Made by a program: the position numbers and the translations under genes. From an uncultured Saprospiraceae bacterium (GTDB lineage: Bacteria; Bacteroidota; Bacteroidia; Chitinophagales; Saprospiraceae): DNA of 64,000 nt. Location: assembly GCA_905480605.1 (NCBI GenBank), contig CAJQRD010000013.1, forward strand, positions 1-64,000, written 5' to 3'. The notes under the pieces were generated by a model. The model saw nothing but the letters and a program-made list of their open reading frames with translations, was not told the origin of the DNA and did not search any database. Below are positions 1 through 64,000 of this stretch, in pieces (positions within the stretch are counted from its first letter, which is position 1; every line of letters starts with the position of its first letter).

Positions 1-1
1 A

Positions 2-49
2 TGTTCTAGGCTAGAGCTCATGGGAAAAAGCTTAAGAAAAAGTTCTTAA
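2..49 (+). CDS. istB: IstB-like transposition helper ATPase, last 15 codons only
   Basis: The rightward frame from base 2 reads CSRLELMGKSLRKSS and then stops at 47-49. The pattern (R-hydrophobic-E-L-x-G-x-S-L/M-R-K) is how IstB proteins of IS21 elements normally end. IstB is the AAA+ ATPase that assists the IstA transposase. Everything upstream is outside the window, so the family call rests on this short tail plus the terminal repeats directly downstream. Confidence 0.55.
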   Translation, partial: CSRLELMGKSLRKSS

Positions 50-84
50 ATATAATTTTTACCTTTATTCTAACTTCTGATTCT

Positions 85-130
85 TAGGGGGGTCAGCTTG
101 CGCCATTAAGGGGGTCAATGGTGCGCCATT
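85..130. repeat. Tandem IS21-type terminal repeats
   Basis: Two adjacent imperfect copies, about 85-107 and 107-130, share TAnGGGGGTCA, a 4-5 base variable spacer and GCGCCATT. They are probably binding sites for the IS21 transposase. They sit between the istB tail and the truncated ParB-like gene. Confidence 0.65.
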
Positions 131-453
131 ATACAATAATACCCATCAAGTATTAGATATTCATTTATAAGTTCCTTAAAACTCTTTATTCTCTGTTTAT
201 TGAAGTGAATAAGGAGTAATTCTTCCTCTCCATCTTTAACTTCTCTAACCTCAACCTGGACTTCTTCCCATCCCAATCGTTTTACAGATTCAAATCTTCT
301 ATTTCCACTGATTACTTGATTACGAGAATCAATTATTAGAGGTTGTAATAATCCAACCTCTGAAATGCTTCCCATCAGTTCCTCAATAGAGGATAGGGTG
401 TAGATTTCTTTGTTTTTAGGATGATGTTTGAGTGAGGATACTTTAACCTTCAT
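115..453 (-). pseudogene. ParB/Srx-type N-terminal domain protein, 3' end removed by the IS21 insertion
   Basis: The frame gives 112 residues starting MKVKVSSLKHHPKN, with the ParB N-terminal motifs LLQPLIIDSRNQVISGNRRF (about residues 35-54) and VKRLGWEEV. This fold occurs in chromosome and plasmid partition proteins, and also in stand-alone proteins of integrative elements, often beside DNA methylases. The usual DNA-binding and C-terminal parts are missing. The last residues (roughly CIMAHH) are encoded by the insertion-sequence end, so the frame is cut at about 135. It starts 57 bases downstream of the integrase stop on the same strand, which suggests it belonged to the same element. It is unlikely to be the chromosomal ParB. 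Confidence 0.7.
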
Positions 454-510
454 AGGGTGAAGGTAGCGAAGAATTTTGTGGTATGCAAGTAATCAGTGAA
501 AATCCAAATA

Positions 511-2058
511 TTAAACTAACCTAGACACTTTTTTTAGGTATATATCTTCCGGAATAAGACCTTTTTCAAACAATGACTTCAACTCTAATAATTGATTTTC
601 AAGGGAACCTTGATTATTGGACTTTTCATATTCCTTTTGATTTAACTCAAGGGAAAAAAGTTTTCTTCCTTCTTCATCAAGTTCAGATGAGGTAGTAGAA
701 AAATATTGGTGGTAAACTCTTTCTGTTGAATGACCTGACATTGACATCATGACATGTGTAGGTATTTTATTTTCAATTCCTTCTCTTATAAAGGTTCTTC
801 TCATAATATGGGATGATAGTACAGAATGAATCGGAACTCTTGTATCACTTTCATTTATTATTTTTCCTTCTACGTTAAACTTAGGTTTGGAAACTAATCT
901 ATTTAGTCCAACTATTTTACCAACCTCCTTTATCTGTTTATTCATCTTTTGGTTTGTGGGTAAGTTTCCAGAAGAAGACCTTGGAAAAATATAATCTGTT
1001 CGTTTTTTATTTTTAGAATATTTCTTCCAAATCTCAAAAGTCAATCTGTTAACAGGAACCTTTACTTGTTTTCCAGTTCTACTTTTTTCCATCCTAAAAA
1101 CAAAATATCCTTTTGATCTATCCTCTGAGAATTGATAATTATCTAATCTTAAAGAAATAAGATCTCCAAACCTACATCCAACACCACAGCCAAAAACCAA
1201 AATGTCTTTATAAACTTCCAGATTAGTATAGGTGTTTGTTTTACCATTTTTTAATTCATCATAAAAAAACTGATTAGTATGTTTTTTATTACTCTTGTTT
1301 GAAAAATTAAATCCTTCAAATTGATATAGTTGTAAAACTTCTTCTCTTGTTAAATAAACTACTTCCTTTTCAAAATTATGATTGAAAGGTATAACGGATA
1401 TTTTGTGATTGGTATATCCTTGTTTACTACACCAATTAACAAATGATACAAGTGATTTTAATCGTTTTCTTATTGTAGAAGGTTGATCACCTTTATCGGA
1501 ATAAAATTTCAAAAATGATTTTTGATATTCTTCATCTATATTGGAAACTAATACATTGAAATTTAATGTCTTATTATAATACTGAGTGAATTCATTAATT
1601 CTTTTTATGGAGGTAAAAATACTTTTCTTGTATCCTTTTCTGAGGGTTATTTCATTTTCTATGTAATCACAATATTCATTAAGCAAGAAAATCAAGTCTA
1701 GATTCTCAAAAGTTTTTTTGACTTCTTTCCTTTTAAAACTCTTCAAATTGTTTTTAACTAATTCAATAACAGGTATTTGACCATTTAATTTGATTCTATC
1801 AATTATCTGATTTACTTCACTTAATTTTTGTTTTAAGAGAATGTTTTTTGAAATATGATTTTGATCAGTTTTTAATACTGGATCAGATTTTCTTCCTTGT
1901 TTCCAATTTTTATCCCAATCTTTAAATAAAACTGTTACATCAGAAGGGATTCGTAGTTTCTTCCCTTGAAAATAATAATTCAGATATATGGTAATTTTAT
2001 CTGAAGGTTTATAATCCGTTTTTTTCTTAGTTAAATTGGGTGAAATATAAACACTCAT
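511..2058 (-). CDS. Tyrosine recombinase / integrase of an integrated element
   Basis: A 515-residue site-specific recombinase. The N-terminal part (about 1-110) looks like the arm-binding domain of Bacteroidota integrases and is followed by a SAM-like core-binding domain (about 120-215). The C-terminal catalytic domain shows the first Arg in GCRFGDLISLRLDNY, the HxxR motif in SSHIMRRTFI, the GHS motif, and the nucleophile Tyr in RVYHQYF. Length is normal for Bacteroidota phage or ICE integrases. The start codon lies 109 bases from the 3' end of tRNA-Phe, the classic arrangement of an integrase next to its attachment site. The rest of the element extends left, beyond the window. Confidence 0.9.
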   Translation of the reverse strand: MSVYISPNLTKKKTDYKPSDKITIYLNYYFQGKKLRIPSDVTVLFKDWDKNWKQGRKSDPVLKTDQNHISKNILLKQKLSEVNQIIDRIKLNGQIPVIELVKNNLKSFKRKEVKKTFENLDLIFLLNEYCDYIENEITLRKGYKKSIFTSIKRINEFTQYYNKTLNFNVLVSNIDEEYQKSFLKFYSDKGDQPSTIRKRLKSLVSFVNWCSKQGYTNHKISVIPFNHNFEKEVVYLTREEVLQLYQFEGFNFSNKSNKKHTNQFFYDELKNGKTNTYTNLEVYKDILVFGCGVGCRFGDLISLRLDNYQFSEDRSKGYFVFRMEKSRTGKQVKVPVNRLTFEIWKKYSKNKKRTDYIFPRSSSGNLPTNQKMNKQIKEVGKIVGLNRLVSKPKFNVEGKIINESDTRVPIHSVLSSHIMRRTFIREGIENKIPTHVMMSMSGHSTERVYHQYFSTTSSELDEEGRKLFSLELNQKEYEKSNNQGSLENQLLELKSLFEKGLIPEDIYLKKVSRLV

Positions 2059-2120
2059 AGTGTCTTAAAAGTACTAAAAAATACCCATATTTGGAACAAG
2101 ATTTGGAACAAATTAGGATC

Positions 2121-2161
2121 TTAAAAAAATAAAACCCTGTAAATCAGTGACTTACAGGGTT
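2121..2161 (-). terminator. Rho-independent terminator of tRNA-Phe
   Basis: AACCCTGTAA (2133-2142) and TTACAGGGTT (2152-2161) form a perfect 10 bp stem with a 9-base loop. Read leftward it is followed by a T-rich run (TTATTTTTTT). It begins 7 bases past the 3' end of the tRNA. It could also be an element-borne terminator, because it lies on the integrase side of the presumed attachment site. Confidence 0.75.
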
Positions 2162-2167
2162 AAAATG

Positions 2168-2240
2168 TGGTACCTCCAGGAATCGAACCAGGGACACATG
2201 GATTTTCAGTCCATTGCTCTACCAACTGAGCTAAGGTACC
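2168..2240 (-). tRNA. tRNA-Phe (anticodon GAA)
   Basis: A 73-nt cloverleaf on the minus strand. The acceptor stem starts GGTACCT at 2240 and pairs with the complementary 3' strand next to discriminator A at 2168. The D-arm is AGCTCAGTTGGTAGAGC, the anticodon arm has loop CTGAAAA with anticodon GAA, and the T-arm contains GGTTCGATTCC. CCA is not encoded, as is common in Bacteroidota. An integrase gene lies immediately beyond its 3' end, so the 3' half is the probable attachment site of the element. Confidence 0.97.
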
Positions 2241-2467
2241 GGGAAAAAAGTCCAACTTAACTGGACCTATTTCATAGTTGGTTTACGTATTTCTTATTTC
2301 TGCGCTTCATTGTAAAGCGGCTGCAAATTTATATTCTTTTTTAATCTCAAAAAAGTATAATTAATTATTTTTTCAAACTTTATAATATTAACTTCACTTT
2401 TGATGCTAACCAGTTGGTTTAGAAGCTTCTAAACATATTTATTTTTTAATCTATTTAAGAGCTTTTT

Positions 2468-2950
2468 ATGGAAATTCGCGATTTTATACCTTCTCCCATT
2501 GGTTTTTGGACAATTGAAGCCAATTCCGAAACTATAACTGCCATAAAATTTACTGCCGAAAAGCCTCTTTGGACACCTAATCCTTCAAAAATTACAAAAC
2601 TCGCCACTCAACAACTGACACAATATTTTAACAACAATCTCGAAGAATTTGATTTACCATTAAATACACTTGGATATTCTCCATTCTATAAAAGTGTATG
2701 GAAGGCCGTTTCTGATATTCCTTTCGGTAAAACAGCTAGTTATTCAGATCTTGCCATTACCATTAACAATCCAAAGTCTGTGCGTGCCGTAGGGCTCGCC
2801 AATGGTAAAAACCCATTTCCGGTTGTTGTTCCGTGTCATAGAATAATTGGAAAGGACAAATCATTGACTGGTTATGCATCTGGATTGAAGGTTAAGAAAT
2901 GGCTCTTAGAGCATGAAGGAACAATTGCAGTACAGAAGACTCTGTTTTAG
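2468..2950 (+). CDS. ogt: Methylated-DNA--protein-cysteine methyltransferase
   Basis: A 160-residue suicide repair protein that moves alkyl groups from O6-alkylguanine (and O4-alkylthymine) to its own cysteine. The active-site motif VVPCHRIIG places the acceptor at Cys123. The helix-turn-helix part includes IPFGKTASYSDLA (about 84-96), and RAVGLANGKNP carries the conserved arginine and asparagine. Length is typical of the short Ogt/MGMT form without an Ada domain. It stands alone, convergent with the following membrane-protein gene. Confidence 0.93.
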   Translation: MEIRDFIPSPIGFWTIEANSETITAIKFTAEKPLWTPNPSKITKLATQQLTQYFNNNLEEFDLPLNTLGYSPFYKSVWKAVSDIPFGKTASYSDLAITINNPKSVRAVGLANGKNPFPVVVPCHRIIGKDKSLTGYASGLKVKKWLLEHEGTIAVQKTLF

Positions 2951-2986
2951 TTTGGAAGAGCATCCTTTTTAAACTTAAGCTTTTTC

Positions 2987-4078
2987 TTAAACGTCCTCTT
3001 GCTCCTTAGCTCTAGCCTCTTGCTTCTGCTGAAGTACTCTCCTAATCCAATTAGGAATTATAATAGCACCTATAATCAGATATGGGTAATACGTTATCAG
3101 TCTCCACAAGAATGCGCCAAGTGATCCCAGTCCTGCAGAAATATAATCACTAAAAAATCCTGAAAACATAAACTCCATAACTCCTGAGCCTCCTGGTGTT
3201 GGACTAAACTGTGTGATAACGTACATTGTTTGTGACCGCGCATACAATAAGAACTGATCCATAAGTTCAAAATCCATTTCTACCAATGCCAATATGATGA
3301 AGTTAACGGCTAAAAACCTAGCAACCCAGGCACCTACCGTTGTCGAAATTGCTTTTAAATGAAAGCTTAAAGGCATCATTCTAATTTCCTTAGACGTAAG
3401 AACAACATCCTGACCTGTCTTTACCAAAGTCCTTTTGAACCTTCCTATCAAAGGTAATTTTGACAATCCAAAAAGTATTTTCTTAATAATCGTTGGTCTA
3501 AAAAGCCCCCACAACAATATAGAAGCATAGGCAGAGATAAAGAGCCACACCACCATATATATTATTCCATAATATTCAAACATACTTTGCATGTCTGGAC
3601 GTATCAGTTGAGGTCCAAAAGTACCTAGCAATGCAATCATTGTTACAAGAAAGAAAAATGAGTCGATAATAACAGTATACATAACAATCGAAACAGCCTT
3701 TGCTGGTGAAATTTTCTCCTGTGATAAAAAGAAAACAGCAACGGCAGAACCTCCAATACTTGTCGGTGAAATAGCTGATGCAAACTCCCAAATGAAAATT
3801 AACTCTGCAGCATGTTTAAACCTAAAGGCCCCGTTTGATAAGACCATTAACCTAAGAGCATAAAAAATATGTCTCAACACATAAATCAAAACAGCTAATC
3901 CAAGAAAAAACCACAATCTTTGATTCCACTTGATCTGTGAAAACTCCTCCCAGTCAAATTGGCTCAATGCCATATATACAATAACGGCAATACCCAATAA
4001 AACAGGTAAAATAATCTTAGACATCTTTAATGATCCTAAGACTTTTTCATCTTTACTTATGTTGCTATTTCTACTCAA
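2987..4078 (-). CDS. Flippase-like membrane protein (lysylphosphatidylglycerol synthase TM region / UPF0104 family)
   Basis: 363 residues with about eight hydrophobic segments. The N-terminal segment is at about residues 17-38. Typical family motifs are SPTSIGGSAVAVFFL (about 106-120) and TQFSPTPGGSGVMEFMFSGFF near residue 290. The family is defined by the integral membrane part of MprF and includes predicted lipid flippases. There is no catalytic lysyl-transferase domain, so a role in lipid transfer is inferred only. The C-terminus is a charged tail (QQKQEARAKEQEDV). It is transcribed alone, with 225 bases to the divergent nfu gene. Confidence 0.8.
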   Translation of the reverse strand: MSRNSNISKDEKVLGSLKMSKIILPVLLGIAVIVYMALSQFDWEEFSQIKWNQRLWFFLGLAVLIYVLRHIFYALRLMVLSNGAFRFKHAAELIFIWEFASAISPTSIGGSAVAVFFLSQEKISPAKAVSIVMYTVIIDSFFFLVTMIALLGTFGPQLIRPDMQSMFEYYGIIYMVVWLFISAYASILLWGLFRPTIIKKILFGLSKLPLIGRFKRTLVKTGQDVVLTSKEIRMMPLSFHLKAISTTVGAWVARFLAVNFIILALVEMDFELMDQFLLYARSQTMYVITQFSPTPGGSGVMEFMFSGFFSDYISAGLGSLGAFLWRLITYYPYLIIGAIIIPNWIRRVLQQKQEARAKEQEDV

Positions 4079-4312
4079 TATGAGGTCTAACTGATTTTCA
4101 TTCTTACAAAGTGCATAAATAATAACTTATATTGACTAAGTCACCCTAAAGTCTATCTATTTACTAACCAATTTAGCACCAATATGTTTTATTATGCCCT
4201 AAACCTCTAATCTGCTTGAATTATTAATAGTTATTTGACAATTTTTATAAAAATAGCCAAGCATTAAAACCAAATAGTCCCTAATTTCGTTCTTCTTTAA
4301 AAATTGATACAA

Positions 4313-4924
4313 ATGGAGACCAAGACTACAAGTCCAATAATGTTATATTCTGAGCAAACGCCGAATCCAGAATCGCTAAAGTTTGTTACCAACCGTATGC
4401 TCTACAGAGGTACTGCCGATTTTCGTACGGATGAGCTTGCTAAAGAATGGTCACCATTAGCTACTGCCTTATTTGATATGCCATTTGTTGAAGGAGTCTA
4501 CATCTGCAATAATTTCGTTACCATTACAAAAGGTATCAATTACCAATGGGAAGATATTATGTTAAATGCTAAAGAATTCATCAAAAAATATGTTGAAGAT
4601 GCTAAGCTTGTTATAAAAGACGGATATGAAGCGGCAATGGCAACAATGGAAGCAGAAAATGTTGATGCAATTCAATATGAAGGTGAAGAAGCAGAAATCG
4701 TACAGAAGATCAAAGAACTTATTGACAAATATGTTAAACCAGCTGTTGAAATGGATGGTGGTAACATCGAGTTCAAATCATTTGACAAAGGCGTGGTTGG
4801 TGTAGTTTTACAAGGATCATGCAGCGGCTGTCCGTCCTCTACCGTGACGCTTAAGTCTGGAATAGAAGGCATGTTAAAAAGAATGGTTCCAGAAGTTACT
4901 GAAGTGGTTGCTGAAATGGGCTAG
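4313..4924 (+). CDS. NifU/Nfu-type iron-sulfur cluster carrier
   Basis: About 203 residues from the ATG at 4313. An upstream in-frame TTG at 4304 is less likely as a start. The N-terminal Nfu domain begins with the signature YSEQTPNPESLKFVTNRML. The C-terminal NifU domain (about 130-200) contains VKPAVEMDGGNIEF and the cluster-binding CxxC in GSCSGCPSSTVTL. Such proteins hold a [4Fe-4S] cluster between subunits and deliver it to client enzymes. The IMPase-family gene starts 3 bases after its stop, so the two are probably cotranscribed. Confidence 0.9.
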   Translation: METKTTSPIMLYSEQTPNPESLKFVTNRMLYRGTADFRTDELAKEWSPLATALFDMPFVEGVYICNNFVTITKGINYQWEDIMLNAKEFIKKYVEDAKLVIKDGYEAAMATMEAENVDAIQYEGEEAEIVQKIKELIDKYVKPAVEMDGGNIEFKSFDKGVVGVVLQGSCSGCPSSTVTLKSGIEGMLKRMVPEVTEVVAEMG

Positions 4925-4927
4925 CCC

Positions 4928-5725
4928 ATGACCACAGAAAAACTACTTTCGCTTAAGGAAGACCTTACCAAACTTTGTGCGGAGGTTTCAGTATTTGTTC
5001 GAGAAGAAATTGATAAAGTTTCTCATTCCGATATTGAAACAAAGGACCTCAACAGTCTAGTCAGTTATGTAGATAAAGAAGCAGAAAGGAAGATCGTTAC
5101 TGCTTTAAAAACATGGACTCCACAAGCTGGGTTTATAACAGAGGAAGATACGGTTACTCAAGAAGACAAACCATTAATTTGGATTATAGACCCCTTGGAT
5201 GGCACCACAAATTATTTACATAATATCCCTCATTTCTCAATTTCAATTGCTCTAATGGGTCAAGGAAAGGTTATCCTTGGCATTGTCTATGAAGTTGTTC
5301 TTGACAGAGCGTTTACGGCCATCAAGGGTCTTGGCGCATGGGAGAACGATAAACCCGTTTTAGTTAAGCCAACAAAGAATTTAATTGAAGCTATTGTTGT
5401 AACTGGGTTTCCTTATAATCGAAATCAAGACATTGATAAAAACTTAGCAATCTTAAAGTTTTGCATTCTAAATTGTCGTGGCTTAAGACGACTTGGGTCT
5501 GCAGCATTAGACCTTGTCTATGTGGCTACTGGCAAGATTGACATTTACTACGAAAACTCTCTTAACATCTGGGACATTGCCGCTGGAGCTTTGATTGTAC
5601 AGGAAGCTGGTGGTCAAGTGTCTGGGTTCAACAATACAGATCATCTTAAGTCAGGAAGTATAATTGCTTCCAACAAAAACTTACACGCTCCAATTTCTTC
5701 TGTAATTAACAATTGTCTTAATTAA
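4928..5725 (+). CDS. Inositol monophosphatase family protein
   Basis: 265 residues of the Mg-dependent, Li-sensitive phosphatase superfamily (inositol-1-phosphatase, CysQ, SuhB). Metal-binding motifs are visible: TEED at about 71-74, IIDPLDGTTNYLH at about 86-98, and NIWDIAAGALIVQEAGG near the C-terminus. The substrate cannot be read from sequence; inositol phosphate or 3'-phosphoadenosine 5'-phosphate are both possible. It follows the nfu gene by 3 bases. Length is that of a complete enzyme. Confidence 0.88.
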   Translation: MTTEKLLSLKEDLTKLCAEVSVFVREEIDKVSHSDIETKDLNSLVSYVDKEAERKIVTALKTWTPQAGFITEEDTVTQEDKPLIWIIDPLDGTTNYLHNIPHFSISIALMGQGKVILGIVYEVVLDRAFTAIKGLGAWENDKPVLVKPTKNLIEAIVVTGFPYNRNQDIDKNLAILKFCILNCRGLRRLGSAALDLVYVATGKIDIYYENSLNIWDIAAGALIVQEAGGQVSGFNNTDHLKSGSIIASNKNLHAPISSVINNCLN

Positions 5726-5804
5726 AGCTCGTTTCATCGATAAGAACTTAGGCTGTCTCTATTATTGCACGTATTGTCCTCGATATTGGTTATTTTGGTC
5801 TTTC

Positions 5805-7037
5805 ATGAATTTTAGCGAAAACATAAAAATTGCTTTACGATCTATAAAGTCTAATCTTTTAAGGGCCATTCTAACTTTACTTATAATCGCAGTAGGCATA
5901 ACATGCTTGGTTGGTATCCTTACAGCAATTGATACTGTTCTACTGTCTATGAGTGATAGCTTTAGTCGAATGGGCGCAAATTCATTTTATATCAGCCCAA
6001 GTAGGGGGTCTAACAACAATGGAAAAACCATCAAGCCTGGAGACCCAATAGTTTTTAGACAAGCTATGGACTTCAAAGAAAACTTTGACTTTCCTGGAAC
6101 CAAAATAGCTGTCAACACTTTTTGTAAATGGAATTCTTCACTAAAATATAAAGACGAAAAAACAAACCCCAATATACGCCTTATAGGTATAGACGAAAAC
6201 TACCTTTCTGCCTCAGCATATGAATTAGAAGTCGGTCGTAACTTTTCAAAGACAGAAATAGAAAACGGTACCCATCAAATTATTATCGGACATGAACTTG
6301 TCAAACTATTGTTTAAGGACAAAATAGATGACGCTTTACATAAAGTAATCAGTGTAGGAAATACGCGCTACAAGGTCATTGGTGTCCTTAAAAGCAAAGG
6401 ATCAACCATAACTGCATCAAATGATCGGCGCGTTTTTATTCCTCTTTTAAATGCCAAAAGATATTACGGATATGCTGATCGAAACTATTCTATCATGGCA
6501 TCCATTACCGATGCTACGAAAATTGAAGACGCAATATCTGGTGCCATCGGTAAAATGAGAAACATACGAAAATTAAAGGCCAAAGAGGGAAACGATTTTA
6601 GGATAAGGAAAAGCGATGGTATTTTGCAGACATTAAAAGACATAACAACAGAATTGCGTATCAGTACAATTGCTATTGCACTTATGACCCTACTTGGTGC
6701 AGCCATCGGCTTAATGAATATCATGCTGGTTTCTGTTACAGAAAGAACCAGAGAAATAGGTGTTCGAAAAGCACTTGGAGCCACTAGAAGTAACATCCTA
6801 TATCAATTTTTAATCGAGGCTATTGTTATTACGCTTCTCGGTGGATTACTTGGAATCATCTTTGGAATAGGTATTGGTGGAATTATCGCTGCCGTTGTTG
6901 ATGGCCGATTTATCATACCATTCAACTGGATGGCTTTGGCTATTGCTGTATGTTTTATAGTGGGTGTTGTCTCTGGATTATACCCAGCTATCAAAGCCTC
7001 AAGACTAGATCCAATAGAAGCATTACGTTACCAATAG
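5805..7037 (+). CDS. ABC transporter permease, MacB/FtsX type
   Basis: 410 residues. The first transmembrane helix is at about 16-40 (IKSNLLRAILTLLIIAVGIT context), followed by a large periplasmic MacB-PCD-like domain to about residue 275. Three C-terminal FtsX helices contain the signatures VSVTERTREIGVRKALGATR and SGLYPAIKASRLDPIEALRY. This topology is that of mechanotransmitting exporters of the MacB/LolC type, which act with an ATPase and often an adaptor. Neither partner is adjacent, so the ATPase must be encoded elsewhere. The gene lies 79 bases after the IMPase gene. Confidence 0.9.
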   Translation: MNFSENIKIALRSIKSNLLRAILTLLIIAVGITCLVGILTAIDTVLLSMSDSFSRMGANSFYISPSRGSNNNGKTIKPGDPIVFRQAMDFKENFDFPGTKIAVNTFCKWNSSLKYKDEKTNPNIRLIGIDENYLSASAYELEVGRNFSKTEIENGTHQIIIGHELVKLLFKDKIDDALHKVISVGNTRYKVIGVLKSKGSTITASNDRRVFIPLLNAKRYYGYADRNYSIMASITDATKIEDAISGAIGKMRNIRKLKAKEGNDFRIRKSDGILQTLKDITTELRISTIAIALMTLLGAAIGLMNIMLVSVTERTREIGVRKALGATRSNILYQFLIEAIVITLLGGLLGIIFGIGIGGIIAAVVDGRFIIPFNWMALAIAVCFIVGVVSGLYPAIKASRLDPIEALRYQ

Positions 7038-7109
7038 TTTTTAACAAAACGAAAGTAGAGCAGAAATTGCGGCCTTACCTCTACCCCAAAAAAACAGATT
7101 ATATATAAC

Positions 7110-8291
7110 TTATTGGTTTGCTTCAACAATTGTAGCACTATTACTAGGCGATACCTTTATCACCCTAAAGTCATAGCCAAAGTTATTTCGATACGCTTCC
7201 CTCAGTTCTACCATTTGTTTTTGTGAAAGTTCCTTCGTCATTAAAGCAATAACATTTCCACCAAAACCACCTCCCATCATTCTAGCACCCAAAACCTGTT
7301 CGTGTAATTGCAGTTTGCCAGCTAAAAAATCTAACTGCTCACAACTCACCTCGTAGTCACCTGTTAGCGAAGCGTGAGACATGTTCATCAATTGTCCCAA
7401 CAATCTAGCGTCTTGGTTTTTTATTGAAAATACTGCCTCTTCAACCCGCTTAATTTCATTTAAAACGTGCCTGATTCTTTTGTAATAAAAAGGGTGGCTT
7501 TCTTTTATGAATTTAATTTGTTCTAGGTTTGTATTTCGAAAAGTCTGATCTGCCCCATACTCTTTCCTAACTAATTTTAACGCATGCTCTACCTGTGTGC
7601 GTCTTATGTTGTACTCTGTGTCAACTAACGTGTGCTTAACATTCGTATCAAACAATATAAAAAAATGATCTTCAAGATTAAGGGCGATATAGCTATACTC
7701 TTTTGTCTCGCAGTCCAATAGAACAGCATATCCTCTTTTCCCAACCAATATAGATGTTTGATCCATGTTACCCCCTTTTAGACCAATACCGTGTTCAATT
7801 TCAGCTGCCAGTTCTATCATTTCGTCTATTGAAAGACTCAAGTTGAATTTTTGATCTAACAACAGAAGTAGGCCACAACACAATGCTGAGGAGGATGAAA
7901 CACCTCCACCAATTGGAATGTCGCTTCCAAAGGCAATATCAACTCCGATCACTTTAAGGCCCCTTCGGTCTAGTAACTTAATAAGTTCATTAAAGTACTT
8001 ACACCATTCCTTTGCATAGTTAAGTTTTCCTTCCTTAATAATATAGGTTTCATCATAATCTACAGAATGAAAATTAATGTCTTTGGTATTGTTAGAACGC
8101 AAGCAAAAATACATAGACTGCTCAATAGCAAACGGTAAAACCAGTCCTCCACAATAATCAACATGTTCACCAATAATATTTGCCCGTCCTGGTGATCTTA
8201 CAATACACTCTGGCTCGCCAAATAGATCGGTAAATTTATTAATGACTTGTTTTTTCTTTTCGCTCATGCAAGTAGTAGCCGTTTGGATCAA
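7110..8291 (-). CDS. galK: Galactokinase
   Basis: 393 residues of the GHMP kinase family, phosphorylating alpha-D-galactose to galactose-1-phosphate (Leloir pathway). Motifs: the galactokinase signature GRANIIGEHVDYCGG (about 35-49), the ATP-binding GGGVSSSSAL (about 127-136), and the C-terminal GARMMGGGFGGNVIAL. The start is at 8291 or at the second Met (8267); the first nine residues are not conserved family sequence. No galT, galE or mutarotase is adjacent. The ankyrin gene lies 40 bases upstream on the same strand. Confidence 0.92.
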   Translation of the reverse strand: MIQTATTCMSEKKKQVINKFTDLFGEPECIVRSPGRANIIGEHVDYCGGLVLPFAIEQSMYFCLRSNNTKDINFHSVDYDETYIIKEGKLNYAKEWCKYFNELIKLLDRRGLKVIGVDIAFGSDIPIGGGVSSSSALCCGLLLLLDQKFNLSLSIDEMIELAAEIEHGIGLKGGNMDQTSILVGKRGYAVLLDCETKEYSYIALNLEDHFFILFDTNVKHTLVDTEYNIRRTQVEHALKLVRKEYGADQTFRNTNLEQIKFIKESHPFYYKRIRHVLNEIKRVEEAVFSIKNQDARLLGQLMNMSHASLTGDYEVSCEQLDFLAGKLQLHEQVLGARMMGGGFGGNVIALMTKELSQKQMVELREAYRNNFGYDFRVIKVSPSNSATIVEANQ

Positions 8292-8331
8292 ATTTGTTTC
8301 TCTTGAACGAGAATTTTAAAAAAGGAAAGCA

Positions 8332-8829
8332 TTAAACATGTGCCTCTAACAATTCAATTGTAGATTGGTCACCTTGCTTCTTAGCGTGATCTAAAGCTGA
8401 TTTCCCCTTATCATCCTTTAAGCTAGGGTCAGCTCCCCTCTCTAAAAGTACTTGCATTACAGCCACTTGACCAAAAGAAGCACAATAAATTATAGCTGTC
8501 GCTTGACTGTGGTTTTTAATATTAATATCTGCTCCGTGCTCAATCAACAATTCCACAACCTCAATATAACCTTTAAAACAACAACCCATTAGTGCTGTGT
8601 TTCCTGCAGCATCTTGGGCATTCACTTCTGCCCCATTGTCCAACAACAACTGAACAACATCCGTCAAGTTATAGTATGCCGCCAACACTAGTGGTGTAAA
8701 ACCACGAGCGTCTCTTTCGCTAACAAGGCTGGGCTTATTTTGGATTTGTGCTTTTACACTTTCAATATCTCCTGATCGAATAGATTCAAATAACATCGCT
8801 GATTTATTAATGAGTAACAAATTTATCAT
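8332..8829 (-). CDS. Small ankyrin-repeat protein
   Basis: Up to 165 residues made almost entirely of four to five ankyrin repeats, for example RGFTPLVLAAYYNLTDVVQL, AAGNTALMGCCFKGYIEVVE and SQATAIIYCASFGQVAVMQ. No signal peptide is obvious. The more natural start is the Met at 8796 (MLFESIRSGDIESV), which opens the first repeat helix. The protein is probably a cytosolic interaction scaffold, with no partner identifiable. It lies upstream of galK on the same strand with a 40-base gap; the link to galactose use may be accidental. Confidence 0.85.
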   Translation of the reverse strand: MINLLLINKSAMLFESIRSGDIESVKAQIQNKPSLVSERDARGFTPLVLAAYYNLTDVVQLLLDNGAEVNAQDAAGNTALMGCCFKGYIEVVELLIEHGADINIKNHSQATAIIYCASFGQVAVMQVLLERGADPSLKDDKGKSALDHAKKQGDQSTIELLEAHV

Positions 8830-9215
8830 AACTTTAAATAATATCTCTAATCCTCGTGGTATTTTTACTAGTACACAACCTCACTAGCAGCCCTTAACGT
8901 ACCGTTAGAATAAAAAGAACTGGTAAAGAAGACAAAAAAACAGAGTTTGTAAAATAAATAAACAATATTTTTTTAATGGTGAACCTACTATAAGTACGAT
9001 TTAAGACTTATGGCCCTAAATTACTTCAAGCATTCAAAAGTCAATGAAAGAAAAAGAACCTGAATCCTAGAAGGAGTTAACATCCAAGACTAATCTTTTA
9101 TTTCTGTCGTTCAGATATCCAGTAATGTACACTTAACAATCATAAACAGAATAAAATTTGGATATTCAGGCCTTTTTTCAACAAGGGACCCCTCTCTGGC
9201 AGAGCTTATTTGCCT
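8830..9215. other. Gene-free stretch between ankyrin and NUDIX genes
   Basis: 386 bases with stops in all frames and no RNA motif I recognise. It must hold the promoter of the ankyrin gene and the transcript end of the NUDIX gene. A weak imperfect inverted repeat (GAATATCC near 9160 and GGATATC near 9115) is not convincing as a terminator. Confidence 0.5.
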
Positions 9216-9638
9216 TTACTTAAAATAAAACACCTTCTCAAGATATGCTTTAACCGCCAAGGCACTTGCTTCGAAGTGAGGCTGGGGCAAGTTGTAAGGA
9301 TCACACCAAAGCCACATTTCACACTTATGTGGTTCCATAACTTCTACTTGACCTTCAAATCTATCAACAAATAAGTTTATAGAGACCGCATGTACCTTTT
9401 CTGTTTTAAAAGTCTCTAGGTTATTGACCACACTGTATACTTTCGGATTAAATATATACAAGCCCGTCTCTTCTTTCACTTCCTTAATGGCCGCTTCTTC
9501 AAAACTTTCACCCAATTCTAAGTGTCCTCCTGGAATCGAATAAAATGGAGAGTGACTCCCTTTTCTTTTTCCAACTAGAATTTTTCCTTCACCGTTTTTA
9601 ATCAACACACCTACGCCTACCTTTGGTCGTTTTTGCAT
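9216..9638 (-). CDS. NUDIX hydrolase
   Basis: 140 residues with a clear Nudix box, GGHLELGESFEEAAIKEVKE followed by ETGL (about 37-60), matching Gx5Ex7REUxEExGU except for Lys in place of the Arg. NUDIX enzymes hydrolyse nucleoside diphosphates linked to another moiety. The pattern near the N-terminus (VGVGVLIKNGEGKILVGKR) resembles MutT/ADP-ribose-type members, but the substrate cannot be told. It follows the peroxidase gene by 23 bases in a leftward group. Confidence 0.88.
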   Translation of the reverse strand: MQKRPKVGVGVLIKNGEGKILVGKRKGSHSPFYSIPGGHLELGESFEEAAIKEVKEETGLYIFNPKVYSVVNNLETFKTEKVHAVSINLFVDRFEGQVEVMEPHKCEMWLWCDPYNLPQPHFEASALAVKAYLEKVFYFK

Positions 9639-9661
9639 TTTTTTATTTTAAATATATAGGT

Positions 9662-10887
9662 TTATTCTGAAAAGGGATCGCTCCATTTTTCATTTTCATA
9701 AACATCATTTCCACTAAGTGTTTTTAGAAACGCAATCACTGCAAGTTTTTCTCCTTCAGTCATATTCAGCTGTTGTCCTCCGCCTCTACATAATCTTCCG
9801 TCTAAATTATTATTACCTCTAGTTTCAATACTATTGTAATGGTCTAGCACCGCCTCTAAGCTTTCAAAGTCTCCATTGTGCATCAGTTGACCATTCAGCT
9901 CACCAGCTGGATTAAACAGATCTCTTAAAGTTGGCGATCTCGTTATTGTTAAATCTGTTGTGCCGTCAGCGGCCAAAACAACACCATTGTTTTCAGAATT
10001 AGGTGAAATGTCAAATTCATTTGCTCTGTGACAACCTTGACAACCTAAACCCCTCCAATTCTAATACCCGATTGACCTTGAAACATTGCGCTTTCCGAGA
10101 ACAATTTTTTGCCTTGATTTTCTAATACTGTAAAGTTTGGAAATTGCTGGTTGCTATTATTCACCAATGCACGCCCTTCGTCATACTTGCTATCATATGA
10201 TTGAATGCTTCTGACAAATTGTGCTAAAGCTTCTTGCATTCTATTTTCAGAAATTAATTCATCCCCAAAAGCGTTTGTAAACAGCTGTCTATAATACAAT
10301 TCATTATACAACTTTACTGTCAAATCATTTATTCCTGGGTTACCACCTGTACCACTAAACCCCATCTCGATATGGTCCCGAATTGGCATTGTCGTTTGTT
10401 GTTCTAGGTTATCTGCTCGCTCATCCCAAAAGAATTTTCTCTCATCTGAAAACCTTGCATTTACCAAGCGCATAGAGTGTCTTCCCGTCTCTCCATTTAC
10501 ACCCTCACTTAATCTTCTATTATCGCCAAAGGCCAATTCTTGTTTATGACAAGAAGCACATGAAACGGAGTTGTCAACAGAAAGCTTTTTATCATAAAAT
10601 AATACTCTTCCCAATGTTGCACCAGCATCTGTTATTTCATTTCCCCTTGTATTGTCTTTATCAATATAATTCGGTGTAGCTTGATTCGAATAATCATAAC
10701 CAAACTCTAGGCCGGGAATTGCGTTAATACCAAGTTGTTGCTGCCCTTCGTCATCTGTATTCGTATCCATTGTATGAGTTGTATCAACACCTAGTTCTTC
10801 CGTGTGGTCGGTCTGCTCTAAATCTGTTTGACAAGACGTAACCAATAAAACCATGGCGATACTGAATATATAGTGTTTGCTTATCAT
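9662..10887 (-). pseudogene. Di-heme cytochrome c peroxidase (MauG/CcpA family), split by a frameshift
   Basis: Two frames together make a normal-length enzyme of about 408 residues. The upstream frame (10887 to 10045) has a lipoprotein-like signal (LLVTSCQ), the first heme site SVSCASCHKQELAFGD and the typical FFWDERADNLEQQ motif, ending GQSGIRIGGV-stop. The downstream frame picks up at the same spot, GLGCQGCHRANEFDIS, giving the second heme site, and ends at 9662. The switch falls at the run GGAGGGGTTTAGG (about 10048-10060); one extra G would restore the frame. The family reduces H2O2 or oxidises protein and cofactor substrates in the periplasm. This may be a recent mutation, a phase-variable tract or a sequencing error. 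Confidence 0.85.
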
Positions 10888-10956
10888 AATAATGCTTTTA
10901 AGTTTAAAGACAATTATTGCTTACACTATGTAAAGAGCTCCACTTTCCGTTTGTAC

Positions 10957-11904
10957 TTATAATTCTATCGTTTTTTTAAATTCCGCAACATTATATCCTT
11001 TAGATACTGCTGTTTTATAGGACTCGCTTCCTCTATTTAACAATGGATTGGTATGGTTCAAGTGTATAAAGTGAATTTTTTGGCGCTCTTTAACAGGAAG
11101 GCTATCAAATAGGTTCATGGTTTCAATAACAAACGGATGTGGTATTTCGGAAATATCCCTGTTGTTTATTTCTTGTGCATCATAAAACGTTGCATCTAAA
11201 AAAGCAATATCAACATTCGCAACCTCCTCAACAATAGACCTCCTCCATTTATTCCACTTGTCAATGTCTGGAATAAACAAAATGGTCTTAGTTGGACCAA
11301 ATATTTTAAATCCTACTGTTTCAGAGTATTCGTCCCTATGAGGAACCAAAATTGGTTGAATAGACAAGTTTTTAGAAATCGATACACGCGTATCATTCTG
11401 CAATTCTTTTAAATCAATGTTTCCAAGTGAAACCAATTGATCCCAAGGACCATTTTTTTCAAGAAAGTTTTTCATTGTTGGCATAACGTGAACGGGAACG
11501 TTTTTGCCTCCCAATGATTCTCTACCCAAGTACATCAATCCTGTATAATGACCAATGTGAGCATGAGTGATAAAAATACCATTTGGTTCTTCTGAATGTT
11601 GAAAATCAAAACTTTTGTTTAGTATTTTCATTTGTTCTGGCAAATCCGGGCTTGCCTCAATTAAAAATGTCTTTTGCTCTTCATAATCCACAAGCCCTAA
11701 TGAAACAACTTTCCGTCTTGCGTCTGGATTGTCAAATAGGTCAACACAACAATTTTTCTTACATCCTATATGTGGTGAGCCACCATCTTGAACTGTTCCC
11801 AAAACAATTACTGACGTCGAATCTATTAAAGCCGGACCCGTTTCTTCTACAATTTGAGAACAAGACAAAAGCCCAACCAACATAACACTATATAACTTCT
11901 TCAT
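10957..11904 (-). CDS. PqqB-like metallo-beta-lactamase-fold lipoprotein
   Basis: 315 residues. A lipoprotein signal with lipobox GLLSC (about 12-16) precedes a metallo-hydrolase fold. The opening VLGTVQDGGSPHIGC followed by two Cys (KKNCC), and HAHIGHYTGL (metal-binding HxHxxH in the slightly altered form HAHIGH), follow the PqqB pattern. PqqB acts in the maturation of pyrroloquinoline quinone, reported as a hydroxylase on the peptide-derived precursor. No pqqA, C, D or E is nearby, so the true substrate is open. The gene precedes the MauG-like peroxidase by 69 bases on the same strand. Confidence 0.82.
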   Translation of the reverse strand: MKKLYSVMLVGLLSCSQIVEETGPALIDSTSVIVLGTVQDGGSPHIGCKKNCCVDLFDNPDARRKVVSLGLVDYEEQKTFLIEASPDLPEQMKILNKSFDFQHSEEPNGIFITHAHIGHYTGLMYLGRESLGGKNVPVHVMPTMKNFLEKNGPWDQLVSLGNIDLKELQNDTRVSISKNLSIQPILVPHRDEYSETVGFKIFGPTKTILFIPDIDKWNKWRRSIVEEVANVDIAFLDATFYDAQEINNRDISEIPHPFVIETMNLFDSLPVKERQKIHFIHLNHTNPLLNRGSESYKTAVSKGYNVAEFKKTIEL

Positions 11905-12003
11905 TTATATTTTTAAGTCAACGTTAAGATAAAATTTATAATATAAATTTCATCACTTATTTAACTGTTTACATTGTCATAAATTATCATTTTCTTTACA
12001 CCC

Positions 12004-13218
12004 ATGAATGTTGCAGTTATCGGAGGTGGTGCGGGAGGTTTTTTTGCTGCTATAAACGTTAAAGAAAATTACCCTAATGCTCAGGTTACAATTTTTGAAA
12101 AAACCAAAAAGGTACTTTCAAAGGTCAAAGTATCGGGTGGCGGAAGATGTAATGTAACCAATGCTTGTTTATCTATTTCAAAACTATGTGATGCTTACCC
12201 CCGTGGAGGAAAGAAGCTAAAAAAACCATTCAAAGATTTTTATACGAAGGATTGTATAGAATGGTTCGAGTCTCGTGGTGTGCCGCTTGTTGTGCAAGAA
12301 GACAACCATGTTTTTCCACAATCACAAGATTCACAAAGCATCATTGATTGTTTTTTAAGTGCGTGCTCGAAGTTCAAAATAAACATAGAGCTTGGTTCCG
12401 CTATTGAAAAAATAGAACCCACTGGCAACAAATATCAATTGCATTTCCGTAAAAGTAATACAGCTTCTGAGTTATTCCACAAAGTAATTATTGCAACTGG
12501 TGGGTCACCTAAACGAGAAGGTTTAAAATGGTTGGAAGACATGGGCCATAAAATCGAAGAGCCTGTTCCTTCTCTGTTTACTTTCAACATGCCCAATGAA
12601 AACATAACCAAGCTTATGGGAGTCGTTGTTGAAAAAACATTAGTTTCTGTTCAGGGTACCAAGTTAAAATCAGATGGCCCTCTACTGATCACCCACTGGG
12701 GGATGAGTGCTCCAGCAATAATAGTTTTGTCTGCTTTTGGCGCACGGGTTCTGCATGATCTAAATTATGAATTTAAAACGCAAGTCAACTGGGTCAACGA
12801 AGTCAATAATGAAGTTGTAAAAGGAAACCTATTGGCAATAATTGACAATCATGCACAAAAACAATTGAGCAATTTCAGACCTTATGATTTACCTGATCGT
12901 TTGTGGCAATACCTCTTAACCAAAAGTGAAATAGCTCTAGATAAAAAGTGGTCTGAGTTGGGTAAGAAAGGTATCAATAAGTTGGTTACTTTATTAACCA
13001 ACGACGTTTATGATGTAAAAGGTAAAACCACATTCAAAGAAGAATTTGTGACTTGCGGGGGTGTAAGTTTAGATAGTATTGATATGAAAACAATGCAAAG
13101 CAAGGTGTGCAAAAACATTTACTTCACAGGTGAGGTCATGGATATTGATGGTATTACTGGAGGTTATAATTTTCAAGCAGCCTGGACTACAGCATTTATT
13201 GCTGCTAAATTAAAATAG
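12004..13218 (+). CDS. NAD(P)/FAD-dependent oxidoreductase, HI0933/YhiN family
   Basis: 404 residues. The N-terminal dinucleotide-binding motif VIGGGAGGFFAAI (about 5-17) is followed by the family signature KVKVSGGGRCNVTN (about 40-53). The C-terminus has the expected FAD-contact segment FTGEVMDIDGITGGYNFQAA. The family (BaiN/YhiN-like) has few experimentally known members and the substrate is unknown here. The decarboxylase gene starts 9 bases after its stop, so the two probably form an operon. Confidence 0.9.
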   Translation: MNVAVIGGGAGGFFAAINVKENYPNAQVTIFEKTKKVLSKVKVSGGGRCNVTNACLSISKLCDAYPRGGKKLKKPFKDFYTKDCIEWFESRGVPLVVQEDNHVFPQSQDSQSIIDCFLSACSKFKINIELGSAIEKIEPTGNKYQLHFRKSNTASELFHKVIIATGGSPKREGLKWLEDMGHKIEEPVPSLFTFNMPNENITKLMGVVVEKTLVSVQGTKLKSDGPLLITHWGMSAPAIIVLSAFGARVLHDLNYEFKTQVNWVNEVNNEVVKGNLLAIIDNHAQKQLSNFRPYDLPDRLWQYLLTKSEIALDKKWSELGKKGINKLVTLLTNDVYDVKGKTTFKEEFVTCGGVSLDSIDMKTMQSKVCKNIYFTGEVMDIDGITGGYNFQAAWTTAFIAAKLK

Positions 13219-13227
13219 TCGTTTGTT

Positions 13228-14625
13228 ATGAGCAAGATTCAAGAGAAGTTATTCAAAGAAATAAAAGATGACTCTCTGTTTGAGAAATCATTAAGTTATA
13301 GTAAGGAATACATTGCTAAGATTTTTGATCGAGATGTTTATCCTTCTGACCAAGCGATCAAAGATCTTGATGTTTTTGATTCAGCTCTACCGGTTGATGG
13401 GCTTGATGGGCATCATTTGATTGAACACCTCAACACATTCGGTTCCCCAGCCACAAACGCTCAGTTAGGTGGTAGGTACTTTGGTTTTGTAAATGGCAGT
13501 GCTGTTCCTGCGGGTATCGCTGCCAAACAATTGGCTACGACTTGGGATCAAAACAGTGGTCTACAAATTATATCTCCAATCTGTGCCAAGTTAGAATCCG
13601 TTGTCGAAAAGTGGATTAATAAACTCTTTGACCTTGATGATAAGTGTGTCTCGGGTTTTGTAACAGGTACTTCTGCTGCTAACTTTTGTAGCCTTGCCGC
13701 AGCGAGATATCGAATATTAAAAAACCAAGGTTGGGATGTCAATAAGAAAGGTCTTTGGAATGCTCCAAGAGTCAGAATTGTTGCTGGCAAGCAGGCCCAC
13801 TCCTCCGTTCTAAAAGCAGTTAATATGAATGGCTTTGGGCAAGAATCTATTGAATGGGTCGATGTTGATCATCAGGGTAGAATGCTTGTTGACTCCTTAC
13901 CAGCGCTAGATAACACATGCCTCGTTTTATTACAGGCTGGCAATGTCAACAGTGGCGCATTCGATGATTTCGATAATATTTGTACCCTAGCGAACAACGC
14001 TGGTTCCTGGGTACATATTGATGGTGCTTTTGGACTTTGGGCTCAGTGTTCATCTTCATTAAAACACTGGACTAACGGTATCGCAAAAGCGGATTCACTA
14101 GCAGTAGATGGTCACAAGACATTAAACACCCCTTATGACTGTGGTATTGTAATTTGTAAAGACAAAGATGCGCTAAGTTCTGCCATGCATATGTCTGCCT
14201 CATATATCATGCAGAATCAAGAACGGGATGGAATGTATTATACGGCTGATATGTCTAGGCGTTCCAGAGTGATTGAATTGTGGGCAACAATTTGCAGCCT
14301 AGGTATTCATGGAATAGATGAAATGGTAACCAGCATGCATGAAAAAGCAAATCTGTTTGCTGATCTTCTTAGCAGTGCTGATGGGTTTACCGTTCTCAAT
14401 GAAATAGACTTTAATCAGATTGTTGTCTGTTGCAATTCAGATGAATTAACAAGTCAGGTTATGCAACACATACAACAAAGTGGCGATTGTTGGGTTGGTC
14501 ATGCAATGTGGAAAAACAAAAGAGTTATTCGAATTAGTATTTGTTCTTGGGCTACAACAAAAGACGATATAAATCGGTCGTTCAATGCTTTTAAAACGGC
14601 TCTTGAACATTGTACCACTTCTTAA
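13228..14625 (+). CDS. PLP-dependent decarboxylase (group II family)
   Basis: 465 residues of aminotransferase fold type I. The cofactor-binding lysine is in SLAVDGHKTLNTPYDCG (His-Lys pair typical of group II amino acid decarboxylases). The upstream VHIDGAFGLWA carries the Asp that contacts the pyridine nitrogen, and GFVTGTSAANFCSL is the phosphate-binding loop. Known members act on glutamate, aromatic amino acids, 2,4-diaminobutyrate or aspartate; I cannot assign a substrate. It is probably cotranscribed with the flavoprotein upstream. The last 35 bases overlap the convergent HExxH-protein gene tail to tail. Confidence 0.87.
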   Translation: MSKIQEKLFKEIKDDSLFEKSLSYSKEYIAKIFDRDVYPSDQAIKDLDVFDSALPVDGLDGHHLIEHLNTFGSPATNAQLGGRYFGFVNGSAVPAGIAAKQLATTWDQNSGLQIISPICAKLESVVEKWINKLFDLDDKCVSGFVTGTSAANFCSLAAARYRILKNQGWDVNKKGLWNAPRVRIVAGKQAHSSVLKAVNMNGFGQESIEWVDVDHQGRMLVDSLPALDNTCLVLLQAGNVNSGAFDDFDNICTLANNAGSWVHIDGAFGLWAQCSSSLKHWTNGIAKADSLAVDGHKTLNTPYDCGIVICKDKDALSSAMHMSASYIMQNQERDGMYYTADMSRRSRVIELWATICSLGIHGIDEMVTSMHEKANLFADLLSSADGFTVLNEIDFNQIVVCCNSDELTSQVMQHIQQSGDCWVGHAMWKNKRVIRISICSWATTKDDINRSFNAFKTALEHCTTS

Positions 14626-15358
14626 TGTCCTCATAAACAACTTCTGGGCTTAAACTTGTGTCATTGATGATATCTTTAACCGTCATTTTTTTTACCTCAA
14701 TTAAATACTCAACAATTAATCTGGACTTTAAATAAAATCTAGGACTATAGTTTCCATATGTTGTTTTCAGCCATACACCATTAGAGTTTTCTATGCTCAC
14801 CATTAAATCAAGAATAGATTGGTGTTGTTCTTTGCGTTTTGGAGCATAAGAAATATACTCCGAATAGCCTTCATTGATCCATGACTGTGTTTTCATAAAC
14901 CCTAAGGTCGAATACTCAGGATACATTTGGCTGTGTACACATTCGTGAGTAATTACTTGGACAAGGTTTAGTTTTTCTAAATCACCATACCCCTTAATAA
15001 GCCAGCCAGACTTAAAGTCTGGTTCGGCGTTATAAATATGAGAATCAAACTTTGAAGATGCCATGTTTTTCATACCCAAAAACTCTATGACTTTTGAATA
15101 AGAAGTAGCCTTCACAAAAAACAACTTAAACTTCTGGTCAGGGCTATAGAATTCACTTCTTTTCAAATTCAACAGAACTGAATCTAATGTGTTTTTAACA
15201 AAAGTGTTTTCTTGAATTTTGGAATTGGAATAGATGTCAAACTGTTGATAAGAATGTGTTTTCTTTATATACAATTGCGGAAACTGAACAGATGCAAAAG
15301 CTAATAAAAATAAAGCGACACAAACAATAACAGCGTTGGTGATTACTTTCTTTTTCAT
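14591..15358 (-). CDS. Membrane-anchored putative zinc metallopeptidase (HExxH protein)
   Basis: 255 residues. One N-terminal membrane segment (about 6-24) is followed by an extracytoplasmic domain. The motif VITHECVHSQMYPEY gives HExxH, and WINEGYSEYIS downstream supplies a likely third ligand Glu, as in gluzincins of the peptidase MA group. The family is not otherwise recognised and the substrate is unknown. Its 3' end overlaps the decarboxylase gene by 35 bases on the opposite strand. The VOC gene ends 12 bases upstream of its start, so both may share a transcript. Confidence 0.7.
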   Translation of the reverse strand: MKKKVITNAVIVCVALFLLAFASVQFPQLYIKKTHSYQQFDIYSNSKIQENTFVKNTLDSVLLNLKRSEFYSPDQKFKLFFVKATSYSKVIEFLGMKNMASSKFDSHIYNAEPDFKSGWLIKGYGDLEKLNLVQVITHECVHSQMYPEYSTLGFMKTQSWINEGYSEYISYAPKRKEQHQSILDLMVSIENSNGVWLKTTYGNYSPRFYLKSRLIVEYLIEVKKMTVKDIINDTSLSPEVVYEDIKKWYNVQEPF

Positions 15359-15370
15359 TTATTAAAATGA

Positions 15371-16051
15371 TTAATCACTAAAAATAAAAAAACCAAAACC
15401 CCCTGGGTCTCTTACAATTATATTATCTACTATACCCTCTGGATTAAAGTGAGATATTTCCTCTGTTATTGTAATGCCAGTTTTTCTAATTCCTTCAATA
15501 ATTGAAATGTTTTGGGTGCCGTTAAAATATGTCAAGGATGGATTGAAAAACAAATGTGGACAAGCCATTGGCTTCATCAAACTAATCGAGTCTCCTGATG
15601 TATTAGAAAGCGCAACCCAACCTTGTTCTACATCTCCCATTGTTACTTCAAAGCCCAATGCTTTCCAAACCTTAAGGGACTTTTCCATATCTGGGGTTTC
15701 CAAACTTACTCCAGCAAAACTTCCTAAAAGTGATGGCTCGTTTTTGGATGATTCATACTTGGGTTTTTTACTCTGGTCAACTAAAGTAATACGCATTCCG
15801 CTAGGTTCACTAAATACGTTTTTTGATGCCCCGTAAAATTTATTCTCCTTTTGCAATTCATTAATAATAGCCTCCTTGTTTTGAACATATAATTTTACTC
15901 CCGCCCTCGTAGTTCGTTCACTGTTAATTAAGACTACAACTGACCCATCTGATACAACTGCATTTTCATCTTCCTGAAGAACCTGAAAGTTTAGTTTTAT
16001 ATAAAATTCGATACTTTCCAATAAGTTTGGTGTTGGCGTTTCAACTATCAT
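15371..16051 (-). CDS. VOC (glyoxalase/bleomycin-resistance) superfamily protein, two modules
   Basis: 226 residues with two vicinal-oxygen-chelate modules. The first opens with IVETPTPNLLESIEFYIKLN (residues 2-21). The second opens near residue 130 with GVSLETPDMEKSLKVWKALG and closes with VRDPGGFGFFIFSD. The fold supports metal-dependent lyases, dioxygenases and binding proteins, so no reaction can be named. It directly precedes the HExxH protein gene (12 bases). Confidence 0.78.
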   Translation of the reverse strand: MIVETPTPNLLESIEFYIKLNFQVLQEDENAVVSDGSVVVLINSERTTRAGVKLYVQNKEAIINELQKENKFYGASKNVFSEPSGMRITLVDQSKKPKYESSKNEPSLLGSFAGVSLETPDMEKSLKVWKALGFEVTMGDVEQGWVALSNTSGDSISLMKPMACPHLFFNPSLTYFNGTQNISIIEGIRKTGITITEEISHFNPEGIVDNIIVRDPGGFGFFIFSD

Positions 16052-16127
16052 TGTTAATGTTTATTTCTTATCTAAATCACTTAAATATAAACACTTTAAT
16101 ACATTTTTACACATTGACTAAAAAAAG

Positions 16128-16153
16128 CCGACACTTTCGTGCCAGCTTTTTTC
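16128..16153. terminator. Bidirectional terminator hairpin
   Basis: Read on the minus strand, AAGCTGGCAC-GAAA-GTGTCGGCTT forms a 10 bp stem (with two G-T pairs) closed by a GAAA tetraloop, flanked by A-runs on one side and T-runs on the other. It lies between the dockerin protein gene and the VOC gene, both leftward, and so ends the dockerin transcript. Confidence 0.8.
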
Positions 16154-16236
16154 GCGACTAAGCTGTACTAAACCATCAACTAGTTTAAAGTAATTAAATA
16201 ACAAATTTTATATTCTTAAGTTACTTATTTATACTT

Positions 16237-17349
16237 CTAATTTGCTGCAGAGCCATTTACATCTCCTATCTTAATTGCTTTTACCCTTAAAGATTGTAAA
16301 GGAAATTCTGATTTTGCAAAGTTTAACCCTTTTGAAACATCTGCTTCATTTATAAAAATCCAAGACGGAGAAAATGGCAATGAAGGAACAATGCCTAGAA
16401 TTAGTTTTCTCATAGTCAATATATCAACAGCCGTTACTCTGCCATCATTGGTAAGGTCAGCTGCCAAAATATTGCATTCATTTGTAAAAGGAGTTATTCC
16501 CAAAATGTGTCTTTGTGTAATAACCATATCTAAGGTTGACACACCATTTAGTGGATCATCATTTCCAACGATATCAAGCATAATTTTAGATGTTGATTCA
16601 AGATCATTGTTCTCTGCGATACAATTCAAAAATCCAAGAAGGTTATTATTAATTGAGGAGCAGTTAGATAAATCTAAAGTATATCCGTTTTGATTTGTTG
16701 TAACATTCACCTCTTGCACTGACGTTGTTGTACCATGGCATGTTTCAATGTCTAAGATACTTACTGATCCACTTTCTAGTGTAGTAATTTTTAATACTTG
16801 AACAAAGGACGCCGTTTCTGAACTACACCAATCTATTGCAGTCCACGTTCTTACCACTTTATATGGTGCATTAACATTAGCCTGAATAATCTGATCCGCA
16901 TGAGCTATAGCTATTGAAGAACCACCAAAAAGTAAATCGTATGGTTCTGGTCTACTAAGAGAAATGTTTGGATCCAAGTCACCTGGCGCACCAACTGCTA
17001 ATTCGTATGTTGCTGCAGGCCATATTACGTCCGAAAGTTCTGCCTCGTTTACTGTTATTTCTTGAATACAGAAAGCCGTATTTGTTGTGTTGTTTTCAGT
17101 AGCAACATACTTTAATGTAATGGTTTGACCATCACAGTTTGAGTCTATGACTGTTACTTGTTTATCTACCGTGTGTTGTCCACTGACAGAATTTACCACT
17201 GCGTCACCATAAGATTCATAATCTTGATCTAGGTTAAATAAGTCTACTGTTAGGTCGGCAGGGCACTGTATAGTAACCTGGGCTTTTGAAGGATTCAAAA
17301 AGGCGAATAATGCTAATATTGAGAGTATGGTTGTTTTCATAATTACCAA
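16237..17349 (-). CDS. Secreted protein with C-terminal dockerin-like repeats
   Basis: 370 residues with a Sec signal peptide (TTILSILALFAFLNPSKAQ). A repeat-like extracellular region follows, where phrases such as KVVRTWTAIDWCSSE recall HYR-like modules of Saprospira-group surface proteins. The C-terminal part has two Ca-binding dockerin loops, AADLTNDGRVTAVDILTMRK and IKIGDVNGS. The protein ends right after the second loop, without the type IX sorting domain seen in the larger protein at 58.4 kb, with which it shares style. Function is unknown; it is possibly a cell-surface or matrix component. A terminator lies about 85 bases downstream. Confidence 0.75.
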   Translation of the reverse strand: MVIMKTTILSILALFAFLNPSKAQVTIQCPADLTVDLFNLDQDYESYGDAVVNSVSGQHTVDKQVTVIDSNCDGQTITLKYVATENNTTNTAFCIQEITVNEAELSDVIWPAATYELAVGAPGDLDPNISLSRPEPYDLLFGGSSIAIAHADQIIQANVNAPYKVVRTWTAIDWCSSETASFVQVLKITTLESGSVSILDIETCHGTTTSVQEVNVTTNQNGYTLDLSNCSSINNNLLGFLNCIAENNDLESTSKIMLDIVGNDDPLNGVSTLDMVITQRHILGITPFTNECNILAADLTNDGRVTAVDILTMRKLILGIVPSLPFSPSWIFINEADVSKGLNFAKSEFPLQSLRVKAIKIGDVNGSAAN

Positions 17350-18040
17350 TTTGTTTTATAATAACTTAAGGCTATATTCCTTTAAAACTGCCGACTTTTG
17401 TGTCGTTTCATTATTAAGACGGCACAACATTACGATTCGTTGCAGTAAATATTTACAAAATGACAAATACCTTATGGTTTTATTGAAGAATTCTGGGTAA
17501 CGTCCAGTAAATAGGTGCATTTTCAAAAAGACCTGTCGCTATTCTGTAGCTTGTTTTAGATTAATATTCTTTTTTTATTCATGTTCCTCGTTACTTTAGG
17601 CTCACCAAAGGTGTTAAGTTCTCTATTTTATTTGTCAAAAAATAACGTTACACATGCAGGGCAAGCAATAGTTGTTTGGGTAAAAGTAAATACTTGGAAT
17701 TTAAAGAGAAAGTCTAGTATAGAGATTGGTTTTCTTATTGTCCTGGTCTTTCATTGGTTTTAAAGAAAAGCGCTTCTCTTTAACAATGCGAAACAAAACA
17801 TAGGTGCGCCGCACATTTCTTTAGCGTAAAGGTAAGCAACTTGCTGTACTAACTCTATGTCTCTACTCCGTAGCTTTGTTTTTTATTCTGTATGTTCTGT
17901 TTACATATTACTCCTCTGGAGCTTTTTCTATTTCAAGATCTGTTCGCCTTTGCTTACATCGAAGATCACTACACGAACTAAAGAAAAAAGGCCAACACAA
18001 TTGCGTTGGCCTCTATTATAAACATTTTATTATTTTGTAA
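17350..18040. other. Long gene-free stretch upstream of the dockerin gene
   Basis: About 690 bases between sdhB and the dockerin gene. The only open frame of note (17581-17763, rightward, 60 codons, hydrophobic end) shows no family resemblance and lacks a plausible promoter. The stretch ends with the sdh terminator. It contains the promoter of the dockerin gene and could hold a small RNA or a decayed gene, but I recognise none. Confidence 0.45.
17985..18014 (-). terminator. Terminator of the sdhCAB operon
   Basis: Read leftward, AGGCCAAC-GCAATTGT-GTTGGCCT forms an 8 bp stem followed by TTTTTTCTTT. It lies 27 bases after the sdhB stop codon and is a standard factor-independent terminator. Confidence 0.85.
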
Positions 18041-18784
18041 TTACTCTTTCGTAAAAACGCTAGTTAAGTAACTTCTATTCATTGCTGCAATATTATCCAT
18101 AGGAATTTCCTTAGGACACTCAACGCCACATGCACCAACATTTGAACACTTACCAAACCCCTCTTTGTCCATTTGTTTGATCATGTTTTTCACCCGTGTA
18201 TTGTGCTCAATTTTTCCCTGAGGTAGCTTTTCTAAATGGTTAATTTTTGCAGAAGTAAACAACATTGCAGAACCGTTTGGACAAGCTGCAACACATGCAC
18301 CACAGCCAATACAAGCCGCAGAATCAAATGCATCTGATGCGTCGTCTCTATTAACTGGTATTGCATTACCATCAACAGCTTGACCCGTATTTACGGATAT
18401 ATAGCCTCCTGCTTGAATGATATTGTCAAATGAAGATCTGTCAACAACCAAATCCTTTATAACAGGAAATGATGTTGCTCTAAAGGGTTCGATTGTAATT
18501 GTATCACCAGACTTGTACGCGCGCATATGCAGTTGGCAAGTCGTAGTTCCCGCTTGAGGACCGTGAGGTCTTCCATTAATTACCATACTACAGGAGCCAC
18601 AAATACCTTCTCTACAATCGTGCTCAAATGCTACTGGCTCTTTTTTCTCTGAAACAATTTTTTCATTTAAAACATCTAACATTTCTAAAAATGACATATG
18701 CTCTTCCGCTTGGATTTTGTGAAATTCAAACTTCCCTTCAGCCTTGTTATTTTTTTGTCTCCAAACCTTTAATGTTAACTGCAT
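18041..18784 (-). CDS. sdhB: Succinate dehydrogenase / fumarate reductase iron-sulfur subunit
   Basis: 247 residues carrying the electron chain between the flavoprotein and the membrane cytochrome. The N-terminal [2Fe-2S] domain has CREGICGSC and a later Cys in GTTTCQLHM (about 57-85). The C-terminal ferredoxin-like domain has [14 protein letters not shown] and [15 protein letters not shown], the ligands of the 4Fe and 3Fe clusters. It is last in the operon sdhC-sdhA-sdhB, and a terminator follows. Confidence 0.95.
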
Positions 18785-18850
18785 AACGCTTCTTTTATAT
18801 TTTTGTCTTACGACTTAAATTCAATTTTGATAATAGTTGTTGTTATAATA

Positions 18851-20848
18851 CTATTTATAACTTCTTGTTTTCAATTCTACATTTTCAAACTTCAATTCTT
18901 CCTTATGGACTTGTGGTTTGCCATTTTCTAACCACTCCCAAGCCGCTACATAAGTGTATTCTTCATCGTTTCTTTCAGCTTCTCCATCACTTGATACATA
19001 CTCTTCCCTGAAGTGTCCTCCGCAAGATTCGTTTCTATCCAAAGCATCTCTCATCATAACTTCACCCATTTCAAGGAAGTCAGCTACTCGCGTTGCTTTT
19101 TCCAGCTCAGGGTTAAATTCTTCAACTACACCTGGAACAAAAACATCTTTTTTGAACTCTTCCCTCAAATCTTGAATCATCTTGATTCCCTTTTGAAGTC
19201 CTTCTGCATTTCTTGACATACCACAATACTCCCACATGATTTTTCCCAACTTCCTGTGGAAACTTTCAACAGATTGATTACCATTTGTATCGATTAAGTG
19301 ATCAAGCCTTGCTCTTGTTTCTTTTTCAGCAGTAATAAATTCTGGTGATTCATTACTGATCTGTGGTGTTCTTATTTCATTAGATAAGAACTGACCTATA
19401 GTATATGGAATTACAAAATAACCATCAGCCAACCCTTGCATTAAAGCAGAGGCTCCCAAACGGTTAGCACCATGATCTGAGAAATTTGCCTCTCCTAGTG
19501 CAAACAATCCTGGTATGTTTGTTTCCAAATTATAATCAACCCAAAGTCCACCCATTGTATAGTGAACTGCTGGATAAATTTTCATTGGGCTTTTATACGG
19601 GTTCTCTCCTGTAATTTTTTCATACATCTGGAATAGGTTTCCATATTTCTGAGAAACGACTTCTTCTCCCAATTCTTTTATTTGTGCACTACTTGGATTG
19701 CTAATACCTTTTGTATGTGCTGTAGATTTTCCATAACGTTCTATAGCTGCGGCAAAATCTAAATATACGCCCAGGCCGGTTTTCACAACGCCTTTTCCTT
19801 CATCTGTTGCTGTCTTAGCAGCTCTTGATGCAACATCTCTTGGCACCAGGTTTCCAAACGCTGGGTATCGTCTTTCCAGATAATAGTCTCTGTCCTCTTC
19901 TTTTAATTCTTGTGCTGTTTTTTGACCTTGTTGAATGGCTTTTGCATCATCAAGTTTATTAGGAACCCAAACGCGCCCATCGTTTCTCAACGACTCTGAC
20001 ATCAAAGTCAACTTCGATTGATATTCTCCAGAAACAGGAATACAGGTCGGGTGAATTTGTGTATAACAAGGGTTCGCCATCAAAGCTCCTTTCTTAACTG
20101 CTCTCCATGCTGCACTTACATTAGAGCCCATTGCATTTGTAGACAAGTAAAATACATTTCCATATCCTCCTGTCGCTAAAACCACACAGTGTGCCGCGTG
20201 TTTTTCCAACTTACCCGTCAATAAGTTTCTTGTTATAATCCCTCTTGCTTTTCCATCAACTATTACAACATCCAACATTTCATGCCGGTTGTGCATCTTT
20301 ACTTTTCCTAAAGCAATCTGTCTTGACAAACCTGAATATGCACCAATAAGTAACTGTTGTCCTGTTTGACCTCTTGCATAAAAGGTTCTTGACACTTGAA
20401 CGCCACCAAAAGATCTATTTGCCAACAAGCCTCCATATTCTCTTGCAAATGGTACACCTTGCGCCACAGCTTGATCAATAATCTCTGTACTACATTCTGC
20501 CAATCTATGTACATTAGACTCTCTTGATCTGTAGTCTCCACCCTTTATTGTATCGTAAAATAACCGGTAAATACTATCGCCATCATTTTGATAGTTTTTG
20601 GCCGCATTTATACCACCTTGAGCTGCAATGCTATGCGCTCTTCTTGGACTATCATGAAAGGTAAATGCCTTTACGTTATAGCCCAACTCTCCTAATGTTG
20701 ATGCCGCTGATGCACCAGCCAAACCGGTTCCAACAACAATAACATCAAGTCTTCTTTTGTTATTTGGTGCTACAAGGTTCATTGAACCTCTATATTTTGT
20801 CCACTTCTCTGCCAATGAACCTTCAGGAGTTTTAGAATCTAATTTCAT
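18851..20848 (-). CDS. sdhA: Succinate dehydrogenase / fumarate reductase flavoprotein subunit
   Basis: 665 residues that oxidise succinate to fumarate (or the reverse) with covalently bound FAD. Visible motifs: [19 protein letters not shown] (FAD Rossmann site, about 36-54), the flavin-linking His in [14 protein letters not shown], and active-site segments [11 protein letters not shown] and [20 protein letters not shown]. Length and order match the type-B enzymes of Bacteroidota. It sits between sdhC (35 bases upstream) and sdhB (66 bases downstream). Confidence 0.96.
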
Positions 20849-20883
20849 ATCTGTCTGAGTTATATCGCTTGGTTGAGCTTGAT

Positions 20884-21582
20884 TTAATAATTAGATAATT
20901 TAGAAAAATACATTATCAATGGAATAACGGCATATGCCAATGAAATACCTACTGAAAATAATATTCCTATAATGTTTATAATTGGCGTATACTTTTTGTG
21001 TTGTAAACCCAATGAAGTAAATGCACTTTGAAATCCATGAATCAAATGCAATCCTAAAGCCACCAAACCTACTAAGTAGATTATTACGATCCATATGTTT
21101 TCGAACGCCACAGCAACTCTCTTGAATACATCCTTAACCTGATAATCTACACCTGGATAAGTAATCATTTCTAATGTGTCTGTAAATTTTACTTTATACC
21201 AAAAATCACCCATGTGTACACACAAAAAGAAAAGTATAAACGTGCCCAGTAATGCCATATTCTTGGAGATCCAAGATCCATTCGCATTTGTGTTCACAGC
21301 ATATTTTGAACCTTTTGCCTTTTTGTTTTGCAGGGCAATCAAAATACCCTGTATAGCATGAAGTAAGATTCCTGCATACAATCCTATTGAAATAACCTTT
21401 ATCAATGGATTCGTTGACATGAAATGAGCATATATGTTAAATGATTTGCCATTATCAGAAATTAACAATTGAAGGTTTCCAAGTAAATGGACTATCAAAA
21501 AAGAAATTAAAAAAAGCCCCGTAAGACTCATTACCAGCTTCTTTCCAATACTTGATGTTAGAAATTCAGTGATCCAACGCAT
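20884..21582 (-). CDS. sdhC: Succinate dehydrogenase cytochrome b subunit (b558 type)
   Basis: 232 residues with five hydrophobic helices. Conserved histidines sit in [37 protein letters not shown] and [11 protein letters not shown], consistent with a di-heme, single-polypeptide anchor (type B). It binds quinone and hands electrons to or from the Fe-S subunit. It is first in the operon, with a candidate promoter 60 bases upstream. Confidence 0.93.
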
Positions 21583-21641
21583 TTGATTAATTAGTTTTCA
21601 TTGTAAAATCAATTGTAATCTATGTACAACTCATTGCTTAG

Positions 21642-21649
21642 CAAAGTTA
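21642..21649 (-). promoter_or_regulatory. Candidate -7 box of the sdh operon
   Basis: On the minus strand TAACTTTG matches the Bacteroidota -7 consensus TAnnTTTG exactly, 60 bases upstream of the sdhC start. The -33 element is not clear, so this is a moderate call. Confidence 0.45.
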
Positions 21650-21765
21650 AAGTTTCATCCTTATTCTTTAACCCCACATCGGTATTTAGACTTAATCTAA
21701 TTACCCGAGAACAGTTTTTTTACTGTTTTTTGGCATTAAAGCTAGTTTCTAATTGGTTAAACCGA

Positions 21766-21773
21766 TACCTTTG
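21766..21773 (+). promoter_or_regulatory. Candidate -7 box directly before the gene at 21780
   Basis: TACCTTTG fits TAnnTTTG and ends 6 bases before the ATG at 21780. If used, transcription would begin at or next to the start codon and give a leaderless message. No good -33 TTTG is seen at the usual 19-23 base spacing. Confidence 0.4.
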
Positions 21774-21779
21774 TACTTT

Positions 21780-22322
21780 ATGAGTAAAGAAATACCCAAT
21801 TCTCTGGAGCAATTATTAGAAAAATTTCCAGAAATTCAGCCTCCAATTACAATATCTGAAGATTCAGTAGTTACTTTCAGTTCAAAAAACAAGCCGATTT
21901 CTCTTGATTTGATTCAAGAATATTTTGTGATTTGGGATAGTTTTGATGAATTCACTGAAATTGTACCTTGTTTTCAGCTAAATGTTCCCAATGACTATTA
22001 TGGTTTGGTATATTGGAAAGGATCTTTACTCAGTTATGAATATATTTTATTAATACTTTCAAAAGACGGTACCCTCATCTCAAAAAAGGTCATTGCAGGT
22101 ACCATAAGTAATGGCCAAACTATCAAAAAATCTGTAGCTACTATAGACGAAAATTTAAGTATCTACACAATGGTTGGAGAGCAAGATGTCTCAGATCTAA
22201 GTTATAACCCTACTCACAGTTCAGCTTATAAGTTTGAAATAGAAGTAGATGGAACGATCAGCTCTTCACAAGAAGAAATTAATTTATGGGAAAAAGAAGA
22301 AAAACAGGAAAGAAAAAATTAG
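21780..22322 (+). CDS. Uncharacterised protein upstream of rnr
   Basis: About 180 residues from the ATG at 21780; an in-frame TTG at 21753 is less likely. I do not recognise a family. The protein is soluble and acidic, with many short beta-like stretches (YYGLVYWKGSLLSYEYILLI) and a charged, glutamate-lysine-rich C-terminus. There is no signal peptide. Its last 37 bases overlap the start of rnr in another frame, so the two genes are probably translationally coupled. That suggests, without proving, a shared RNA-related or housekeeping role. Confidence 0.7.
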   Translation: MSKEIPNSLEQLLEKFPEIQPPITISEDSVVTFSSKNKPISLDLIQEYFVIWDSFDEFTEIVPCFQLNVPNDYYGLVYWKGSLLSYEYILLILSKDGTLISKKVIAGTISNGQTIKKSVATIDENLSIYTMVGEQDVSDLSYNPTHSSAYKFEIEVDGTISSSQEEINLWEKEEKQERKN

Positions 22323-24466
22323 GAACAGACAAACTCAGACATATAGTTCTCTCGTACTTTTTAAAGAATCCTAAAATGAGGCTCAATGCCTCTCAAATAG
22401 CTAAAAAACTAAAGCTCAAAGTCGGCAAAGATGCCATCAATCACATCCTAGGGATTTTACTATCAGATTCTGTAATAAAACAAGTTTCTGATCACAAATT
22501 TGTTTTGGATAAAAAATATCGCAACCAAGAAAAGAAGATTAGAAGCACTGCCAACACCCTAACGGGTCGAGTAGACCTCATCAAATCAGGTGCTGGGTAT
22601 GTAATTATCCAGGACCAGGATGATGATGTGTTTATACCCGCCAAATACCTTAAAACAGCTCTTAATGGTGATATTGTAGAAATAGAGTCTTTTACACACA
22701 AAAACAGAAGGCCAGAAGGACGGGTTATTCGCGTAGTAAAAAGAAACACGACTCAAATTATGGGCAAGTTAATTGTCTATAAAAAATATGGAATCGTTTC
22801 TTCTGACACTAAAAAGACCAAACTGGATGTCTATTTAAAACCTCAAGACTTTAACAATGCCGTTAAAGGTGATAAGGTTTTAATTACAATTACCGACTGG
22901 GGGTCTGAAAGCAGTGACTCTAGTAATGGTGATGTTGTTTGGGGGGAGGTTACACGAATTCTGAATGACCTTGATGACCACAACTGGACAATGGAAAACA
23001 TTCTCATCGAAAATGGTTTCTCCTCTGATTACCCTGATGATGTTATCAAGCAAGTTGATGCAATCCCAGATATAATCACAGAGGAAGAGATTGCCAACCG
23101 AAGAGACTTTAGAAATATTCTGACCTTTACTATTGATCCAGATACGGCCCAGGATTATGATGATGCGATTTCTTATCAAGTCCTAGAAAACGGCAACTAT
23201 GAAGTTGGTGTTCACATTGCTGATGTTACACATTACCTAAAACCAAATACACCGTTGGATAAAGAAGCTTTTGCAAGGTCTACCTCAGTTTACTTAGTCG
23301 ATCGTTGCATTGCCATGTTGCCTGAAAAGTTATCTAACAACATGTGTAGTCTGGTACCCAATAAAGATCGCTTGGTTTTTAGTGCGGTCTTCGAGTTCAA
23401 TGATAAATATAAAATGGTTGGCGAATGGTTTGGGAAATCAGTCATTCATTCTGATAGACGGTTTACTTATGAAGAAGGACAAGTTTCTCTTGATGACGAA
23501 AGTGGCCTTTATCATGAAGAATTAACAATTGTCAACAAAATCGCACATGCTCTAAGAAAGGAAAAGTTCAAAAATGGTGCGATTGCTTTTGAGTCAGACG
23601 AGGTGAAATTTGTTCTTGATGAAAAGAACAAACCCACTGGCGTTTTTGTAAAACAACGAACAGACATTCACTTGCTCATCGAAGACTTTATGTTACTTGC
23701 CAACAAGCGCGTTGCTGAGTTCGTTGCAACAAGAAACAAAGGAAACGCAGTGCCTAACGTATACCGTATACACGACATACCAGACACAGAAAGGTTGGGC
23801 GACCTTAAACTTCTTATGGAAGAATATGATGTCAAACTCGACTTATCTACACCAGATAAAATTGCAGAATCATTCAATGGTCTTTCGAAAAAATCAAAAG
23901 AAGATCCTAAGTACAAACTGCTAATGTCATTCGCCATCCGAACAATGGCGAAAGCTATTTATTCAACCGACAACATTGGTCACTATGGATTACATTTTGA
24001 TTATTACACACACTTTACATCACCAATTCGTAGATACTCCGATGTATTGGTTCATAGAATTCTCGAGAAGAATTTAGAAGAAGATCACAGAGAGGATAAA
24101 ACGAAATTAGAATCAATGTGTGCACATATTTCGAGGCAAGAACGTCGAGCCATGGAAACCGAAAGGGACTCTATCAAATACAAACAAGTTGAGTATATGA
24201 GTGAGCATATTGGTGAAGAATATACTGGTATCGTTTCTGGAATGATCGAACGTGGGTTATTTGTGGAGGTGTCAGAAACCAAAGCTGAAGGTATGATTCC
24301 ATTTACAAGAATACCTGGTGGTTTTGAAATCCAAGATGGACGATATAAGGCCAGTAATAAACGTACCGGAGAAAGCCTCAAGTTAGGAGATAAAATTAAA
24401 GTTCGAATCGTTTCAACTGACCTTGTAAATAGGTTGATAGAAATGGAAGTTGTTGAGAATGAATGA
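22286..24466 (+). CDS. rnr: Ribonuclease R (3'-5' exoribonuclease)
   Basis: 726 residues. Domain order: a basic N-terminal tail and winged-helix region (to about 75), cold-shock-like RNA-binding domains (about 80-230), the RNB catalytic domain with TIDPDTAQDYDDAISYQ and HYGLHFDYYTHFTSPIRRYSD, and a C-terminal S1 domain (about 640-722, GIVSGMIERGLFVEV). It degrades structured RNA, rRNA fragments and mRNA processively. The ATG at 22286 lies inside the preceding gene; the lysine-rich start (MGKRRKTGKKKLG) is normal for Bacteroidota RNase R. Confidence 0.95.
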   Translation: MGKRRKTGKKKLGTDKLRHIVLSYFLKNPKMRLNASQIAKKLKLKVGKDAINHILGILLSDSVIKQVSDHKFVLDKKYRNQEKKIRSTANTLTGRVDLIKSGAGYVIIQDQDDDVFIPAKYLKTALNGDIVEIESFTHKNRRPEGRVIRVVKRNTTQIMGKLIVYKKYGIVSSDTKKTKLDVYLKPQDFNNAVKGDKVLITITDWGSESSDSSNGDVVWGEVTRILNDLDDHNWTMENILIENGFSSDYPDDVIKQVDAIPDIITEEEIANRRDFRNILTFTIDPDTAQDYDDAISYQVLENGNYEVGVHIADVTHYLKPNTPLDKEAFARSTSVYLVDRCIAMLPEKLSNNMCSLVPNKDRLVFSAVFEFNDKYKMVGEWFGKSVIHSDRRFTYEEGQVSLDDESGLYHEELTIVNKIAHALRKEKFKNGAIAFESDEVKFVLDEKNKPTGVFVKQRTDIHLLIEDFMLLANKRVAEFVATRNKGNAVPNVYRIHDIPDTERLGDLKLLMEEYDVKLDLSTPDKIAESFNGLSKKSKEDPKYKLLMSFAIRTMAKAIYSTDNIGHYGLHFDYYTHFTSPIRRYSDVLVHRILEKNLEEDHREDKTKLESMCAHISRQERRAMETERDSIKYKQVEYMSEHIGEEYTGIVSGMIERGLFVEVSETKAEGMIPFTRIPGGFEIQDGRYKASNKRTGESLKLGDKIKVRIVSTDLVNRLIEMEVVENE

Positions 24467-24678
24467 CTGATCTCTTTTGAAGAAAGAGTGACATACAACA
24501 GTGTGTCAAAGGAATGAACAGCGAAAGCTGGTGGGAAGGTTAGATATTAAAATTATTCGACTACTCTTAATATATTTACAATCTTAAACGAATTGAGACA
24601 GTTGTTTTTTTGACTGTTCTCTTTTAAAAAAAGAGTGCCACACGACAGTGTGTCAAAGAAATGAAAGACGAAAGCCTT
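24464..24678. repeat. Pair of diverged 68 bp direct repeats with internal hairpins
   Basis: Copy 1 (24464-24531) begins right at the rnr stop and copy 2 is at 24611-24678. Both read TGACTGnTCTCTTTT...AAAGAGTG followed by an arm/loop/arm TGmCAyAC-nACA-GTGTGTCA, AAAG(G/A)AATGAA and GCGAAAGC or ACGAAAGC. The internal inverted repeats CTCTTT/AAAGAG and TGACATAC/GTGTGTCA can fold. Neither copy is followed by a T-run, so this is not a plain terminator. It is probably an intergenic repeat family of this genome. Confidence 0.65.
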
Positions 24679-24745
24679 GCCGGCGCCGTAGGACAAAGCC
24701 TGTGACGACGAACTGCGAGGCAAAATACTATTAAGAAAACATATA

Positions 24746-25384
24746 ATGCCTGAAATACTTATCACCATATTAGCTATTGTCTCCTTTGCAGTGCTTTTCG
24801 TTGCTTTTCCAATTCTCTTGTATCGCAACAACCACATAAAAGTACCAAGGGTAACACAATGGCAAATAAGTGACAAGGAAATTCTCTTGATGATGTCTCA
24901 GCAAAGAAGTGGATATCTATCTCCAGAACAATTAGCAAAAGGTTCTGGCCTCTCTAAGGGATATGCTAAGAAAAGGCTTTTTGCGCTTTTACACAAAAGG
25001 GTAATCACCAATAGGTTTTCTGGAATGAAACAGTTTTTTAAACTAAAAGAAGAAATTGACAACAGGCCAGGACCAAAACTTTCAAACAATCCTTTTATAA
25101 CAACAGATGATTTGTTTTTGCTTTTTGCACATCACAATTATGAATTGACAATTCATAAAATATGTATAGATACAGGACTCCCTGTAAATGTTATTTACAA
25201 GGAGTTGGAACGTTTTGTAAAGGAAAAAGTAATTGTAAAAATTTCAGATCGTTTTTTTAATACAAGTTATATTCTACGTGAACCTTACAGTTCAAATCCC
25301 GAAAAAGAAGTTGACTCAGAAGATTTTTTAAATTTAGATTTGAGTAAAATATATCAAAAGGAAACTAGATCTAGGAATCGTTAA
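24746..25384 (+). CDS. Membrane-anchored winged-helix protein of unknown role
   Basis: 212 residues. One N-terminal transmembrane helix (about 4-24, ILITILAIVSFAVLFVAFPI) is followed by two likely winged helix-turn-helix units. The first is about 40-100 (SDKEILLMMSQQRSGYLSPE, then a helix ending LFALLHKRVI) and the second about 115-170 (TDDLFLLFAHHNYELTIHKI, then LERFVKEKVIV). No receiver or periplasmic domain is present, as the N-terminus is too short. A cytoplasmic DNA- or protein-binding domain tethered to the membrane is inferred. No family name can be given. It is transcribed after the repeat pair, with the decayed channel gene convergent behind it. Confidence 0.65.
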   Translation: MPEILITILAIVSFAVLFVAFPILLYRNNHIKVPRVTQWQISDKEILLMMSQQRSGYLSPEQLAKGSGLSKGYAKKRLFALLHKRVITNRFSGMKQFFKLKEEIDNRPGPKLSNNPFITTDDLFLLFAHHNYELTIHKICIDTGLPVNVIYKELERFVKEKVIVKISDRFFNTSYILREPYSSNPEKEVDSEDFLNLDLSKIYQKETRSRNR

Positions 25385-25405
25385 ATTGAAGACCGCTGAC
25401 ATAAT

Positions 25406-25975
25406 TTATTTGTTCATAAATTTTCCAACAAAAGAGGCGATACCAATTGCCATATAGAGCTGTCCAATCAAACTTATTTAAATAGTTAATGATTTTGCCG
25501 GATAACTCAAAGAAGTAATGTCACCAAACCCCATAGATACCAAACTAATAAACCTGAAATAATAATAATAAAAATGCTTATTTAATACTGGAAAATCAAA
25601 TGAGCCTGGATGCCCATATTCAATCAGCTCCATAAGACTCGCACCTAAAAATCCAATTAATAAATATCCACTAATCGCTCCAATAACAACAGATAATGTT
25701 ATTGCCTTAGCGTCTAAAAAATTACGGACAAGAATGTATATCTATGTGATATAAAATAAACAAGTAGCGTAAATCCTAATGTCTTGAAAGACTCTAAAGT
25801 CTTCTATCAAAAAGTTACACCAAAGTGCAATTGTACTAAATCTTCCAAAAAGAAGAACGAATACTCTAGGAGTATTTCAAACTTGTGTTTTCTTAAAAGT
25901 TTCAATCTATACGATTGTTTAATTGTGGTTAAATAAAACCTTCCATCTGGTTTCGTTTCACCGTACTTTCTATTT
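25406..25975 (-). pseudogene. Two-transmembrane potassium channel, decayed
   Basis: Read leftward, coding sequence for a small ion-channel protein is recognisable but broken. An N-terminal stretch (KLLRKHKFEILL) is followed near 25865 by a frame change into VFVLLFGRFSTIALW. TAG at 25742-25744 interrupts the first helix region, and the frame then continues through AITLSVVIGAISGYLLIGFL. Then comes the selectivity-filter segment SLVSMGFGDITSLSYPAKS (GFGD in place of GYGD). TAA at 25478-25480 precedes the last helix LIGQLYMAIGIASFVGKF, ending at 25406. Two in-frame stops and one shift argue against sequencing error. It is convergent with the winged-helix gene. Confidence 0.75.
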
Positions 25976-26351
25976 TAAGTATATGCAAAAGAGACGTTGC
26001 CTCTCCTAGTAATGTGTCTCATTATCACAAAAAGATAACAAATACTAATCACAATCCCTTAATACCTATATTTCTAATAACATACTAAACCTAACACTCA
26101 TAAACCCTTTTTATATTGAATCTTTGTTTTAACCTTTATCAATTGTCGTAAAATATCATCTGTGCATTCTTTTACCATCTCCTTTTCTACCGTTAGTGGC
26201 TTTTAGGGTTTCAAGCACTAAAATCAAATAGGACCTATTGGGTTAATTATGAAATAATTAAATTAGAAACTCGAACATATCCTTTTTTACTGTCCCTTTA
26301 TTTTTTCTTTTCCAATAAGATTTCGCTAATTTTCAAGCATAAATAATAATT
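25976..26351. other. Gene-free stretch before the DUF819 gene
   Basis: About 375 AT-rich bases with no convincing frame, hairpin or RNA motif. It must contain the promoter of the gene at 26352 and the former promoter of the channel pseudogene. Confidence 0.45.
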
Positions 26352-27749
26352 ATGCTTTTAAGTATTGCTCCTTTTTTTACCAATGATGCTATTGTACTTG
26401 GTATCCTATTGGTTGTGTTGGCTTTAATCTTCCACACGTCAAGCTTAGAAACCAAAGGTTGGAAAAAGTTTTATACAATTATTCCTGGACTGCTTTTAGC
26501 ATACTTTATTCCCGCTCTCTTAAACTGGCCTCTTAATTTAATTGCACCTCACTGGTATGATGATGGTTTGTTTTCATTGTTAGAAGCCAAAAACCTAACA
26601 CTACCTAAGGGGTTAAGCTACGACGGTATTACAGACTTTTTAAGAGAAAGTGGTGTCGCTAAGTCTGAATACAATGGTTTGCAAAAACATTCCCAATTAT
26701 ACTTTGTCGCATCAAGATATTTATTGCCAGCAAGTTTGATCTTGCTTTGTTTGGGAATTGACTTCAATGGTATAAAAAGACTAGGACCAAAAGCATTGAT
26801 CATGTTTTTTACAGCTACAATAGGAATCATTATAGGAGGACCTATTGCTCTTTTATTGATATCTGCTGTTGCTCCTGATGTTATAGGTGGCAACCCTGAT
26901 GAAATCTGGAGAGGATTAGCCACTGTTGCTGGAAGTTGGATTGGTGGCGGCGCAAATCAAACAGCAATGAAAGAAATTTACGAAGTAAAAGACAACCTCT
27001 TTGGAACCATGATTGTTGTCGATGTCGTTGTTGCCAATATTTGGATGGGCGTATTGCTGTATGGTGCAAATGTTTCTGACAAAGTTGATAGTTGGTTAAA
27101 GGCAGATAACTCTGCTATTGAGGATTTAAAAAATAGAGTTGAAGGATATAGAGCAAGCATAGCAGAAATGCCAACCACAACAAAACTGTTTACGTTATTA
27201 GCTGTTGCCTTTGGTGGTGTCGCTCTCTCCCACTGGGGAGCAGATGTTATCACCCCGTTAATGAAGGGCTGGAAGGAAGCCCTTAACAGTTTAAGACTTA
27301 ACTCTTTAATGTCTCACTTCTTTTGGTTAATCGTAATCAGTACAACCTTTGGTATGTTGTTGTCATTAACAAGAGTGAAAAAACTTGAAGGAATCGGTGC
27401 TTCGCGATGGGGATCCATCTTTATATATATTCTTGTCGCAACTATTGGTATGAAAATGAACTTAGGTGAAGTATTTGATAACCTTGGTTTATTTGCAATT
27501 GGTTTCACATGGATGTTGGTTCATGTTATTTTATTACTTGTAGTTGCAAAGATTATTAGAGCGCCATTCTTTTTTGTTGCAGTCGGAAGTCAAGCCAATG
27601 TCGGTGGTGCTGCATCAGCACCTATTGTAGCATCTGCGTTTAGTACAAGCCTTGCTCCTGTAGGTGTTTTAATGGCGGTATTGGGATATGCGCTAGGAAC
27701 TTATGGTGCTATTATTTGTGCAACACTCATGGAGATGGTTAGTGGGTAA
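26352..27749 (+). CDS. DUF819-family membrane protein
   Basis: 465 residues with about eleven hydrophobic helices in two halves. The first half has LPASLILLCLGIDFNGIKRL and GSWIGGGANQTAMKE. The second half has LVATIGMKMNLGEVFDNLGL and GSQANVGGAASAPIVASAF. This pseudo-symmetric layout with glycine-rich breaks is that of DUF819 (YjcL-like) proteins, thought to be secondary transporters; a substrate is not known. It is monocistronic, with about 160 bases before the next gene. Confidence 0.85.
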   Translation: MLLSIAPFFTNDAIVLGILLVVLALIFHTSSLETKGWKKFYTIIPGLLLAYFIPALLNWPLNLIAPHWYDDGLFSLLEAKNLTLPKGLSYDGITDFLRESGVAKSEYNGLQKHSQLYFVASRYLLPASLILLCLGIDFNGIKRLGPKALIMFFTATIGIIIGGPIALLLISAVAPDVIGGNPDEIWRGLATVAGSWIGGGANQTAMKEIYEVKDNLFGTMIVVDVVVANIWMGVLLYGANVSDKVDSWLKADNSAIEDLKNRVEGYRASIAEMPTTTKLFTLLAVAFGGVALSHWGADVITPLMKGWKEALNSLRLNSLMSHFFWLIVISTTFGMLLSLTRVKKLEGIGASRWGSIFIYILVATIGMKMNLGEVFDNLGLFAIGFTWMLVHVILLLVVAKIIRAPFFFVAVGSQANVGGAASAPIVASAFSTSLAPVGVLMAVLGYALGTYGAIICATLMEMVSG

Positions 27750-27912
27750 CGGTATCCAAAATCACTGGTAAGTTATATTTCGAGTAGTAATTAAAAAGAA
27801 ATAAAATAAAGAAACAACGCATATCGTTTCAATGTATAATTAGATGACCTGCTACTGTATTTACTTGTTCCATAAGCCTACATTTCTCAGAAAATAAAAA
27901 TAAAATATTCAA

Positions 27913-28875
27913 ATGGACAGTATTACCCAAGGTGTTTTAGGTGCTGCGGTTGGAGAAGCGTTACTTGGAAAAAAAATAGGAAATAAAGGAGCAATTGTTG
28001 GAGCAGTTGTCGCTACAATTCCTGATCTTGATGTAATACTATATTTATTCTATGATAAGTTTGAAATGCTAAGTATTCATAGAGGGTTTAGTCACTCTAT
28101 TGTTTTCAATATTCTGGGCGGGTTATTAATTGCTTTTGGTTTAAGTAAAATAACGTGGTTCCAAAACCTCAAGTTTACTAGGCTCTTTTTATTTGTATGG
28201 TTGTGCCTTTTCACTCATATCCTTTTAGATACTTTTACGGCATATGGGACCCAATTGTTTTCACCTTTTAGCGACAAGCGGTTAGGCTTTGATAGTATAA
28301 ACGTTGTTGACCCTGTTTATACTTTTCCATTAATAGTAGGTTTGACATTAAGTCTATGGTTTTATAAATCTAAACTCGAAAGGTCAACATTTAATAATTA
28401 TGGTTTATTAATCAGTTCACTTTACTTAATCTTTACACTTATAAATAAAGAGGTTGTAAAAACTAAAATTTCAGAAAGGTTTTCACTTGAGAGTATTGAA
28501 TATAATTCATTGTTGACGATGCCCATTGGTATAGCAAATATCAACTGGTATAGCGTAGCCAAAGGAACGGATAGTATATATATGATAAAACATGCCCTGT
28601 TTTCAAATAGGGACAACCCAATTGATGCATTTCCAATAAATGAAGACTATTTAAATCAGATTGACCAACAAGTTGCTGATAAAATGAGGTGGTTTGCAAA
28701 AGGCTTTTATACTGTTGAGAAAGAGAATAATAAAGTTAGAGTTTATAACTTACAGGTTGATATGAGAGGAATTGTAATCGTTGACAACAAAAAGGCGCCA
28801 ACAGCTGGATACTTTGAAGTTTCAAATATCAATGGCCAGTCTGTGTTTTCCTCAGGAAGCATAAAGAATCAATGA
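27913..28875 (+). CDS. DUF457 membrane-bound metal-dependent hydrolase-like protein
   Basis: 320 residues. The opening MDSITQGVLGAAVGEALLGK, the metal-ligand-like TIPDLDVI, and HRGFSHSIVFNI plus THILLDTFTAYGTQLFSPF are the defining motifs of the YdjM/DUF457 family (conserved His and Asp in membrane segments). Four to five helices are followed from about residue 185 by a soluble C-terminal region that is less conserved. The reaction is unknown; relatives are linked to phospholipid or DNA-damage responses only loosely. Confidence 0.85.
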   Translation: MDSITQGVLGAAVGEALLGKKIGNKGAIVGAVVATIPDLDVILYLFYDKFEMLSIHRGFSHSIVFNILGGLLIAFGLSKITWFQNLKFTRLFLFVWLCLFTHILLDTFTAYGTQLFSPFSDKRLGFDSINVVDPVYTFPLIVGLTLSLWFYKSKLERSTFNNYGLLISSLYLIFTLINKEVVKTKISERFSLESIEYNSLLTMPIGIANINWYSVAKGTDSIYMIKHALFSNRDNPIDAFPINEDYLNQIDQQVADKMRWFAKGFYTVEKENNKVRVYNLQVDMRGIVIVDNKKAPTAGYFEVSNINGQSVFSSGSIKNQ

Positions 28876-29086
28876 AATTAGGGTTAATTGACAATATAAT
28901 TAACTAATCTCTGCTTAGCGCGTAAGTCTTAAACCAGACGACTTCTTTTCAATAACTTCTTTTAATTCCATGTGTTTAGCCTATTTACACATTGAAAAAT
29001 CTTAATATATTGAGTTTACCTATCAATAATTGATTGATTATCATTTATATATGAAAAAAAACCACTCATTTAACCAATATTTTAAG

Positions 29087-29094
29087 TATCTTTG
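29087..29094 (+). promoter_or_regulatory. Candidate -7 box of the GT5-DUF4270-glmS operon
   Basis: TATCTTTG matches the Bacteroidota -7 consensus TAnnTTTG and lies 35 bases before the ATG at 29129, leaving a normal leader. Local sequence TTTGCAGCCC resembles promoters often seen in this phylum. The -33 element is weak. Confidence 0.5.
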
Positions 29095-29128
29095 CAGCCC
29101 AATTTTTTGGAGATTCTAAATTGCAAGA

Positions 29129-29944
29129 ATGAGTAAAAAGAGAGTTTTGTATGTAACTCAAGAGATGGATCCTTATACTACTATCTCAGAAATTTCCGCA
29201 ATCGTAAATAAATTAGCACCACTGGCACATACAAAAGGTATGGAAGTCAGGGTATTAATGCCTAAATACGGTAGCATAAACGAAAGAAGACACAGGTTAC
29301 ATGAAGTGGTGAGATTATCTGGAATGAATATTATTGTAGATGACGATGATTTTCCATTAATAATCAAGGTTGCATCTTTACCAGGAGCTAGGCTCCAGGT
29401 TTATTTTCTTGAAAATGAAGAGTTTTTCAAAAGGAAGTTCGTTTTTACTGATGCAGATGAAAAAGTTTTTGATGACAATCAAGAAAGAATGGTCTTTTTC
29501 TGTAAAGGAGTCATTGAAACTGTAAAGAAATTTGGTTGGGCTCCAGATATCATACATTGCCATGGTTGGATGACCAGTTTGGTTCCTTTCTACCTTAAAA
29601 ATGTTTACAACAATGAGCCAATATTTGAAAACTCTAAGATTGTATATTCTGCTTATGAAAATGAGTATGAAAAAACATTTACTGAGAAATTCTTTGAACT
29701 CGCAGCAATAAACCAACTTGAAAAAGAGGATTTGTCTGACTTCAATGACAACGGAGAAGTTAAATTATTGTTAGGAGGTATGAAAAATGCTCATGCTCTC
29801 GTTAAAGGAAGTGAATCTTTACCTGAAAAGGAAACCGCTCTTTTTGATGATTCTGACGCTCCTAAATTAGAATACTTTAGTACTGAAGAGTTGCCAGCAG
29901 AAATACTTACTTTTTATAAAGAAATTTTAGAACCCGTTTCATAG
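29129..29944 (+). CDS. Short glycogen/starch synthase-like protein (GT5 N-terminal domain only)
   Basis: 271 residues that resemble only the N-terminal Rossmann domain of glycogen synthase (VLYVTQEMDPYTTISEI, VLMPKYGSINERRHRLHEV, PDIIHCHGWMTSLVPFYLK). The usual ADP-glucose loop KxGGLGDV is missing, replaced by PYTTISEISAI. The C-terminal GT-B domain with its catalytic residues is absent, where a full GlgA has about 480 residues. A similar short form is found near glmS in Bacteroidota, so it is probably conserved but not a normal glycogen synthase. The DUF4270 gene follows by 16 bases. Confidence 0.75.
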   Translation: MSKKRVLYVTQEMDPYTTISEISAIVNKLAPLAHTKGMEVRVLMPKYGSINERRHRLHEVVRLSGMNIIVDDDDFPLIIKVASLPGARLQVYFLENEEFFKRKFVFTDADEKVFDDNQERMVFFCKGVIETVKKFGWAPDIIHCHGWMTSLVPFYLKNVYNNEPIFENSKIVYSAYENEYEKTFTEKFFELAAINQLEKEDLSDFNDNGEVKLLLGGMKNAHALVKGSESLPEKETALFDDSDAPKLEYFSTEELPAEILTFYKEILEPVS

Positions 29945-29960
29945 CATTTTATTTATTTTA

Positions 29961-31292
29961 ATGAGACTATACTTTTTTCTATTCCTAGCATTTGTAGGCC
30001 TTTTGTTTTCTTGTAATGAAGAAATTACCATTGGATCTACTATTCTTGAAGATACATCAATTGATGTGTCGTTTACAGACACTCTTGACATAAATGTTGA
30101 GACCGTTGTTGATGACACAGTGGTTACTTACCGCACAGGTGTTGATACGCGTACGTTCTTATTGGGTGAGCTTAATGACTCTTCTTTTGGGTTTTCTAAG
30201 TCCGATATTTACTTATCAACACAGTTATTGAGTGGGCTTCTTCCATCGTTTGATACTTTGTCGGTCGATTCAATTATTATGATTATTCCCCTTGATACTT
30301 TTGGTCAATTTGGGAATGACGCCGCAATTCACAACATTGAAGTCTTTCAATTAATAGAAGAATTAAAAGTAAGTGAAGAGAACAATCAGATATTATCCTC
30401 TGATTCTTTTGAATATGGGACAACTTTGGTTGGTCAATACAATAATGTTGTTAATCACAGGGACTCTGTAGATATTGGCTTGGCTTCCAATAGGGATTCA
30501 ATAGTTAAATCTTTTCCCCAGTTGAGAATCCCTTTGAAACCCGACTTTTGGTTACCGATTATTGGTGACACCTCTATATTCAACAATGAGGAAAATTCAG
30601 CAGATTATAAAGAATTCGTTAAAGGTTTTGTTTTAAGGTCGTCTCCGGATGACAGCAGCATGGCTGGCCTTAACCTTTCAAATAATTCTCCCTTAAACAT
30701 AACCGTTTACTATACGAATTTAACAGGGAATGTTCAAGGTAGTTACTTAATTGACATCGGAGCGATAAGGACAAGCGAGTTCATGCACGATTATTCAAAC
30801 ACACCCGTAAGTGAAGTTCTTGGTCTGGTGAATACAGACTTTGCCTATATTCAATCAATGCAAGGTGTGAATTTAAGTGTTGATTTAAGTAGTGTGAAAA
30901 CATTGGAAAATACAATAATTAATAAAGCACAATTGGAATTTTTCTTATTGGAAGAAACAGATCCCTTGGTCGATCCTGTAGCTGGTCTTGATGTTTTATT
31001 TGTTAATGAAGGTGGAACTTCGACTCAAATACTTGATTCAAGCCTTTCAAATACAAGTGCAGATTACCTTGGAGGTTCATTAGAAAGTACTGTGGTTGGT
31101 GGACAAACATTGAGAAAGTATGAATTAGATATTTCGAATCACGTAATATTGATCGCAAGAGGAGAAATTGAAAATCCAATAATTTCGATAGAGGCTCGTA
31201 ATAAACCGCAACGTGCAACACGTTCAATTGTACTCGGGCAGTCACATCCAGACTTTCCTATGAGATTAAAGTTGGTTACGTCAAAACCATAA
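29961..31292 (+). CDS. DUF4270-family lipoprotein
   Basis: 443 residues. The lipobox LLFSCNEE gives an acylated Cys at residue 18, so the protein is anchored in a membrane, probably the outer one. Typical family stretches include RTFLLGELNDSSFGFSKSDI and, towards the end, RSIVLGQSHPDFPMRLKLV. The function is unknown across Bacteroidota, but the gene is commonly found between a short glycogen-synthase-like gene and glmS, as here (8 bases to glmS). That context suggests a link to envelope or polysaccharide synthesis. Confidence 0.88.
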   Translation: MRLYFFLFLAFVGLLFSCNEEITIGSTILEDTSIDVSFTDTLDINVETVVDDTVVTYRTGVDTRTFLLGELNDSSFGFSKSDIYLSTQLLSGLLPSFDTLSVDSIIMIIPLDTFGQFGNDAAIHNIEVFQLIEELKVSEENNQILSSDSFEYGTTLVGQYNNVVNHRDSVDIGLASNRDSIVKSFPQLRIPLKPDFWLPIIGDTSIFNNEENSADYKEFVKGFVLRSSPDDSSMAGLNLSNNSPLNITVYYTNLTGNVQGSYLIDIGAIRTSEFMHDYSNTPVSEVLGLVNTDFAYIQSMQGVNLSVDLSSVKTLENTIINKAQLEFFLLEETDPLVDPVAGLDVLFVNEGGTSTQILDSSLSNTSADYLGGSLESTVVGGQTLRKYELDISNHVILIARGEIENPIISIEARNKPQRATRSIVLGQSHPDFPMRLKLVTSKP

Positions 31293-31300
31293 TTTAATAT

Positions 31301-33145
31301 ATGTGTGGAATAGTTGCTTACTTAGGTAATAAAGAAGCTTACCCTATAATTCTTGAAGGTCTTAAAAGGCTAGAATACCGCGGCTACGACAGTGCCGGTG
31401 TTGCCTTATTAAGTGATAAAATTACTATACTTAAGAAAAAGGGTAAGGTTTCTGAGCTGGAAAAATATGCACAGAAATCGAATCAAGACTTATCGCAAAC
31501 TGCAGGTATGGGCCACACGCGCTGGGCAACCCATGGTGTTCCAAATGATACCAATGCACATCCTCACAAGTCTGGAGGTAGTAGTTTAGCAATTGTTCAT
31601 AATGGTATAATAGAAAATTATGCCCCCATAAAAGAAGCATTAATAGAGTTGGGTCACACTTTTACTTCTGATACAGATACTGAGGTGCTGATTCATTTTA
31701 TAGAAGAAATAAAAAACAAAGAGGACTTAAGTCTTGAAGAGGCAATACGTATAGCCTTGACAAAAATAATAGGCGCTTATGCCATCGTTGTAATTGATAA
31801 AAACGAACCAGACAAAATTGTTGGTGCTCGTTTTTCAAGTCCTTTGGTTTTTGGTATCGGTGAGGATGAATTCTTCTTAGCATCTGATGCAAGTCCGATT
31901 ATAAAATTTACAAATAAGGTTATATATCTCGAAGATGGTGAAGTTATTACGATCAACAGATCCGGCAGTTATGAAATCAGAAATTCAAATAATGAAATTC
32001 AAAACCCTAGAGTTTCAGAACTGGACCTAAAAATTGATGAAATAGAAAAGGGTGGATACCCACACTACATGTTGAAAGAAATTTTTCAACAGCCCACAAC
32101 AATTAGTGAAAGTATGGGCGGAAGAGTAAATGCTCATGAAGGTTGGGCAATGCTCGGTGGGATGAAACAACACATTAATCGTATTGGTCAATGCGAAAGA
32201 ATTATCTTAACTGCCTGTGGTACATCATGGCATGCTGCAATGATAGCAGAATACCTTTTTGAAGATTTAGCAAGAATACCAACAGAAGTTGAATACGCTT
32301 CTGAGTTCAGATATAGAAATCCAATTATCAGAGAAAGTGACTTTATTGTAGCCTTAAGTCAATCAGGTGAAACAGCCGATACTCTTGCTGCTATTAAAAT
32401 GGCCAAGAAGAAAGGAGCTTTTTTATATGGTATAGTAAATGTAATAGGCTCATCTATCGCAAGAGAAACAGATTCAGGGTCTTACATTCATGCTGGACCA
32501 GAAATTGGTGTGGCTTCAACAAAAGCATTTACAAGTCAAGTTACTGTATTGGCTTTGATGGCGTTGCATTTGGCACGCCATAAGGGAACATTGTCAGAAG
32601 ATTATTATCGCAAACTACTGGCGTCTTTAGAAAGTGTTCCTTCTAAAGTTGCAAGAATACTAGCTAATGACGATAAGATTAAATATATTGCCTCTGAAAT
32701 CAAAAATGCATCTAATGCATTGTACCTTGGAAGAGGTTATAATTTCCCAGTAGCACTTGAGGGTGCTCTAAAACTCAAAGAAATTAGCTACATTCACGCA
32801 GAAGGATATCCTGCCGCGGAAATGAAACACGGACCAATTGCTCTGATAGATATATATATGCCTGTCGTTGTAATTGCAACCAATAAAAGTGCTTACGAGA
32901 AAATTGTAAGCAATATTCAAGAGGTGAAAGCCCGAAATGGCGTAGTCATTGCTGTTGTAACAGAAGGCGATGAAATTATCAAAGACCTCGCAGATTATAT
33001 AATAGAAATACCTGAAATTGAAGAACCGTTAACTCCTTTGTTATCTGTCATACCTCTTCAACAATTGGCATATCATATTGCCGTGATGAGAGGTTGTGAT
33101 GTTGATCAACCAAGAAATTTAGCAAAATCGGTAACAGTAGAATAA
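31301..33145 (+). CDS. glmS: Glutamine--fructose-6-phosphate aminotransferase
   Basis: 614 residues. It makes glucosamine-6-phosphate for peptidoglycan and lipopolysaccharide. The N-terminal glutaminase (Ntn) domain starts MCGIVAYLG with Cys2 as nucleophile after Met removal. Two SIS domains bind the sugar (ILTACGTSWHAAMIAEYLFE, ALSQSGETADTLAAI). The C-terminus ends DQPRNLAKSVTVE, the family signature. No glmS-ribozyme-like structure is expected in this phylum and none was seen in the 8 bases upstream. It belongs to the operon with DUF4270 and DUF4290. Confidence 0.97.
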   Translation: MCGIVAYLGNKEAYPIILEGLKRLEYRGYDSAGVALLSDKITILKKKGKVSELEKYAQKSNQDLSQTAGMGHTRWATHGVPNDTNAHPHKSGGSSLAIVHNGIIENYAPIKEALIELGHTFTSDTDTEVLIHFIEEIKNKEDLSLEEAIRIALTKIIGAYAIVVIDKNEPDKIVGARFSSPLVFGIGEDEFFLASDASPIIKFTNKVIYLEDGEVITINRSGSYEIRNSNNEIQNPRVSELDLKIDEIEKGGYPHYMLKEIFQQPTTISESMGGRVNAHEGWAMLGGMKQHINRIGQCERIILTACGTSWHAAMIAEYLFEDLARIPTEVEYASEFRYRNPIIRESDFIVALSQSGETADTLAAIKMAKKKGAFLYGIVNVIGSSIARETDSGSYIHAGPEIGVASTKAFTSQVTVLALMALHLARHKGTLSEDYYRKLLASLESVPSKVARILANDDKIKYIASEIKNASNALYLGRGYNFPVALEGALKLKEISYIHAEGYPAAEMKHGPIALIDIYMPVVVIATNKSAYEKIVSNIQEVKARNGVVIAVVTEGDEIIKDLADYIIEIPEIEEPLTPLLSVIPLQQLAYHIAVMRGCDVDQPRNLAKSVTVE

Positions 33146-33151
33146 AGTACT

Positions 33152-33820
33152 ATGGAATTTACAATGACTTACAACAGCCAAGAGGAGCTTTTAATAATTT
33201 CCGAATATGGCCGTCACGTCCAAAATCTTGTCAACTATAATAAGACAATTGAGGACAAAGAAAAAAAACAAGCTTTCGCAGAGCAAATTATAAACCTAAT
33301 GTATCAAATGAATCCTAGCAGTAGAAATACTCAGGATTTCAGATCTAAACTTTGGAAGCATTTTTTTATAATATCTAATTATGAAATTGATGTAACCCCA
33401 CCTAATGGAATAATACCACAATCAGAAAATAGAGGTATTAAACCTGATATCATTGAATACCCTGTAAAAGAGCGTGAGTTTCGTCATTACGGTCACAACG
33501 TAAGACTGTTGATGGAAAAGGCGATTGCCATGGAAGAAGGACCTATTAAGCAGGGTTTTGTTGAAACCATCGCATCTTTCATGAAGTTGGCTTATAAAAA
33601 CTGGAACAGAGAACATTACGTAAGTGATGATATTATTCTTGAAGATTTAAAGTCATTGTCAAAGGGTCAATTATCTGTTGACGAAAATCGTTCTTTAGAT
33701 ACTTTAACGTCTGCTGTTAAGTACAAACCCAAAAGACACCCTTCTAACAATAAAAACAACAACAATAGAAGAAGGCCAAACAACAACAACAAAAATAATA
33801 ACAACAGAAGAAGAAGATAA
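33152..33820 (+). CDS. DUF4290-family protein with Asn/Arg-rich tail
   Basis: 222 residues. The conserved part (about 5-185; motifs LLISEYGRHVQNLVNYN, REFRHYGHNVRLLMEKAI) is the Bacteroidota-specific DUF4290 of unknown function. The last 30 residues are low-complexity basic sequence made of asparagine and arginine, ending NNNNRRRR, which could bind nucleic acid or be disordered. It starts 6 bases after glmS and ends 59 bases before murA, the common gene order in the phylum. Confidence 0.87.
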   Translation: MEFTMTYNSQEELLIISEYGRHVQNLVNYNKTIEDKEKKQAFAEQIINLMYQMNPSSRNTQDFRSKLWKHFFIISNYEIDVTPPNGIIPQSENRGIKPDIIEYPVKEREFRHYGHNVRLLMEKAIAMEEGPIKQGFVETIASFMKLAYKNWNREHYVSDDIILEDLKSLSKGQLSVDENRSLDTLTSAVKYKPKRHPSNNKNNNNRRRPNNNNKNNNNRRRR

Positions 33821-33879
33821 TTGTTATTATATTAAGCTTTCTTTTAATATATTTGAGCTTGACTTACAAGCACTAATAT

Positions 33880-35190
33880 ATGAATAACGGATCTTTTATT
33901 GTTGAAGGGAATTGCAAACTTTCAGGTGAAATTACCCCTCAAGGCGCAAAAAACGAAGCTTTACAAATTATAAGCGGCTGTCTACTTACTGATAAGCCAA
34001 TGACTATTAATAATATTCCCAACATCATCGATGTTAGGAAGTTGATTTCTCTTATAAAGGGTCTTGGTGTCAAAGTTGAAAAACACAACGACAACAAATA
34101 CACCTTTACGGCAGATTCTATAGATTTAAAGTATTTTGCTTCCAAGGAATATCTCAACGAAGCCAAAAAAATTAGGGGCTCTGTTCTTTTACTTGGTCCT
34201 CTTTTGGCAAGATTTGGGAAAGCCTTCTTACCCAAACCTGGTGGTGATAAAATTGGCAGAAGGCGACTTGATACACACTTTCATGGTTTTATAGCTCTGG
34301 GGGCAGAATTCAAGTATGAAGAATCAACAGATGAGTTCTTCTTAGCCGCAGAAAAACTAAAAGGAACATATCTCCATATGGACGAAATTTCTGTAACAGG
34401 AACAGGTAATGTTGTAATGGCCGCAACCCTAGCAGAAGGAACAACCACGATTTACAATGCAGCATGTGAACCATATATTCAACAACTTTCGAAAATGTTG
34501 AACAGGATGGGTGCCAAAATTGAAGGTATAGGGTCCAACCTACTTAAAATCGAAGGTGTTCGTTCATTGAACGGTACAGAACATACAATTCTTCCTGACA
34601 TGATCGAAATAGGAAGCCTTATCGGTCTTGCAGCAACAACACAGTCTTCATTGCGCATAAAAGATGTAAGGTTAGATGCCTTGGGCTTAATACCTAGTGT
34701 TTTCCAAAAACTAGGTATTAAAATGTCATTTGACAATGATGACATTATAATTCCCGAACAAGACATTTATGAAATTCAAAACTTCATCGACGGTTCTATT
34801 CTTACAATTTATGATTCTCCCTGGCCTGGTTTTACACCTGACCTTTTAAGTATAATATTGGTGACTGCTATCCAAGCAAAAGGCAGTGTGTTGATACATC
34901 AAAAAATGTTTGAAAGTCGTCTTTTCTTTACAGATAAACTGATTGAAATGGGTGCACAAATTATATTATGTGATCCACATAGAGCAACAGTAATAGGGCT
35001 AGAAAGAAAAAGTCAATTGAGAGGTATTACAATGTCATCACCTGATATCAGAGCAGGCGTTTCATTGTTGATTGCTGCACTATCTGCCAAGTCACCAAGT
35101 AGAATTGACAACATACAACAAATCGATAGAGGCTACGAAAGAATTGATGAGAGGCTGAATGCACTAGGTGCAAATATTCAAAGAGTATAG
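33880..35190 (+). CDS. murA: UDP-N-acetylglucosamine 1-carboxyvinyltransferase
   Basis: 436 residues, first committed step of peptidoglycan synthesis: phosphoenolpyruvate plus UDP-GlcNAc gives UDP-GlcNAc-enolpyruvate. The opening GAKNEALQI holds the catalytic Lys. The loop that in E. coli carries Cys115 reads PKPGGDKIGRRRLDTHFHG, with Asp at residue 123 in place of that Cys; this exchange is known to make MurA insensitive to fosfomycin. Two repeated alpha/beta lobes fill the normal length. It lies downstream of glmS, in the same direction. Confidence 0.95.
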   Translation: MNNGSFIVEGNCKLSGEITPQGAKNEALQIISGCLLTDKPMTINNIPNIIDVRKLISLIKGLGVKVEKHNDNKYTFTADSIDLKYFASKEYLNEAKKIRGSVLLLGPLLARFGKAFLPKPGGDKIGRRRLDTHFHGFIALGAEFKYEESTDEFFLAAEKLKGTYLHMDEISVTGTGNVVMAATLAEGTTTIYNAACEPYIQQLSKMLNRMGAKIEGIGSNLLKIEGVRSLNGTEHTILPDMIEIGSLIGLAATTQSSLRIKDVRLDALGLIPSVFQKLGIKMSFDNDDIIIPEQDIYEIQNFIDGSILTIYDSPWPGFTPDLLSIILVTAIQAKGSVLIHQKMFESRLFFTDKLIEMGAQIILCDPHRATVIGLERKSQLRGITMSSPDIRAGVSLLIAALSAKSPSRIDNIQQIDRGYERIDERLNALGANIQRV

Positions 35191-35345
35191 TCTTCGAAAC
35201 ATTTATGTTTCCAGAATATTTATTCCCAAGTTTATATGTATTTAGAGTTGGTTTGTAACCAGGACAAAGGCCCTCCCTTTGTTCCGAACCCCTGTTTGTT
35301 TTTTGCCATTATTGATCTAAAAACATAACCTCCGCAAATACTTGT

Positions 35346-35843
35346 CTATCCCGTCACATCCAAATCCAAGCCTGCATAATATCCAGTATCCAAATCGTTA
35401 ACAAACTTTGTAAAAAAGGTTATCTGCCCAACATGATAACTAAAGTGCTCTATAACATGAATTATTATTGACAAGACATTTTCGTCAAACCCCTGAACCT
35501 CTCTGTCTTCGTTTAATTCACTTTCAGTTAAGTTTTGAATGACGGCATTCGCTTCATTCACAACATCTAAAATCTTACCAATTAGTATCTTGCGATCAAC
35601 CCTTGAAGAAAGTAGAAACTCCAATGGACGATTCCTTATATCTTCTTGTTTACCAATTCCCGTTTGTATGTATTGTCTGACATTACCACAAAGATGCAAA
35701 ATGATATTGCCTATAGAATTCGTATTCGAGTTGTGTTTATACCACAGCTGTTCATCAGACAGTTCACCTACGCACTTAACGGTTCTAGAAAGACCCTCAT
35801 CTATAATTCTCCTTTTAAATTCCTTTTTTACAGTATCTATCAT
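35346..35843 (-). CDS. DinB-like four-helix protein
   Basis: About 165 residues from the Met at 35843 (MIDTVKKEFKRR); an in-frame ATG 36 bases earlier (35879) only adds a hydrophobic stub. DinB/DUF1572-type motifs: a His in NIILHLCGNVRQYI (about 47-60) and the pair HVIEHFSYHVGQI near residue 125, together a three-His metal site. The superfamily covers bacillithiol-type transferases and stress-induced proteins; no reaction can be assigned. It is encoded alone, convergent with murA. Confidence 0.78.
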   Translation of the reverse strand: MIDTVKKEFKRRIIDEGLSRTVKCVGELSDEQLWYKHNSNTNSIGNIILHLCGNVRQYIQTGIGKQEDIRNRPLEFLLSSRVDRKILIGKILDVVNEANAVIQNLTESELNEDREVQGFDENVLSIIIHVIEHFSYHVGQITFFTKFVNDLDTGYYAGLDLDVTG

Positions 35844-35939
35844 CGTCAATATTTTCAACAAGATAAAAAATAATTTCATTTGAGGCTATATAAAAACCTA
35901 CTCGTGTAGGTTGTAACTATCTAAGGTTTTAAATGTTAA

Positions 35940-36644
35940 TTAATTTGATGCTAAAGCAATCAAACCCAATTGAATTTTAACACCAGGAATTTTTTCCAAT
36001 AAAGAAAAAGCCGCCTCAATGGTAGCACCTGTTGTCAATACGTCATCAATCAGTAATAGGCGTTTGTTTTTATAAAGCACCCTGTTCTCAACTTTAAATG
36101 TATTAAGTACCGTGTCAAACCTATCTGCTCTGCCCTTTTGGGTTTGAGACAACATATACTTATTCTTAACCAATAACTTTGTGTCTATCTTAATTCCTGT
36201 GGCGGAAGAAATACCGTTTGCAAACATTTCACTTTGATTGTACTCCCTCTTTCGTAGTCGTGATTTATGAATCGGTATTGGTATTATAACATCCGCCTTC
36301 TCAAATATTTCTGAAGATAAATAAGCTTCACCAAATAAAACACCAAGCTGAATTCCAATATCAAAACGACCAGAATACTTCAGTTTGTGAATCGCATTCT
36401 GAACAGCACCTTCTTTAACATAGTTCATAAGCGCGGCCCCATGTTCAGGATTAATTCTAGGGCCTATTCGTTTTATTAAATCATTATTTGCCACTTCAAA
36501 GTGGTCTGTGTATCCAACAATGTTTTGACAATTTGTGCAAAATAGTTTTTCTCTTATGGGAATTTGTTGATTACACTCTATACAGTGGGGGGGGTAAACC
36601 AGTGTAACAAAATCCTTAACCAGTAACTTTATCAGTGAAACCAT
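35940..36644 (-). CDS. ComF-family phosphoribosyltransferase-like protein
   Basis: 234 residues. An N-terminal zinc-binding part with four cysteines (CIECNQQIPIREKLFCTNC, about 20-38) is followed by a PRTase fold with the PRPP loop RLLLIDDVLTTGATIEAA near residue 195 and QKGRADRFDTVLNTF upstream. ComF proteins support natural DNA uptake in competent bacteria, but are also retained in species not known to be competent. It is transcribed alone. Confidence 0.9.
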   Translation of the reverse strand: MVSLIKLLVKDFVTLVYPPHCIECNQQIPIREKLFCTNCQNIVGYTDHFEVANNDLIKRIGPRINPEHGAALMNYVKEGAVQNAIHKLKYSGRFDIGIQLGVLFGEAYLSSEIFEKADVIIPIPIHKSRLRKREYNQSEMFANGISSATGIKIDTKLLVKNKYMLSQTQKGRADRFDTVLNTFKVENRVLYKNKRLLLIDDVLTTGATIEAAFSLLEKIPGVKIQLGLIALASN

Positions 36645-36737
36645 AATCGTTGTTCTACTAACAAATAAAAAAACAGATAAAAGGTGATCACTTGGAGTGA
36701 GGTTTTTTCATAGCTCCCTTATGAATCACTTCAAAAG

Positions 36738-36770
36738 AAAAAACGCCTGCTCCGGGTGGAGCAGACGTCT
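36738..36770 (-). terminator. Terminator of the HtrA-protease gene
   Basis: Read leftward, CGTCTGCTCC-ACCC-GGAGCAGGCG forms a 10 bp GC-rich stem (one G-T pair) followed by TTTTTTCTTTT. It starts about 30 bases beyond the protease stop codon. Confidence 0.88.
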
Positions 36771-36798
36771 CAAAACAAAACGAAAAACCAACTTCTCT

Positions 36799-37956
36799 TT
36801 AAATACCTTTTTTCAAATAAACAGGTATTTTTATTTCTCTCTTTTTTCTTACTATATCCAATGTGATTTTATCACCTAGTCTAGCGATCTCAACAACATC
36901 CAATAAATCTTCAAATGTATCTACACGCTTTCCATTTGCAGCAATAACAATGTCCCCAGGTAGAACGCCTGACTTCTCTGCTCCGCTCCCTTTAACTAAA
37001 TTTTCTACAAAGAATCCTTTATTTCTACTAAGGTTATTTTCTTGAACAATTATATTATCAATTGTTCTTCCTTCTATTCCTAAGCGACCTCTCTCTATGT
37101 CGCCATTTTCTTTTATGTCTTCAACAACTCTTTTTACAAGGTTTGATGGAACGGCAAAACCATATCCTGCATATACTCCCGTTGGCGTTGCAATTGCAGT
37201 ATTTATTCCAACCAATTCACCATCGGTATTGACCAACGCTCCACCGCTATTTCCAGGGTTGATTGCTGCGTCTGTTTGAATAAACTCCTCTATCGACCTG
37301 TCATCTCTATCGTTCTCTCTTTGCAATAAATCAATGTCTCTTCCTTTTGCACTTACTATACCTGCCGTTACCGTTGAGTTCAAATAACTAAAAGGATTTC
37401 CAACTGCTGCAACCCATTCTCCAACCTCTATATTGTCCGAGTTAGCGAAGTCAAGTGAACTCAATCCATTGACATCTATCTTAATTAATGCAATGTCGGT
37501 GCTTGGGTCAGTACCTATTTTTTTCGCGCTGAACTCTTCTCCCATCAGGTCGACTGTTATAATATCTCCTCCTTCAACAACATGATTATTCGTTACTATA
37601 TACCCATCAGATGATATCACAACACCAGATCCCGATCCACCTCTTTGCCTGTATCTTTCACCAAGGTTGCCCATATCAAAAAATCTTTGAAATGGACTTA
37701 CTTCCGTATTGTTAAAACGGTTGCTTGCTTGTTCTGCACTTTCCCTTACGGTAATTCCGACTACAGCAGGTGTTGCTATTGATGCTGCTTTTACAAAATC
37801 AAATGGTACTTGTGTTGCCGTATTAGAAGCTAAAATAGCCTGCGGTGATTGATTAAAACTACTTGGTAACTCCTGATTAGAAAAGTAGTTTCCCACAAAA
37901 ATAGCCATAACGCCTCCTACAAACCCTGCCGCAATTAGTGAAATAATTTTATTCAT
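36799..37956 (-). CDS. Trypsin-like serine protease, HtrA/Deg family
   Basis: About 385 residues from the Met at 37956 (MNKIISLIAAGFVGG), preferred over 38028 because it begins the membrane anchor. One N-terminal transmembrane helix is followed by the protease domain with the triad His in TNNHVVEGGD, Asp in DIALIKID and Ser in NPGNSGGALV, then a single PDZ domain (about 290-375, NKGFFVENLVKGSGAEKSGV). It degrades or refolds damaged envelope proteins in the periplasm. One PDZ with a membrane anchor is closer to DegS/HtrA of Gram-positives than to DegP. A terminator follows. Confidence 0.93.
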   Translation of the reverse strand: MNKIISLIAAGFVGGVMAIFVGNYFSNQELPSSFNQSPQAILASNTATQVPFDFVKAASIATPAVVGITVRESAEQASNRFNNTEVSPFQRFFDMGNLGERYRQRGGSGSGVVISSDGYIVTNNHVVEGGDIITVDLMGEEFSAKKIGTDPSTDIALIKIDVNGLSSLDFANSDNIEVGEWVAAVGNPFSYLNSTVTAGIVSAKGRDIDLLQRENDRDDRSIEEFIQTDAAINPGNSGGALVNTDGELVGINTAIATPTGVYAGYGFAVPSNLVKRVVEDIKENGDIERGRLGIEGRTIDNIIVQENNLSRNKGFFVENLVKGSGAEKSGVLPGDIVIAANGKRVDTFEDLLDVVEIARLGDKITLDIVRKKREIKIPVYLKKGI

Positions 37957-38034
37957 TTTATATCCTTTTTGGATAATACTAACGGTTATAATATGAAATA
38001 AGTTATTGGATTCTTCTTCGTTTAACAAGAAATT

Positions 38035-38078
38035 AACAAGCCCTTCTAAATTTTGAAACTTAGAAGGGCTTGTTTTTT
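38035..38078. terminator. Strong hairpin between the M42 peptidase and HtrA genes
   Basis: AACAAGCCCTTCTAA (38035-38049) pairs with TTAGAAGGGCTTGTT (38060-38074), a perfect 15 bp stem with a 10-base loop. A T-run follows on the plus strand and an A/T-rich tail on the minus strand. For the leftward M42 gene it acts as the transcript end. Confidence 0.8.
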
Positions 38079-38109
38079 ATTCTCTATTTAGATTTCTTAG
38101 TATTCTATA

Positions 38110-39159
38110 TTATTTGTGAGACCAATCAAAATCATCCATTGCCAGTAAACAATGTTTCAATAAATCTATCGCTTCACGCACATCTCTTTTGTCAGCCATT
38201 TCAATCACTTGGTGCAAGTATCTACATGGAATAGAAATACCTCCGGCAATTGACCCGCCTCTAGCAAACTGTTGCATACTTGCCGTATCTGTTCCACCAG
38301 CAGGTAAAACTTCCAGCTGATAATTTACTTTATTTTTTTTTGCTATTTGCTTCATGAACTCTACCATTCTATAATCGCAAATCGTTCTGCCATCCAAAAC
38401 TTTTATTGCTGCCCCTTTCCCTAGGTCAGTAATACGTTCATGGTTTGCTGACCCGGGTACGTCACATGCGAGAGTAACATCTAAGTTGATAGCAAAATCA
38501 GGATCTATACCCATTGTTGCTGCTGTTGCACCTCTCAGTCCAACCTCTTCTTGAACAGTAAACACACCATATACATCCATTGGCAAGTCTTGTCCTTTCA
38601 ACTCTTTCATAGCTTCAACCAGCATGAAAACAGATATTCTATTGTCAATACTTTTTGAGTTAACGGCATTACCCATTTCTATAAAAGATCTCTCTCTTGT
38701 TATTGGAGTTCCTATTGAAACAATCTCTTCTAATTCCTTTTTTGACAATCCAGTATCAATAAAATAATCCTGTATTTTAGGTGGCTTAGCTCGCTCTTCA
38801 GCTGTCATGATGTGAATTGGTTTTGTACCCATTACACCCATAATATCTTTCTTCCCGTGAATAATAATTCGCTGCGCTGTTAGGGTCTTAGGGTCAAACC
38901 CTCCTAATGTGTGAAACTTGATAAAACCTTCATCATCGATATGCGATACCACAAAACTTATTTCATCCATATGGGCGGCAATCATCATTTTTTTATCAGA
39001 TTTCCCCTTATGAACTGAAATTAAGTTACCCATTGGATCTGTGTACAGCTCATCAACTATTCCTTCTAGCTGACTTTTAATAAATGATCTTATCTTGTGC
39101 TCATGTCCTGGAGCACCTGGGATTTGTGTTATTTTCTCTAGAAGTTCTATGTTTAGCAT
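38110..39159 (-). CDS. M42-family metallopeptidase (glutamyl aminopeptidase / endoglucanase-like)
   Basis: 349 residues. Expected di-zinc ligands appear in MIAAHMDEISFVV (His), SIDNRISVFML (Asp), TVQEEVGLRGA (Glu pair), NLDVTLACDVPG (Asp) and CRYLHQVIEMAD (His). M42 enzymes form dodecameric shells and cut N-terminal residues from peptides in the cytosol; some were misnamed endoglucanases. There is no signal peptide. It is transcribed alone between two hairpins and divergent from the flippase gene. Confidence 0.92.
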   Translation of the reverse strand: MLNIELLEKITQIPGAPGHEHKIRSFIKSQLEGIVDELYTDPMGNLISVHKGKSDKKMMIAAHMDEISFVVSHIDDEGFIKFHTLGGFDPKTLTAQRIIIHGKKDIMGVMGTKPIHIMTAEERAKPPKIQDYFIDTGLSKKELEEIVSIGTPITRERSFIEMGNAVNSKSIDNRISVFMLVEAMKELKGQDLPMDVYGVFTVQEEVGLRGATAATMGIDPDFAINLDVTLACDVPGSANHERITDLGKGAAIKVLDGRTICDYRMVEFMKQIAKKNKVNYQLEVLPAGGTDTASMQQFARGGSIAGGISIPCRYLHQVIEMADKRDVREAIDLLKHCLLAMDDFDWSHK

Positions 39160-39258
39160 ATCGTACTTTTTAAAATCCGAGCAAATCTACATAAATCCGT
39201 CGTATTCTAGCGTTAATTAACCAAGAAGTGGGTGTTAAACCTCTTATTTTTATAGTTT

Positions 39259-40737
39259 ATGAGTAGTATTAAAAAATTTGCTGGACAAGCAGTTATATAT
39301 GGTATAGGATCTATACTTTCTAAGGTGGTTTATTTGCTGCTTATAACTATATATCTAACGTATTTACTTGGAAAAGAGGGTCAAAATCAGTTTGGAATAT
39401 ATTCTATACTATACTCTTACATGACCGTTTTAATCGTGCTGTTCTCCTTAAAACTAGATACTGCACTTTTTAGATTTGGCAATAAAAAAGAAAGTATAGA
39501 AGAAAGCTATAACACAACAGCCAGCCTTGTAACATTAAGTGCTGTTCTCGTTCTGTGTATCAGCTTTATTTGGAGTGACGATATTGCAGCTCTAATTGGG
39601 TTTTCTGGAGATGGTTATTATGTCAGGTGGTTCAGCTTCATTCTTGCCTTTGATATAATAGCATTGGTTGGGTATGCAAAATTGCGTTTGCAAAACAAAG
39701 CCAAGCAATTTACTGTTTTTAAGATCACAAATGTTCTGGTGACCAGTTTACTTATAATCTTTTTCTTAGCGGTGTACCCAAAATATCAAGATGGTGTTTT
39801 GAGTTGGCTGCCAAGGTTTCCTTCAATAATAGATTACGTTTTTCTTGTAAACGTTTTTGTAAGCGGTATCTACTTATTAATTCTATTATATTATGTAAAA
39901 GGTTTTAAATTAAAAATTTCACCCAGCCTAGTAAAGAAAATAGTTCCTTATGTAATTCCATTGGTTATAGTTGGAATGGCTAATAATTTTATACAATATT
40001 TTGGTGTTCAAATGATTCAGTTTTTGAGTGACGGTAGTGCAAATGAAAACGTTTCATCAAGTGGCGTTTATGATGCATCCAGAAGGGTTGCTGGCTTTTT
40101 TGCACTTTTTATAGGTGCTTTTAATTATGCCGCGGAGCCATTTTTCTTTAATAATTCTTCTGAGCAGGATAAGGAGAAGATGTATGGAAAAATATGTAAC
40201 ATCTTTGTTCTCATTGGTGGGGTTGTCTGCTTAGGACTGGTATTGTTTATGGACATTTTAAAAGTAGCTTTGCCACCTTCTTACCGTGAAAGCCTGGTAA
40301 TTGTACCCATTCTACTGATTGCTTATATGCTACTTGGAGTATACCATAACGTTTCTATATGGTATAAACTTTCGGACAATACAATTTATGGCGCAGTAAT
40401 CTCAGTAATTGGAGCAATTGCCACTTTTATAATTGCCTTTATTTTTATTGGAGACCTTGGTTATAGTGCTTGTGCTTGGGGAACTTTAACAGCATACGCT
40501 ATTATGGTTACGTTAGCATATGTAATTGGTCAAAAAAAGCATCCTATTTCCTATCCTGTGGGTAAAATACTTTTTTCGATTTTCCTCATTTCAATCCTGT
40601 TATATTTTGGTTTTTACAATTATCAAAACCTTACTGGATTAAAGTTGTATTCGATTAACACTGGAATATTTATAGCTTACTTGGCATATGTTTACCAAAT
40701 GGAACGGGACGAATGGAGGGCCATTTTAAAAAGGTAA
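39259..40737 (+). CDS. Oligosaccharide flippase family (MOP superfamily) membrane protein
   Basis: 492 residues with about 14 hydrophobic helices from the first residues on (KFAGQAVIYGIGSILSKVVY). The family pattern GQAVIYGIGSILSKV and the arginine in DASRRVAGFFALFIG fit Wzx-like polysaccharide exporters of the MATE/MOP fold. It probably moves lipid-linked sugar units for surface polysaccharide. No glycosyltransferases are nearby. The gene stands alone, the only rightward gene within a long leftward region. Confidence 0.87.
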   Translation: MSSIKKFAGQAVIYGIGSILSKVVYLLLITIYLTYLLGKEGQNQFGIYSILYSYMTVLIVLFSLKLDTALFRFGNKKESIEESYNTTASLVTLSAVLVLCISFIWSDDIAALIGFSGDGYYVRWFSFILAFDIIALVGYAKLRLQNKAKQFTVFKITNVLVTSLLIIFFLAVYPKYQDGVLSWLPRFPSIIDYVFLVNVFVSGIYLLILLYYVKGFKLKISPSLVKKIVPYVIPLVIVGMANNFIQYFGVQMIQFLSDGSANENVSSSGVYDASRRVAGFFALFIGAFNYAAEPFFFNNSSEQDKEKMYGKICNIFVLIGGVVCLGLVLFMDILKVALPPSYRESLVIVPILLIAYMLLGVYHNVSIWYKLSDNTIYGAVISVIGAIATFIIAFIFIGDLGYSACAWGTLTAYAIMVTLAYVIGQKKHPISYPVGKILFSIFLISILLYFGFYNYQNLTGLKLYSINTGIFIAYLAYVYQMERDEWRAILKR

Positions 40738-40853
40738 TTACTGCATAAAGTAATTATTTATAGCCGCGAGAAACATCTAAGCGCCCGGGGGGAGACTCTA
40801 TAAAATATAAAATTAATCGAATGCCCTATTTAGAAAAGTAAATTGCTAAAAAA

Positions 40854-41015
40854 TCAATACTCCGTAAAGAAATAATCGTTGATATAAACTCTGTTTTTAA
40901 TTACCCACACCACGAGTGCAATCGTAAATACAATAAAAGCCATTTTGACTTTACGCCAAACGTCTCTGTTTTTTTCTCTTCTTGTTTTGTATTTGTGTTT
41001 TGTTGAAAAATGCAC
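40854..41015 (-). CDS. Small basic single-span membrane protein (GTG start)
   Basis: A frame of 53 codons starting GTG at 41015, four bases past the stop of the preceding gene, and ending TGA at 40854-40856. The N-terminal half is strongly basic (STKHKYKTRREKNRD, WRKVK), then one hydrophobic helix (MAFIVFTIALVVWVI), then a polar tail ending NDYFFTEY. The positive-inside pattern and the tight junction to the upstream gene support a real gene. The family is not recognised. Confidence 0.55.
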   Translation of the reverse strand: MHFSTKHKYKTRREKNRDVWRKVKMAFIVFTIALVVWVIKNRVYINDYFFTEY

Positions 41016-41019
41016 TGGC

Positions 41020-41664
41020 TTATTTTATAAGTTGATTGTATGCTTTTAATGATTTCATTCTTATGTTAATTTCTTGTCCAACGATCAATACGACCCCACA
41101 TAAAAACAAAATATTTCTTATCGCCACAAATATATCAATCCATTCGTTATAAAAACTTCTTATCATCAATATTTCCGTACCTATCACAAAGGCCGAGGTT
41201 AAAAATAACAGAATACCAACTGCGTGAACCTTTTGTCCTTCATACCTTAAGTTATCAACGTTGTTTTTTACAAATAGCGTTTTACACAAACTATTATTGC
41301 CATCTATCTTTATCAATTCAGATATTACGTGATTTGCCTTTTTATAATCAATGGTATTATATAATGAGTCTGCTTTGATAAACAACATGGATTTATAAAC
41401 ATCCGTTCCTTTTATATGATATACATTTTCATAAATTATTGCCCCAATTAAATCATCTACTTTATTTAATACTTTAAAGTATCTGTTTGTCTGATGTAAA
41501 GCCTCAATATAATCACATTGGAGCTCTATGCTTTGGTTAAGAGGCAGGTTTAATATATGCAATTGGTGAGCTTCAAAATAATGAATTTTTTCATGGTAGG
41601 CTTCTTTACCTAACTCGATATATTCATCATAAACATAATATTCTATTTCATTTATAAAACTCAT
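41020..41664 (-). CDS. Uncharacterised membrane protein at the end of the nadK-cyclase series
   Basis: 214 residues. The first 135 residues are soluble and helical, with tetratricopeptide-like spacing (KEAYHEKIHYFEAHQLHILN, ADSLYNTIDYKKANHVISEL). Two membrane helices follow (about 146-168, GILLFLTSAFVIGTEIL; and about 178-197, IRNILFLCGVVLIVG). No family is recognised. The start overlaps the cyclase stop as ATGA, and a 53-codon small gene begins 4 bases after its stop. Confidence 0.72.
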   Translation of the reverse strand: MSFINEIEYYVYDEYIELGKEAYHEKIHYFEAHQLHILNLPLNQSIELQCDYIEALHQTNRYFKVLNKVDDLIGAIIYENVYHIKGTDVYKSMLFIKADSLYNTIDYKKANHVISELIKIDGNNSLCKTLFVKNNVDNLRYEGQKVHAVGILLFLTSAFVIGTEILMIRSFYNEWIDIFVAIRNILFLCGVVLIVGQEINIRMKSLKAYNQLIK

Positions 41665-42413
41665 ATCTCTTTCAATGCATATATTATTGGTTTCGATGGA
41701 CTGGCATCTATGTCCACAGAAATAGTCTGCAGGTTTAACAAATATAAACCATCTTGTATGTCATTGTCAACATAGATCATCTCAGTAATTGTTTTATCCA
41801 TAGCAATATCCTTATCTATTTGCCAATATGCTTTATGTGCAGATAATTTACCTCCATCTATTTCTCTATCTACACTTGGCATATCAATAAGCAGGTGCTT
41901 AACTTCTGAGTTATTGAGTCTCTGTATAAATTCAAAATCAACATAACAAGGGTTTGTCCCTGTATAGTTTTTTTCTAGTTTCTTTTTAGAATTCGGCATG
42001 GTTCTTATTATTAAAGCTTCCACGTTTTTTATATCGCCAAGTCTTTCAAAATGTTCGCTATTAATTATTCTATCCCCATCATTTAAGGTTTCGGGCTTTA
42101 GTGTCACCAACTTAGAAACAAAATGACTGGTTTTTAACGTTTCATATATAGATAAACCTCTATTGTCAATATGCCTAACGGATTCAGTATGTGTACCATT
42201 GCCATGTGGGTTGATATATATATTGTAAAAATTAACAGGAGATCCGTTTTCTAGTGCTCCTATAAAGTCACCTGCTTTATATGGTTTTGAACTATATGCA
42301 TCAGCCCCAAATGCTATTACACCAGAATCATTTTTAAAGGGTATAGAAATATCGTGTCCTGTGTTAAGATTACAACTAAACAATAAGTCGCCTACTTTGA
42401 TTTTTACAATCAT
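41661..42413 (-). CDS. Cyclase-family protein (kynurenine-formamidase-like fold)
   Basis: 250 residues. The metal-binding motif HGNGTHTES (about 75-83) is the HxGTHxD-type signature of the cyclase family, with Glu in place of the usual Asp. A later conserved stretch LLIDMPSVDRE plus LSAHKAYW supports the fold. The family hydrolyses amides or lactones such as N-formylkynurenine; the substrate here is unknown. The start overlaps the nadK stop (TAATG) and the stop overlaps the next start (ATGA), so it is part of a coupled series. Confidence 0.8.
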   Translation of the reverse strand: MIVKIKVGDLLFSCNLNTGHDISIPFKNDSGVIAFGADAYSSKPYKAGDFIGALENGSPVNFYNIYINPHGNGTHTESVRHIDNRGLSIYETLKTSHFVSKLVTLKPETLNDGDRIINSEHFERLGDIKNVEALIIRTMPNSKKKLEKNYTGTNPCYVDFEFIQRLNNSEVKHLLIDMPSVDREIDGGKLSAHKAYWQIDKDIAMDKTITEMIYVDNDIQDGLYLLNLQTISVDIDASPSKPIIYALKEI

Positions 42414-43285
42414 TAGTTTCGTTTATCTAATCCCCAATTTAATTTATTTCTAATTGTCTTCATAAAGTTATCGCCTTCCAAGCAAATAAGGTTGGTAGAA
42501 AAATCATTTTTTTTCAATTTTATTTCTTGGTCAGCTCTGATAACAGCATATCGACTATCCATCGAACATAAATAATTATCCGCTCGCCCTTCTATTTTAA
42601 ATGTAATTTCATGTTTACCAGATATAACAACTGGCCTAACATTCAAATTGTGCGGCGCTACTGGTGTTAACACAAAGTTATCTGAAGAAGGGAAAACAAT
42701 TGGTCCCCCACAGCTCAATGAATACCCCGTTGATCCAGTTGGTGTTGAAACAATCAATCCATCTGCCCAATAAGAATTTAAAAACTCTCCATCAATAAAA
42801 GTATGCAAAACTATCATCGAGGAATTATCTCTTTTTAATAGTGTGAAGTCATTCAAAGCAAAGTTATCATTTCCAAAAACCTTTAGATTTGATATGATTT
42901 TTAACATTGCTCTCTTAATAACTGTATATCTACCCGCCACATAATCATTTATAGCTTTATCTATTCTTTCTTGTTCAATACTTGCTAAAAAACCCAACCT
43001 TCCCAGGTTTAAACCCATTATTGGTGTTTCCATCTCCCTAATCAATGGTACAGCTGAAAGTATAGTACCATCACCACCGAGAGTTATAATAACATCTGGA
43101 TTAAAGAACCTTAGCTCTTCATGGCTAGACAATGTGTCAAAATTTATTGTAAGCTTTGGTAATTGTTCAGCATACTTATCATATACTTTGAATTCGAATT
43201 CCGCAGATACCAGTTTTTCCAACAATTTATTGATATGCGGGGTATCTACTTCCTTCCATTTTTGACCAAAAATAAATGCTTTCAT
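42413..43285 (-). CDS. nadK: NAD kinase
   Basis: 290 residues that phosphorylate NAD to NADP using ATP or polyphosphate. The diagnostic motif LGGDGTILSAV (about 69-79) is followed by MGLNLGRLGFLA and the NAD-binding region WADGLIVSTPTGSTGYSLSCGGP. Length is typical. It is followed with a 3-base overlap by the cyclase gene and preceded 76 bases upstream by the outer-membrane protein gene, all leftward. Confidence 0.95.
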   Translation of the reverse strand: MKAFIFGQKWKEVDTPHINKLLEKLVSAEFEFKVYDKYAEQLPKLTINFDTLSSHEELRFFNPDVIITLGGDGTILSAVPLIREMETPIMGLNLGRLGFLASIEQERIDKAINDYVAGRYTVIKRAMLKIISNLKVFGNDNFALNDFTLLKRDNSSMIVLHTFIDGEFLNSYWADGLIVSTPTGSTGYSLSCGGPIVFPSSDNFVLTPVAPHNLNVRPVVISGKHEITFKIEGRADNYLCSMDSRYAVIRADQEIKLKKNDFSTNLICLEGDNFMKTIRNKLNWGLDKRN

Positions 43286-43361
43286 ACTTACAAGTTTATA
43301 TACAAATATAACTATGTGTTTGAATACAGAACACCTGAGATTACAATATCCAAAATATAAG

Positions 43362-44768
43362 CTAAAATGCTATAGAGTTACTAAAGAACAATCCTTTTTC
43401 TCCAATATCATTAAAACTGAACTCAAAACTAAATATAAAGTTATTAAAGAAAATTATATCTACAGCAGGACCATAACCATATATAACCCTATTGTTTAAT
43501 GAATTTGTATCTACATATGTTTTCTCATTTACATATGCAAAGTCCATATTGGCGCGTAGAAATATCGTCAAATTCATTTTTCTAAACTGTCTTGGCAACC
43601 ACCTAACAGTGTTCAGGTTGTTGTCAAACAAAAGATACTTAATTGAATTCATACTTATCAGGTAATCTGTACCATCCATTACATATAAATCATAACCACT
43701 GACAATATCACTATTCCAACCAAGTCCAGTATTGTTAGCAAAAGAAACCTGACTTCTTATCAGGTTTGTCTTTGCTTTGTTCCTAGTACTAAATATAAGT
43801 TTTTCTTGTAACTGAGCATGTTTTTCGACACCAAGGGTTACACTTAGATTGTTAAAGTCATTGAATACTCCAAGGCCTTCTTTTTTTATATTTATAAAAT
43901 ATAAAAAACCCCCTAAAGGATAGTGACGGTACAACCTTCGGTCATGGTTATATTCATACTGAATAAAAAAGAACCTTATATCTGTTTTACCGTCTAAAAA
44001 ATAGTTTGGATTCAAGTCTGTTAATACGTAATCATTAATCTTATTGTTATGGTACTCTAATCTCAAACCATGAAAGTTATTGGCGTTTGGTCTAAACCGC
44101 AAATCTGGTCCAATCCGAAACCTTGACAACAGCTTTCTTTCATCCGGTAACTGGGCAAACTGTGTTTTATTGCCTATAGTTTGAAAAGCAATCTCTTTAT
44201 TTTCTGAATAAAATATAGATCCACCAATTCCTAATTTAGCGTCCTTTGATAAATATGGATAAACATAGGTGATTTCGTATTTTCTAGTATAACCAAAATG
44301 GACTTTTAACTTAAGAGGATCTTTATTTCCTGAAAGGTTATAATGAGAGACCCTGAAACCATAATTAACCCGATCAAGAGACCTACCCTGTTCTTTCCAC
44401 CATACGTTAAAATTTCTATCTGCCAGTTCAAATATGGGTACGGGAAAAACGTACCAGTTTTCCTCTAACTCAATGCTAATATCCGCTAGTCTAGTGCTTG
44501 TGTTATAGTTCTTAATATTAGTTCTAGCAGCATTAAATAAACCTGTACTTAAAATTTGTAATTTAATTTGAGGCAGAACTTTATCCAGTTTATTTATATA
44601 AATAGTGTCACCTTCTTTAAAATTAATTTCCTTTAAAATTACTTTACGTTTGGTATGGTTATTACCCGAGATCAAAATATCATTTATTACAAAATAATCT
44701 GATTGAGCACTTAGAGGTGAAGAAAAAAGAAATGAGAAAAATAATAATATTGAGAAGAATTTAAACAT
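43362..44768 (-). CDS. Outer-membrane beta-barrel protein with POTRA domain (BamA/TamA-like)
   Basis: 468 residues. A signal peptide (FFSILLFFSFLFSSPLSAQ) is followed by one POTRA-like domain (about 26-105, ISGNNHTKRKVILKEINFKE GDTI). The rest is a barrel of amphipathic strands, with FLRANMDFAYVNEKTYVDT near the end and a terminal aromatic residue (FFSNSIAF), the usual insertion signal. It is much smaller than BamA and may be a partner-less assembly or secretion porin. It overlaps the upstream CBS gene by 8 bases. Confidence 0.78.
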   Translation of the reverse strand: MFKFFSILLFFSFLFSSPLSAQSDYFVINDILISGNNHTKRKVILKEINFKEGDTIYINKLDKVLPQIKLQILSTGLFNAARTNIKNYNTSTRLADISIELEENWYVFPVPIFELADRNFNVWWKEQGRSLDRVNYGFRVSHYNLSGNKDPLKLKVHFGYTRKYEITYVYPYLSKDAKLGIGGSIFYSENKEIAFQTIGNKTQFAQLPDERKLLSRFRIGPDLRFRPNANNFHGLRLEYHNNKINDYVLTDLNPNYFLDGKTDIRFFFIQYEYNHDRRLYRHYPLGGFLYFINIKKEGLGVFNDFNNLSVTLGVEKHAQLQEKLIFSTRNKAKTNLIRSQVSFANNTGLGWNSDIVSGYDLYVMDGTDYLISMNSIKYLLFDNNLNTVRWLPRQFRKMNLTIFLRANMDFAYVNEKTYVDTNSLNNRVIYGYGPAVDIIFFNNFIFSFEFSFNDIGEKGLFFSNSIAF

Positions 44769-45420
44769 TAAGATAGTTCATTAATTGATCATATCTATCT
44801 TTTAAATTATCTTCAAATTCATCCTCAGTAAAGCTAGCCTTTATATTGTGACCATATCGTTCTAGAGCTGTAATTATGGTACTAATTTCTTGTTGGTTAA
44901 TTTTTATAGTAAGTAGCAAAACCTCTGTATTTTCTATTGCTGTTATAAAGGTGGAAAGTATAGATGCGTTTTCATACTCGATTACACGACAAACTTCTGA
45001 CAATGAGTATTCGCGGCGGGATGTCTCGATAACAACTATACTACCGGGCTCTTTAAAAGAAAATGAATTGGCATAATATTTAACAAGGTCTTCTTGAGTA
45101 ACTATGCCCACAAACTTTTCATCCTCATCTACTACCGGAACTGTAGTCATTTTATTTTGTGCTAGTCTGCCAAGTATTTCAAATACATGGTCATTTTTTG
45201 ACACAAAACTATATGCACTACTTGTAGGTATATCCCTTACATAGGTGCCTGGGTCATTAGTAGTTGCATCATCTTCAGATAGAATACCAACCAAGTTCTC
45301 ATTTTCAACTATAGGTAAATGTTTCACGTGGTAAATCGACATAATAGTCAATGCTTCCTCCAATGTATCACTTGGGCTTAATGGCAGTATTAAATTAGAT
45401 ATAAGTTCTTTTGCTATCAT
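44761..45420 (-). CDS. Protein with two CBS domains and an ACT-like C-terminus
   Basis: 219 residues. CBS 1 covers about 1-60 (LPLSPSDTLEEALTIMSIYH) and CBS 2 about 70-130 (SKNDHVFEILGRLAQNKMTT). The remaining 85 residues look like an ACT-type ligand-binding fold (SIVVIETSRREYSLSEVCRV). CBS pairs bind adenosine nucleotides, so it is probably a sensor. In Bacteroidota such a gene often lies next to nadK; here the outer-membrane protein gene sits between them. It overlaps that gene by 8 bases. Confidence 0.82.
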   Translation of the reverse strand: MIAKELISNLILPLSPSDTLEEALTIMSIYHVKHLPIVENENLVGILSEDDATTNDPGTYVRDIPTSSAYSFVSKNDHVFEILGRLAQNKMTTVPVVDEDEKFVGIVTQEDLVKYYANSFSFKEPGSIVVIETSRREYSLSEVCRVIEYENASILSTFITAIENTEVLLLTIKINQQEISTIITALERYGHNIKASFTEDEFEDNLKDRYDQLMNYLNV

Positions 45421-45423
45421 CTT

Positions 45424-46245
45424 TTAAGGGCGGATTATTTTTTGTTTCTCGGCTAAAAACTCATTCTCAGATAGCAATCCTCTTTCGCGCATTTCTTTTA
45501 ATTTGTTTAATCGTGCTAATAACAAATCATCCAATACCAATTCTTCATTTGGCGATGCCGTATTATTTTCTGATACTATTTTAAAATTATTCTTTTTAAA
45601 ATTTTCAAATTCCTTCTGTACACGCAAATATGCAAACTCATCCATTTCTAAAATTTTTCTCGTTTGCTTCAATCCAAATTGTACAGCTTTATCAAAATGA
45701 AAAAACGATTTTTCCTTTTTCTCTAGCATAGAATAAACAGCAGCCATATAAAAGTGAATTTCTTTATCTTCTGGTGCAATTTCTAAAGCTTGTTTATAAT
45801 CAACAATCGCTTCTTCCAAATCATAATCTTTATACTTTGCATATGCTGTTTTCTTAAAAGGATTTGATCTTTGCCTTTTTGGGGTTTTATTTACTTGATA
45901 CCTGCTTGTATCTGCTTTTCGACGATCACGTGCAATATCTTCTCTACTTTGTCTTCGTGTATTGGTTCTTGAACTCCTAGTTTCTCTAGATGTTCTCCTT
46001 TGCTGAAATTCTCTAACATTTTTATTATACTTTCTATCAAATTTTTCTTCAGACATTCCTAGCATATTAATAGCATCTATAATGCCTAGTATAACTGTTA
46101 CAGGAAACTTAATTATACTAGACATAAAGATGAAAAAGAATATATAAAATATTCCACCACCAATATCACGAAGGTAAAATTTGTGTAGACCAAAAATGCC
46201 TCCAAAAAATGCCAACAAAACTGCTACCTTTTTACTTTTTTTCAT
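45424..46245 (-). CDS. TM2-domain membrane protein with TPR-like and SHOCT segments
   Basis: 273 residues. The TM2 domain (two helices, about 5-65, with VLLAFFGGIFGLHKFYLRDI) is followed by an Arg-rich linker (about 75-120). A TPR-like helical pair follows (AKYKDYDLEEAIVDYKQALE, PEDKEIHFYMAAVYSMLEKK). The C-terminal SHOCT-like motif is LARLNKLKEMRERGLLSENE. The role is unknown; SHOCT parts often mediate oligomerisation. The start codon immediately follows the stop of the phosphatase gene (TAGATG), so the genes are translationally linked. Confidence 0.8.
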   Translation of the reverse strand: MKKSKKVAVLLAFFGGIFGLHKFYLRDIGGGIFYIFFFIFMSSIIKFPVTVILGIIDAINMLGMSEEKFDRKYNKNVREFQQRRTSRETRSSRTNTRRQSREDIARDRRKADTSRYQVNKTPKRQRSNPFKKTAYAKYKDYDLEEAIVDYKQALEIAPEDKEIHFYMAAVYSMLEKKEKSFFHFDKAVQFGLKQTRKILEMDEFAYLRVQKEFENFKKNNFKIVSENNTASPNEELVLDDLLLARLNKLKEMRERGLLSENEFLAEKQKIIRP

Positions 46246-47469
46246 CTAAATTACTTTGGTTGTTAACAAAGCGATATCATCAACATATTCTCTTTCTCCT
46301 TTAAATGCTTCTACTGTTTCGATAAGTTTATTATTAAACTCCACTAAAGGTTTGTCTTTATTCTTATAAATAAATTCCTTTAATTTATCTTCTTCAAAAT
46401 ATTCTCCCGCTTCATTTTGAATATCTACTAGTCCATCTGTAAAGCAGAATAAAAATGCATTTGGTGCCAGTTTAATTTTTTCTTCATTTATAAATGGCAA
46501 TTTTTCAAATGCTCCAATTACTGTGCTGCCTGTTTTTAGTTCTTGCATTTGACCATCATTAAATAATAAAGGTGGATAATGTCCTGCATTTATATATCTA
46601 AGCTCTTTTTTCTCTGTATCTATTTCAGCAATAAAGAAAGTAATAAATTTATCACTTTTTGTAATTCTATAGACAGCCTGATTTAATGCAAAGACGAACG
46701 TCTCTAAGTCTCTGTACTGAAAAATCAAACTTTGTAACATTGCTTGAAAGTTTGACATCAATAAAGCTGCAGCAACACCTTTACCTGATATATCAGCAAT
46801 TACAACGGCAAATCTATTTTCGCTGAATTTCATAAAGTCAATATAATCTCCACCTATATTAAAGTGAGGCTTATAATATGTTTCTACCTCATAAAATTTG
46901 CTTTGAGGTATATTTTCTGGAATCAACCGTTGCTGAAATTCTTTAGCTAACTCTAGTTCTTTATTAAGTTTTTCCTGTTCTATTTGCTTTTTAAAAAGCC
47001 GTTTATTCTCAATTGCAACGGCAATAATATTTGTAATTGTCGTAATAAATTGAATTTTATTATATATATCCTCTTTTTCTTTAATACCTCCAATCAAAGC
47101 ATAAGCAATTGCATAAGATTTGTGAAATACAGGTATAATGATGTCAAATAATTTAATATGACTATGATCTTCTTCTTTTACTGTATGTAATCGATTATAC
47201 TGTAGACATTCTTCTATAAGTGTTGTGTGATATTCTTGATCTACATTTATATCTGTGGCTGTTTGCCAGCTATCTTCACCTTTTACAAATAATATCATTT
47301 TGTCTATGCCCATTTCCCAACTCAAAAAAGAGCGGTACATATTAAATAGACCTTCAGTAGATACATTGTCATTTATAGCTTGTGTGATTGTCAGCAAACT
47401 CTTTATTTGTAACTCTTTAAGACTTAGCTCTTTTTCTAATTTTTCTGATATAGTTAAATCGCGATTCAA
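46246..47469 (-). CDS. PP2C/SpoIIE-type serine phosphatase with GAF-like sensor
   Basis: 407 residues. A leading coiled coil (about 7-35) and a GAF-like sensory region (about 35-165) are followed by the phosphatase domain (about 190-405). Metal-binding motifs are NIGGDYIDFMKFSENRF, VVIADISGKGVAAALLMSNF, INAGHYPPLLFNDG and CFTDGLVDIQNEAGEYF. Such enzymes act in partner-switching regulation by dephosphorylating anti-anti-sigma-like proteins. No STAS or kinase partner is visible here. It lies 2 bases after mazG. Confidence 0.9.
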   Translation of the reverse strand: MNRDLTISEKLEKELSLKELQIKSLLTITQAINDNVSTEGLFNMYRSFLSWEMGIDKMILFVKGEDSWQTATDINVDQEYHTTLIEECLQYNRLHTVKEEDHSHIKLFDIIIPVFHKSYAIAYALIGGIKEKEDIYNKIQFITTITNIIAVAIENKRLFKKQIEQEKLNKELELAKEFQQRLIPENIPQSKFYEVETYYKPHFNIGGDYIDFMKFSENRFAVVIADISGKGVAAALLMSNFQAMLQSLIFQYRDLETFVFALNQAVYRITKSDKFITFFIAEIDTEKKELRYINAGHYPPLLFNDGQMQELKTGSTVIGAFEKLPFINEEKIKLAPNAFLFCFTDGLVDIQNEAGEYFEEDKLKEFIYKNKDKPLVEFNNKLIETVEAFKGEREYVDDIALLTTKVI

Positions 47470-47471
47470 TT

Positions 47472-47807
47472 TTACAATTTTGAGTTATTTAAGTGCCGTG
47501 TTTTATCACGTGATGTCTTCTTAGCTAAATTTTTATTCAGTGCATTTTCAATATCAATATCCATTTGATTTGCTAAACAAGTGGTTACAAATAGTATATC
47601 TGCTAACTCATCAGTAATTTTTGTTTTTACATTCAATTTATCTTCTGGCTTTTTAAACGATTGTTCTCCGTATTCTCGTGCCATAAGCCTAGCTAATTCC
47701 CCTACCTCTTCTGTTAAAATAAGCATATTTGTCATTTCTGAAAAATACCTTACACCATATTCTCTTATCCAATCATCAACTTTTTTTTGATAGTCACTAA
47801 TTGTCAT
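47472..47807 (-). CDS. MazG-like nucleotide pyrophosphohydrolase
   Basis: 111 residues of the all-alpha NTP pyrophosphohydrolase superfamily. Motifs ILTEEVGELARLMAREYGEQ (ExxE, about 30-49) and ITDELADILFVTTCLANQMD (ExxD) supply the Mg-binding acidic residues. It removes pyrophosphate from (possibly damaged or surplus) NTPs. The single-domain length differs from E. coli MazG (about 260). Its start is 1 base from the dtd stop. Confidence 0.87.
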   Translation of the reverse strand: MTISDYQKKVDDWIREYGVRYFSEMTNMLILTEEVGELARLMAREYGEQSFKKPEDKLNVKTKITDELADILFVTTCLANQMDIDIENALNKNLAKKTSRDKTRHLNNSKL

Positions 47808-47808
47808 A

Positions 47809-48264
47809 TTATTCTTTGTTTTTAGTATCTACTATTATAGTTACCGGGCCATCGTTAATATAGCTTACTTTCATATCTGCTCCGAATATACCACAAGATA
47901 CCTTGATGTCGTGTGTAGAACGGATTTGCTCCGTAAAGGTTTCGTATATTTTATTAGCATAATCCGGTTTTGCAGATCTCAAAAATGAGGGTCTATTGCC
48001 CTTTTTAGTGCTTGCGAACAAAGTAAACTGACTTATAAGTAATATTTCTCCTTCAATATCCTTAACAGACAAGTTCATTTTACCTAACTCATCATTAAAA
48101 ATTCTAAGATTGACTATTTTATTTGATAACCATGTAATATCATCATTATTATCATCATCTTCGAAACCAATATAAACTATAAGTCCTTTTGAAATATTAC
48201 CAATAACTCTACCTTCAACTTTTACTTCAGCAGGCATCTTAGTCCGCTGTATAACTGCTCGCAT
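47809..48264 (-). CDS. dtd: D-aminoacyl-tRNA deacylase
   Basis: 151 residues that hydrolyse D-amino acids from mischarged tRNAs. The signature SQFTLFASTKKGNRPSF (about 76-92) and the cross-subunit Gly-cisPro motif NDGPVTIIVDT (about 136-146) are intact. It is the first gene of the long leftward series that runs to nadK and beyond. Its start is next to the AT-rich region proposed as replication origin. Confidence 0.95.
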   Translation of the reverse strand: MRAVIQRTKMPAEVKVEGRVIGNISKGLIVYIGFEDDDNNDDITWLSNKIVNLRIFNDELGKMNLSVKDIEGEILLISQFTLFASTKKGNRPSFLRSAKPDYANKIYETFTEQIRSTHDIKVSCGIFGADMKVSYINDGPVTIIVDTKNKE

Positions 48265-48710
48265 TGTGTTAGTTTATATGTTGATAAATATGAGTTATTA
48301 ACACCCTTTTTTAGAAGGAAACAATTTACAATTAATTATATATTATAATAAATTAAAATGTGTTTTTTATTAAGTTTTGTTCAATACTATTTATTCTATT
48401 ACTGACATCAACACAAGAATTATATATGAACATGTAATCTTATCAACAAGATGTTTAAATAAGCTATAAGTTATAATTTTATTGTGTTTCTGGTGTTGGT
48501 AAGATGTGAGTTAAGTAATAGAAGAATGTAGATTACATAATTCAGGTACTAAATCAAATAAAGTTATTAAGAAGCTAACACCCTTAATAATGAGACCTTT
48601 TTTTTAATTTAAATAATTTTATAACTAATTAAGAGTGTTTATAAGTTATTTAAATTGCAATAAAAGAAAACAATATTGACATAAAATGAATTAGTAGAAT
48701 AAATATTAGA
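48265..48710. other. AT-rich intergenic region, candidate replication origin (oriC)
   Basis: 446 bases without genes, between leftward dtd and rightward ctaA. It holds two copies of TTATCAACA (one mismatch from the DnaA box TTATCCACA), on the minus strand at 48279-48287 and the plus strand at 48440-48448. Weaker matches are TTATTAACA at 48295-48303 and TTACCAACA (minus strand) at 48494-48502. Two very AT-rich tracts, about 48320-48370 and 48600-48640, could serve as unwinding elements. Base skew of flanking genes changes here (see findings), and parS-like sites lie 5 kb to the right. dnaA is not adjacent, which is common in Bacteroidota. Confidence 0.5.
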
Positions 48711-49763
48711 ATGATCTATAACAAATATATTAAGGCTTGGTTGATTGCTGGTTGTTTATTACTTTTCTTTCAAATTATCATTGGAGGAATAACTAGAATT
48801 ACGGGTTCGGGTTTATCAATAACTAAATGGGAAATAGTTACTGGCACACTTCCTCCTTTAACTGATTCTGCTTGGCAACAAGAATTTGATCTTTATAAAG
48901 CTACTCCACAATATAACATGATCAATCAAGGAATGAATTTGGATAAATTTAAATTCATTTACTTTTGGGAATATTTCCATAGGCTATGGGCAAGAATAAT
49001 GGCTTTTGTTTTTATTTTCCCTCTTATCTTTTTTATTTTCAAAAAATGGATTGATAAAGATTTATTAAGACGGATGGGATATGTGTTTATCTCCGCTATG
49101 TTAGCAGCTATTTTTGGGTGGATTATGGTGGCTAGTGGTTTGGTGGAGAGGCCTTGGGTAAATGCTTACAAGCTTTCTTTGCATTTAGGCATAGCGTTGT
49201 TGACTTTAGGATTTCTTCTTTGGACAACGTTCCACGTTTTTTATGATGGAAAAATAATTAGTGATAATCGTTATTTTTCTAAGTTTTCGAAATACCTTTT
49301 TGTTTTTATTTGTATTCAAATTTTCTTTGGGGCTATACTTTCTGGTATGAGGGCATCGCTTTATTACCCTAGTTGGCCTGATATGAATGGCAGTATGTTT
49401 CCTTCTGTTTTGATGGATGCATCTAATTGGACTTTAGATGGGATAGTAAATTATGATAAGGATGCATTGATGCCCGCATTAATACATGTTTTACATAGGA
49501 GCTGGGGATATTTTGTTTATGGTTTAGGAATTTACTTTGCTATAAAGGTTTTACGATATCCTATGCGAAATTTATTTTATAAGCCTAATATTGCTTTGAT
49601 AATATTGTTAAACGTGCAAGTTTTACTTGGTATTTTGACCTTAATCAACTCTAAGTCGACAATACCAGTATTCTATGGTGTAATGCACCAAGCAATTGCT
49701 ATCTTTATATTTGGATTTGCATTATTTAATTTATATATATTTAGGAGCAATTTAAGAGCATAG
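48711..49763 (+). CDS. ctaA: Heme A synthase (COX15/CtaA family)
   Basis: 350 residues with eight hydrophobic helices in two four-helix halves. Conserved motifs are QIIIGGITRITGSGLSITKW, FWEYFHRLWARIMAF (heme-ligand His) and VLHRSWGYFVYG (second-half His). It oxidises the C8 methyl of heme O to give heme A for cytochrome c oxidase, implying aerobic respiration. The alpha/beta hydrolase gene starts immediately after its stop (TAGATG). Confidence 0.93.
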   Translation: MIYNKYIKAWLIAGCLLLFFQIIIGGITRITGSGLSITKWEIVTGTLPPLTDSAWQQEFDLYKATPQYNMINQGMNLDKFKFIYFWEYFHRLWARIMAFVFIFPLIFFIFKKWIDKDLLRRMGYVFISAMLAAIFGWIMVASGLVERPWVNAYKLSLHLGIALLTLGFLLWTTFHVFYDGKIISDNRYFSKFSKYLFVFICIQIFFGAILSGMRASLYYPSWPDMNGSMFPSVLMDASNWTLDGIVNYDKDALMPALIHVLHRSWGYFVYGLGIYFAIKVLRYPMRNLFYKPNIALIILLNVQVLLGILTLINSKSTIPVFYGVMHQAIAIFIFGFALFNLYIFRSNLRA

Positions 49764-50522
49764 ATGAATAAAGAATTATTAGAGGACGGTAAGTATAAAT
49801 ATATTGAGACTTCTCCAGGTAAAGACGTTTTATTGTTATTACATGGGTTGCTTGGAGAGCTAAGTAACTTTGAATTTATGATTGATAGGTTTGGCGATGA
49901 GTATAATGTTGTGAGTCCAATACTTCCTATTATGCAAATGCCATTAAAAGCTTTAGGTTTAATAGGCATGGTTAAGTATATCGAGGAGTTTGTCGAATAT
50001 AAAGGTTTTAGAAAGGTTCATGTTATGGGAAATTCTCTTGGTGGACATCTTGCCCAGCTTTATACGTTAGGTAATTCTGATAAAGTTAGTTCTATGATAC
50101 TTACAGGTAGTTCTGGTTTATTTGAGAATGCAATGGGCAATACTTTTCCAAAACGGGGTGATTACGAGTTTATTAAAAAGAAAGCAGAGATGGTGTTTTA
50201 TGATCCTGCTATAGCAACAAAGAAACTTGTCGATGAGGTATACGATACAGTAAATGACAGATCAAAAGCAATAAGAATTGTTGTTATGGCAAAGTCTGCT
50301 GTAAGAAATAATTTAGAAAAGAAAATTCATTTAATTGAAAATCCTACACTTTTAGTTTGGGGTAAACAAGATGATGTGACACCTCCTTTTGTTGCGGATA
50401 AGTTTAATGAGCTTCTTCCTAATTCTACTTTGTATTTTATTGATAAATGCGGTCATGCTCCAATGATGGAAAGGCCTGATGAGTTTAATGATTATCTAAG
50501 CGATTTCTTAAAGAAAATATAA
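49764..50522 (+). CDS. Alpha/beta-hydrolase
   Basis: 252 residues. Oxyanion region LLLLHGLLGELSNFEFMIDR (about 25-44); nucleophile elbow GNSLGGHLAQLY with the catalytic Ser near 91; Asp in LLVWGKQDDVTPP; His in KCGHAPMMERPDEF. The complete triad is present. The substrate is unknown; the pattern resembles MenH/BioH-like serine esterases. It is cotranscribed with ctaA and followed by a terminator. Confidence 0.9.
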   Translation: MNKELLEDGKYKYIETSPGKDVLLLLHGLLGELSNFEFMIDRFGDEYNVVSPILPIMQMPLKALGLIGMVKYIEEFVEYKGFRKVHVMGNSLGGHLAQLYTLGNSDKVSSMILTGSSGLFENAMGNTFPKRGDYEFIKKKAEMVFYDPAIATKKLVDEVYDTVNDRSKAIRIVVMAKSAVRNNLEKKIHLIENPTLLVWGKQDDVTPPFVADKFNELLPNSTLYFIDKCGHAPMMERPDEFNDYLSDFLKKI

Positions 50523-50544
50523 TTATTAAATTTAAGGGATATAT

Positions 50545-50585
50545 AAAAAAAAGCATAGCAAATTATTGCTATGCTTTTTTTATAA
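50545..50585. terminator. Bidirectional terminator between hydrolase and M1 peptidase genes
   Basis: AAGCATAGCAA-ATT-ATTGCTATGCTT forms an 11-12 bp stem, preceded by an A-run and followed by a T-run. Genes converge here (stops at 50522 and 50595), so one hairpin serves both. Confidence 0.9.
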
Positions 50586-50594
50586 TGTGTTCAT

Positions 50595-52925
50595 TTAAGG
50601 CTGTTCTAATTTCTTTGCACGTGCAGCCCTTTGCATAGGATTTTCACCACCCCCTCTTCTTCTATTATTATTTCCTCTTTTAAATAATTCGAATCTATCC
50701 GGAGATTTTTGTGGGATGACGCTATTATTATCAGTATCAATATCTGCAGTTTCTAAAAAAGGATCTAAAGTTATATTAATGACCTTTTTTTCTGTAATGA
50801 ACGCTTTGGTAATAGTGGATCGTCCAAATCTCCATATTTCTGCAGGTATTCTTTTAATTTCAGTTGTGCCATCTTCATAAGCAAATTCAAGAATAATTGG
50901 CATGGGTATTCCACCTTTATTTTCAAATTCTAATTGATAGAAATGATCATTTCCTTCTAAAAGTTCTTTTTCTTCTTCCGACAAAGTTTCCATAAATTCT
51001 TTATATTCCTTATCATCTATAGCATCAACATCTAATGCATCGTAATTTGTATATAAATCGTCTATTGTTGAATCTTTTTCGTTTAAAGTTTCAAGAATTT
51101 GTTCTCTGTTTCTTATGACAGAAATATTTTCTCTTTCTGCTGCTCGTTCTTCTTTTTCTCTTTTACTTTTGGCTCTGGGATCTTTTGTTTCTACTTGATA
51201 ATATTTAACTGTATTTAAAGATAGATCTACGTGGTCGTTTGTGTAGAACCAGCCCCTCCAAAACCAATCTAAATCAACCGCTGAGGCATCTTCCATTGTT
51301 CTAAAGAAGTCAGCAGGTGATGGATGTTTAAATTTCCACCTGTTTGAATATTCTTTAAAAGCGTAATCGAATAATTCTCTTCCCATTACAGTTTCTCTTA
51401 GAATATTTAATGCAGTTGCTGGTTTACCATATGCATTATTTCCAAATTGAAATATTGATTCTGAGTTTGTCATGATAGGTGAAATATTTGTTTTATCACC
51501 TTTCATGTAATCTACAATTTTATTAGCGGGCCCTCTTCTAGATGGATAGTCTCTCTCCCATTGTTGTTCAGTTAGATATTGTAGAAAGGTATTGAGTCCT
51601 TCATCCATCCATGTCCATTGTCTTTCATCTGAATTTACTATCATAGGGAACCAGTTGTGTCCCACCTCATGAATAATAACTCCAATATGTCCATATTTTG
51701 TTCTTTGTGAATAGGTACCATCATCTTCACATCTTCCAAAATTAAAGCAAATCATCGGATATTCCATACCCATACTTCCATCTATTGACCAAGCTACTGG
51801 ATAAGGGTAATCAAAAGTATAATGCGAGTACCATTTTATAGAATGCGCTACAGCTTTTGTTGAGTACTTAGACCATAAACAATCTCCTTCTTTGGTCCAC
51901 ATTGACATAGCCATTACTGTCCGACCGTCAGGCATTGGAACTCCCTGTGCATCCCAGATAAACCTTCTGGATGTTGCAAATGCGAAATCTCGAACATTAT
52001 CAGCTTTGAATTTCCAAGTCTTGGTTTTGGTTTCTTTAGTTTTTATTCTTTCCTCAGCTTCGTCATATGTAGCAATTGTTACTGGATGTACATGTGATGA
52101 TCTTGCTTGTTTTAGTCTTAACTTTTGATCTTTTGATAAAACTTTGTCTGGGTTTTGTAGTTCTCCAGTTGCCGAAACCAAATGGTCACTTGGTACTGTA
52201 ATTTCAACATTGTAATCCCCAAATGATAGAGTAAATTCCCCTCTTCCTAAGAACTGTTTGTTTTGCCATCCATAAATATCATTATACATACACATTCTTG
52301 GAAAATATTGTGCAATCACATACACGTTGTTATCATCTTCTTTGAAGTTTTCATAACCTGAACGTCCTCCAATTTCTTTTGTATTGTTGATATTATACCA
52401 CCACTTTATATCAAATGTATATGATTCTTTTGATTTCAGGGTGACGGGCAAATCTATTCGCATCATAGTTTTATTAACGGTGTACCTAAGATTTTTGCCT
52501 ACTTTATCTGTAACTTTTTCAATATTGAAACCACCATCAAAATCAGGAGTCATGTTATCGATTTGGCCAGTTGACATTTTATTTCTAATTGTTGATGTTT
52601 TTATATCATGAGTATGTGAGTCCTTTGATCTAACATTTTGATCTAGCTGCAGCCACAGGTAGGTCAGATCATCTGGAGATTCATTATGATATGTAATAGT
52701 TTCTTCACCAAACAACTTTTGATCTTGATCGTCAATTCTTATCTTCATATTATAATTAGCACGTTGTTGCCAGTATTCATGACCAGGAGCTCCAGATGCA
52801 GACCTATAAGAATTAGGTGTTGGCAAGTCGTTATTTAATTGCTTAAACTTATTGTTATTTATATTTTCTTGAGCCAGTAAGCTGGTTAGTCCAAATAGCA
52901 ACAGAAAGGTCAATAATTTATTCAT
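50595..52925 (-). CDS. Secreted M1-family zinc metallopeptidase
   Basis: 776 residues. A signal peptide (LLTFLLLFGLTSLLAQ) is followed by the aminopeptidase N-type domains. The zinc site is VIIHEVGHNWFP with the third ligand Glu in WTWMDEGLNTFLQYL. The substrate-side motif GMEYPM replaces GAMEN. The C-terminal part (about 560-776) carries a long acidic/charged stretch and ends with a basic tail. It is probably a periplasmic or surface peptidase trimming N-termini of imported peptides. Confidence 0.92.
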   Translation of the reverse strand: MNKLLTFLLLFGLTSLLAQENINNNKFKQLNNDLPTPNSYRSASGAPGHEYWQQRANYNMKIRIDDQDQKLFGEETITYHNESPDDLTYLWLQLDQNVRSKDSHTHDIKTSTIRNKMSTGQIDNMTPDFDGGFNIEKVTDKVGKNLRYTVNKTMMRIDLPVTLKSKESYTFDIKWWYNINNTKEIGGRSGYENFKEDDNNVYVIAQYFPRMCMYNDIYGWQNKQFLGRGEFTLSFGDYNVEITVPSDHLVSATGELQNPDKVLSKDQKLRLKQARSSHVHPVTIATYDEAEERIKTKETKTKTWKFKADNVRDFAFATSRRFIWDAQGVPMPDGRTVMAMSMWTKEGDCLWSKYSTKAVAHSIKWYSHYTFDYPYPVAWSIDGSMGMEYPMICFNFGRCEDDGTYSQRTKYGHIGVIIHEVGHNWFPMIVNSDERQWTWMDEGLNTFLQYLTEQQWERDYPSRRGPANKIVDYMKGDKTNISPIMTNSESIFQFGNNAYGKPATALNILRETVMGRELFDYAFKEYSNRWKFKHPSPADFFRTMEDASAVDLDWFWRGWFYTNDHVDLSLNTVKYYQVETKDPRAKSKREKEERAAERENISVIRNREQILETLNEKDSTIDDLYTNYDALDVDAIDDKEYKEFMETLSEEEKELLEGNDHFYQLEFENKGGIPMPIILEFAYEDGTTEIKRIPAEIWRFGRSTITKAFITEKKVINITLDPFLETADIDTDNNSVIPQKSPDRFELFKRGNNNRRRGGGENPMQRAARAKKLEQP

Positions 52926-53062
52926 ATGTGATGTTTGTTTTAATGATCCGAATATATAAAAATATTTGATTTTTTAACTCCAATTGCTTAATTATTAGTT
53001 TAAATATATATTAGAAATGTATTTAATATATGTTAGAAGACAAATATGGTGTAAACGATACT

Positions 53063-53431
53063 TTACTTTGGTAGTGGTTGTATGACATCCCAAAGGTTAC
53101 CGTATATATCTTGAAAAACAAAGACTGTTCCATATGGTTCATTTGATGGTTCTCTAATAATGGCTACGTTTTTGGATTTGTAATTATTAAAATCTCTAAT
53201 GGCATTATCTGTTTGTATGAATAAGAATACACGACCTCTGCTTTGATTACCAATTGCTTTCTTTTGTCCTTCTGTTTTTGCTTTGGTTAACAGTAAAGCA
53301 AAGTCCTTGTAACCAGAAGGTGAAATTCTAACCCATCTTTTTCCATTATCCAAGTCTGTATCTTCAATTAATTCGAATGCAAGTATTGATTGGTAATACT
53401 TGATAGCTTTATCGTAGTCATCAATAACCAA
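53063..53431 (-). CDS. VOC-family protein (single module), unusual start
   Basis: 122 residues from the TTG at 53431 (MVIDDYDKAIKYYQ). The module contains LVIDDYDKAIKYYQSILAF and the C-terminal VFVFQDIYGNLWDVIQP. The homologous reading continues upstream as NQNIFQISLVIDDYD without any ATG; an ATT codon lies just before it. Start by TTG or ATT is therefore likely, or the normal start has been lost. A parS-like site is about 70 bases upstream. No substrate can be named. Confidence 0.72.
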   Translation of the reverse strand: MVIDDYDKAIKYYQSILAFELIEDTDLDNGKRWVRISPSGYKDFALLLTKAKTEGQKKAIGNQSRGRVFLFIQTDNAIRDFNNYKSKNVAIIREPSNEPYGTVFVFQDIYGNLWDVIQPLPK

Positions 53432-53498
53432 TGAAATTTGAAATATATTTTGATTAATATATAGTAATTATTCATTATAGTTGAGTGTGTTATAAATA

Positions 53499-53514
53499 GG
53501 TTCCACGTGGAACA
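53499..53514. promoter_or_regulatory. parS-like ParB-binding site 1
   Basis: GGTTCCACGTGGAACA contains the perfect 14 bp palindrome GTTCCACGTGGAAC. This agrees with the chromosomal parS consensus (TGTTTCACGTGAAACA in Bacillus; TGTTCCACGTGGAACA/C in Pseudomonas). It lies in the gap between the VOC gene and thrC, 14 bases from the thrC stop. Confidence 0.75.
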
Positions 53515-53527
53515 ATTTGGGGACTTA

Positions 53528-54835
53528 TTATAATGAGTTAAGTAAAAGTGCTTTAAAATCTGAAAATTGGTTGGAACAATTTAAGGCAATTTTCCTCTTT
53601 GATAGAAATAGATTTAGTCTTATAGGTATATCTATTTCCTCATTTATAGCTTGGTTGACGACCTCTAAAAATTTGGCAGGATGTGCGGTTTCTAAAAGAA
53701 CACATTCTGCATTTTTTTCCGTTAGGTATTCTTCACACGCTAAGTAAGCCACAGCAGCGTGAGGGTCTAAAATATAGTTTTCAAGTTTGTCTATTCGGTT
53801 TATTGTTTCTATTGTTTCTTTATCGTTATATGAGTATCCTATTATATCCTCTTTTATCATGTTCCACGTGGAACCATATAAAGCCATTATTCTAGAAAAA
53901 TTACTAGGATCACCAACATCCATTGCATTAGAAACCGTGGCAATACTTGCTTTCGCATTATAAGTTCCAGAGCTTAGGTATTTAACCACTGTATCGTTGG
54001 TATTTGTGGCAGCAATAAACTTATATACAGGAAGACCCATTCTCTTTGCTAATAATCCTGCAGTTAAATTACCAAAGTTACCTGACGGAACAGTAAACAC
54101 AATGTTTTCTGAATTGATTCCTAATTTTTTTAATTGTTTGAGTGCTTCGAAATAATAAAAAGTTTGTGGTATTAATCTAGCTATATTGATTGAATTAGCT
54201 GAACTGAATTGATATTTAGAATTCAATTCTTCATCTAAGAAAGCAGTCTTTACCAATCTTTGACAATCATCAAAAACGCCATCTATTTCAATAGCTCTTA
54301 TATTATCTCCCCATGTAGTCAATTGCTTTTCTTGAAGTGGACTTACTTTACCACTAGGGTAGAGTATTATAACTTCAATTCCTTTAACATTATGAAAGCC
54401 CGATGCTACTGCACCGCCAGTATCTCCACTTGTTGCAACAAGGATTGTTGTTTTATTTTCATTGTCTTTTAAAAAGTAAGACATTAATTCGGCCATAAAC
54501 CTTGCACCAAAATCCTTAAAAGCCATTGTTGGCCCATGAAAGAGTTCTAGCGAGTATATGTTATTTTTTATTTTTACAACAGGTGCTGGAAATACAATTG
54601 CTTTATGGATGATATCTTTTAAGGCTTTTTTCGGAATATAATCACCAATCAAATGATGAGCGACCTCAAATGACAGCTGTTGAAAAGTATAATTCTCAAT
54701 GTTTTCAAAAAAAGATTCTGGTAATTTTTTTATATGCAAGGGCATATACAATCCTTTATCTTTTGGAAATGCATTTAATACAGCCTCTTTTAGATCTACT
54801 ATATTCTTCTTGTTATTTGTACTGTATAGTTTCAT
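53528..54835 (-). CDS. thrC: Threonine synthase
   Basis: 435 residues, last step of threonine synthesis (O-phosphohomoserine to threonine, PLP-dependent). The cofactor lysine is in HGPTMAFKDFGARF (about 103-116). The phosphate-binding loop is ATSGDTGGAVASG, and SGNFGNLTAGLLAKRM follows. Length fits the ThrC of Gram-negative bacteria. The start is 1 base from the thrB stop, so thrA-thrB-thrC is an operon. It contains a parS-like site at 53860-53875. Confidence 0.95.
   Translation of the reverse strand: MKLYSTNNKKNIVDLKEAVLNAFPKDKGLYMPLHIKKLPESFFENIENYTFQQLSFEVAHHLIGDYIPKKALKDIIHKAIVFPAPVVKIKNNIYSLELFHGPTMAFKDFGARFMAELMSYFLKDNENKTTILVATSGDTGGAVASGFHNVKGIEVIILYPSGKVSPLQEKQLTTWGDNIRAIEIDGVFDDCQRLVKTAFLDEELNSKYQFSSANSINIARLIPQTFYYFEALKQLKKLGINSENIVFTVPSGNFGNLTAGLLAKRMGLPVYKFIAATNTNDTVVKYLSSGTYNAKASIATVSNAMDVGDPSNFSRIMALYGSTWNMIKEDIIGYSYNDKETIETINRIDKLENYILDPHAAVAYLACEEYLTEKNAECVLLETAHPAKFLEVVNQAINEEIDIPIRLNLFLSKRKIALNCSNQFSDFKALLLNSL
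53860..53875. promoter_or_regulatory. parS-like ParB-binding site 2 inside thrC
   Basis: TGTTCCACGTGGAACC carries the same 14 bp palindrome as the site at 53499 and matches the Pseudomonas-type parS form. Two identical 14-mers 361 bases apart, one within a coding region, make chance improbable. Clusters of parS near the origin load ParB for chromosome segregation. Confidence 0.75.
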
Positions 54836-54836
54836 A

Positions 54837-55772
54837 TTAAGAAATTATTGCCCCTTCTGTATTTATATCAGAAATATGAACATTATTTTCAATTCCTTTA
54901 TCAGAGTAAAGTTTTTTCCATGATTCTGCAATGTTTTCTGCCACTATATTATTCATGCATAAAGCAAAAATGGATGGTCCTGCTCCAGATATACTACATC
55001 CCAATGCTCCATTATCAATAGCTATTGATTTTATATCGTAGAAATATGGTATTAACTCGGCACGCTGTGGCTCAATAATACAATCATCCAAACTTCTTTT
55101 TAGCAATTCAAAATCAGTTCTAAAAAGGGCAGCCACAAAAGCACCAAGGTTTCCACTTTGTTGAATATGCTGGTCTAGTTTTAATTGTGGACTTAATATA
55201 TTTCTAGAATCCCTTGTCAGAATTTTTATTTTTGGGTGTACAATTACGGCCTTTAGTCCCTTTATAATTGGCAGTTTTACATAATCTAAAGTTGCATTAT
55301 CTCTTATTAGAATAAAACTACCTAATAGAGAAGGCGCAACATTGTCTGCATGATATGACCCATCAGCAATTTGTTCTCCCTGTGTCGCAAAAGGAAGTAG
55401 TTCTTGTTTGGTATATGGACGACCTAAATATTCATTTATGCCAAAAGCACCAGCAACAGCACTTGCTGCACTACTTCCAAGACCTGTTCCTATATCCATA
55501 TTTTTATACAATTCCATATGGATAGGTTCGTCCTCAAGACCCAGTGATTCCAAAACCTTTAGCGCAGCAAAGCCTGCTGTATTTTTATAAAGGTCTTTTG
55601 ATAATCCTTTATTGTAGTGGATTGACTTTAATATCAGGCCTTTTTCATTTCCTGCTTTAAACATGACTTCATCGCCTATATCATTGATGGCAAAGCCTAG
55701 AATATCATAACCAACGGCAACATTGGCAACTGATGCAGGTGCAAAGACTCTTAACGGTACCCTTTTTGACAT
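54837..55772 (-). CDS. thrB: Homoserine kinase
   Basis: 311 residues, GHMP kinase phosphorylating homoserine. Motifs: VFAPASVANVAVGYDILGFA (about 9-28), the ATP loop MDIGTGLGSSAASAVAGAF (about 91-109) and the C-terminal GALGCSISGAGPSIFAL. It is the middle gene of the leftward thr operon, 21 bases after thrA and 1 base before thrC. Confidence 0.95.
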   Translation of the reverse strand: MSKRVPLRVFAPASVANVAVGYDILGFAINDIGDEVMFKAGNEKGLILKSIHYNKGLSKDLYKNTAGFAALKVLESLGLEDEPIHMELYKNMDIGTGLGSSAASAVAGAFGINEYLGRPYTKQELLPFATQGEQIADGSYHADNVAPSLLGSFILIRDNATLDYVKLPIIKGLKAVIVHPKIKILTRDSRNILSPQLKLDQHIQQSGNLGAFVAALFRTDFELLKRSLDDCIIEPQRAELIPYFYDIKSIAIDNGALGCSISGAGPSIFALCMNNIVAENIAESWKKLYSDKGIENNVHISDINTEGAIIS

Positions 55773-55793
55773 AAAAATTTGATTAACAGTGTT

Positions 55794-58250
55794 TTATATA
55801 AATGATGCAATATTTATGATCTCTGCTAAAACACCCGCAGCTGTAACATCAGCTCCCGCGCCAGGTCCTCGGACAACCAACGGTGTTTTGTTGTATCTGT
55901 GTGTATGGAAAACGATCATATTGTCACTTCCATTTAATGTATAAAAAGGAGAATCTGATGAAACGGATTGAAGACCTATTGTTCCCACACTATTTTCTAA
56001 GCATGCGATAAATCTCAGCCTTTCGTTTTTGTCTTCTGCTTCTTTTATCAACCCGCTATAGATATCAGCTTCACTCTCTATAACTTCATAGAAAGTACCG
56101 ACATCTTTTGCGTTTATAGCAGCATTTGATAAAAAACTATGGATTTTTATTTCACTTTCATGCATATCAAAACCGGATTCTCGGCTTAGAATCAATAACT
56201 TTCTTCTTACATCAGCGCCAGAAAGGTCTTCTCTAGGGTCAGGTTCGGTAAATCCTTGATTTTGAGCATCTTTGATAACGTTACTGAAATTAAAACTTGA
56301 ATTAAAAGTGTTGAATATATACGAGAGAGAACCAGATAAAACTGCTTCAATTTTTATAATTTTATCTCCGCTGCTGACAAGGTTTTGTAATGTTGACATA
56401 ATAGGCAGTCCAGCTCCAACATTTGTTTCAAATCTGAATGGTACATTCTTTTCTGAAGAGATGCGTTTTATATTTTTATAAGTAACCAAATCAGAAGACA
56501 GTGCAATTTTATTAGGTGTTGATATGGCTATATTACTTTTAAGTATTTCAGGATAAAACGGCGGCACTTTCGCACTGGCTGTATTATCTATGAAAATTGA
56601 ATGTGCTAAGTTGAATTTTTTCATCTTAGATATATACTCAGAAATATTTGCAAGATCTTGAGACTTTTCAAGGTATTCTTCATATTTAGTCAGATCAATC
56701 CCATCATTATCTAAACACATTTTTTTAGAGTTTGAAAGGCCATCAACTACAATTTCGATACCGCTGTCTTTTTGAATTCTTTCCTTGTTTTTTATAATTT
56801 GATTGATCAATGTTTTGCCGATTAAACCAACACCGATTATGAAAAGATGAATTGTTTTATATTCAGATAAAAAGAAGCAATCATGCAATGTGTTTAAAGC
56901 CTTGTATTCATTTTCTTTAGAAATAGCAAAAGTGATATTTAGCTCAGATGAACCTTGAGCAATAGCTTCAATGTTGATTCCGTTTTTACCTAAAGTTTGA
57001 AATAATCGTCCTGATACACCAGGACTGTTTTTCATGTTCTGACCAATCACTGCAATAAGGCATAGGTTCTTATCAATCTTTATGGGGTCTATTAATTTTC
57101 TATCTAATTCAAATATGAATTCCTTTTCAATTTGTTCTTTTGCTAACCCTGTTTCTTCTTCATTTATAGCAACTGTAATAGAATGTTCTGAGCTCGCTTG
57201 TGTAATCATTACGACATTGATATTACCACCAGCTAAAGACTTAAATAACCTATTAGCAATACCGCTAACTCCTTGTAAACCAGTACCTTCTATAGATATA
57301 AGTGCTATATTACTTATTGACGAAAGACCAGAAATAATACGCCTTCCCTTGCTTTTTTGATTGTGTATAAGAGTACCCTCATCATCTGATTTTAATGTAT
57401 TTTTAATTCGTGTAGGTATTCCCTTTTCCTTAACAGGTCTTATTGTTGGGAAGTATAAAACCTTTGCACCAAAGTGTGACATTTCCATAGCTTCAGAATA
57501 GGATAACTCTTTGATAGTATACGCTTTTGATACTTTTCTAGGATCTGATGTTAAAACGCCAGACACGTCCGTCCAGATTTGGAGCTCTTTAGCATTTAAA
57601 GCACTAGCGAAAATTGCGGCAGTGTAATCGGAACCACCTCGTCCAAGAGTAGTGGTTCTCCCAGACTCTAAATCAGATCCGATAAAACCAGTGGCAATAC
57701 CAATTTTATCAAAGCCTGCAAATTCATCATTTAATAGTTTGTTGGTTATATTAAAATTGACACGTGCAGACCCGAAGGTATCATCTGTTTTTATATACTT
57801 TCTTGTATCAATATATTGAGTTTTCATACCTTCTTGAGATAAATACTCATTTAGAATAAAAGCACAATTCCTTTCTCCAAAGCTCAGTATATAATCTCTT
57901 GTCTTTTTTGAGGCCTCTTGAATTAATACAACTCCACCAAGAATGTTATCTAATACCAAATGGTTCTCTTGAAGTTCATTCTTTATTTTATCGTAATTTT
58001 CTAATGTTAGTAGGTTTCCAGCAATTTGATGTGCTTTACGAAAAAAACTATGAATTGAGTCTTTATAGTCAGGGTTCTTGTTTTCAGCTTTATTAGTGGC
58101 TTCAATTAATAAATCTGTTACACCACTAAATGCAGAAACCACGACAATTAATCCGCTGTGTGGGCTATATAAATCACTTATGATAGCTTTTACTTGCTTT
58201 ATTATGTCTGCATTTGCTACAGATGTACCACCAAACTTTATTACAAGCAT
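55794..58250 (-). CDS. thrA: Bifunctional aspartokinase / homoserine dehydrogenase
   Basis: 818 residues catalysing the first and third steps of the aspartate pathway. The kinase domain opens VIKFGGTSVANADII (about 3-17) and continues GRGGSDYTAAIFA. Two ACT domains (about 315-455; VSGIANRLFKSLAGGNINVV and SPGVSGRLFQTLGKNGINIE) should bind threonine as feedback inhibitor. The dehydrogenase begins HLFIIGVGLIGKTLINQI near 465 and includes the homoserine-binding GFTEPDPREDLSGADVRRK. It leads the thr operon; I saw no threonine-rich leader peptide upstream. Confidence 0.96.
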   Translation of the reverse strand: MLVIKFGGTSVANADIIKQVKAIISDLYSPHSGLIVVVSAFSGVTDLLIEATNKAENKNPDYKDSIHSFFRKAHQIAGNLLTLENYDKIKNELQENHLVLDNILGGVVLIQEASKKTRDYILSFGERNCAFILNEYLSQEGMKTQYIDTRKYIKTDDTFGSARVNFNITNKLLNDEFAGFDKIGIATGFIGSDLESGRTTTLGRGGSDYTAAIFASALNAKELQIWTDVSGVLTSDPRKVSKAYTIKELSYSEAMEMSHFGAKVLYFPTIRPVKEKGIPTRIKNTLKSDDEGTLIHNQKSKGRRIISGLSSISNIALISIEGTGLQGVSGIANRLFKSLAGGNINVVMITQASSEHSITVAINEEETGLAKEQIEKEFIFELDRKLIDPIKIDKNLCLIAVIGQNMKNSPGVSGRLFQTLGKNGINIEAIAQGSSELNITFAISKENEYKALNTLHDCFFLSEYKTIHLFIIGVGLIGKTLINQIIKNKERIQKDSGIEIVVDGLSNSKKMCLDNDGIDLTKYEEYLEKSQDLANISEYISKMKKFNLAHSIFIDNTASAKVPPFYPEILKSNIAISTPNKIALSSDLVTYKNIKRISSEKNVPFRFETNVGAGLPIMSTLQNLVSSGDKIIKIEAVLSGSLSYIFNTFNSSFNFSNVIKDAQNQGFTEPDPREDLSGADVRRKLLILSRESGFDMHESEIKIHSFLSNAAINAKDVGTFYEVIESEADIYSGLIKEAEDKNERLRFIACLENSVGTIGLQSVSSDSPFYTLNGSDNMIVFHTHRYNKTPLVVRGPGAGADVTAAGVLAEIINIASFI

Positions 58251-58435
58251 GTTTTTTTACTTAAGTATAACAGAATTTGTGCCAAACATATTAAAATAAT
58301 TTATAATATTAAGCAGCGTTTATGTAACATATAATGTTAAATTATTAATAAGTATATAATACTATATGTAGGGTATATGTTGAGCAATTAATTAAGCCTA
58401 TCTTCGGGTATTGGCAAAAAATCAAAACAGAACCA

Positions 58436-60574
58436 ATGAAAACTATTTTTACTGTTATAAGTGTATTTGTGATAATGATGGGAACTAACCAGTTAAAGTC
58501 AATAGATATGGTGTGTCCACCGGACAAATGGCTGAACTGTGGCGCTGAGGTTTGGGACCTTTCAATTTATGGGCAAGCACACTACTACCATAATGGAAAT
58601 CAGTACAGTGCTGGATCAGCTGAGGTGGTATATGACTTGACAACGTGTGAAACGGGTAAAATTTATAGAACGTGGAAGGTTGAAGATGAAAACTGGAATT
58701 GGATTGAGTGCACTCAAACTATTTATATTGGGGGAGGAGATTTTTCTTATCATAATATCACTTGGCCAGAGGACCATTTACAATTGTATGGTTGTGGGGT
58801 AAATACTCATCCTGATTATTTGCCAGCAGAATACGGAAGACCATCTTATGAGTATATGACTTGTAGTATGGTGGGTACATCGTACAAAGATCAGGTTTTT
58901 AATTTTGGACCCGACTGTAAAAAGATTTTAAGAACATGGACTGTTTTAGACTGGTGTAATTACAACACAGGTGCAGGAAATCCTGGAATTTGGAAATATA
59001 CACAAACCATTAAAATTAGTGGAACCAGTCAACCTGATTTAGTTTGTACTCCTAGTATAACAATAGATGCAACTATATGTGACAGTGCCTATGTAAGTGT
59101 ACCATTGGTTTTTGTTAACGGTCAAGCATGTTATGGTGGTTATGGTATTACGAATGATTCAAGATTTGCAGATTCAAATGGTTCAGATGCATCAGGAACA
59201 TATCCTATTGGAAAAAGTATAGTTAATTATAGAGTTGAATATTCTTGTGGTCAGCAGATGATTTGTAAGACGGAAGTTATTGTTAAACAAAAAGGCCCCG
59301 TTCCTTATTGTCTTGCAAAACTAACAGTTGCTTTAATGGGAGTTGATACAAATGGTGATGGCGCAGTTGACGATGGTATGGCTGAGCTTTGGGCACAAGA
59401 CCTTAACCATGCTAGTTACCACCCTTGTAATAACGCACCTTTGAAATTTTCTTTTTCTTCGAATGTAGATTCAACATCAAGAATATTTACGTGTGCTGAT
59501 AGCGGTTTTAATGATGTACAATTATGGATAACTGATGTTTTCGGAAATCAAGCATGGTGTGCAGTGACAGTTATAGTGCAGAATAATGCTGCGAATATTC
59601 CAGACTGTGTTTTGGACTTTGGAGAAATGCCAGTAAACGGAGACATTGTTGATTCACAAAACGAACCTTTAGAAGATGTTCAAATCAGCTTAAGATCAAG
59701 AGCTACAATCAATACAATTGTTTTAGTTGATACTACTTTGGTGCCCATTGTTGTTGATAGTTTCGTCAGTCAAGGTGGACAAATGTTGTATGTTTTTAAT
59801 TACGAAGAAAAGTATACCTATTCAGAAGAGGTTGTTGAGATCAATACACCTCATAACATAGAATTGGCTTCAAATTCAAATGGAAGGTTTGGTACTGAAG
59901 AAGTTGATATGGAAAGACACTATAGAATGCGTGCTTATAAAAAGAACGACATGTCTAAAATTGATCAAACAGATATTGATATTCTAAAGGCGTATTTAAA
60001 TGAAGAATATATATTCACAAATATGTATTCATTTTTAGCAGCGGATGTTAATGAAGATGGAAATATAAATCATGAAGATTTAGATATTTTAACTGAATTG
60101 TTTAGCGGTGAGGAAGACGAGTGGCCAAGAGAAAGGCAATGGGTTTTTTACAATGCAAAAGACTTAGAAACGGTTACTGGAAACCCGTTGAATGAAAATA
60201 TTCGTTATCAGATTTTTTTAAGGGACGAGGACTTCTATAAAAGGGATTTAGCATTTACTGGAGTCTTAAAAGGTAACTTAAATGAGATGGAATCTAATTT
60301 TAAAAACAACGCAGTTCTTGAATTAAGAAACGATAATAATCTTAATGTTGTCATTTATCCGAATCCCTTTACAGAAACAATTGCCATTGATAATCCAACA
60401 AAAGGAGAAATGAAAGTTTCAATTTATGGATTGGATGGGCGATTGATGTTTACAAAAACAACAAATGATAGATCAGTTAAAATTGAAAATTCTACAGACT
60501 GGAATGTAGGAACATATTTATACAAAGTAGTAAAAGGAACAGACAGTAAAACAGGAAAAGTAATTAAGATGTAA
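58436..60574 (+). CDS. Secreted surface protein with dockerin-like repeat and T9SS sorting domain
   Basis: 712 residues. A signal peptide (KTIFTVISVFVIMMGTNQL) is followed by repeated beta-sandwich modules rich in Cys, Trp and Asp (KWLNCGAEVWDLSIYG, ILRTWTVLDWCNYNTG). A dockerin-like pair follows (QTDIDILKAYLNEEY, AADVNEDGNINHEDLDIL). The C-terminal type IX sorting domain (about 635-712) includes NVVIYPNPFTETIAID and the closing KVVKGTDSKTGKVIKM. This tail is recognised by the gliding-linked type IX secretion machinery and anchors the cargo at the surface. The role beyond that is unknown; Saprospira relatives carry many such proteins. Confidence 0.87.
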   Translation: MKTIFTVISVFVIMMGTNQLKSIDMVCPPDKWLNCGAEVWDLSIYGQAHYYHNGNQYSAGSAEVVYDLTTCETGKIYRTWKVEDENWNWIECTQTIYIGGGDFSYHNITWPEDHLQLYGCGVNTHPDYLPAEYGRPSYEYMTCSMVGTSYKDQVFNFGPDCKKILRTWTVLDWCNYNTGAGNPGIWKYTQTIKISGTSQPDLVCTPSITIDATICDSAYVSVPLVFVNGQACYGGYGITNDSRFADSNGSDASGTYPIGKSIVNYRVEYSCGQQMICKTEVIVKQKGPVPYCLAKLTVALMGVDTNGDGAVDDGMAELWAQDLNHASYHPCNNAPLKFSFSSNVDSTSRIFTCADSGFNDVQLWITDVFGNQAWCAVTVIVQNNAANIPDCVLDFGEMPVNGDIVDSQNEPLEDVQISLRSRATINTIVLVDTTLVPIVVDSFVSQGGQMLYVFNYEEKYTYSEEVVEINTPHNIELASNSNGRFGTEEVDMERHYRMRAYKKNDMSKIDQTDIDILKAYLNEEYIFTNMYSFLAADVNEDGNINHEDLDILTELFSGEEDEWPRERQWVFYNAKDLETVTGNPLNENIRYQIFLRDEDFYKRDLAFTGVLKGNLNEMESNFKNNAVLELRNDNNLNVVIYPNPFTETIAIDNPTKGEMKVSIYGLDGRLMFTKTTNDRSVKIENSTDWNVGTYLYKVVKGTDSKTGKVIKM

Positions 60575-60621
60575 TCGTTCTTCTTTTATTTTAAGACATA
60601 AGTTCTAATAAAAAATATAGT

Positions 60622-60654
60622 AATCGCTAAATGGTAAAACAGCATTTAGCGATT
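60622..60654. terminator. Bidirectional hairpin between the T9SS cargo and gldD genes
   Basis: AATCGCTAAATG (60622-60633) and CATTTAGCGATT (60643-60654) form a perfect 12 bp stem with a 9-base loop between two convergent genes. T-runs are short, so it is not an ideal factor-independent terminator. Confidence 0.65.
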
Positions 60655-60655
60655 G

Positions 60656-61249
60656 TTATTTCCACTCCAACGTCTCAATCATTTTACTGATATCCAACTC
60701 GAGAAAATCATAAACAGGAGCTATAGAATCCCTATTAACAACATCATTAAAATAAAGGCTTCCTCTTAAAAAGTGCGAAGTACTATCGGTTAAAAAAAAC
60801 TGAGTAGGAGAGGCAACGGGCCCGTCTATTTTAAAAACCAACCCATAAATATTTTTTTCTGCAATGTTGATTTTGATCTCGTCTCTATAACTTGCTTTTA
60901 CATTGTGTTTATTGACCATTTCAAAAGCATCCTGAACCATTTCATCAAGGTCCGCTCTATTGTCAATCGGAACGTAGCTCATGTGTATGTTTGTATTCAA
61001 CTCATTACAAACCAAATCAAACCAGCAAGTATATTGTTCCTCGTTCTCGGTTTTATTATTGTCCTGATTGAATATGAAGTATTTTGGTATCGTCATGGAG
61101 AATGGGCAATTGTTGCTGCTAAAGCTTTGGTAATCCTTTATAGGATACACGACCTTAGGATAAACTCTTGGTTTCGGTAACGGTATACTCATGTCCGTAC
61201 AAGATAAAAATATAGAAATAACAAGTATTGTCAAGGTGAGAATTCTCAT
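60656..61249 (-). CDS. gldD: Gliding motility lipoprotein GldD
   Basis: 197 residues. The lipobox in VISIFLSCTDMS gives an acylated Cys at about 17, followed by the family's PLPKPRVYPKVVYP segment. Later stretches CPFSMTIPKYF and PTQFFLTDSTSHFLRGSLYF match GldD of Flavobacteria. GldD is required for gliding and the associated type IX secretion system. Its start overlaps the gldE stop by 4 bases (ATGA), and the order mutY-ssb-gldE-gldD is conserved in Bacteroidota. Confidence 0.9.
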   Translation of the reverse strand: MRILTLTILVISIFLSCTDMSIPLPKPRVYPKVVYPIKDYQSFSSNNCPFSMTIPKYFIFNQDNNKTENEEQYTCWFDLVCNELNTNIHMSYVPIDNRADLDEMVQDAFEMVNKHNVKASYRDEIKINIAEKNIYGLVFKIDGPVASPTQFFLTDSTSHFLRGSLYFNDVVNRDSIAPVYDFLELDISKMIETLEWK

Positions 61250-62637
61250 AATAGTGTAACATGAATTTTTTCAATCCGTCTTTTTGAGACAGATACAATT
61301 TTAAATTTAAAAGGATGTAGAAGTAAGGTTTTATCCTTTTTAGGAATATGTCCGATATGTTCCAAAATCAATCCTGCCAATGAATCAGCTTCACCTTTAA
61401 TATTTTCAAATATATTTTTTTCAACGGGGACAATTCGTGCAACATCATTTAAAAGTGTTTTTCCTTCAAATATGTAATTATAGTCATTGATCTTGATGTA
61501 GTCCACTTCTTCATCGTCATCAAACTCATCCTTTATTTCACCAATTACCTCTTCCATAATATCTTCAAGAGTTACAATTCCGGCACTGCCACCAAATTCA
61601 TCAACGATAACTGCTAGGTGTAATCTTCGTTTTTGAAACTCTTTCATCAGGTCATCTATCTTTTTAGATTCTGGAGCGTAGAGCACGTCGGTTCTGATAA
61701 ACTGTTTCCAATTAAAACTTTCATCCTCTAGGGAATAACCTAGTAAGTCTTTAACATATAAAATACCAGTTATATTATCAAAATCTTCTGAATAAACAGG
61801 AATTCTAGAAAAGCCACTCTCTTTAATCATAGTCATCAACTCACCATAACTGCCTCCTTCTTCAATAGCGATAACATCAACCCGAGACTTCATTATTTGT
61901 TTGGCAGAAACATTTCCGAACTTGATAATACCACGCAGAATATCAACCTCTTCAGACGATTCATCTTCATTGTTTACTGTTAGAAGAATAGCTTTGTCAA
62001 GATCCTCTTTGCTTGTATCATCAATACCTGTTCGCTCTTGAATAAACTTAGATTCTAGTTTAGATGACCAACGCACCAATAACATACTAAATGGCTTGAA
62101 GAAACCGGAAAGGAGGCTCATGGGTGTTGCCATTAATTTTGCAAATTTCATATTGTTGAGATTTGCATAAATCTTAGGTGCAACTTCACCAAATAGAACA
62201 AGTAAAAATGTAACGCCAACAATAGTAATTAGGAAACTTAACGTACGACAAATATCATAAGGTTCGAGAGGTATAATTTTAGAAACAGCCTCGGCCCACG
62301 ATAAAAGTATTTCATCCCCCAAAACATTTCTAATTAGAAAATCAGAAATAATTACAATTGAAATATTGATCAGGTTGTTACTGATCAGTATTGTTGCCAA
62401 TAAGCGACGCGGTTCACTTCTAAGTTTAAGTATCTTATTGGAGAGTTTATTTTCTTCCGTTTTTATTTCATCTAGGTCTTTACGACTTAAAGAAAAGAAA
62501 GCTACTTCTGAACCGGACACAAGAGCTGATAGTATTAATAACAATATCAAAAACAACGTAACGCTTATAATCGTCATCGGTGTAATGGAAAGTGCAACAA
62601 AATTAAATAAAAGTATAAGGGGGGGCTCTGGGTCCAA
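61246..62637 (-). CDS. gldE: GldE: CNNM/CorC-type membrane protein of the gliding cluster
   Basis: 463 residues. An N-terminal DUF21 membrane region with four helices (about 10-200; ALVSGSEVAFFSLSRKDLDE) is followed by a CBS pair (about 225-350, MKSRVDVIAIEEGGSYGELM and AVIVDEFGGSAGIVTLEDIM) and a CorC_HlyC C-terminal domain. Relatives transport or sense Mg2+. The hydrophobic 17 residues before MTIISVTLFLILLLI suggest the true start may be at the Met near 62583. It overlaps gldD by 4 bases. Confidence 0.9.
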   Translation of the reverse strand: MDPEPPLILLFNFVALSITPMTIISVTLFLILLLILSALVSGSEVAFFSLSRKDLDEIKTEENKLSNKILKLRSEPRRLLATILISNNLINISIVIISDFLIRNVLGDEILLSWAEAVSKIIPLEPYDICRTLSFLITIVGVTFLLVLFGEVAPKIYANLNNMKFAKLMATPMSLLSGFFKPFSMLLVRWSSKLESKFIQERTGIDDTSKEDLDKAILLTVNNEDESSEEVDILRGIIKFGNVSAKQIMKSRVDVIAIEEGGSYGELMTMIKESGFSRIPVYSEDFDNITGILYVKDLLGYSLEDESFNWKQFIRTDVLYAPESKKIDDLMKEFQKRRLHLAVIVDEFGGSAGIVTLEDIMEEVIGEIKDEFDDDEEVDYIKINDYNYIFEGKTLLNDVARIVPVEKNIFENIKGEADSLAGLILEHIGHIPKKDKTLLLHPFKFKIVSVSKRRIEKIHVTLL

Positions 62638-62670
62638 GGTTTTGTGTTTAATTAAAAAATTTAACCTTCC

Positions 62671-63138
62671 TTAAAATGGAAGGTCATCATCTTCTTGAGC
62701 TGCTGGTTTCTCAGTACTGGCAGGACTAGCAGCTGGTGGAGTAAATACTTTGACAGCAGGAGCCTCGTCCATTGCACTAGGGAAACTGTTAAAATTACCA
62801 CTTCCAGCATTCTCACGCTTGTCTAATGGTTTCAGAAGTTGTGCCACAACCTCTGTAGAATACCTGTTATTTCCTTCCTTATCTTGCCATTTTCGAGTTG
62901 TCAGTTTGCCTTCAACAAACACTAACGATCCCTTTTTTAAATCCCTTTCAGCTCTCTCAGCTAAAGATCTCCAAAGTACGACATCGTGCCACTCTGTAAC
63001 TGATTGCCATTCTCCAGCTTTGTCTTTATAGCTTTCACTGGTTGCTAAAGAAAACTTTGCTACTACAGCACCACTCTCTAATCTTCTTACTTCCGGGTCT
63101 TTACCAAGGTGACCGATTAAACTTACTTTATTATACAT
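62671..63138 (-). CDS. ssb: Single-stranded DNA-binding protein
   Basis: 155 residues. An OB-fold (about 1-110) opens [20 protein letters not shown], with [20 protein letters not shown] and [20 protein letters not shown] flexible Pro/Ala-rich linker ends in the acidic tip EDDDLPF that recruits replication and repair partners. It lies between mutY and gldE, all leftward, the usual Bacteroidota order. Confidence 0.96.
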
Positions 63139-63223
63139 TGATAGATTTATTAAGTATATAATTTTTTAACACACTGACAAAAGCCATTTATTTATGGTCG
63201 TTCTCCCGTCCGTGGAGTTAAAT

Positions 63224-64000
63224 CTAAAATAAAGTTATGGATAAATCATTTAAATACAAATCAATTAGTCTTGGTAAGGCGTATTTGTTGATATTTTCAA
63301 CGTTTATAAGAAGATAATTGTTGAATACGCCCTTTTTAAGCATTAAATTATAATCTGCTTGACTGATATATGTTTTGTAAAACACAGCGCGAATGGTTTG
63401 ATGCGTCAGTTGGTGCTTAAATATTTTGGACGTTAAGACCTCTGACGGTCTAATTTTAATGTTTTTGGGCATAACAAAACCATGCTCTTCTTCAAGAGCT
63501 TCTAGTTCTAGTAAAGGAAACTCATATAAACCCTGCCAAATATCTTTTTCTGATCGCTTGATGATCAATGTCTTGCTGTTATCAATTATAAAAAAGCAAT
63601 ATTTGAAATAGCGATTTGTCTTTTTTATGCGCTTGGCTTTGAATGGTATTTGATCTTGAATATTCTTTTTATAAGCGATACAAGACTTTTGAAGTGGGCA
63701 CGATTTACAGTTAGGGTTCTTAGCCTTACATTGCAAGGCACCAAACTCCATAATAGCTTGGTTAAACACTTCAGGACTCTGAGTATCGCACAACTGTTGG
63801 GCCTTTTCTTTTATTAACTTCAGAACTTTTGGATTATCGACGGCTTCATTTATTCCATATAGTCTGGAAATTACTCTGATTACGTTTCCATCAACGACTA
63901 CTTTGTTTTCTTTATAACTAAAGCTTGATATAGCGGCGGCAGTATAAGCACCTACGCCCTTGAGTTTTAACAAATCAATGTAGTTGTTTGGGAAAATGCC
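63224..64000 (-). CDS. mutY: A/G-specific adenine glycosylase, N-terminus outside the window
   Basis: About 258 C-terminal residues; the reading frame stays open to base 64000, beginning in the window with IFPNNYIDLLKLKGVGAYTA. The helix-hairpin-helix LKGVGAYTAAAI is followed by VVVDGNVIRVISRLYG (catalytic Asp region). The [4Fe-4S] loop C-x6-C-x2-C-x5-C (CKAKNPNCKSCPLQKSC) comes next, and a C-terminal NUDIX-like recognition domain follows. It removes adenine mispaired with 8-oxoguanine. Confidence 0.94.
   Translation of the reverse strand, partial: GIFPNNYIDLLKLKGVGAYTAAAISSFSYKENKVVVDGNVIRVISRLYGINEAVDNPKVLKLIKEKAQQLCDTQSPEVFNQAIMEFGALQCKAKNPNCKSCPLQKSCIAYKKNIQDQIPFKAKRIKKTNRYFKYCFFIIDNSKTLIIKRSEKDIWQGLYEFPLLELEALEEEHGFVMPKNIKIRPSEVLTSKIFKHQLTHQTIRAVFYKTYISQADYNLMLKKGVFNNYLLINVENINKYALPRLIDLYLNDLSITLF

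Follow-up and report, generated by a model that had tools for sequence, protein, structure and literature searches.

A candidate replication origin between dtd and ctaA

Where does replication of the chromosome begin in this uncultured Saprospiraceae bacterium? Many bacteria carry oriC beside dnaA, in Bacteroidota dnaA need not adjoin the origin, and in the present assembly of 125 contigs dnaA lies on another contig (C2). The initial annotation of the window (the whole stretch of DNA analysed, 64,000 nucleotides long) had placed oriC in the intergenic gap between dtd and ctaA. This location is supported here on better evidence, namely a change point in GC skew on the contig itself and a conserved core near the skew switches of relatives, and we consider it highly probable (about 0.94) that the chromosome is replicated from the dtd-ctaA gap. 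The verdict draws on the elements present in the sequence, on how well they are conserved, on the core having one strong copy and on the skew switch. What goes beyond the first reading is the core itself, its family-wide link with ctaA, the change of its neighbours outside the family and the strand-corrected skew.

The gap covers positions 48265-48710 (446 bp, 20.4% GC), holds no genes and separates two divergent genes, dtd on its left (47809-48264, minus strand; PF02580, E 1.2e-56) and ctaA on its right (48711-49763, plus strand; PF02628, E 1.5e-82), as had been described. An AT-rich unwinding region, which is expected of a bacterial oriC, was found in it. The six AT-richest 440-mers listed for the window all start at 48271-48331, 50-mers of 92% AT start at 48321-48331 only, and those of 90% AT start at 48336, 48601 and 48606, tied with three elsewhere in the window. 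Both AT-rich tracts proposed by the initial annotation are present. The first (48321-48380) contains the 92%-AT 50-mers and an inverted-repeat-like block that is conserved in the alignment of 12 gaps introduced below; the second, a T/A-rich tract at 48597-48655 with 90%-AT 50-mers, adjoins the DnaA-trios of the core, is T-rich in most aligned cores and is likely the duplex-unwinding element. The inverted-repeat-like block itself (48332-48362) is AT-rich and consists of TTATATAT, about 10 further bases and then ATATATG/TAA; it is kept at aligned positions in the other gaps of the genus and forms a near-palindrome in L019 and L020; it is possibly the site of an origin regulator.

A Dtd search gave a match in 55 of 60 relatives. 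Thirty loci were fetched, one of them the window, and the order dtd/gap/ctaA was present at 10 other loci of the genus and at one further locus of the family (L033); the window, the 10 genus loci and L033 make up the 12 aligned gaps. This order was not seen at L014, a genus locus whose contig ends 76 bp beyond dtd. At L021, from another genome of the genus (G008, 78% complete and without a match to the core profile R1 described below), dtd-mazG-spoIIE is kept and neither ctaA nor boxes lie beside dtd, an exception for which misassembly, rearrangement or a lost contig are possible explanations.

Scattered DnaA boxes in the gap

The DnaA-box-like sequence TTATCAACA occurs twice in the gap as an exact copy, at 48279-48287 (minus strand) and 48440-48448 (plus strand), and the oppositely oriented pair on which the initial annotation was built is real, as are the two weaker matches that it mentioned. 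Sites with one mismatch lie at 48295-48303 (TTATTAACA, plus strand), 48494-48502 (TTACCAACA, minus strand) and 48636-48644 (the weak TTATAAACA, minus strand), giving five box-like sites at no more than one mismatch to TTATCAACA. When the gap was simulated 2000 times with a first-order Markov model, two exact sites never arose, and at least five sites at up to one mismatch appeared with a frequency of 0.0005. The 15 densest 446-bp windows listed for box-like 9-mers all start at 48061-48421. On a larger scale the boxes are less striking: the whole window has four exact sites against 2.4 expected, which is within the ordinary range, as 24 of 100 shuffled sequences have at least as many. Exact TTATCMACA sites number 241 in the genome (the reversed control pattern gives 188), so that little can be concluded from the two exact TTATCAACA sites by themselves. 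Pairs of TTATCMACA less than 450 bp apart numbered three among the 100 sites listed, the pair in the gap included.

Conservation was scored over the 12 aligned gaps, in which the 892 column-strand positions gave a mean of 0.85 gaps and a 99th percentile of 9. The best conserved scattered box is that at 48295, kept with up to two mismatches (±2 bp) in 11 of the 12 gaps, followed by 48440 (9/12) and by 48494, which is represented at the neighbouring starts 48492-48493 in 7 of 12, all at up to two mismatches. Under the same tolerance, further kept positions are 48504-48507 on the minus strand (8-9/12), 48422-48426 on the plus strand (7-8/12) and 48265-48266 on the minus strand (7/12). The 9-mer at 48636 recurs identically and similarly placed in L011 and L016, and an exact box near 48279 was found, among the 11 other aligned gaps, in L017 only. 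The initial annotation had counted absence of the boxes from relatives with the same gene order against its own proposal; what we see is a cluster that is partly kept, at 48295, 48440 and 48492-48493, but whose main box at 48279 is hardly conserved.

A conserved core with tandem boxes and DnaA-trios

A highly conserved block of the gap, absent from the initial annotation, lies at 48564-48592. An IUPAC pattern of this core proved too unspecific, the reversed control matching about equally, so a profile was used instead (R1, made from 17 core sequences with the window's own included); counts out of 69 refer to its 69 best-ranked matches in the family, the own one excluded. In the core, degenerate DnaA boxes stand in tandem and are separated by 3 bp from a row of three DnaA-trios. 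Box 1 (TTATTAAGA, 48564-48572, plus strand), supported by the core alignment and the profile, has three mismatches to TTATCCACA and, counted by hand, two to the local form TTATCAACA; box 2 (AAGCTAACA, 48572-48580, plus strand) has six mismatches to TTATCCACA, and its final ACA is kept in 69/69 family matches. The spacer CCC (48581-48583) is followed by the trios, which read 3'-AAT TAT TAC-5' on the minus strand (48584-48592) and whose middle bases are all kept in 67/69 family matches. Across 34 sequences the consensus of the core is TTATCCACAAATTAACA-GCC-CTAATAATAATA, with the period-3 T of the trio part invariant in every one of them. Separately, the gap contains two copies of the 10-mer TAACACCCTT, one at the conserved box 48295 (48299-48308) and one at core box 2 (48576-48585).

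This layout resembles the basal unwinding system (BUS) of other bacterial origins, which was defined in Bacillus subtilis and has been predicted in 1755 of 2070 species (PMC8287927). As described in PMC8287927 and PMC6669920, the BUS plan joins DnaA boxes, often in tandem, through a short GC-rich spacer (mean length 4 bp) to three or more 3'-NAN-5' trios, of which GAT is the commonest next to the box. The window core likewise has tandem boxes, a short spacer, at least three NAN trios, an AT-rich stretch beyond them and a [G/A]AT trio next to the boxes; the 11 bp between box 1 and the trios fall within the 10-13 bp peak reported in PMC8287927. It differs in that its boxes are degenerate and that its distal trios are TAT and TAC and not the commonest GAT. 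Measured by the published rule, which as given in PMC8287927 asks for a DnaA box with up to two mismatches and, no more than 16 bp from it, three or more NAN trios, AAT TAT TAC pass as trios; the window boxes fail against TTATCCACA, box 1 staying within two mismatches of the local form TTATCAACA. In the family, a box with up to two mismatches to TTATCCACA is present in 46/69 matches and is accompanied by a second box at up to four in 34/69, and some relatives (L174, L337) carry the near-perfect tandem TTATCCAC-TTATCCACA. Reading the trios from a box on their right was considered and dropped, because the nearest 16 bp on that side contain no box-like 9-mer at up to one mismatch and because trios, as described in PMC8287927, sit on the box-adjacent 5' tail.

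GC skew at the gap and at the core of relatives

The skew of the genome itself was read from the 76-kb contig that carries the window. Raw GC skew is -0.063 over the 48 kb to the left of the gap and only +0.011 over the 27.6 kb to its right. The five base counts from which the initial annotation had argued for a shift at the gap are exact but come from selected lines; the compositional shift that it proposed becomes clear once genes are separated by strand. GC3 skew then rises across the gap from -0.067 to +0.221 in plus-strand genes and from -0.188 to +0.010 in minus-strand genes. Fitted with separate levels for the two gene strands and one step, it gave a best change point of 48.8 kb (support 47.7-49.1 kb, step 0.255), which places the change on the gap.

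In paired-stretch scans of relatives, which were centred on the core and thereby limited in what they could find (the own-contig scan was not centred), G092 (contig of 4,345,237 bp) had negative raw skew in 19 of the 21 stretches to one side of the core and positive raw skew in 18 of the 19 to the opposite side; its skew switches back at 4.1-4.2 Mb, close to half a chromosome away. In this genome the strand-corrected GC3 skew was noisier than the raw values: it was negative in 15 of 21 stretches on the left and positive in 15 of 18 on the right, and one stretch gave no value. For G097 the raw skew agreed in 10/10 and 10/10 stretches and the strand-corrected skew in 9/9 and 9/10, and the reverse switch fell at 6.4-7.1 Mb, half a chromosome being 6.1 Mb. 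Within the genus, G009 showed a full flip on both gene strands, from about -0.11 to +0.11, and G002 a partial one, from -0.044/+0.023 (near zero left of the gap) to +0.066/+0.088; for G006, where the right side alone was available, GC3 skew was positive wherever computable.

Fine change points included the core in their support in G092 (2051.8-2053.3 kb; core at 2052.3), G162 (377.8-380.7 kb; core at 378.3) and G268, in which nadA is the neighbour of the core (639.2-641.3 kb; core at 640.2). In G162 the switch coincides with the best R1 match, and there is none at a weaker match (3.61 Mb), which is flanked by positive skew left and right. The core of G002 (199.7 kb) lies at the edge of a broad support interval (199.4-212.5 kb, best 212.4 kb). 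Two genomes placed the core outside the support, by 3-6 kb: G097 (2352.0-2352.7 kb; core at 2348.9) and G009 (246.3-247.9 kb; core at 242.1). Because these two fine change points miss the core, our confidence is set marginally lower than it would otherwise be. No readable skew was found around the core of G160, and the change in G215 was weak and broad. With these two uninformative, a skew switch of the kind sought at oriC was found on the own contig and in relatives.

A single strong core with changing neighbours

An origin is expected once per chromosome, and in its own genome R1 gave a single strong match, at the gap (E 4.8e-11; next best 0.02). In the genus, 11 of 14 genomes had a match, including all seven of those at least 90% complete, although most of these genomes had supplied model sequences; the three without a match are 53-79% complete. 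Matches at E<=0.1 were found in 137 of 160 genomes of the family and were missing at this threshold in the other 23. In the order, a match at E<=0.01 was present in 50 of 119 genomes, of which 40 belong to other families, and of 80 Dtd loci from named genomes, none on a complete chromosome, two matched at E<=0.01 (L093 and L082, both labelled Saprospiraceae). A search of the class with a second profile, R2, gave 32 of 149 at E<=0.01; 11 loci were inspected, and of these L375 falls within an ORF and L377 and L380 appear to be chance matches. L367 (G293) and L376 (G420), from other families of the class outside the order, carry a core-like sequence with tandem box-like sites and a cytidylyltransferase-like gene on its left, which suggests that core-like sequences are spread more widely in the class.

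The gene context of the core raises the strongest rival explanation within the family, that it is a regulatory element of ctaA (a promoter or operator) in which DnaA boxes are incidental. In its favour, 67 of the 69 family matches are followed on the right, after 20-550 bp, by a COX15-CtaA gene oriented the same way. Of these genes 61 are relatives of the window's ctaA and six another COX15-CtaA gene; if the eight genomes that supplied model sequences are left aside, 59 of 61 matches have such a neighbour. Two matches show none: L171, with an M20-peptidase-like gene on the right, and L273, whose contig ends 109 bp away; dtd lies on the left in 38/69. Outside the family this context disappears: none of the 20 core loci inspected in other families had a ctaA or dtd relative in the flanking DNA retrieved (about 1.5 kb), and the neighbours tested were NadA (PF02445) on the right in 6/6 and cytidylyltransferase-like (PF01467), presumably nadD by its motif, on the left in 2/2. 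Moreover, a ctaA operator would not put a skew switch at the core, and in G268, with nadA as neighbour, the switch is still there. Because of the contexts in other families we reject regulation of ctaA, which we regard as very unlikely, in favour of an origin. Within the family, L161, L168, L169, L183, L284 and L299 have, where ctaA would stand beside the core, a COX15-CtaA gene of another, diverged kind that tblastn with the window's ctaA at 1e-5 missed; a replacement of ctaA in place is possible.

More improbable still is that oriC lies elsewhere, at or near dnaA on C2 as the arrangement in many bacteria would suggest, with the gap acting as a DnaA-titration or regulatory site. The initial annotation had named a genome-wide skew minimum far from the gap as evidence against its proposal, and at dnaA there is no switch: GC3 skew in the 10-kb flanks is alike on both sides (-0.038/-0.244 and -0.044/-0.192). 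Nor was a box cluster found in the 3.2 kb around dnaA, which hold four scattered one-mismatch boxes and no exact one. To the reading of the gap as an ordinary AT-rich divergent promoter region, with chance box matches and a chance compositional step, we give next to no weight. Exact boxes do abound in the AT-rich genome, and of the two main boxes that at 48279 is poorly conserved, but the core is conserved with one strong copy and repeated skew switches, and it is kept across families beside unrelated genes.

Discussion

The dtd-ctaA gap is thus very probably an ordinary kind of origin, now well located. By analogy with work on other bacteria, DnaA would bind the scattered boxes and the tandem core boxes (48564-48580), extend over the 3-bp spacer onto the minus-strand trios (48584-48592) and open the T/A-rich tract next to them, where the helicase would be loaded and from which forks would leave bidirectionally.

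Like other chromosomal origins unlinked to dnaA, the gap belongs to a genome whose dnaA lies on a different contig lacking a skew switch at that gene; it differs in that the neighbour in its family is usually ctaA, with dtd. Another chromosomal origin from the same phylum, the oriC of Cytophaga hutchinsonii, has reportedly been carried on replicative plasmids. Replicative oriC plasmids of that species are also listed in PMC5288383. In the open-access literature we found no earlier description of a ctaA-linked oriC, an oriC of Saprospiraceae or DnaA-trios in Bacteroidetes, DoriC and subscription papers being outside the scope of this search.

A more tentative proposal, which we think rather doubtful as yet, is that the genus has a divergent BUS, in which the core boxes have drifted from TTATCCACA (to TTATTAAGA and AAGCTAACA) and the trios have been kept. 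Such a BUS would perhaps involve a DnaA with altered box preference, or a larger role of the other boxes and the AT-rich inverted repeat. On the same reading, the order as a whole would have one 30-bp core per genome with different gene neighbours (ctaA and dtd; nadA; a cytidylyltransferase-like gene), so that relocation of the origin relative to genes could be traced.

These results locate oriC in a draft genome in which dnaA gives no clue, and provide a short profile with which the likely origin can be pointed out in many relatives, even from draft assemblies. Such a profile would allow replication rates to be estimated from metagenome coverage and sensible start coordinates to be set, and the drifted boxes would allow a test of how DnaA opens origins of this type.
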